A stretch of DNA of 29,620 nt, taken from an uncultured Blautia sp. (GTDB taxonomy: Bacteria; Bacillota; Clostridia; Lachnospirales; Lachnospiraceae). Below, piece by piece: positions 1 to 29,620 of this stretch (positions are counted from its first letter, which is position 1; each line of letters opens with the position of its first letter). A program made the translations under genes and the position numbers. A model generated the notes under the pieces. That model ran no database searches, was not told where the DNA came from, and saw only the letters and a program-made list of their open reading frames with translations. Location of the stretch: positions 1-29,620 of the forward strand of contig UQSX01000027.1 in NCBI GenBank assembly GCA_900543715.1. Direction: 5' to 3'.

Positions 1-53
1 CGCCTTGCGGTATTGCGGCGGCGCGCAAAGTGTTCAAGCCCCTCAAGATTGAG

Positions 54-101
54 GGAAGGTCTAGAATAAAGTGGGCTTGCCCACTTTATTCTAGACCTTC
101 C
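54..101. terminator. Perfect 23-bp inverted repeat, likely bidirectional terminator
   Basis: Bases 54-76 and 79-101 are exact reverse complements with only TT between them. The inner part is AATAAAGTGGGC facing GCCCACTTTATT, so a GC-rich core is flanked by an A tract on one side and a T tract on the other, as in terminators that work in both directions. The minus-strand radical SAM gene ends inside it (stop at 86-88). A plus-strand reading frame entering from the left edge also stops inside it (TAA at 67-69). A second small hairpin, CCCTCAA-GA-TTGAGGG, sits at 40-55 and overlaps its left foot. Bases 1-39 are GC-rich and hold no gene I can support. The terminator role is inferred; the palindrome is seen directly. 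Confidence 0.7.
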
Positions 102-1000
102 AGATCAAAAGGAGGGGTGTATTCTTCTTTCGCGCTGCTTTTTTCCTGCATAAAGCCCTGGGTAAGGCCCAGAGAAATTGCTTCTTCCAGCACTTTGTCA
201 TATTCATAGGTGGTGAGCCGCCGGTTGATTTCCGGATATTTGCTGCTTTTGTAAAAAGGCGTATACTGGCTTAATAAGCTGAGGAGAAAACTGCCTTCCG
301 GAAGACTGTCTTTGAGCCAGTGAAGGATAGCAGAAGAGTCTTTCCTGCAGCCAGGCAGCACCATGTGGCGGATGATCACCCCTCTTTTCATAAGCCCCTG
401 TTCATCAAAAACAGGATTTCCAGTCTGAGCGATCATGGCGGTTATGGCCTGGGAAGCTATGGAAAAGTAATCCCTGGCCTTGGAATACCTGCCTGAGAGT
501 CCGGGATCAAAGTACTTCAGATCCGGGAGATAGATGTCCACATAATCCTTCAGCAGATGAATGATCTCTGGCTTTTCATAACCGCCGCAGTTATATACCA
601 CAGGGATGGAAAGCCGGGGTCTGGCAATATCCAGAGCAGCCAGAACACCGGGAAGAAAATGCCCGGCAGTTACCAGATTGATATTATGAGCGCCTTGCTC
701 CTGGAGAGAAAGAAAAATATCGGCCAGCTTTTGAACCGTAAGTTCTTTTCCGGTTCCTTCCTGGCTGATCTGGTAATTCTGGCAGTAGCAGCATTTCAGG
801 CTGCAGCCGGAAAAAAATACGGTTCCGCTTCCTTTGGTACCGCTGATGCAGGGTTCCTCCCAGTGATGGAGAGCAGCCCGGGCACATCTTATCCTACTGG
901 TTTCTTTGCAGAACCCAGTCATCTTTTCACGGTCTATCCCACAGTTTCTGGGGCAGAGCCTGCATGCTGTCATGTCAAATAAAGAATTTTCCTGCATCAT
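86..1000 (-). CDS. Radical SAM protein, PflX-like (pyruvate formate-lyase activase related)
   Basis: About 304 residues. The radical SAM cluster motif CX3CX2C is at C66, C70 and C73 (CSLKCCYC), so it should bind a 4Fe-4S cluster and cleave S-adenosylmethionine. A second cysteine group in the N-terminus (C13, C16, C20, C31) matches the PflX/COG1313 branch of activase-like proteins, whose substrate is not established. I chose the ATG at 1000 rather than one at 1066: it has AGGGAG about 7 bases upstream, and a good promoter (TTGAAT, 17 bases, TATCAT) lies over 1038-1066, which puts the longer start inside the -35 box. The gene is divergent from the L,D-transpeptidase gene. No glycyl radical enzyme gene lies beside it, so the target is unknown. 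The fold assignment is secure; the function is not. Confidence 0.88.
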   Translation of the reverse strand: MMQENSLFDMTACRLCPRNCGIDREKMTGFCKETSRIRCARAALHHWEEPCISGTKGSGTVFFSGCSLKCCYCQNYQISQEGTGKELTVQKLADIFLSLQEQGAHNINLVTAGHFLPGVLAALDIARPRLSIPVVYNCGGYEKPEIIHLLKDYVDIYLPDLKYFDPGLSGRYSKARDYFSIASQAITAMIAQTGNPVFDEQGLMKRGVIIRHMVLPGCRKDSSAILHWLKDSLPEGSFLLSLLSQYTPFYKSSKYPEINRRLTTYEYDKVLEEAISLGLTQGFMQEKSSAKEEYTPPFDLEGLE

Positions 1001-1037
1001 AAAAATATCTCCCTTAAAAATGTTCATATCTTTTCTT

Positions 1038-1066
1038 ATGATAGTAAAAAAATTGGTGAAATTCAA
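1038..1066 (-). promoter_or_regulatory. Promoter of the radical SAM gene
   Basis: Read on the minus strand, TTGAAT (1061-1066) and TATCAT (1038-1043) are separated by 17 bases. Transcription would start near 1031, about 30 bases ahead of the ATG at 1000. This decides the start codon of that gene. Confidence 0.6.
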
Positions 1067-1163
1067 CAGAAAGGAAGAAAAGCCTTTTATTTTCCAGTCT
1101 TTTGGAGTAGAATGAGCCTGTGAAAAAAGGCATATTCAGATAGATAAGGAAGAATATACAGAA

Positions 1164-2645
1164 ATGAAAGATAGTAAAAAGGAAAAGTTAAAGGAATTAA
1201 AGAAAGAAGACAGAAAGATAAAAAAAGGAAGCGGCGGCAGGAAGAAAAGCCGAAAAAAATCTAAAAAGGCTCTGTGGGCTGCCCTGGGCGGCTGTGCTGT
1301 CCTGGCTGTGGCAGGCTATGCCGGAGTTGGATTTTATTATCAGGATAAATTTTATCCGGGAACCATGATCAACGGTGTGGACTGCTCAGGAAAGGATACG
1401 GCTTATGTACGCGAGCTTCTCAGAGACAGCGCAGAGAATTACTCTTTGAATATCAAAGTGCGGGGCGATAAGACGGAGAAGATAGACGGCAGCACTATCC
1501 AGCTGACTTATCAGGATGATAATGGAGCTGATAAGGTAATGGAAGAACAGAATTCCTGGCTGTGGCCGGTACAGCTCTTTGGAGATAAAACTTATACAGT
1601 GAATGCAGACAGTTCCTACAATGAAGAAAGCCTGAATCAGGCAGTGTCGGCACTGGCCTGCATGCAGGATGCGAACATGACGCCTGCACAAGATGCCAGA
1701 GTGGAGGATAACGGAACTTCCTATGAGATCGTCCCTGAGGTAGAAGGAACAACTTTGGATAAAGAAAAGACGCTGGCAGCTATAAAAGGAGCTGTGGACC
1801 AGCGGCAGACAGAAATCTCACTGGAGGAAGCGGGCTGCTATGTGAAGCCGGCAGTGTATCAGGATAACGAAATCCTGAAAAAAGACGCTGAGCAGCTCAA
1901 TAAATTTACCAGTCTTCAGGCCAGTCTGAATTTCGGAACAGGAACCGAGACTGTAACCAGAGATCAGTTAAAATCATGGCTGAGAAAAGGAGAAGACGGA
2001 AACTATTATTTTGATACAGAGACAGTAAAACAGACGGTGATCGCCTGGTCTGAAAAATACAATACCATCGGTCAGCCCAGAGACTTCGTGACATCAAACG
2101 GCGCTACTGTGCATCTTACCCAGGGGGATTACGGCTGGAGACTGTGGCAGGACAAGACTACGGAATCCCTTGTGAATATGCTGAATGCCGGACAGAGCGG
2201 AGCTGTGGAACCTACCTGGCTTTACTCAGGACAGAAACATGGAGGCAACGATATAGAGGGGACTTACGTGGAGATATCTATCAGCGAACAGAGAATGTGG
2301 TTTTATAAAAACGGTACTCTTCTGGTAGATACTCCTGTGGTAACGGGGAATCCCAACAAAGGGAATGGTACTCCAGCCGGAGGAGTATGGCGGCTGAAGG
2401 ATAAGGCAAGTCCTTCTACTTTAGTGGGAAGATATCCCGACGGCACCATTGAGTATGAGACCCCTGTAAACTATTGGATGCCCTTTAACGGAGGCATAGG
2501 TATCCACGACCTGACCAGCAGAAGAAGTTTTGGAGGAGATATTTATCTGTATAACGGCTCTCACGGCTGCATTAACACACCGCTGGAGAATGCCAGGACA
2601 ATCTATGAGAATATCGAGGTCAATACTCCTGTAGTCGTATATTGA
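1164..2645 (+). CDS. Membrane-anchored L,D-transpeptidase (YkuD) with peptidoglycan-binding region
   Basis: 493 residues. The first 35 are extremely rich in Lys and Arg and should be cytoplasmic. One membrane segment follows (about 36-60, ALWAALGGCAVLAVAGYAG), so this is a type II membrane protein with the rest outside. Residues about 60-350 resemble the PG_binding_4 region found ahead of many Firmicutes YkuD domains. The YkuD domain fills about 365-493. It has the catalytic signature SHGC with Cys469, and an upstream His in IGIHDL near 449. The enzyme would make 3-3 crosslinks in peptidoglycan or attach proteins to it. AAGGAAG lies about 12 bases before the ATG. The gene appears to stand alone: the stop codon overlaps the -35 box of the next transport operon, and no terminator separates them. 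Confidence 0.92.
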   Translation: MKDSKKEKLKELKKEDRKIKKGSGGRKKSRKKSKKALWAALGGCAVLAVAGYAGVGFYYQDKFYPGTMINGVDCSGKDTAYVRELLRDSAENYSLNIKVRGDKTEKIDGSTIQLTYQDDNGADKVMEEQNSWLWPVQLFGDKTYTVNADSSYNEESLNQAVSALACMQDANMTPAQDARVEDNGTSYEIVPEVEGTTLDKEKTLAAIKGAVDQRQTEISLEEAGCYVKPAVYQDNEILKKDAEQLNKFTSLQASLNFGTGTETVTRDQLKSWLRKGEDGNYYFDTETVKQTVIAWSEKYNTIGQPRDFVTSNGATVHLTQGDYGWRLWQDKTTESLVNMLNAGQSGAVEPTWLYSGQKHGGNDIEGTYVEISISEQRMWFYKNGTLLVDTPVVTGNPNKGNGTPAGGVWRLKDKASPSTLVGRYPDGTIEYETPVNYWMPFNGGIGIHDLTSRRSFGGDIYLYNGSHGCINTPLENARTIYENIEVNTPVVVY

Positions 2646-2670
2646 TATTTTTTAGAAAAACTGCTATAAT
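2642..2670 (+). promoter_or_regulatory. Strong extended -10 promoter for the amino acid ABC importer
   Basis: TTGATA (2642-2647), a 17-base spacer, then TGC-TATAAT (-10 at 2665-2670). The -35 box overlaps the TGA stop of the upstream gene (2643-2645). The predicted start near 2677 gives a leader of about 105 bases. That leader contains a weak long-loop hairpin (GGAAC at 2702-2706 with GTTCC at 2727-2731) that I do not recognise as a riboswitch. Confidence 0.7.
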
Positions 2671-2781
2671 CCATGACAACTGAATAAATATACATCAGTG
2701 AGGAACAATTTATTGAAATCATATAAGTTCCTGCAATTTTAAAAAGAATGTTGAATAATTATTAAAAGGAGAGGAAAAAAG

Positions 2782-3582
2782 ATGAAGAAAAAAGTATTAG
2801 CGGTATTTTTTGCGTCAGTTATGGTTCTCACAGCAGCAGGCTGTTCCGGAGGAAACCAGGCATCTTCAGAACCTGTAGAGGTAGCTTCTGTGGAAGATCT
2901 GGCAGAGCTTAATATTGGTGTGCAGATCGGAACTACAGGAGACTCAGCAGCTACGGAAGCTGTAAATGAGGATTCTCAGGTGAACCGTTTTAACAAAGGA
3001 GCAGATGCCATTCAGGCCCTGAAAAACGGAAAGGTAGACTGTGTGGTTATCGACTCTCTTCCTGCTCAGAAGTTTGTAGAGGCAAATGATGATCTGAAGA
3101 TCGTAGACGGGATTTTTGAAACAGAAGAATATGCTATCTGTATGAAAAAAGGCAACACAGAACTGAGAGATTCCTTTAATGAGGCTCTGGCAGAGTTAAA
3201 AGAAGAGGGAACACTGGACGAGATCCAGAGCAATTATATCGGTGATGAAATTGGAGAGCATCCATATGAGTCTCCGGCAGATGTGGACCGTTCCAATGGA
3301 ACCCTGACCATGGCTACCAATGCGGAATTCGAGCCCTGGGAGTATAAAGAGGGAGATGAAATTGTAGGAATCGACGCGGATATTGCTCAGGCCATCTGTG
3401 ATAAACTGGGATATGAGCTGAAAATCGAAGATATGGCCTTTGAAGCTATCCTTACTTCTGTAGATACAGGAAAAGCTGATTTTGGCGCTGCAGGCATGAC
3501 AGTTACCCCTGAGAGAGAAGAGAGCGTAGAATTTACGGATACTTATGCAGAAGCTACCCAGGTTGTCATTGTAAGAAAATAA
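2782..3582 (+). CDS. Amino acid ABC importer substrate-binding lipoprotein, apparently circularly permuted
   Basis: 266 residues with a lipoprotein signal (lipobox TAAGC, Cys21). It clearly belongs to the polar amino acid binding family (SBP type 3), but the halves are in reversed order. The part usually found second comes first: IGVQIGTTGD (45-54), FNKGADAIQALKNGKVD (70-86), VVIDSLPA (88-95), then EEYAICMKKGN and the C-terminal helix to about 155. A linker of about 17 residues follows. Then comes the part that normally starts the mature protein: TLTMATNAEFEPWEY (174-188), GIDADIAQAI and GMTVTPERE (238-246), ending at VVIVRK, which is normally the hinge crossing into lobe 2. Typical ligand contacts (R245, D91, the GTTG loop, aromatic F183 and W186) are all present once, so it should fold and bind. 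It is followed 30 bases later by its permease. The ligand is unknown. Confidence 0.9.
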   Translation: MKKKVLAVFFASVMVLTAAGCSGGNQASSEPVEVASVEDLAELNIGVQIGTTGDSAATEAVNEDSQVNRFNKGADAIQALKNGKVDCVVIDSLPAQKFVEANDDLKIVDGIFETEEYAICMKKGNTELRDSFNEALAELKEEGTLDEIQSNYIGDEIGEHPYESPADVDRSNGTLTMATNAEFEPWEYKEGDEIVGIDADIAQAICDKLGYELKIEDMAFEAILTSVDTGKADFGAAGMTVTPEREESVEFTDTYAEATQVVIVRK

Positions 3583-3612
3583 TAGCAGAATACCTAAGGA
3601 GGATATGAAATT

Positions 3613-4305
3613 ATGTGGGAAAATCTCCAGCATGGGTTTCAGCGGTATTTTGTAGACAACGGTGCTTCTGAATGGTGGCTTAACGGATTAAAAACCACGA
3701 TCTTAGTGACCCTTCTGGCTCTGTGCATTGGCATAGTGCTGGGATTTTTGGTGGCCCTTATCCGTTCCACTCATGAGCAGACAGGAAAGCTGAAACTGCC
3801 AAACGCTATATGCGTAGTTTATCTGACGGTTATCAGAGGAACTCCTTCGATGATCCAGATACTGATTTTTTATTCTGTTGTTTTTGCCAGTGTTCCTCTG
3901 AATAATATCATTATCGGGGGTATTGCCTTTGGAATCAATTCAGGAGCTTATGTGGCAGAGATCGTCCGCTCCGGCATTATGTCTATCGATAAAGGACAGA
4001 TGGAAGCAGGCAGAAGTCTTGGTCTTAGCTCCGGCCAGACCATGAAACTGATCATTATGCCCCAGGCTTTTAAAAATGTCCTGCCGGCACTGATCAATGA
4101 AATGATTGTACTTTTAAAAGAAACGGCAATTATCGGCTATATTGGTACAATAGATATTACAAAAGCGGCTACCTTAGTGCAGAGCCGTACTTACAGCGCC
4201 TTTGTACCGTTGATTTCAGCAGCCATTTTCTATCTGGTGCTGGTAATGCTGCTGACTTATTTCATGGGCAAGGTGGAAAGGAGGCTGCGCAGAAGTGATC
4301 ACTAA
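3613..4305 (+). CDS. Amino acid ABC transporter permease (HisM/GlnP family)
   Basis: 230 residues, usual for this family. It has hydrophobic spans near 20-45, 65-105 and 190-220. The cytoplasmic EAA loop that docks on the ATPase is clear ([23 protein letters not shown], about 123-145). AAGGAGGAT precedes the ATG. Only one permease gene is present, so it would act as a homodimer. It sits between the binding lipoprotein and the ATPase and overlaps the ATPase gene by 11 bases, which points to translational coupling. Family certain; substrate not deducible. Confidence 0.94.
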
Positions 4306-5038
4306 AGGTGAAGTGTTGATAAAGGTAGAAAATCTTCAGAAGCATTTTGGAGAAAATAAGGTTCTGGATGGTATTAGTACAGAGATCCATAAAGGAGAGG
4401 TAGTTGCCATTATCGGCCCCTCCGGCTCAGGAAAATCTACTTTTCTGCGTTCTCTGAATCTTCTGGAGGTGCCTACCGGGGGGAAAATACTGTTTGAGAA
4501 TGTGGATATTACAGATCCCAAGGTGGATATTGACCGCCACCGCCAGAAAATCGGAATGGTATTTCAGCAGTTTAATCTGTTTCCTCATAAAACAGTAAAG
4601 GAAAATATCATGCTGGCCCCTGTGACTTTGAAGCTTATGACTCCTGAAGAGGCTTCTCAGAGAGCGGAAGAGCTGTTAAATAGAGTGGGGCTTCCGGATA
4701 AAGCAGAAGCTTATCCCGGCAGCCTTTCAGGAGGACAGAAACAGAGGATAGCTATTGCAAGGGCTCTGGCTATGAATCCGGATGTAATGCTTTTTGACGA
4801 GCCAACCTCGGCTCTTGACCCGGAGATGGTAGGAGAGGTTCTGGAAATTATGAGAGAACTGGCTCAGACAGGGATGACCATGGTAGTGGTGACTCATGAA
4901 ATGGGATTTGCAAGAGAAGTGGCCAGCCGGGTACTTTTTATCAATGAAGGAAATATTCAGGAGGATGCTCCGCCTCAGGAATTTTTTGCAAGCCCGAAAA
5001 ATCCAAGACTGCGGGAATTTCTCTCTAAGGTCTTATAA
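4295..5038 (+). CDS. Amino acid ABC transporter ATP-binding protein (GlnQ family)
   Basis: 247 residues starting at a GTG inside the end of the permease gene, with AAAGGAGG about 10 bases upstream. It has Walker A (GPSGSGKST), the Q-loop region ([10 protein letters not shown]), signature LSGGQKQR, Walker B with DEPTSALD, and the H-loop (VVTHEMGF). This is the pattern of ATPases that drive polar amino acid import. It is the last gene of the three-gene importer. No strong terminator follows, but a separate promoter for gpmI lies directly behind. Confidence 0.95.
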
Positions 5039-5044
5039 AATCCA

Positions 5045-5072
5045 TTGAAAAATCCTGCAATTCTGTTAAAAT
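5045..5072 (+). promoter_or_regulatory. Promoter of gpmI
   Basis: TTGAAA (5045-5050), a 16-base spacer and TGT-TAAAAT (-10 at 5067-5072), with the extended -10 TG in place. It starts transcription about 45 bases before the gpmI start codon. Confidence 0.55.
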
Positions 5073-5122
5073 AATAGTCGGACATAAGGAACAGAGAAAT
5101 TTGAGATAAAGGAGAAATCGTC

Positions 5123-6664
5123 ATGAGTAAAAAACCAACCGTATTAATGATTCTTGATGGATATGGGCTGAACAATAACTGTGAAGCCAATGCCGTATGT
5201 GAAGGCAGGACACCGATCATGGATCAGCTGATGTCTCAGTGCCCCTTTGTAAAGGGAAATGCCAGTGGAATGGCCGTAGGACTTCCTGAAGGACAGATGG
5301 GAAACTCTGAGGTAGGACATCTGAACATGGGTGCGGGACGTATCGTATATCAGGAGCTTACCAGGATCACCAAAGAGATCCAGGACGGAGATTTCTTTAA
5401 GAACGAAGCACTTTTAAAAGCAGTCCGCAACGCAAAGGAGAACAATTCTGCACTTCATCTTTTCGGACTGCTCTCTGACGGCGGCGTTCACAGTCATAAT
5501 ACTCATGTATACGGACTTCTGGAGCTGGCAAAAAGAGAAGGCCTGGAGAAGGTCTTTGTTCATTGCTTCCTGGACGGAAGGGATACCCCTACTACAGGAG
5601 GAAAAGGATACATCCAGGAGTTAAATGACAAAATGAAAGAGATCGGCGTAGGACAGGTTGCCTCTGTAATGGGACGTTACTACGCTATGGACAGAGATAA
5701 CCGCTGGGACCGTGTGGAACTGGCTTATAAGGCACTCACAAAGGGCGAAGGCATTCAGGCAGAATGCCCGGTATGCGCCGTGAAAGCTTCCTATGAAGAG
5801 GAAAAAACCGATGAATTTGTAGTGCCTACAGTAATTGTAAAGGACGGACAGCCAGTGGGAACGATCCAGGATAAAGACTCTGTTATTTTCTTTAATTTCC
5901 GTCCAGACAGAGCCAGAGAAATCACAAGAGCTTTCTGTGCAGATGAATTTGACGGCTTTGAAAGAGAAAAGAGACTGGATCTTACCTATGTATGCTTTAC
6001 AGAGTATGATCCTACGATCCCTAATACAGAAGTGGCCTTTCATAAGGTATCGATCAAGAATACCTTTGGAGAATTCCTTGCAGCTAACGGACTGAAGCAG
6101 GCCCGTATTGCAGAGACAGAGAAATATGCTCACGTAACCTTCTTCTTTAACGGCGGTGTAGAAGAGCCCAACGAAGGAGAAGACAGGATCCTGGTAAAAT
6201 CTCCTAAGGTAGCTACCTATGACCTGAAGCCGGAGATGAGCGCTTATGAAGTATGCGACAAGCTGGTAGAAGCCATCAAGTCCGGAAAATATGATGTGAT
6301 CATCATCAACTTCGCAAATCCGGATATGGTTGGACACACCGGCGTAGAGACAGCAGCCATTAAAGCTATTGAGACAGTAGACGAGTGTGTGGGAAGAGCT
6401 GTAGAGGCTGTGAAAGAAGTAGACGGACAGATGTTTATCTGCGCAGACCATGGAAACGCAGAACAGCTTGTGGACTATGAGACAGGTGCTCCTTTCACTG
6501 CACATACCACCAATCCAGTACCATTTATTCTGGTAAATGCAGATCCTTCTTATGGACTGAGAGAAGGAGGCTGCCTGGCAGATATCGCACCTACCCTTAT
6601 TGAACTGATGGGAATGGAACAGCCTGCAGAAATGACAGGAAAATCTCTGCTGATCAAGAAATAA
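5123..6664 (+). CDS. gpmI: 2,3-bisphosphoglycerate-independent phosphoglycerate mutase
   Basis: 513 residues, the full family length. It interconverts 3- and 2-phosphoglycerate in glycolysis, in the cytosol, with Mn2+. It opens with the metal-binding VLMILDGYG, and the phosphorylated serine is S62 in [12 protein letters not shown]. Later metal and phosphatase motifs are visible ([23 protein letters not shown]). AAAGGAG precedes the ATG. The gene has its own promoter and a strong terminator, so it is probably monocistronic. Enolase, the next pathway step, lies 4.2 kb downstream, behind a surface protein gene. Confidence 0.97.
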
Positions 6665-6681
6665 AAATTTCAAAACTCACT

Positions 6682-6712
6682 AAAATCCGCAGGTTTTCAG
6701 CCTGCGGATTTT
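6682..6712 (+). terminator. Terminator after gpmI
   Basis: A perfect 12-bp stem (6682-6693 with 6701-6712, AAAATCCGCAGG) and a 7-base loop. The stem ends in TTTT and is followed by GTT. The A/T ends of the stem suggest it can also act on the other strand. Confidence 0.85.
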
Positions 6713-6728
6713 GTTAAGTATTCCGGTA

Positions 6729-6757
6729 TTGTTTTTCATAATGACCAATGCTATGAT
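6729..6757 (+). promoter_or_regulatory. Promoter of the Cna-B surface protein gene
   Basis: TTGTTT (6729-6734), a 17-base spacer and TGC-TATGAT (-10 at 6752-6757). The predicted start near 6764 gives an untranslated leader of about 145 bases. It is the only promoter I see ahead of the surface protein and enolase genes. Confidence 0.5.
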
Positions 6758-6815
6758 GTAATCACATTTCAAACAATTTCTAAATCCGGCCATTCGGCCA
6801 AAATTCCAAATCAAT

Positions 6816-6905
6816 GTACACAGAGGAACTGAATATGGACAGGCAGGAAAGGGAGCAGTCTGTTTCCTGGTTTTGTGTACGATTTTGTTCCTCTGGGAAA
6901 GGGGA
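6816..6905 (+). promoter_or_regulatory. Leader with competing stems next to the ribosome binding site
   Basis: CAGAGGAAC (6821-6829) is exactly complementary to GTTCCTCTG (6887-6895), directly before the AAAGGGGA ribosome binding site. The overlapping GTACACA (6816-6822) is complementary to TGTGTAC (6874-6880). Both stems cannot form fully at once because they share bases and are not nested. A third stem, CAGGAAA with TTTCCTG (6844-6850 with 6863-6869), lies inside. A switch-like control of translation is an inference; it matches no riboswitch I know. Confidence 0.3.
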
Positions 6906-6909
6906 CACT

Positions 6910-8490
6910 ATGAAAAACACAAAGAAATGGAAGAGCCGGCTGTGGAAAGCTGTTCTTCCGCTGCTTCTCTCTGGCTGCTGTCTGGCATCGGCAGCGGCGG
7001 CCCCAGGGGGAAACGTCACCATCACCAATGAAAAAGGTATGAAGTACCCGGCAGCCTGGGGAAACCACGCTACCCATTATTATACGGCGACTACGCAGAA
7101 AGGGACTTCTGTGGCTTACTGTCTGGAACCAGTTGAGCGGCAGATCCCTACAGGTCAATACACAGAAGAGATACTGGAGGGAAACCAGGGCCTGGAAGCT
7201 GCTCTTTACTATTCCTATGGAGGTCCGGGACAAAGTGAATATATCGATCAGGCGGATTACAGCAATATCGGAAACACATCTCTGGAGGACGCCAAGTATA
7301 TCCGCAGTCATCTGGCAGTGTCATATTTTTACGATCCGGAAAAGGCCTTCTATGGAATGACAGAAGAAAATATCCAAAATTCCGGGGTCATGGATTTTAT
7401 TCACTGGCTGGAAGGAAAAACAGCGCCATCTGTTACCTCCTCTTTCTCCGAGACAGAACTGACAGCCTATTATGAAGAGGGAACAGACAGGCAGCGGACC
7501 CCTTCTATGCAGTATCTGTCCGAAGAACCGGAGAATCAGATCACCATTGCCTGCCCTGAAGGAGTAGTACTTCATAATGAGACTACTGGACGGGAGGAAA
7601 CGGGAAATGTGATTTTGAAAGCAGATGACAGCTTCTACTTTACAGCACCGCTGAATATAGCAGCTTTGCAGGGAGAGACCTGGAAGGTCCAGGGGCTTAC
7701 CGGCACCCGGGATGGACGCTGGCAGGTTATGAAGATCACAGCCACAGGAGACTACCAGGATTCCGGATATGGCTGCTATTCCAGAGACCAGATATCCGGT
7801 ACTGGATTTTTGGTGAACTGGACCTCCTTTGGAAGCCTGGAAGTACGAAAAGTAGATAAAGAAACCGGACAGAAAGAACCTCAGGGAAAAGGAAGCTTTC
7901 AGGGGGCAGAGTACACAGTCTATAAAGATGGCAAAGAAGTAGGAAAAATCCTTACAGATGAAAATGGTCAGGGAAGACTGGACCGTCTTTTGGCAGGGAC
8001 TTATACGGTAAAAGAGACAAAGGCTCCTCCCGGTTATGAACTGGATCCGGAAACTTATACGGTTCAAATCCCCCAGGGGCAGCCGGATTTTACAGCAGTG
8101 ACAGAGTCCAGAGAACAGGCGGTAAAGGTTAAGATCCATGTTCAGAAAAAGGATGGGGAAACAGGAGAAAGCACCGGACAGGGAAAAGGAACGTTGGAAG
8201 GAGCGGAATACACAGTTTATGCAGGAGAGGATATTGGCACTATAAAGAAAGACGATGCTGTGGGGAAGATCATTACCGATGGGAATGGCCGGGGAACTCT
8301 GGAAAACCTTTTGCCGGGAAAATATTATGTAAAAGAAACCAAAGCGTCTCCTGGCTATTTTCTGGATCCTCTTTTCCCCTGGATCAAAGCCAGACCGAAG
8401 GAACGGTCACCAGCCAGGAAAAGCCGGTTCGGGGAAACATTGAACTCTACAAAACTGACAGTGAGACAAAGGGAAATACTCCCCAGGTAA
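6910..8490 (+). CDS. Cna-B (SpaA) surface adhesin, N-terminal part, frame broken near 8379
   Basis: About 526 residues as read. I chose the ATG at 6910 because AAAGGGGA precedes it and it begins a normal signal peptide (about 1-31, ending in ASAAAA). Residues about 34-310 look like a thioester-type adhesin head, with the candidate reactive cysteine C71 in SVAYCLEP. The usual downstream TQ motif is not clear (RSHLAVSYFYD at the expected place), so bond formation is uncertain. Two Cna-B/SpaA domains follow, each with a strand-A lysine (EVRKVD, HVQKKD) and an E-box (VKETKAPPGY, VKETKASPGY). After GYFLDP, near residue 490, the frame changes to unrelated sequence and stops at 8490. The homologous sequence continues at once in the -1 frame (next entry). 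Together the two parts would be 1328 residues. Confidence 0.85.
   Translation: MKNTKKWKSRLWKAVLPLLLSGCCLASAAAAPGGNVTITNEKGMKYPAAWGNHATHYYTATTQKGTSVAYCLEPVERQIPTGQYTEEILEGNQGLEAALYYSYGGPGQSEYIDQADYSNIGNTSLEDAKYIRSHLAVSYFYDPEKAFYGMTEENIQNSGVMDFIHWLEGKTAPSVTSSFSETELTAYYEEGTDRQRTPSMQYLSEEPENQITIACPEGVVLHNETTGREETGNVILKADDSFYFTAPLNIAALQGETWKVQGLTGTRDGRWQVMKITATGDYQDSGYGCYSRDQISGTGFLVNWTSFGSLEVRKVDKETGQKEPQGKGSFQGAEYTVYKDGKEVGKILTDENGQGRLDRLLAGTYTVKETKAPPGYELDPETYTVQIPQGQPDFTAVTESREQAVKVKIHVQKKDGETGESTGQGKGTLEGAEYTVYAGEDIGTIKKDDAVGKIITDGNGRGTLENLLPGKYYVKETKASPGYFLDPLFPWIKARPKERSPARKSRFGETLNSTKLTVRQREILPR
8373..8379 (+). other. Frame break, or possible -1 slippery heptamer T TTC CCC
   Basis: In the upstream frame the codons are CTT TTC CCC TGG. 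The heptamer T TTC CCC fits the X XXY YYZ rule for simultaneous -1 slippage. A slip yields L-F-P-L-D-Q-S-Q, which joins the two open frames without a gap. The same result would come from loss of one C from a run of five, so an indel mutation or sequencing error explains it equally well. I did not identify a clear stimulatory structure downstream. Confidence 0.4.
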
Positions 8491-10895
8491 CAGGGAGCAG
8501 CTTCAAAGGGGCCGTATATCAGGTATGTGCGCTGGAAGATATCGGAGAACTGAAAAAAGGAGAGAAGGCCGGAGAGATCATTACCGATGAAAAGGGCTAT
8601 GGAAAACTCCAAAATCTCCTCATGGGCACTTACGGAATAAAGGAAATAAAGGCTCCATTGGGATATCTTCTTGATGAGACAGAATATAAGGCTGTGATCT
8701 CTCAGGCAAAGGAGGGAGCGGCCAGCCTGACTGTTCAGGTAAAGAGCCAGGAAAAGCCTGTCAGGGGTGACGTAGCTCTTACAAAGCTTTTAAAGGACAA
8801 AGAGGAGAATGGATTTAAGAATCCTGGAGAAGGCATTCGGTTTACATTTACAGAGGTAGGAAATGAGAAAAATACCCTTACGATCACCACAGATGAAAAC
8901 GGGTATGCCACTACTGCAGATAAGAGATATCCGGATGGAAGGCTTTTATACGGAACCTATAAGGTGACAGAATCGAATGTCCCAAAAGGTTACGCAGCCA
9001 TAGAGCCTTTCCAGGTCACCATCCGGGAGAACCAGCAGAAGCTTTATTACATCATTGAAAATCAGCAGATCCTCTGTCCGCTGAAAGTGACGAAGACTGC
9101 GGCGGATACAGGAAAGGTTATTGCAAAATCCGGAACCCGGTTTAAGATACAGAAAAAAGAAGGAGGACAGTGGAAAGATCAGGAATATCTGGTGACCTAT
9201 TATCCCCATGAGATACGACAGACGGTTTTTGAGACAGATGAAAGCGGAAGCTTTTATCTTCCGGAAAAATTAAAGACAGGAGATTACCGGGTAGTGGAAG
9301 TAGCGCCTCCTCCAGGATATGCTCTAAACATGGAGCCTGTGGAATTTTCTGTTACAGATGAGATGAAAGACAGCCAGGGACTGGAAGTGACCGTTCAGGA
9401 TCAGCCTCAGAAGGGAAGGCTTCAGATCTTAAAACTGGATGAAGAGTCCGGGGAAAGCGCCGGAGAAGGATTTACTTTTTCCATTACTGCGGCAGAAGAG
9501 ATCAGGACAGGAGATGGAAGTTTAAGGCTGGAAAAAGGAGAGAAAGCAGGGGAAGTAACGACAGATAAAGAGGGAAAAGCCGTCAGCGGAGAGCTTTTCC
9601 CTGGAAAATATATCGTAAAAGAGGAACAGCCGGGAGAATATTACGCACTGGGGGAGGAAAGCTATGAGATAGACATTGCCCCGGAAAGTACGGAAGAAGT
9701 CTTTCGAATTACCATAAAGCCGGAAAATAAAAAGACAAAGATAATCCTCCATAAGACAGACAAAACAGATCCGGACAAAGAGCTGGAAGGCGCCAGGTTC
9801 CGCCTTTACAGAGAAGAGGAGCTGACAGAGGAAGAACTGGAGGATCTGGGAGAGAGGATTCCTGAAAAAGGACGGCTGGCCGTCACCGATAAAGAAGGGA
9901 AACTCCTTTTTACAGACTTATGTCATGATACCACATACTATCTGGCAGAGGTTCAGGCAGCGCCGGGATATATCCGCAGTCAGGAAGTTTACCAGCTCTA
10001 TGTAGATGAAAAAGGACTGATCAGCAGAAAACAGGAAAAAACCATAGAGATTTCCAATACGCCTCTGCCAAAGGGATCCCTTCTGATCACAAAAACAGAT
10101 CAGGATACAGGAGAAAATCTGGGAAAGGGATTTGTCTTTGAAGTCCATGCCGCTGAAGATATTATGTCCTATGAGGGCCAGATTTTATACAAAAAAGATG
10201 ATCTGGTAGATACCATAGAGACAGATGAAAAAGGTCTTGCGGAAAGTAAAGAGCTGTTTCCAGGAAAATACCTGGTTTGGGAAACAAAAACCGGGGAATA
10301 TTATGCATTGGACCAGAAAAAATATGAGACAGAAATACAGCTAAATGAAGAAAACCAGATAACAAAGGGTGAGCTCCGGATAGAAAACAAGAAAACCTGT
10401 TTTAATCTTGAAAAGACGGACAAGGAAACCGGGGAGCCCCTGCAGGATGTGGTCTTTTCTCTGGGAACCTGGGAAGAGGAGCCAGACCGGGAGTTTCTTC
10501 TGAAAGAAGGAAAACGTCTGGTCACAGACAAAGAGGGAAGGATCACTTTTGATAATCTGAAACACGGATGCACCTATTACCTGACAGAAGCAGAACCGCT
10601 GGAAGGATATCAGGAAGATACACAGATTTACAGCTTCCAGGTAGATGAAGATGGGCTGATCCAGAAAGAGAAAGAGTACACGTTAAAACTGACCAATACT
10701 GTGAAAACGGAAGAAGTTCCAAAACAGGAGGATAAACCGGAAAATAAAAACGATAGAAAAGAGGATACCCCAAAGAAGGTACAGACTGTGGAGACGGAAG
10801 ACAGGATACCGCTGGCTGAGATGGGGCTTTTATGGACCATCAGCGGAACCTGCCTGCTGGCTCTGGCATGGAGACAAAAAAGACGCCAAAAATAA
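8379..10895 (+). pseudogene. Cna-B surface adhesin, C-terminal part in the -1 frame
   Basis: Open from the frame break to 10895, about 838 residues; the first ATG in frame is at 8622. Seven further Cna-B/SpaA repeats can be counted. They start at GNIELYKTD, GDVALTKLL, CPLKVTKTA, GRLQILKLD, TKIILHKTD, GSLLITKTD and CFNLEKTD, and most have an E-box such as YKVTESNVPKGY or YRVVEVAPPPGY. These domains usually carry internal Lys-Asn isopeptide bonds and form stiff stalks. The C-terminus has a charged linker, one membrane span (LLWTISGTCLLALAW) and a KRRQK tail, like a sortase signal. There is no LPXTG, only IPLAEMG before the span. Without a frameshift it has no signal peptide and cannot be exported, so it is a pseudogene half or the second part of a recoded or phase-variable protein. 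Uninterrupted coding argues that decay, if any, is recent. Confidence 0.75.
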
Positions 10896-10910
10896 TCAGG
10901 AGGTATTGCT

Positions 10911-12233
10911 ATGGAACGATATTTGCCAATCAGAAAAGTATATGGAAGAGAAGTGCTGGACTCAAGAGGAAATCCTACTGTAGAAGTAGAAGTGACCGTA
11001 GGAGAAGGAGTTGTAGGAAAGGACGGGTATACAGGAAGAGCCATTGTTCCTTCCGGAGCTTCTACAGGAAAATTTGAGGCTCTGGAGCTCAAGGACCGGG
11101 AGAAACGTTATCAGGGCCAGGGGGTTCAGAAGGCAGTAAATAATGTAAATACCAAGCTAGCTGATGCAGTTCTGGGAGAAAATGCTCTGGATCAGAGCCA
11201 GATTGATAAACTGATCCTTGAGGCAGACGGAACGGAGAATAAAGAGCATCTGGGGGCAAATGCCATGCTGGGAGTATCCCTGGCAGCAGCAGACGCAGCG
11301 GCAAAAGCTCTCAGACTGCCGCTGTATCAATACCTGGGGGGCTGCATCACAGACCGGATGCCGGTGCCAATGATGAATATTTTAAACGGCGGAAAACATG
11401 CGGATAATACGGTGGATTTCCAGGAATTCATGATCATGCCCGTGGGGGCCTGCTGCTTCAGAGAGGCTCTGCGGATGTGCGCGGAGACTTATCAGAACCT
11501 GAAAGATATATTAAAGAGCCGGAACCTGTCCACAGGAGTAGGAGATGAAGGAGGCTTTGCTCCGGATGTGAAAGATGCCAGAGAAATTTTTGACTTCATG
11601 AGCCTTGCAGTCTGCAGGGCAGGCTATGAGCCCGGAAAAGATATTTCTTTTGCCATGGATGCAGCGGCCAGTGAGCTGTATCAGGAGGAGGAAGGGGCCT
11701 ATTATTTTCCGGGAGAATCTTCTATGACAGGAGAAAAAGTCATTCGGACTGCAGAGGAAATGGTGGATTATTATGAGGGACTTCTGGAGGAATATCCCAT
11801 CGTCTCTATAGAAGACGGTCTTTGGGAAGAAGACTGGAAGGGATGGAAGCTGATGACAGAGAGACTTGGCAGCAGGGTACAGCTGGTAGGCGACGACCTT
11901 TTTGTGACAAATGTGAAAAGGATTGACAGGGGAATTTCTGAAAAGGCAGGAAACGCAGTTCTTATTAAAGTAAATCAGATCGGTACCCTTACGGAAGCCG
12001 TGGCGGCAGTGCGGATGACCCAGAAGGCAGGGTGGAATCCGGTGATCTCCCACCGCTCAGGAGAGAGCGAAGATACCTTTATTGCTGACCTTGCAGTGGC
12101 CATGGGAGCAGGACAGATAAAGACGGGAGCCCCCTGCAGAGGAGAACGGACAGCGAAATATAACCGCCTTTTGGCCATTGAAGACCGTCTGGGAGATCAT
12201 GGGCTGTATGTAACCCCCTGGAAAAAACATTAA
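10911..12233 (+). CDS. eno: Enolase
   Basis: 440 residues, close to the family norm. It converts 2-phosphoglycerate to phosphoenolpyruvate, with two Mg2+. Hallmarks: [14 protein letters not shown], the mobile loop [20 protein letters not shown], the metal ligands in [15 protein letters not shown] and VGDDLFVTN, the catalytic lysine in [18 protein letters not shown], and [10 protein letters not shown] (canonical proteins have SD or TD after CR). It starts 15 bases after the stop of the Cna-B gene, with its own AGGAGG. I see no separate promoter or intervening terminator, so it is probably co-transcribed with the surface protein. A promoter hidden inside the 3' end of that gene is possible. Whether another enolase gene exists in the genome cannot be told from here. 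Confidence 0.96.
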
Positions 12234-12242
12234 GAAAAACGG

Positions 12243-12285
12243 TTGAAATCCTTCCGGCCATGTGTTAAACTTGTTGTGTTTAACA
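12243..12285 (+). promoter_or_regulatory. secG promoter with an inverted repeat over the -10 region
   Basis: TTGAAA (12243-12248), a 17-base spacer and TGT-TAAACT (-10 at 12266-12271). An exact inverted repeat, TGTTAAAC-N7-GTTTAACA (12263-12285), covers the -10 box and the likely start point. It could be a repressor site or a 5' RNA hairpin just ahead of the GGAGG of secG. No T run follows, so it is not an obvious terminator for eno. Confidence 0.4.
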
Positions 12286-12301
12286 GGTAGGAGGTGTTAC
12301 A

Positions 12302-12538
12302 GTGGAGATATTGAGAATTGTGTTAACGATCCTTTTCGTTATTGATTGTATAGGACTGACTGTGATCATTCTGATGCAGGAAGGAAAATCTCAGGGACTT
12401 GGAAGCATTGCCGGAATGGCGGAAACCTATTGGGGAAAAAATAAGGGCCGCTCCATGGAAGGTGCTTTGGTGAAGGCTACACGGATCATGGGTGTTTTGT
12501 TTTTCGTGCTGGCTTTGGTATTAAATCTGAATTTTTAA
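12302..12538 (+). CDS. secG: Preprotein translocase subunit SecG
   Basis: 78 residues, the typical size. SecG is the small two-span partner of SecYE and assists SecA-driven export. The first span is about 3-24 and the second about 58-76. The conserved loop follows the first span (LMQEGKSQGLGSIAGMAETYWGKNKGRSMEG split across 25-55). The start is GTG with AGGAGG about 8 bases upstream. secG ahead of rnr and smpB is a common Firmicutes order. A hairpin terminator lies directly behind it, so only part of the transcription would reach rnr. Confidence 0.93.
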   Translation: MEILRIVLTILFVIDCIGLTVIILMQEGKSQGLGSIAGMAETYWGKNKGRSMEGALVKATRIMGVLFFVLALVLNLNF

Positions 12539-12543
12539 GCATG

Positions 12544-12592
12544 AGGCTGCTGCATTAAACGAGATAGGTTTAGTGGAGCGGCCTTATTTATT
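12544..12592 (+). terminator. Terminator or attenuator between secG and rnr
   Basis: A 17-base stem (12544-12560 with 12568-12584) with one mismatch and two G-U pairs, a 7-base loop, then TATTTATTAT. The T run is imperfect, so read-through into rnr is plausible. Confidence 0.6.
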
Positions 12593-12660
12593 ATCATATA
12601 GGAAACCTGGTTCCCTATTGAATAAAAAGCCCTCCGGGCAGGATTATAAAGGAGACAAAA

Positions 12661-14862
12661 TTGAAGAAAAATCAACAGTCGAAAAAAAGGAAAAAAATCG
12701 TATATGATCTTATATGCTGTAAAGAATACCAGCCTATGCGGGCGAAAGACATGGCGGTGATTCTTCAGGTTCCCCCGGGGAAAAGAGAGGAACTCCACGA
12801 AATCCTCGACATGCTTTTGGAAGAGGGGAAGATCACGATCAATAAAAGAGGCCGTTATGAAGCTGTGAGAGCTTCCCAAAAAGAAACAAAACAAGAAAAG
12901 AAGGAAAGCAGAAAAGACAAAAAGAATAAAAAGGACAAAGATAAATATTTTACCGGAACCTATATCGCTCATTCCAGAGGCTTCGGTTTTGTAGAGCTTT
13001 CAGAGGAAGGAGAGCAGGATATTTATATTCCTGAGGAAGATACGGGAGGAGCCTTCCACGGAGACAAGGTTCAGATTGTCCTGAAAAAAGGAGAAAAGCC
13101 CGGAAAACGAAAAGAAGGCCGGGTAGTAAAAATCCTTGAGCGGGGGACCAGAGAAATTGTGGGAACCTTTCAGGAATCTGCCGGCTTTGGTTTTGTAGTA
13201 CCGGATAATCAGAGATTTCTGCGGGATATTTTTATACAGAAAGAAAACTTCCTGGGAGCAAAAGACCAGGATAAAGTTGTGGCAGAGATCAAAGATTACG
13301 GCTCAAAAAAAAGATCCCCGGAAGGGAAGATCATAGAGGTGCTGGGAAACTTAGGAGAAAAGGGAATTGATGTTCTCAGTGTGGCAAAAAGCTGCGGACT
13401 GCCTATGGAATTCCCGGAAAAGGTATTAAATCAGGCGGATCGGATCCGGGAATCTCTAAACGAGGGAGATTTTTACGGCCGCCTGGATCTTCGGGATGTG
13501 ACCATGGTCACCATTGACGGTGAGGACGCCAAGGATCTGGATGACGCAGTATCTCTTACAAAGGAAGGCGGTATTTTCCATCTTGGAGTGCATATTGCAG
13601 ATGTAAGCAATTATGTGCAGTACAGCAGTGCCCTGGACAGGGAAGCTTTGAAGAGAGGGACCAGTGTTTATTTGGTAGACCGGGTAATCCCAATGCTGCC
13701 GAAAAAGCTTTCTAACGGCATCTGTTCCTTAAATGCCGGGGAGGACCGTCTGGCCCTCAGCTGCCTAATGGATATTGATGAGAAGGGAAAGATTATTTCC
13801 CACGGGATTGCAGAGACGGTCATTCATGTAAATGAGCGAATGACTTATACAGATGTGAAAAAAATTCTTTTAAAAGAAGACAAGAAAGTTTCAGAGCGGT
13901 ATAAAGAGCTTCTTCCCATGTTTTTCCAGATGGAAGAGCTGTCTGCTCTTTTGAGAAAAAGGAGAAAGAAGAGAGGAGCCATTGACTTTGATTTCCCCGA
14001 GAGCAAAGTAGAGCTGGACGAAAATGGGAAGCCTGTCAGGATCTATCCTTATGAACAGAATGTGGCTACCAGGATCATTGAAGATTTTATGCTGGCCGCC
14101 AATGAGACTGTGGCTCAGGAATATGCCCAGGCAGGAATCCCCTTTGTTTACCGTACCCATGACACGCCGGATATGGAGAAAATGGAGCCTGTACTGGAGA
14201 TGGTACACAAGGCAGGCGTGAAAGTGAAAAAAAGCAAGGAAGAAATACGCCCTAAGGAAGTGCAGAAGATCTTAAAAGAGCTGGAGGGACAAGAGACGGA
14301 GCCTTTCTTTTCCCGGCTGATCCTCCGGTCTATGAAGCAGGCAAAGTACACCACAGAATGTACGGGACATTTCGGTCTGGCAGCCAGATATTACTGCCAT
14401 TTTACCTCTCCTATCCGGAGATATCCGGATCTGCAGATCCATCGGATCATTAAAGAAAATCTCCGGGGGAAGATGACGGAGGCAAAGCTCCGGCATTATG
14501 ACGAGATTCTGGATGAAGTTGCCAGACAGTCCAGCGCCATGGAGAGAAGGGCAGAAGAGGCAGAGCGGGAGACCATAAAAATGAAAAAAGCCGAATATAT
14601 GGAAAGCCGGATCGGGGAGACATTTGAGGGAATTATTTCTTCTGTGACGGATTGGGGATTTTATGTGGAGCTGCCCAATACTGTGGAAGGCCTGGTCCAT
14701 GTAAACTCTCTTATGGACGATTATTATATTTATGACAGTATCCGCCATAGTCTGACAGGAGAACGAAAGAAAAAAAGGTTCGCAGTGGGACAAAAGGTAA
14801 AGGTACGGGTATCCGAGGCAGACGCCGGAGAAAGAACCGTAGACTTTATCCTGGCAGAGTAA
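12661..14862 (+). CDS. rnr: Ribonuclease R
   Basis: 733 residues, a 3'-5' exoribonuclease that degrades structured RNA and, with SmpB-tmRNA, faulty messages. Order: a basic winged-helix-like N-terminus (1-70), a Lys-rich stretch (76-95), two cold-shock OB folds ([30 protein letters not shown]), the RNB catalytic domain with its Mg2+ aspartates D286, D292, D294 and D295 ([11 protein letters not shown]), [14 protein letters not shown], and a C-terminal S1 domain ([20 protein letters not shown]). It lacks the long basic tail seen in some RNase R. The start is TTG, with AAGGAGA about 7 bases upstream. It leads directly into smpB, 28 bases away. Confidence 0.95.
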
Positions 14863-14890
14863 AAGAAATTTATTGCAGGAGGTAGAAGCG

Positions 14891-15361
14891 ATGGCTAAAG
14901 AATCAGGGATTCGTCTGATCGCCAATAATAAAAAGGCCTATCATGATTATTTCATAGAGGATACCTATGAGGCAGGGATCGAACTGGTAGGGACTGAGGT
15001 AAAATCCCTGCGCATGGGGAGATGCAGCATTAAAGAATCCTTTGTACAGATAGAAAAAGGAGAAGTTTTTGTATGGGGTATGCATATCAGTCCCTATGAA
15101 AAGGGAAATATATTTAACAAGGATCCCCTGAGAGTAAGAAAACTGCTCCTTCATTCCTATGAGATCCGGAAGATCGAGGGAAAGATCCGGGAAAAGGGGT
15201 ATACTCTGGTACCTTTAAAGGTTTATTTCAAAGGAAGCCTTGTGAAGGTGGAGATCGGCGTTGCAAAAGGTAAAAAGCTTTATGACAAACGCCAGGATAT
15301 TGCCAAGAAAGACCAGAGGCGGGAGGCAGAAAGAGATTTTAAGGTGAAAAATCTTTATTAG
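14891..15361 (+). CDS. smpB: SsrA-binding protein SmpB
   Basis: 156 residues. SmpB binds the tRNA-like part of tmRNA and brings it to stalled ribosomes. Typical stretches are visible: [41 protein letters not shown], the RKLLLH motif, and the basic tail [20 protein letters not shown] that enters the mRNA channel. I chose the ATG at 14891, which has CAGGAGG about 8 bases upstream, over an in-frame codon at 14873 that falls on the binding site itself. It is probably co-transcribed with rnr. Its RNA partner ssrA is in the same window, at 27055. Confidence 0.96.
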
Positions 15362-15441
15362 GAATACCCGCTCAGTCTGTGATATACACAGAACTCCACA
15401 GCACTTGGGAGAAAATTACTGCAGAAAGGAAGTCAGAAATT

Positions 15442-17115
15442 ATGAAATTTAAGGATATGCCTTATGAGAGGATTGATTTTGAAAAGGCAAAAGAAGAGCT
15501 TGCAGGACTGATCCAGGCCTTAAAAGAGGCCAAAAGCGGAGAGGAGCAGTTTGAAATCCATAAAAAGTATTATGCTTTAACAGACCGGGTATCCACCCAG
15601 GCTACTCTCTGTTCCATCCGTCATTCCATAGACACCACAGACAAATTTTACCAGGAAGAGCAGGACTATTACGACCAGGAAACCCCGGCTTATTCTAATT
15701 TATGTGTGGCTTATCAGAAAGAATTATTTGCCTCCCCATACAGGGAAGTCCTGGAAGAAAAAATCGGGCCTGTGGCCTTCAAAAATATCGAAATTGCCAT
15801 GAAATCTGTGTCCGATGAGATCATTCCTCTCATGCAGGAAGAGAACGCGTTAGTGACAGAATATGAAAAGCTGCTGGCGGGGGCCAAAATAGAATGGGAG
15901 GGAGAAACACTGAATCTGTCACTTCTCACTCCCTATCTGAAAAGCAAAGACCGGGAAGTGAGAAGAAAAGCCAGTGAAAAACAAAATGAATTTTTCCTCA
16001 GCATAGAGGATCAGCTGGACGAGCTTTATGACAAGCTGGTGAAGAACCGGACGCTTCAGGCGAAAAAGCTGGGATTTGAGACTTATACGCCACTGGGTTA
16101 TCTCCGTATGCAGAGAAACTGCTATGGAAGGAAAGAAGTGGAGAATCTCCGCCGTCAGGTAAAGGAGGTCTTCGTTCCTTTTGCAGAAAGTCTTTATGAA
16201 AAAAGACGGCAGCGGCTGGGGCTTGATCATATGACCTATTCCGATGAGCAGGTATACGGCCCCAAGGGCAGTCCAAGTCCCAAGGGAACTCCGGAAGAAA
16301 TCCTGGCCGCAGGGCAGAAGATGTATGAAGAACTTTCCCCGGAAACAAAAGAATTCTTTGACTTTATGATGGAGAATGAACTGCTGGATGTCTTTGGAAG
16401 AAAGACAAAGGCAGTAGGAGGGTATATGACTTATCTGCCGGATTACAAAGCGCCCTTCATCTTTGCAAACTTTAACGGCACCAGCGGCGATGTAGATGTT
16501 ATGACTCACGAGTGCGGCCATGCCTTCCAGGGATATCTGGCGGCGGCAGATCCTGTGAGAGAACATGCAGATATCGGTATGGAAACGGCAGAGATCCATT
16601 CCATGTCTATGGAATTTTTTACAGAGCCCTGGTATCATCTGTTCTTTGACCAGGACACTACAGAGGACTACACCAGAATGCATCTGGAAGAAGCAGTTAT
16701 GTTCGTGCCTTATGGCTGTATGGTAGACGAATTCCAGCATGAAGTATACGATCATCCGGAAATGAGCCCGAAAGAGCGGAAGGAAGTGTGGAAAAAGCTG
16801 GAAAAGGTATATAAACCGCATATGGACTATGCAGGCTTGCCATTTTTTGAAAAAGGAGCTTTCTGGCAGAAACAGCATCACATTTACAGCTTCCCCTTGT
16901 ATTACATTGACTATGTGATCGCTCAGCTCTGTGCCTTTGAATATAAGGCATGGATGGACAAAGACTATAAAGGGGCGTGGGAGAGTTATTTGAAATTATG
17001 CAGGATGTCCGCTTCAAAGTTTCATACAGAGCTTCTCAGGGAAGCAGGAATTGATTCTCCCTTTGCAGACGGAACCATAGGTAAAATCGTGGAAAATCTG
17101 AAAAAAGAAGTATGA
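15442..17115 (+). CDS. pepF: M3 family oligoendopeptidase (PepF type)
   Basis: 557 residues, the usual size for the PepF/M3B branch. It is a cytosolic zinc peptidase that cuts short peptides. The zinc motif HEXXH is at 356-360 (HECGH), and the third ligand Glu lies about 25 residues later, in ETAEIHSMSMEFF. I chose the ATG at 15442, with AAAGGAAG 10 bases upstream, over 15379, which has no ribosome binding site. The gene lies just before the oligopeptide importer operon, consistent with digesting imported peptides. The interval from smpB contains a small inverted repeat, TCTGTG-N5-CACAGA (15376-15392), of unknown role. The exact symbol is by family resemblance only. Confidence 0.9.
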   Translation: MKFKDMPYERIDFEKAKEELAGLIQALKEAKSGEEQFEIHKKYYALTDRVSTQATLCSIRHSIDTTDKFYQEEQDYYDQETPAYSNLCVAYQKELFASPYREVLEEKIGPVAFKNIEIAMKSVSDEIIPLMQEENALVTEYEKLLAGAKIEWEGETLNLSLLTPYLKSKDREVRRKASEKQNEFFLSIEDQLDELYDKLVKNRTLQAKKLGFETYTPLGYLRMQRNCYGRKEVENLRRQVKEVFVPFAESLYEKRRQRLGLDHMTYSDEQVYGPKGSPSPKGTPEEILAAGQKMYEELSPETKEFFDFMMENELLDVFGRKTKAVGGYMTYLPDYKAPFIFANFNGTSGDVDVMTHECGHAFQGYLAAADPVREHADIGMETAEIHSMSMEFFTEPWYHLFFDQDTTEDYTRMHLEEAVMFVPYGCMVDEFQHEVYDHPEMSPKERKEVWKKLEKVYKPHMDYAGLPFFEKGAFWQKQHHIYSFPLYYIDYVIAQLCAFEYKAWMDKDYKGAWESYLKLCRMSASKFHTELLREAGIDSPFADGTIGKIVENLKKEV

Positions 17116-17185
17116 ATTATATTGCCAAGAAAAGATATTTGTCTTTGGTAAAAACACACAAAATACACAATTTCGCCATAAATGG

Positions 17186-17213
17186 TTGACAAAAATGCAG
17201 ATTCAATTATAAT
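17186..17213 (+). promoter_or_regulatory. Near-consensus promoter of the opp operon
   Basis: TTGACA (17186-17191), a 16-base spacer and TATAAT (17208-17213). Both boxes are perfect consensus, so expression should be strong unless repressed. The leader of about 118 bases can form a stem: TCGCT plus ATAG near 17232-17240 pairs with CTAT and AGCGA near 17261-17274, with a 4-base bulge. A GATTG-CT-CAATC hairpin lies just before it. No known riboswitch is recognised. Confidence 0.8.
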
Positions 17214-17336
17214 AAAGAGGATTGCTCAATCGCTATAGCAGACTGGTATGGTTTGGTTTTCTATAGTAAAGCGAAGAAGTAGATAAGACTAATTTTGACT
17301 TCAGGATTGAGGCATCAGAAAGGGAGGAATTCTAAG

Positions 17337-19022
17337 ATGAAAATGAAGAAAATCTTAGCAATGGCTTTAGCCAGCGCCATGGTTCTGTCCTTAGGCGCAT
17401 GTGGAAGCTCTGATTCCGGCAGTACTTCCGGTTCAGATTCCAGTGCAGCCAGCGATGGAACAGAAGCAGCTAGTTCAGCTTTCCCGGGAACTGCTGAAGA
17501 TGATACTTATGTAGTGGACCTTCGTGCAGAACCCCCTGAATTGAACAGTATTCTGACAACAGACGTTGCTTCCGGAGATATTCTCCGTGAGGTTATGGTA
17601 GGTCTTTACAAGCTGGATGAGAACGATACTCCTCAGGCAGACTTAGCTGAGACAACAGAAGTCAGCGATGACGGACGTACTTATACGATGACTCTTCGTC
17701 AGGATGCAAAATGGACAAACGGTGAGCCTGTAACTGCACACGATTTCGTGTTCTCTTATCAGACCATCTGCAGCAAGGAAGCAGCTTCTTCCTACGCCTT
17801 TATCGTATACGACAACCTGTTAAACGGTAATGAAGTATATGAAGGAACTATGGATCCTTCAGAGTTGGGAGTAAAGGCTCTTGATGATTATACTCTGGAA
17901 GTAACTTTTGAGAACCCGATTCCATATGCAGAGCATCTGTTCTCTTTCGCTTCCTATTACCCAGTGAATCAGAAAGCATATGAAGAGATTGGCGCTGATG
18001 TATATGGAGATGACGCTGACAAGATCGTAACAAATGGTGCTTATACCATTTCCGAGTGGACACACAACGATCACATCACTCTGACTAAGAACGAAGATTT
18101 CTATGATCCTGACAGATGCGCAGTTGGAACCATCCGTTATACAATGATGAACGATGCCAACACCCGTATGAATGCTTTCCAGGGCGGACAGGTTGACTGT
18201 ATCAATCTGAATGCTGACCAGATGGATCAGGCTGAACAGCTTGGTATCAAGACAGAAAGCTATGTGGACAATGGAAACTGGTATATCCAGTTCAATACAC
18301 AGAAAACAGACAAAGGTCTGGACAATGCTAACATTCGCCGCGGACTTGGTATGGCTATTAATACACAGAGCCTGTGCGATGATATTTTAAGAAATGGTTC
18401 TGTTCCGGCTACTGGTCTGGTACCTACTACAATTGCTGGCGCTAATGGTGAAAAATATCGTGACGCTGTAGGCGATGTAGTATCTTACAATGCAGAAGAG
18501 GCGAAGGCTTCCTTTGAGAAAGGCCTTCAGGAGACAGGGCTTAAAGCAGAAGATCTGAAGCTGTCTATCCTCTGCGATGACCAGTCAAGCGGACAGAGAG
18601 ATGCAGAATTCTTCCAGGCACAGTGGAAAGAAGTTCTGGGCATTGATGTAGAGATCACTCCACAGCCATTTAAATCCCGTCTGGCTTCTATGGACAGCGG
18701 CGATTTCGATATGGTTTACGCAGGATGGTCACCAGACTACAATGACCCAATGACATTCCTGGATATGTTCACAACTACCAACGGAAACAACTATGGTAAA
18801 TATTCCAATGCAGAATATGACAGCCTGGTTGCAAGTGCTCTGGTAGAGGGAGATGCTGTGGCACGTCAGGATATGCTGGCTCAGGCAGAGAAGATCGTTA
18901 CAAATGACGATGCAGCAATCTTCCCATTATACTTCAGCGGTGTTACCTATGCGGTATCTGACAAGATTGATAATATGACACGTACTGGATTCCAGGAGTT
19001 CGACTTTACAGATGCAAAATAA
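17337..19022 (+). CDS. oppA: Oligopeptide ABC transporter substrate-binding lipoprotein
   Basis: 561 residues of SBP family 5. The signal peptide has lipobox LGAC (Cys at about 22), then a Ser/Gly/Asp-rich linker (23-50). The mature domain shows the family pattern: LNSILTTD, DGRTYTMTLRQDAKWTNGEPVTAHDFVFSYQ split over about 115-145, NGAYTISEWTHNDHI, and the C-terminal DMVYAGWSPDYNDPMTFLDMF. It captures peptides outside the membrane and delivers them to OppBC. The start at 17337 has AGGGAGG about 9 bases upstream. It is the first gene of oppABCDF, and a long hairpin separates it from oppB, which usually means more oppA than transporter is made. Peptide versus other ligands of this family cannot be settled by sequence alone. 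Confidence 0.93.
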   Translation: MKMKKILAMALASAMVLSLGACGSSDSGSTSGSDSSAASDGTEAASSAFPGTAEDDTYVVDLRAEPPELNSILTTDVASGDILREVMVGLYKLDENDTPQADLAETTEVSDDGRTYTMTLRQDAKWTNGEPVTAHDFVFSYQTICSKEAASSYAFIVYDNLLNGNEVYEGTMDPSELGVKALDDYTLEVTFENPIPYAEHLFSFASYYPVNQKAYEEIGADVYGDDADKIVTNGAYTISEWTHNDHITLTKNEDFYDPDRCAVGTIRYTMMNDANTRMNAFQGGQVDCINLNADQMDQAEQLGIKTESYVDNGNWYIQFNTQKTDKGLDNANIRRGLGMAINTQSLCDDILRNGSVPATGLVPTTIAGANGEKYRDAVGDVVSYNAEEAKASFEKGLQETGLKAEDLKLSILCDDQSSGQRDAEFFQAQWKEVLGIDVEITPQPFKSRLASMDSGDFDMVYAGWSPDYNDPMTFLDMFTTTNGNNYGKYSNAEYDSLVASALVEGDAVARQDMLAQAEKIVTNDDAAIFPLYFSGVTYAVSDKIDNMTRTGFQEFDFTDAK

Positions 19023-19067
19023 TTCAGATTTATACGGCTGACAAAGGTATAATGTGATTTAACGGAT

Positions 19068-19111
19068 AGGAGCCGTTGTCCGGGAGCAGAGATGTTCCCG
19101 GCAGGGCTCCT
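19068..19111 (+). other. Nested hairpin in the oppA-oppB gap
   Basis: The outer stem AGGAGCC (19068-19074) pairs with GGCTCCT (19105-19111). The inner stem CCGGGA (19080-19085) pairs with TCCCGG (19096-19101). It stands immediately before the longer palindrome at 19114. No T run follows, so it reads as RNA structure rather than a simple terminator. Confidence 0.5.
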
Positions 19112-19113
19112 GT

Positions 19114-19158
19114 CTGTTTATGTAAATCGCAAAGGTCCTTTGCGATTTACATAAACAG
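19114..19158. repeat. Perfect 22-bp inverted repeat between oppA and oppB
   Basis: Bases 19114-19135 and 19137-19158 are exact reverse complements around a single T. In RNA this gives a hairpin of about 20 bp with a tiny loop. No T run follows on either strand, which argues against an intrinsic terminator. A likely role, by analogy with other transporter operons, is a barrier to 3'-5' decay that protects oppA mRNA, or an RNase III-type processing site. It could also be the footprint of a small mobile repeat. Confidence 0.7.
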
Positions 19159-19198
19159 TAAAGTGAAAAATAAAAGACAAAAGAAAGGAGCTGTTATC

Positions 19199-20152
19199 TT
19201 GGCGAATCAGTTACGCTATATTTTAAAGAGGATTATTTATTCCTTTATCACAATCTTAGTTCTGACAAGTATTACCTTCCTTCTGATGCAGCTGCTCCCG
19301 GGCGATCCCTTCACCGGCGGAAAAGATATTCCCGATACGGTTATGGAAGCCCTGAAAGCAAAGTACGGTCTGGATAAACCGGTGCTTCAGCAGCTGTTTA
19401 TGTACATTGGCAATGCCCTTCAGGGAGACTTTGGAATTTCCATTCCGGACGGAAGAGCGGTCACGGATATTATTAAGGATGCGTTTCCAGTCTCTTTTGA
19501 TCTGGGTGTCCGGGCTCTGCTGTTTGCATTTATCATGGGTATCCTTCTGGGTATCGTTGCAGCGGTAAAAAGAGGAACTGCATGGGACAGCGGCGCTATG
19601 TTCCTGGCATTGGTAGGTGTGTCTGTGCCTTCTTTCATTATGGGCGCATTATTACAGTATTTCCTTGCACTGAAGCTTGGACAGGCTACAGGCGTACAGG
19701 TCTTCTCCATTGTTGGATGGAATGACTGGCACAGTAAAATCCTTCCGGCTTTTGCTCTGGCCTTTGGTTCCATGGCTACAGTAAGCCGTCTTATGCGTAC
19801 CAGTATGCTGGATGTATTAAGCCAGGATTATATTAAAACTGCAAAGGCAAAAGGACTGAGCCAGAGACAGATCATCTGGAGACACGCTGTCCGGAATGCC
19901 ATCATGCCGGTTATTACAGTAATGGGACCTTTGGTGGCTGCTGTTCTTACGGGAGCATTTGTAGTAGAAAACATTTTTGCAATCCCGGGACTGGGCAGAT
20001 ACTTTGTAACCAGTGTACAGACTAATAATTATACGCTGATCGCAGGCACTACGGTATTTTATGGAACTTTCCTGATTCTTGCCAATCTGGTAGTAGATAT
20101 TATCTACGGCCTGATCGATCCACGTATCAAACTGACAGGCAGAAAGGAGTAA
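19199..20152 (+). CDS. oppB: Oligopeptide ABC transporter permease OppB
   Basis: 317 residues. I chose the TTG at 19199, with AAAGGAG about 8 bases upstream; an earlier in-frame codon would run the frame back through the palindrome. The protein begins ANQLRYILKRIIYSFITILVL, the standard OppB/DppB N-terminal span. LPGDPF and the conserved GLDKPVLQQ follow, with six membrane spans and the EAA loop (YIKTAKAKGLSQRQIIWRHAVRNAIMP, about 230-257, only key part given) before the last spans. It pairs with OppC, 8 bases downstream, to form the pore. Confidence 0.94.
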   Translation: MANQLRYILKRIIYSFITILVLTSITFLLMQLLPGDPFTGGKDIPDTVMEALKAKYGLDKPVLQQLFMYIGNALQGDFGISIPDGRAVTDIIKDAFPVSFDLGVRALLFAFIMGILLGIVAAVKRGTAWDSGAMFLALVGVSVPSFIMGALLQYFLALKLGQATGVQVFSIVGWNDWHSKILPAFALAFGSMATVSRLMRTSMLDVLSQDYIKTAKAKGLSQRQIIWRHAVRNAIMPVITVMGPLVAAVLTGAFVVENIFAIPGLGRYFVTSVQTNNYTLIAGTTVFYGTFLILANLVVDIIYGLIDPRIKLTGRKE

Positions 20153-20159
20153 AAGTATA

Positions 20160-21158
20160 ATGGCAAAGAAGAAAAAACTGCAGGCGACCCAAGCGACGAA
20201 ATACACTCCCTATGATGTCAGCGGAAAGATCGGAGGAGATGCTTTCGAAGTCATCGGTTCTGACGCTTCTTCCATGGAGGCTATTGCCCGTCCTTCTATC
20301 AGCTTTATGAAAGACGCCTGGAACCGTATACGGAAAAGTAAAGTAGCCATTGTCTGTATGACGATTTTGGCACTGATCATACTGGGAGCTATTTTCCTTC
20401 CCATGATATGTCCTTTCGGCTATGAGCAGCAGAACGTTGCTTTTCAGAATAAACCGATCATGTCCCCGGATTCTGTAACCGGACAGATGCATATTTTCGG
20501 AACCGATAATCTGGGCCGTGATGTATTTGCAAGAGTATGGTACGGCGCCAGGATTTCTCTGACGATCGCTGTTGCCGTGGCTCTCATCGACTGTTTTGTA
20601 GGTGTTCTCTACGGCGGTATTTCCGGATACTTCGGCGGTGCGGTGGATACGGTTATGATGCGTATCCTGGAGATCATCAGCGGTATTCCTTATCTGATCA
20701 TCGTTATCCTTCTGATGACCGTTATGGAAAGAGGAATGGGAACGATCATCGTGGCCTACTCCCTTACAGGATGGACCGGTATGGCCCGTCTGGTAAGAGG
20801 CCAGGTGGTAAGCTTAAAGGAACAGGAATTTGTTATTGCGGCAAAATCCATGGGAGCTTCTCCAGCTCGTATCATCGGAAAACATCTGGTTCCAAACGTA
20901 CTTAGCGTTATCATCGTAAATATTACTCTGGATATCCCGAATGTTATTTTTACGGAAGCATTCCTGTCCATGCTGGGCCTTGGTATTGCTCCGCCTCAGT
21001 CTTCCTGGGGTATGATGGCAAATAATGCTATTCAGGTATTCCAGATGTATCCTACACAGCTGATCGTGGTAGCTCTGTTTATCTGTGTGACCATGTTGTC
21101 CTTTAACCTGCTGGGAGACCAGCTCCGTGATGCATTCGACCCGAAATTAAGGAGGTAA
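20160..21158 (+). CDS. oppC: Oligopeptide ABC transporter permease OppC
   Basis: 332 residues. A hydrophilic cytoplasmic N-terminus of about 60 residues with a Lys-rich start (AKKKKLQATQA) precedes the OppC N-terminal span (KVAIVCMTILALIILGAIF). Then come HIFGTDNLGRDVFARVWYGAR, the family signature, and the EAA loop (VIAAKSMGASPARIIGKHLVPN). About six membrane spans in total. It forms the translocation pore with OppB. AAAGGAG lies ahead of the ATG, and oppD begins 5 bases after its stop. Confidence 0.95.
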   Translation: MAKKKKLQATQATKYTPYDVSGKIGGDAFEVIGSDASSMEAIARPSISFMKDAWNRIRKSKVAIVCMTILALIILGAIFLPMICPFGYEQQNVAFQNKPIMSPDSVTGQMHIFGTDNLGRDVFARVWYGARISLTIAVAVALIDCFVGVLYGGISGYFGGAVDTVMMRILEIISGIPYLIIVILLMTVMERGMGTIIVAYSLTGWTGMARLVRGQVVSLKEQEFVIAAKSMGASPARIIGKHLVPNVLSVIIVNITLDIPNVIFTEAFLSMLGLGIAPPQSSWGMMANNAIQVFQMYPTQLIVVALFICVTMLSFNLLGDQLRDAFDPKLRR

Positions 21159-21162
21159 GAAA

Positions 21163-22170
21163 ATGGAAAATGTATTAAAGATTGACAACCTCCATGTTTC
21201 CTTCGATACTTACGCAGGAGAGGTTCACGCTGTCCGCGGTGTCAGCCTGGAGGTAAAGAAAGGGGAAGTAATGGCCATAGTGGGAGAATCCGGCTGTGGA
21301 AAAAGTGTTACTGCCCAGACAATCATGAAATTAAACCCTATGCCTCCCGCCCGCATTAAGGAGGGAAGCATTGATCTCTGCGGCAGAGACATCGTAGCTG
21401 CCTCAGAAAAAGAAATGCAGGAAATAAGGGGGCAGGTGGTCAGCATGATCTTCCAGGACCCTATGACCTGTATGAATCCTACTATGAAAGTCGGAAAACA
21501 GCTGACAGAAACTCTGGTAAAGAAAAAGAAGATTGCCAAGGCAGATGCGGAGAAAGAAGCCATCCGTCTGCTGAAACTGGTGCAGATCCCCAACCCGGAG
21601 GAAAGAGCAAAACAGTATCCTCATGAATTTTCCGGCGGTATGCGTCAGAGAGCCATGATCGCTATGGCCCTGGCCTGTAACCCTCAGCTTCTTATTGCCG
21701 ATGAGCCTACTACGGCTCTGGACGTGACCATCCAGGCTCAGATCATGCAGCTTATGGCAAAGATCAAAGAAGAGACAAAGACCGCTATCATCCTGATCAC
21801 CCATGACCTTGGAGTTGTGGCAAATCTGGCTGATGAAGTGTCTGTTATGTATGCAGGCAAGATTGTGGAGAAAGGTTCTGTAAGAGATATTTTCTACAAT
21901 CCGGGACATCCTTATACCGTGGCTCTTCTTCGCAGCCTTCCTACCATTGATACTAAGAAGGATGAGGAGCTGATTTCTATTCCAGGTACTCCTCCGGATC
22001 TGTATGCGCCGCCTCAGGGCTGTGGATTTGCCAGCAGGTGTGAGCATTGTATGAAGATCTGCAAGGCAAATCAGCCGCCTGTATTTGAGCTGGGAGAGGG
22101 ACACACCGCTTCCTGCTGGAGACTTCACCCGGATTTCCCGGGAGCAAAGGAGGGAAAGGTAAATGGATAA
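21163..22170 (+). CDS. oppD: Oligopeptide ABC transporter ATPase OppD
   Basis: 335 residues. Walker A GESGCGKS, signature FSGGMRQR, Walker B LLIADEPTTALD and H-loop ITHDLG are intact. The C-terminal oligopeptide extension (from about 235) includes the cysteine group CGFASRCEHCMKIC with a later Cys (ASCW). In several OppD/DppD-type proteins such cysteines hold an iron-sulfur cluster; here that is an inference. It works as a heterodimer with OppF, whose gene overlaps the last 8 bases of this one. Confidence 0.95.
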   Translation: MENVLKIDNLHVSFDTYAGEVHAVRGVSLEVKKGEVMAIVGESGCGKSVTAQTIMKLNPMPPARIKEGSIDLCGRDIVAASEKEMQEIRGQVVSMIFQDPMTCMNPTMKVGKQLTETLVKKKKIAKADAEKEAIRLLKLVQIPNPEERAKQYPHEFSGGMRQRAMIAMALACNPQLLIADEPTTALDVTIQAQIMQLMAKIKEETKTAIILITHDLGVVANLADEVSVMYAGKIVEKGSVRDIFYNPGHPYTVALLRSLPTIDTKKDEELISIPGTPPDLYAPPQGCGFASRCEHCMKICKANQPPVFELGEGHTASCWRLHPDFPGAKEGKVNG

Positions 22171-23119
22171 ACTGATCACATTAGACCATGTGTCCAAACA
22201 TTTCCATGTAGGAAAAGGCAGGAACCTGGTGGCTGTAAATGATATTTCCCTTGACATATATAAAGGTGAGACTCTGGGTGTGGTAGGTGAGTCTGGATGT
22301 GGTAAATCTACTCTTGGTCGTGTGGTAATGGGAATCTATCCTGCCACAAGCGGAAAAATCCTTTACGATGGAAAAGAAGTAAACATGAAGCATACAAAGG
22401 ACCGCTACAATTATTCCCGGAAAGCTCAGATCATTTTCCAGGATCCATATGCTTCTCTGAATCCCCGTATGACGGTAGGAAGTATTATTGCCGAGGGTAT
22501 GGAGATCCATAAAATGTATGATAAGGAGAAACGTACCCAGAGAGTTTATGAGCTTCTGGAAACTGTAGGACTGAACAGGGAACACGCCAACCGTTTCCCT
22601 CATGAGTTCTCCGGCGGACAGCGTCAGCGTATCGGTATCGCCCGGGCCCTGGCAGTAGAACCAGAATTTATTGTCTGTGACGAGCCGATCTCCGCTCTGG
22701 ACGTTTCCATTCAGAGTCAGATCATCAACCTGTTAAAAGATCTTCAGGAAAAAAATGGCTTTACCTATATGTTCATTGCCCATGACCTGAACATTGTAAA
22801 ATATATTTCTGACCGTATTGCGGTTATGTATCTTGGAAATCTGGTAGAGCTGGCAGACAGTGATGAGATTTATGCTCATACACTTCACCCATACAGCCAG
22901 GCTCTTCTGGCCTCAGTTCCTATTCCGGACCCGGATAAGGAAGCTCAGAAAGAGGCCAGCGTCCTTTCGGGAGACGTACCAAGTCCGATCAATCCAAAAC
23001 CAGGCTGTCCATTTGCTAACCGGTGTAAATATGCCACAGAGAAATGCCATAAGGAATCACCGAAGCTTAGAGAGGCACGGCCAGGACACTTTGTATCCTG
23101 TCATCTGGATATGGAATAA
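22163..23119 (+). CDS. oppF: Oligopeptide ABC transporter ATPase OppF
   Basis: 318 residues. Walker A GESGCGKST, signature FSGGQRQR, Walker B FIVCDEPISALD, H-loop IAHDL, and the C-terminal oligopeptide extension with CPFANRCKYATEKC. The ATG overlaps the end of oppD by 8 bases, with AGGAGGGAAAG upstream, so the two are translationally coupled. It is the last gene of the operon and a strong terminator follows. Confidence 0.95.
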   Translation: MDKLITLDHVSKHFHVGKGRNLVAVNDISLDIYKGETLGVVGESGCGKSTLGRVVMGIYPATSGKILYDGKEVNMKHTKDRYNYSRKAQIIFQDPYASLNPRMTVGSIIAEGMEIHKMYDKEKRTQRVYELLETVGLNREHANRFPHEFSGGQRQRIGIARALAVEPEFIVCDEPISALDVSIQSQIINLLKDLQEKNGFTYMFIAHDLNIVKYISDRIAVMYLGNLVELADSDEIYAHTLHPYSQALLASVPIPDPDKEAQKEASVLSGDVPSPINPKPGCPFANRCKYATEKCHKESPKLREARPGHFVSCHLDME

Positions 23120-23162
23120 AAGAAGATCAGAATGAAAAATCTTTTCAGCTCTGAGAATATAG

Positions 23163-23218
23163 AAAATCTGCTCTGCAGTCCGGTATATTTAGTACCGGAA
23201 CTGCATGAGCAGATTTTT
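23163..23218 (+). terminator. Terminator of the opp operon, overlapping the opposing gene
   Basis: A long stem of 23163-23185 with 23193-23217, broken only by two single-base bulges, a 7-base loop, then a run of six T. The right arm is also the last codons of the minus-strand membrane protein gene (stop at 23189-23191), so transcription from both sides ends in the same element. Confidence 0.85.
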
Positions 23219-24931
23219 TGTTTCCGCCATAGCTGTGATGCCTTCGCCGGCATTTGGCTGGACTTGAGAGTATACCAGATCCAGGCAGAAAAGAGTGAGG
23301 AGTATAAGGCAGATAAGCTTTAATAGTTTCTGGTCTGCTTTGTGGAGAAGATTATCTACAAGAGGCGCCAGTATATATACCACAGTCAGCCCTCCTACTC
23401 CAAAGACCAGGAGACTTTCAGCAGAGGTCCTTCCGTGAAGGTTCAGGAAATATCCGCTGTAGTCCCACCATTTCATACCTCCGGATGTGATCTCCAGGGT
23501 CAGAGAAGCCAGGTACTCCAGAAATCCGCAGAGAAGGACGGCGGCAAAGAATTCTGCCAACGGGTTTTTACGGAAGCGGTACAGCAGGGTCAGGATCAGT
23601 ATGGAGCCGCTGCCGTAAATAGGGAGCCAGGGGCCGTTTAATGCGCCCCGGTTGATAAATTCACCGTCTGTGATCAAAGTCAGGGTCACTTCCCATAGCC
23701 AGCCCAGGAAAGACAGTCCCAGAAAGAGAACGATCAGTGACCAGATCGTATACTGACGCATAAAATGCAGAGATTCGATCTGCCCACGCCGCTTTTCCTG
23801 AGGGATAGGGTAGAGGCGGGTTGGATAAACCTGGCCGTTTAAGGCCTCAGACAATTCCCGGTTTTTCACCTGAAGTCCCTGGAAGCGTTCATATTCTTTT
23901 TCCTGCTTTCCCCAGAAAAGGAGAATGCCCAAATTTCTGGCCAGAAATCCTCTAAAGCCTGGAATTTCAGGGCAGGCGGGTGCAGGAGTCTCCATGATAT
24001 CAAGAATGTCCAGATATTTTTCCATAAGAATCAGAGGATCGGCTTTTTCATAAAGATAATCATCATTTAAAAGATCTGTGTTGGAAAGCTGTGCTTCTTT
24101 TGCAGCATGGCGGAGCCGTATGTAATATTCAGTGAAGACGGCCGTCTTGTATGGATTTGTAAAGAAAATACTGCAGATCCCCAGGGTAAGAGCCCCCAGA
24201 AGGTTCCAGCCCAGAAAAGACAGTTCAAAAAGAAAACATTCCCATTTGTGTCCTTTCATCATTTTTCTGGATAAGGTAATAGCCTGGCGGGCAGTGATAT
24301 CGGGATTTTCTGCAGCGATATAAGGTACCAGGAAGTAGGAGTAGTGCTTGATCACTCCGCCGATAATGGTCAGAGACCAGAAGGCGTGATAAAGATACTT
24401 TACCAGCATGATCCAGGATGTCCTCAGCCATTTTTTGATACGCAGAAGATAGAGAAAGCGTGAAATGGGAACTCTCTCATAGGTATGTCCCTCCAGGAAA
24501 ATACGGCGGAGGATCACGCTAAAGGTATTTTGAATAAAAAACCAGAAGGCAAACAGACCGATAGCACCGGCCAGGATCAGACAGAAAATCTCTGTATTTT
24601 CTGTTCCTGCAAGGGAATTGACAGAGACCGCTGCGGTGACCAGTATAGAATCAGAAGTGGCTTGGTTCAGAACATCGGAAAGCACACCTCTGGTACGCAT
24701 AAACGCTGGAGATTCCTCCAGGATCTCTTCCCATCCAACGTTCCGCCTAGGAACCATAGATTCTGCCGGAAGTTCCAGGACCTGATCAAAGCTCTGTAAA
24801 GTGGAAAAACTCAGGGAACCTTTAAACTCAGAGGCCAGAAAGGCAGAGATCAGGCAGACAGCGGCAAAGATCAGATAGTGTTTTTTCAGGGACTGCTTTC
24901 CTTTTTGCTTTAATTCTTTTCGTACAGACAT
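23189..24931 (-). CDS. Multi-span membrane protein: DUF975-like half fused to CmpB-like (ABC type IV) half
   Basis: About 580 residues from the ATG at 24931; an ATG at 24994 is also possible (601 residues). Neither has a strong ribosome binding site. A start further upstream is excluded if the promoter at 25026-25055 is used. The first half (to about 330) resembles DUF975: an N-terminal span, a loop, several spans, and YFLVPYIAAENPDITARQAI with SRKMMKGHKWECF. A hydrophilic connector of about 100 residues follows. The last 180 residues resemble the putative ABC-transporter type IV/CmpB family: GWLWEV, FINRGALNGPWLPIYG, FLEYLASLTLE and WDYSGYFLNLHGR. Both families are common in Lachnospiraceae and neither has a known function. 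Family names rest on remembered motifs and should be checked. Confidence 0.8.
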   Translation of the reverse strand: MSVRKELKQKGKQSLKKHYLIFAAVCLISAFLASEFKGSLSFSTLQSFDQVLELPAESMVPRRNVGWEEILEESPAFMRTRGVLSDVLNQATSDSILVTAAVSVNSLAGTENTEIFCLILAGAIGLFAFWFFIQNTFSVILRRIFLEGHTYERVPISRFLYLLRIKKWLRTSWIMLVKYLYHAFWSLTIIGGVIKHYSYFLVPYIAAENPDITARQAITLSRKMMKGHKWECFLFELSFLGWNLLGALTLGICSIFFTNPYKTAVFTEYYIRLRHAAKEAQLSNTDLLNDDYLYEKADPLILMEKYLDILDIMETPAPACPEIPGFRGFLARNLGILLFWGKQEKEYERFQGLQVKNRELSEALNGQVYPTRLYPIPQEKRRGQIESLHFMRQYTIWSLIVLFLGLSFLGWLWEVTLTLITDGEFINRGALNGPWLPIYGSGSILILTLLYRFRKNPLAEFFAAVLLCGFLEYLASLTLEITSGGMKWWDYSGYFLNLHGRTSAESLLVFGVGGLTVVYILAPLVDNLLHKADQKLLKLICLILLTLFCLDLVYSQVQPNAGEGITAMAETKNLLMQFRY

Positions 24932-25025
24932 GTGTTCTTTTCCCGGAAATTTTTCCGGATTTCTCCTTTTTTTAGAGCCGGATATTCTTGGCATCCCTGC
25001 TTTACGATTACCCGGTGATACTCTC

Positions 25026-25055
25026 AGTATAGCAAAACCTGAAGGAAGAATGCAA
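25026..25055 (-). promoter_or_regulatory. Promoter of the fused membrane protein gene
   Basis: On the minus strand, TTGCAT (25050-25055), an 18-base spacer and TGC-TATACT (-10 at 25026-25031). Transcription would start near 25019, which excludes a start codon at 25084. Confidence 0.55.
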
Positions 25056-25075
25056 GAAATATACGAATCTTTACA

Positions 25076-25104
25076 TTGCCCCACAGGTTATGATAAGGTA
25101 TAAT
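25076..25104 (+). promoter_or_regulatory. Promoter of the small lipoprotein gene
   Basis: TTGCCC (25076-25081), a 17-base spacer and a perfect TATAAT (25099-25104). The start near 25111 supports ATG 25141 as the first codon. It is arranged back to back with the divergent membrane protein promoter. Confidence 0.6.
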
Positions 25105-25140
25105 AAGGACAAAGAAGAGGAAAAAAGCGAGGTGGGAATC

Positions 25141-25650
25141 ATGAGAAAAAAATTCTGTGTGCTGGCGGCTGTTTTACTGGCAGCACTGCAGGGCTGTGGA
25201 GGCGGACAGGAAGACACAGGAGCAGACAATGTGGAAGAAGTAGTAGAAAACCTGTTTGAAGATCTGGAGGAAGAAGAGTATGAAGAAATACGCGGACAGG
25301 CAGATGGAGACAGCTCTACAGAGGCTCTTGCCAGTACAGAACTTCCTCAGTGGGTCAGCGAGAGATTTCAAGAGTATATGACGGAAGAAGGATATGCAGA
25401 CCTGACAGGAACCGGGATGTATGAGATTCCTGTAAATGCTTTTGCCCAGGATAAGGAAATATCTCTTGAGAACCTTGAAATCCGGCAGGAAGAGGAAAAT
25501 TATGAGATCAGCGGCGAACTTACGGTCAGCGGCCAAGGAGGGGAGAATACTATCCAGATACAGGGAAGCGCCCAGACAGACCAGGAAGGTCTGGTCAGCT
25601 ATCTGAACATCAGTAATATGCAGGAAATCGAAGAAGCTGTCCAGTCTTAA
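25141..25650 (+). CDS. Small acidic lipoprotein of unknown function
   Basis: 169 residues. The signal peptide has a lipobox-like LQGC (Cys19), so the mature protein should be lipid-anchored on the outer face of the membrane. Residues 23-60 are very acidic (runs of Glu around EDLEEEEYEE). The rest reads as a mixed, probably beta-rich domain: ENLEIRQEEENYEISGELTV, then GGENTIQIQGSAQTDQEG. GAGGTGGG lies about 6 bases before the ATG. I do not recognise the family and propose no function. It has its own promoter and a terminator 36 bases downstream, so it is a single-gene unit. Confidence 0.8.
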   Translation: MRKKFCVLAAVLLAALQGCGGGQEDTGADNVEEVVENLFEDLEEEEYEEIRGQADGDSSTEALASTELPQWVSERFQEYMTEEGYADLTGTGMYEIPVNAFAQDKEISLENLEIRQEEENYEISGELTVSGQGGENTIQIQGSAQTDQEGLVSYLNISNMQEIEEAVQS

Positions 25651-25685
25651 AGATTTCTAGTAGAAAATGATCCGGCACAGAAACA

Positions 25686-25732
25686 CCCCTCAGGGGCGGG
25701 AGATACATTCTCACGTCTCTGAGGGGCTTTTT
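25686..25732 (+). terminator. Terminator after the small lipoprotein gene
   Basis: CCCCTCA (25686-25692) pairs with TGAGGGG (25720-25726), with an inner GAGA/TCTC stem, then CTTTTT. A second small stem, TCCCCG with CGGGGA (25735-25758), follows before the stop of the opposing GH25 gene. Confidence 0.8.
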
Positions 25733-25761
25733 GGTCCCCGTAAAGAAGAATCCGGGGAATG

Positions 25762-26844
25762 TCAGCTTACCCGGATGGAAGTTCCTGCATAGATTTTGTC
25801 CGGGTCAGGAATATTGTTCAGGCTCTGAAGGCGGCTTACCGTAGTGCCGAATTTGGCTGCGATCCCGGAGAGGGTGTCTCCCTGGCGAATGGTATAATAT
25901 TGAAGGCCGGTCTGGGAGCCAGAAGGAATCTTCAGCTGCTGGCCGGGATAGATCTTATCCGGGTCAGAAATGCCGTTTAGCTGAGCCAGTGTCTGATAGG
26001 TGGTGCCGAATCTGACAGCGATCTGAGACAGTGTGTCCCCGGATTTTACGGTATAGATCCTCTGACCGGCAGGAGAGCTGCCTGTGAGCCGGATTACCTG
26101 GCCTGCATAGATCTTATCTGGGTCAGAAATGCCGTTTAACTGGACCAGGCGGTCTACCGTAGTGCCGAAGCGAAGGGCGATTCCGGACAAAGTGTCTCCT
26201 GGCTGGATTGTGTATTCCTCAGGAACAGAAGGGGATGGAGAAACAATGCCGGCGCCATAGTCCTTGTAGCTGTAATTTTTATCGCAGTTGCCGGAAATTC
26301 CAGGTACTTTTCCGGTGGAAGTGTACTGCCACATATCCATGCCGGAGACAGAGGGAGAAGAGGCATACTGGGCAAACCAGAAGTCATAGGGCAGGCGGCC
26401 GGTATCAAACATAGTGCGGTAGTAGTCCAGATTCGTATAATACATGGGAATATAGCCGGAAGCTTTTATTTTATTGCAGAAAGCCACGGCCATACTGGTG
26501 GCCAGGGATTTCCCGATAGCAACGCCTTTTTGCGCAGCATAGCGGACGGTGTCGTATTCCAGATCATAGGCCAAAGGCCAGGTGATTTTATACTGCTTTG
26601 CCAGAGCGGCGCAGTATTCTGCCTCTTGAGCCGCCATTTGAACTGTATATGCATAGGAAAACCAGTAAATGCCGAAGGGGATTCCCAGTCTCTGGCAGGC
26701 GGCTGCATTCTGATGAAAATAAGGGTCCACATTATTCCGCCCATATCCTCCCCGGAGCATGGCAAAAGAAATCCCGGCGTTTTTGACCTGATCCCAGTCA
26801 ATATTCCCTTGATACTGAGAGACATCGATTCCATTTAAAGCCAT
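25762..26844 (-). CDS. GH25 muramidase with three C-terminal LysM domains
   Basis: 360 residues. The GH25 lysozyme domain fills 1-200. It has the N-terminal active-site Asp in GIDVSQYQG (D7), the catalytic pair in AYDLEYD (D94, E96), and MWQYTSTG near the end. It would cut the beta-1,4 bond after N-acetylmuramic acid. A short Ser/Pro linker precedes three LysM domains at about 210-254, 263-307 and 316-360. Each has GDTLSxIAxxFGTT and DPDKIY, so they are recent tandem copies that should bind peptidoglycan. There is no signal peptide: the protein starts directly with ALNGIDVSQ. The start is firm (AAAGGAGG before ATG). Export must be by lysis, a holin-like route or a non-classical path. No other phage genes are nearby. 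Confidence 0.93.
25765..26217 (-). repeat. Three tandem LysM-coding repeats
   Basis: Three units of about 135 coding bases plus short linkers. They share near-identical peptide cores ([11 protein letters not shown] in units 1 and 2, [11 protein letters not shown] in unit 3) and long shared DNA words such as the antisense of GATCCGGACAAGAT-like stretches. They are likely products of tandem duplication and are prone to copy-number change. Confidence 0.8.
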
Positions 26845-26851
26845 AGAAAAT

Positions 26852-26923
26852 CCTCCTTTCCAGGGACTGCCCAGGAGGGTGAGTATCTGCTGCTTTTTGC
26901 TGCAGGATCTGTGACAGTCCCCT
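26852..26923 (-). promoter_or_regulatory. Structured leader of the GH25 gene
   Basis: GGGACTG (26863-26869) is complementary to CAGTCCC (26915-26921). The inner region has CTGC and GCAG around a T run. On the minus transcript the 3' arm ends a few bases before the AAAGGAGG ribosome binding site (26852-26859). A convincing -35/-10 pair for this gene was not found; TATGAT near 26930 is a weak candidate. A regulatory role is speculative. Confidence 0.25.
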
Positions 26924-26972
26924 TATATCATATGAAAATCAAAAGCCTGGTGTTTCCTGATAAATTCATACC

Positions 26973-27001
26973 TTGACAAAGGAATCAAAACAGGATAATA
27001 T
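26973..27001 (+). promoter_or_regulatory. Promoter of ssrA (tmRNA)
   Basis: A perfect TTGACA (26973-26978), a 17-base spacer and TAATAT (26996-27001). Transcription would start near 27008, leaving a 5' leader of about 47 bases to be removed by RNase P at 27055. Confidence 0.75.
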
Positions 27002-27054
27002 AAAATTGCTGAAAAAACTGCCGGTTTGCGTTACAGGAAAAGCTTTTTATGTGA

Positions 27055-27404
27055 GGGCTTGTACTGGTTTCGACGGGGGTTTTGAAGTTGAGGAAGCCAT
27101 CCGCAGACTCCGGGACTGCGTACCAACCTGGAACTTAAATATAAACGCAAACAATAATAGAGTAGCGTTAGCTGCCTAATTGCAGCTTGTCAGCCTTAGA
27201 CCACCCGCTGTTTAAGTGTCTGGCATCGAACTTGCGGGGAACTTCACTTTCAAAGCTTTGAGATTGGGGAAGATTTTATGAAGCTACCAAACCCAAAAGC
27301 CTGTTATTCGGCGCTTGGGTAAGGGAATGCCAAAAGAATAACTGTGATGGGAGATGCTTCAAGGGATAGACTTTCGGACAGGGGTTCGATTCCCCTCAGG
27401 TCCA
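27055..27404 (+). ncRNA. ssrA: tmRNA
   Basis: 350 bases. The 5' end GGGCTTG pairs with CAGGTCC at 27397-27403 (two G-U pairs) as the acceptor stem. ACTGGTTTCGAC is the invariant tmRNA 5' segment. The T arm GGGG-TTCGATT-CCCC is at 27381-27395. CCA is not encoded (A at 27404, then TAG), so it must be added. The tag frame starts at GCA 27147 and reads ANNNRVALAA, with TAA at 27177-27179; the ALAA end is the usual protease signal. With SmpB it frees stalled ribosomes and marks their products. It has its own promoter and terminator and is not adjacent to smpB. Confidence 0.97.
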
Positions 27405-27408
27405 TAGA

Positions 27409-27436
27409 AAAGCTCAGTGTTTACTGGGCTTTTTCC
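27409..27436 (+). terminator. Terminator of ssrA
   Basis: AAAGCTCAGT pairs with ACTGGGCTTT (one G-U pair) around a short loop, followed by TTTTCCTTTTT. It starts 5 bases after the mature tmRNA end. Confidence 0.85.
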
Positions 27437-27455
27437 TTTTTGTGTCATATAGAAA

Positions 27456-27489
27456 TGTTCACATTTCGAACAAAATTCTTTGGTATACT
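27456..27489 (+). promoter_or_regulatory. Promoter of the two-component operon with an operator-like repeat
   Basis: TGG-TATACT (-10 at 27484-27489) is an extended -10 element without a good -35 box. The inverted repeat TGTTC-N7-GAACA (27456-27472) covers the -35 position. A weak -35 plus a symmetric site suggests activation or autoregulation, perhaps by the response regulator itself. That is an inference. Confidence 0.4.
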
Positions 27490-27513
27490 AAGAGAAAAGG
27501 AGCGGAGATTACT

Positions 27514-28188
27514 ATGGATAAATGTAAGATATTAGTGGTAGATGATGAAAGCAGAATGCGGAAACTTGTCCGTGACTTCCTGGTGAAGCAGGATTTTGAA
27601 GTGCTGGAGGCCGGTGACGGGGAGGAAGCCCTGGATGTTTTTTATGAGGTAAAGGATATTTCTCTGATCATTCTGGATGTGATGATGCCGAAAATGGACG
27701 GCTGGGAGGTGTGCAGGGAAATCAGAAAAAACTCCAAGGTGCCGATTATCATGCTCACAGCCAGAGGAGACGAGAGAGACGAGCTTCTGGGGTTTGACCT
27801 GGGGGTAGATGAATATATCTCCAAACCTTTCAGCCCTAAGATATTAGTTGCCAGGGTGGAGGCTATCCTGAGAAGAACCAATGCCAGAGGCACAGAGGAT
27901 ATTCTTCAGGCCGGAGGAATTGAGATCAATAAATCTGCCCATATTGCTGCCATTGACGGGGAACCTATGGAACTGAGCTATAAGGAGTTTGAACTGCTTA
28001 CCTATTTTATGGAAAATCAGGGAATTGCTCTCTCAAGAGAAAAGATCCTCAATTCTGTATGGAATTATGATTACTTTGGAGATGCCCGGACTATTGATAC
28101 TCATGTGAAAAAGCTCAGAAGTAAAATGGGAAAAAAGGGTGAGTACATTAAGACAATCTGGGGCATGGGATATAAATTCGAGGTGTGA
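27514..28188 (+). CDS. OmpR/PhoB-family response regulator
   Basis: 224 residues. Receiver domain 1-120: acidic pair D10 and D11, phosphorylated D55 (LIILDVMMPKMDG), T82 and K104 (SKPF). A C-terminal winged-helix DNA-binding domain covers about 128-224 (MELSYKEFELLTYFMEN, TIDTHVKKLRSKMG, IKTIWGMGYKF). I chose the ATG at 27514, with AAAGGAG about 13 bases upstream and AGCGGAG nearer. A longer frame from 27442 would begin upstream of the promoter. It is followed 3 bases later by its kinase gene. Regulated genes are unknown. Confidence 0.94.
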   Translation: MDKCKILVVDDESRMRKLVRDFLVKQDFEVLEAGDGEEALDVFYEVKDISLIILDVMMPKMDGWEVCREIRKNSKVPIIMLTARGDERDELLGFDLGVDEYISKPFSPKILVARVEAILRRTNARGTEDILQAGGIEINKSAHIAAIDGEPMELSYKEFELLTYFMENQGIALSREKILNSVWNYDYFGDARTIDTHVKKLRSKMGKKGEYIKTIWGMGYKFEV

Positions 28189-28191
28189 GCC

Positions 28192-29620
28192 ATGAAATTT
28201 ATCAGGAACTTTATGGGAAAGTCCATCCGCAACCGGCTGGCAGTGACCTTTATTGGAATGATGGCGCTTTTTTTAATCGTGATCCTGCTTATTAATTCTT
28301 TTTTTCTGGAAAGGGTATATATGATCAATAAAGAAAGAAGTATTTTTCAGACCTACCATACGATAAACGATACTTCTTCCTATATTTCTTTAAACAACCG
28401 GAACTTTCTCGACTATCTTCTGGAAAATAATCTGTCTGTGGTGATCATAGGTGATAATTTTACTACGACATTTGCTTTTGCCAAAGATGAAGAAAATATG
28501 GCCAGCAGGCTGTTGGCCATTCTCGCCAATCGGGAGGGCGAACAGCATGTCCTTAGATATACAGATGATTATGTTCTGGAAAGAAGAGTAAATGCTGCCA
28601 GCATAACAGACTCTATCAATATGGTGGGTACTTTGGAAAACGGAGATGATTTTCTGATCAGTACGCCTATAGAGAGTTTGAAGGAAAGCGCCAGGATTTC
28701 CAATATGTTTTATCTCTGCATAGGGGCTGTAATGATCCTTCTCAGCTCTGCAGTTGTGTTGGTACTGGCGGAAAGGATCACGAAGCCTCTTCACAAACTG
28801 TCACAGCTTTCCAAGGAGATGGCGAATCTGAACTTCAGTGTGAAATATGACAGCCCCAGCCAGGACGAAGTAGGAGTTCTGGGAAATAACCTGAACAGGA
28901 TGTCAGAAGAACTGGAGCGGACGATCTCTGAGCTGATGACTGCCAATAATGAACTTCAGAAGGATATTGAGCGAAAAACCCAGGTGGATGAAATGCGAAA
29001 AGAATTTCTTTCCAACGTGTCTCATGAGCTGAAGACTCCCATTGCCTTGATACAGGGGTATGCAGAGGGACTTCAGGAGTGCATCAACGATGACCCGGAG
29101 AGCAGAGAGTTTTACTGTGATGTGATCATAGACGAGGCCGGAAAGATGAACAATATGGTGAAGAAGCTTCTGACTTTGAACCAGCTGGAATTCGGCAATG
29201 ACCAGGTGACCATGGAACGGTTTGATATTACAGAGCTGATCCGGGGCGTGGTGAATTCAGCCAAGCTTCTGGCCTCCCAGAAGGATGCACAGATTCGCTT
29301 TGTCCAGAAAAATCCGGTCTATGTCTGGGGCGATGAGTTTAAGCTGGAGGAGGTAGTGACAAACTATGTCTCCAACGCGTTGAACCATGTGGATTATGAC
29401 AAGAAGATTGAGGTTAAGATCCTTCAGAAAAGGGATGTGGTAAGGGTATCTGTGTTTAATACGGGAGACCCTATTCCCCAGGAGGACCTGGAGAAGATCT
29501 GGATCAAATTTTATAAGGTGGATAAAGCAAGGACCAGAGAGTATGGAGGCAGCGGTATTGGTCTTTCCATTGTAAAAGCCATTATGGACAGCATGAATCA
29601 AAAGTGTGGAGTGATCAACT
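28192..29620 (+). CDS. Sensor histidine kinase, 3' end beyond window
   Basis: At least 476 residues, open to the window edge. A short cytoplasmic start is followed by membrane span 1 (about 17-36) and an extracytoplasmic sensor region of about 130 residues with no recognised domain. Then come span 2 (about 171-192) and a HAMP linker (RITKPLHKLSQLSKEMANLN). The HisKA helix carries phosphoacceptor H278 (SNVSHELKTP). The HATPase domain shows the N-box (EVVTNYVSNALNH) and G-box (GGSGIGLSIVKAI). Only the last strand or so should be missing. It phosphorylates the response regulator encoded 3 bases upstream. The signal is unknown. Confidence 0.94.
   Translation, partial: MKFIRNFMGKSIRNRLAVTFIGMMALFLIVILLINSFFLERVYMINKERSIFQTYHTINDTSSYISLNNRNFLDYLLENNLSVVIIGDNFTTTFAFAKDEENMASRLLAILANREGEQHVLRYTDDYVLERRVNAASITDSINMVGTLENGDDFLISTPIESLKESARISNMFYLCIGAVMILLSSAVVLVLAERITKPLHKLSQLSKEMANLNFSVKYDSPSQDEVGVLGNNLNRMSEELERTISELMTANNELQKDIERKTQVDEMRKEFLSNVSHELKTPIALIQGYAEGLQECINDDPESREFYCDVIIDEAGKMNNMVKKLLTLNQLEFGNDQVTMERFDITELIRGVVNSAKLLASQKDAQIRFVQKNPVYVWGDEFKLEEVVTNYVSNALNHVDYDKKIEVKILQKRDVVRVSVFNTGDPIPQEDLEKIWIKFYKVDKARTREYGGSGIGLSIVKAIMDSMNQKCGVIN

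What the first reader, a model, noticed from the sequence alone, without database searches (positions are those of the whole stretch)
2782..3582. Amino acid binding protein with a natural circular permutation
The motifs of an SBP type 3 protein occur in the order second half, then first half. The lipobox is followed by the lobe-2 sequence (IGVQIGTTGD ... VVIDSLPA), then the usual C-terminal helix, then a linker of about 17 residues (156-172). The usual mature N-terminus (TLTMATNAEFEPWEY) comes next, and the protein ends at VVIVRK, the normal first hinge strand. Each half is present once and every expected ligand contact is kept, so this is a permutation rather than a truncation or duplication. 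New ends at the hinge and a tether joining the old ends could change opening, docking to the permease, or distance from the lipid anchor. The gene still sits in a complete importer with one permease and one ATPase.
Basis: partly seen in the sequence, partly recalled or inferred. Interest (0 to 1): 0.85.

Follow-up and report, generated by a model that had tools for sequence, protein, structure and literature searches.

The report
Naturally circularly permuted amino-acid-binding lipoprotein
A gut bacterium makes an amino-acid-catching protein whose second half comes before its first half, and related bacteria carry the same rearrangement and a second, different one, giving natural test cases for how far such proteins can be re-cut and still work.

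Summary
Window 2782-3582 encodes a 266-residue lipoprotein of SBP family 3 (PF00497). Its second half (residues 36-155) precedes its first half (173-266), joined by a 17-residue linker. It is not an artefact: the 80 best genome loci found with this junction, including two complete chromosomes, all carry it in the same two-part order. The ORF is under purifying selection: dN/dS 0.03 to Blautia sp. An81, with no replacement in either half or the linker. AlphaFold gives pLDDT 90.8 with a confident linker. A permease and an ATPase follow.

"Class A" (this order) is common in the family of Blautia and is often fused, by its new hinge-side C-terminus, to the permease. Some loci hold arrays of two, three or five permuted units before one permease. 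A second order, "class B", is cut in the middle of lobe 2 (14 loci read; Dorea formicigenerans and Mediterraneibacter named by homologues). The number of origins is unsettled (AU p 0.07-0.21 for single origins).

Natural permutation is known in other binding proteins (TpMglB-2; OpuAC versus ProX). I found no report for PF00497. Verdict: real, probably functional, new variant of a known kind; benefit unknown.

The parts
2642..2670 (+). sigma-70-like promoter match TTGATA-17-TATAAT upstream of the importer genes
   Evidence: consensus scan, 11 of 12; 8 promoter-like sites against a mean of 4.6 in shuffles of the region, so not proof
2765..2774 (+). Shine-Dalgarno-like AAAGGAGAGG
   Evidence: read in sequence
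2782..3582 (+). circularly permuted amino-acid-binding lipoprotein, 266 aa
2782..2844 (+). signal peptide with lipobox; Cys21 the expected lipidated residue (residues 1-21)
   Evidence: motif LTAAGC; lipobox rule recalled; processing not tested
2887..3246 (+). second half of a canonical SBP (lobe 2, hinge return strand, C-terminal helices), residues 36-155
   Evidence: query 34-154 matches 4zv1 residues 109-232
3247..3297 (+). linker joining the old C-terminus to the old N-terminus, residues 156-172
   Evidence: conserved in 86 class-A rows; block pLDDT 95-98; dN 0 to Blautia An81
3298..3579 (+). first half of a canonical SBP (main part of lobe 1 up to hinge strand 1, ending VVIVRK), residues 173-266
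   Evidence: query 172-266 matches 4zv1 residues 9-104; strand 256-265 in the model
3613..4305 (+). amino acid ABC permease, single MetI-type subunit
   Evidence: PF00528 72.2 bits over cut-off 26.4; TIGR01726 62.9 bits over its cut-off 42.2
4295..5038 (+). amino acid ABC ATPase
   Evidence: PF00005 139.9 bits; best NCBIfam row GlnQ 323.9 bits, below its cut-off 379

Best explanation
The protein is a lipid-anchored amino-acid-binding subunit of a polar-amino-acid ABC importer (one permease, one ATPase) whose gene was circularly permuted in an ancestor. The old ends are joined by a conserved 17-residue linker. The new ends lie just after hinge strand 1. It most likely still folds as one bilobed domain, closes on an amino acid between the lobes and docks to the permease dimer like a canonical SBP. 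One lobe-to-lobe crossing stays covalent. The other is now a chain end that stays packed as a terminal strand. The lipid tether enters at the lobe-2/hinge side instead of lobe 1, and the free C-terminus at the hinge is a ready point for fusion to the permease, which relatives use. The likely origin is the classical route: tandem duplication and fusion, then loss of an outer first half and an outer second half. Shown here: order, linker, conservation, purifying selection, gene context. Predicted: the fold. Inferred: binding, docking, the altered tether and the route of origin. Substrate unassigned; the nearest solved relatives bind arginine or glutamine.
Confidence: 0.88

Rival explanations
1. 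The two halves pair between two molecules (an obligate domain-swapped dimer), so the functional unit is a dimer rather than a permuted monomer.
For: Domain swapping is known for the near relative T. maritima ArgBP (recalled, not looked up); one hinge crossing is broken in the permuted chain.
Against: The linker has a nearly fixed length and conserved Gly, Tyr and Pro and is modelled with confidence inside one chain (a monomer prediction only). In single-unit fusions each permease chain carries its own unit.
Confidence: 0.07
2. The permutation is a neutral accident: it works as well as the canonical order and brings no new property. (This does not exclude the best explanation; it concerns benefit only.)
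For: Canonical SBPs persist beside the permuted one: canonical genes were read in 6 of the 10 named genomes searched for PF00497. A single origin with vertical inheritance is not rejected.
Against: Two different cuts (class A, class B) and many permease fusions in one bacterial group suggest that the rearrangement is tolerated often and perhaps favoured; this is suggestive only.
Confidence: 0.4
3. Assembly error or a broken, decaying gene.
For: Metagenome catalogues hold three-part versions that may be chimeras.
Against: The two-part order in all of the 80 best genome loci, purifying selection, a Shine-Dalgarno-like site and a promoter-like match and the importer context.
Confidence: 0.01
4. 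A secreted receptor or moonlighting protein rather than a transport subunit.
For: PF00497 and the related PF10613 also occur in receptors (recalled; PF10613 is hit at 24.3 bits, below its cut-off of 30).
Against: Lipobox, and permease plus ATPase directly downstream in nearly all loci; relatives are fused to the permease itself.
Confidence: 0.03

Closest known systems
Canonical PF00497 amino-acid-binding proteins (GlnH/GlnBP, T. maritima ArgBP, AncQR 4zv1)
   Same: Same family by Pfam and PDB sequence matches, same core ligand residues, same kind of permease and ATPase partners.
   Different: Order of halves is swapped; old ends joined by a 17-residue linker; new ends at the hinge; lipid anchor enters next to lobe 2.
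TpMglB-2 (Tp0684), Treponema glucose-binding lipoprotein, proposed 'Type Ic/Cluster Bc' (PMC4990184, passages read)
   Same: A natural circular permutation of a tethered ABC binding protein that still binds ligand; its relatives include Gram-positive gut bacteria.
   Different: Type I (cluster B) sugar-binding fold; strands of the N lobe are reordered and a fourth hinge crossing is needed; unrelated family.
OpuAC versus ProX glycine-betaine-binding proteins (CPSARST, PMC2395249, section 11 and passages read)
   Different: Distant family (PF04069, recalled as the OpuAC family; not hit by this protein at E 0.001), other ligands, pairs under 24% identity, found by structure; here canonical, class A and class B relatives can be aligned by sequence.
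GlnPQ-type tandem SBP-permease fusions (SBD1-SBD2, 6h30)
   Same: Binding domains fused to the permease; tandem arrays.
   Different: There the units are canonical (L1-L2)n; here arrays run (L2-L1)n and the hinge end leads into the membrane domain (L107, L139, L140).
Ionotropic glutamate receptor ligand-binding domains
   Same: The class-A cut lies near where PF10613 ends: P0001 219-265 matches profile 66-112 of 115; GluR0 core residues 102-226 align with residues 29-154. That the pore is inserted there is recalled.
   Different: Receptors keep the canonical order with a pore inserted (recalled); here the chain ends there, or the permease begins there.

Membership tests
PF00497 SBP_bac_3 (amino-acid-binding proteins) | Pfam score over the curated cut-off | tested here: met
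   126.9 bits against 26.4, in two stretches
PF00497 SBP_bac_3, canonical chain order | lobe 1 first, then lobe 2, then C-terminal helix | tested here: not met
   order is lobe 2/C-terminal part, linker, lobe 1: filed as a permuted variant
PF00497 SBP_bac_3 | core alpha-amino-acid contacts (Arg, Asp, Thr, Phe) | tested here: met
   R245, D91, T240, F183, F220 at 99-100% in 86 rows; roles recalled
Polar amino acid ABC importer | MetI-type permease and ATPase in the operon | tested here: met
   PF00528 and PF00005 hits at 3613-4305 and 4295-5038
Polar amino acid ABC importer | amino acid binding and uptake | not testable with these tools
   needs purified protein or uptake assay
Bacterial lipoprotein | lipobox ending in Cys after a signal peptide | tested here: met
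   LTAAGC, Cys21; a simple lipobox pattern was found in 68 of 97 class-A proteins; processing not tested
TpMglB-2-like 'Type Ic' binding proteins | type I (cluster B) sugar-binding fold with permuted N lobe | tested here: not met
   the protein is PF00497; the class is described in PMC4990184
OpuAC (PF04069) | Pfam PF04069 match | tested here: not met
   no PF04069 hit at E 0.001
OpuAC-like chain order | whole-length sequential structural alignment | tested here: inconclusive

The most novel reading that the evidence does not exclude
Within one family of gut bacteria, amino-acid-binding proteins have been circularly permuted more than once, at two or more cut sites (hinge strand 1; middle of lobe 2), and the class-A order creates a hinge-side C-terminus by which single units or arrays of up to five are wired directly to the permease. 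The bilobed SBP would then behave as an evolutionarily circular module whose ends can be moved to change how it is tethered and coupled.
Probability: 0.5. Interest if true: 0.8.

Novelty: new variant of a known kind. Interest (0 to 1): 0.67.

Why it matters
The natural permutations of binding proteins that I found in print were recognised from structures of distant relatives. Here canonical and two permuted orders coexist in relatives that can be aligned by sequence, in genomes at hand. That makes testable whether hinge continuity, lipid-tether position and permease attachment matter for closing, affinity and transport, and how permutation arises. The TpMglB-2 authors asked whether permuted topology is an adaptation to membrane tethering (PMC4990184, passages). 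This family offers a second, independent case with many replicates. Practically, a profile match scores the halves but its name does not show the swap, and metagenome catalogues contain what may be chimeras of the two orders.

Tried and rejected
Assembly artefact or truncation: rejected.

Duplication intermediates: of the 121 proteins (query included), 70 are L2-L1, 37 L2-L1-L2, 11 L1-L2-L1 and 3 partial duplications (not followed). The three-part ones looked like missing links. But no ORF in L001-L140 has a full L2-L1-L2 order, both reciprocal forms occur, 13 of the 37 have an N-part 99-100% identical to a listed permuted protein (11 of them, P0025-P0035, to the same one) joined to a canonical-type C-part, and two others (P0050, P0113) have C-parts 97% identical to a canonical gene. 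I suspect metagenome chimeras or recombinants. For the rest the N-part is only 58-87% identical to the permuted proteins at hand, some lie on contigs of 20 and 32 kb (P0080, P0085), and real three-part proteins are not excluded.

Number of origins: the careful tree of 76 rows puts the class-B-ordered L103 inside starred canonical clades, the class-A-ordered L104 with canonical rows (starred), and the fused class A-prime (L107-L111, L139, L140) away from class A. But AU tests do not reject class B as one clade (p 0.213), A plus A-prime as one clade (p 0.164) or all permuted rows together (p 0.071). A single origin is not excluded, nor is return to canonical order. Five rows were dropped before the careful tree: L114, L117 and L120 (long branches), L096 (cut by a contig end) and L136 (broken ORF); class-A rows had been thinned from 87 to 18 at 72% identity.

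Surveys with the short junction profile also hit canonical N-termini; I counted only matches over at least 66 of 68 positions, and one of these (G203) proved to be a canonical triple array.

Literature: searches (the lists of 25 and 59 were cut at 25 of 29 and 20 of 222 papers). Read in passages: PMC4990184, PMC2395249 (plus its section 11), PMC9732360, PMC2861598; the rest seen only as search listings.

Full report
The gene. Window 2782-3582 (+) encodes 266 residues behind a Shine-Dalgarno-like sequence at 2765-2774 and a promoter-like match at 2642-2670. It starts with a signal peptide and lipobox (Cys21). A permease (3613-4305) and an ATPase (4295-5038) follow.

The observation. Pfam finds SBP_bac_3 in two stretches, 126.9 bits. 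The three PDB alignments printed are each in two blocks in swapped order; for 4zv1, residues 172-266 match chain residues 9-104 and residues 34-154 match 109-232. When the halves are rejoined in canonical order, 4zv1 is matched in one stretch from end to end at 153 bits, against 147 for the native order. The order is therefore L2-linker-L1, where L2 stands for residues 36-155 (lobe 2 plus the return to lobe 1 and the C-terminal helices) and L1 for residues 173-266 (the main part of lobe 1 up to hinge strand 1).

Not an artefact. A scan of one genome for each of 84,980 species with a junction alignment gave 494 confirmed relatives, of which the best 80 were kept. All 80 have an ORF in the order L2-L1 (81 such ORFs, since L025 has two in tandem), and none has L2-L1-L2. 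The loci were sought by the junction, so sharing it is expected; the information lies in the intact two-part ORFs, the spread of genera and the absence of three-part forms. They come from Blautia, Fusicatenibacter, Eisenbergiella, Roseburia faecis, Oliverpabstia, Parasporobacterium and others, including two records titled complete genome (L034, L036). The window matches Blautia sp. An81 in five DNA blocks at 81-92% identity (88.0% over the 5,362 bases that hold the gene), yet the two proteins have no replacement in L2, linker or L1 (dS 0.33-0.36 there); dN/dS is 0.03 overall. Against ten of the other eleven relatives dN/dS is 0.04-0.19, most with dS near or above 1; for L007 dS could not be computed.

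The linker. By profile, 89 of 97 class-A proteins have a junction of 17 or 18 residues. Among 86 aligned rows, Tyr162 is invariant and Gly158, Pro161 and Pro165 are at 95-99%. The mean entropy of the linker (0.98 bits) is like that of L2 (1.03) and far below that of the signal and tether region (2.12). AlphaFold with 86 sequences gives mean pLDDT 90.8 and pTM 0.83, with the linker in blocks of 95-98 and a strand at residues 256-265. It is a structural piece rather than a loose tether.

Core contacts. R245, D91, T240, G238, F183 and F220 are at 98-100%. Their equivalence to GlnBP contacts was read by eye from motifs, and the roles are recalled. The closest solved relatives by sequence are an ancestral arginine/glutamine binder and T. 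maritima ArgBP (4zv1, 6svf, names); I do not assign a substrate.

How common. In 299 genomes of the family of Blautia An81, 231 have some match to the junction profile, but many of these cover only the lobe-1 side. By my hand count of the listing, 59 genomes have a match over at least 66 of 68 positions at E no worse than 2e-19, not counting G203. Loci of 11 genomes with such a match were read: 10 are class A (G217 looks frame-broken and G175 is cut by a contig end) and one, G203, is a canonical triple array. In 295 genomes of the order, 21 carry a one-piece, nearly full-length class-A match at E below 1e-70. In 398 genomes of the phylum nine have a match at E 1e-12; four are permuted, three class A and one class B, and these four had also been drawn in the family sample. 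The other five cover part of the profile and were not read. Permutation thus looks centred on the Lachnospiraceae, though L069 and L080 come from MAGs titled Oscillospiraceae.

Fusions and arrays. L069, L077, L083, L084, L085 and L106 are class-A proteins fused at their new C-terminus to the permease; 10 of the 21 order genomes have open frames of 501-537 residues at the match (of these ten only G555, L106, was read). More distant L2-L1-permease fusions are L108-L111. L107 has two, L140 three and L139 five L2-L1 units before one permease. Fusion looks simple: unfused genes lie a median of 74 bases from the permease in L001-L080 (range -10 to 313).

A second permutation. Fourteen loci (L086-L094, L099, L100, L103, L112, L113) have the order L2c-linker-L1-L2n, cut in the middle of lobe 2: L2 profile positions of about 64-119 come first and about 6-69 last. 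The junction is 15 residues in 13 of 14, and permease and ATPase follow in 14 of 14. The AlphaFold model has pLDDT 85.8, pTM 0.74. Names from homologues include Mediterraneibacter butyricigenes (100%) and Dorea formicigenerans (80%). Linker sequences of class A, class B, L103 and L104 look unrelated by eye, which hints at separate joinings.

Origins. The careful tree (76 rows, 211 columns) needs four changes of order, and starred branches force at least two for class B because L103 sits among canonical proteins. AU tests do not reject single origins (p 0.213, 0.164, 0.071). I therefore claim two distinct permuted orders, not a proven number of events.

Function. Most likely it captures an amino acid for its permease as canonical relatives do. 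Shown: order, linker, selection, operon. Predicted: the fold. Inferred: binding, docking, and the effects of a moved lipid tether, one covalent hinge crossing and a hinge-side C-terminus.

Noticed in passing
L086-L094, L099, L100, L103, L112, L113: A second circular permutation of the same protein family, cut in the middle of lobe 2 (class B), with permease and ATPase downstream.
   Followed up: yes
L107, L139, L140: Arrays of two, five and three permuted L2-L1 units fused to one permease.
   Followed up: partly
L081 (G203): Canonical triple array (L1-L2)x3 fused to a permease.
   Followed up: partly
L082 (G217): A class-A permease fusion that appears split by a frameshift: L2 in one frame, L1 plus permease in the next.
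   Followed up: no
L025 4642-6390: Two tandem class-A genes ahead of one permease and ATPase.
   Followed up: no
P0025-P0113 (48 of the 121 proteins): About 390-aa L2-L1-L2 and reciprocal L1-L2-L1 proteins in metagenome catalogues; at least some are probably chimeras of permuted and canonical genes.
   Followed up: partly
window 6814-8490 and 8622-10895: Two neighbouring ORFs that by eye carry SpaA/prealbumin-like repeats (not searched); they may be one surface protein interrupted between the ORFs.
   Followed up: no
window 27055-27407: tmRNA gene (Rfam RF00023, 160 bits; ARAGORN tag ANNNRVALAA).
   Followed up: yes
L098 2105-2881: Class-A protein with no permease or ATPase found downstream in 2.1 kb.
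   Followed up: no
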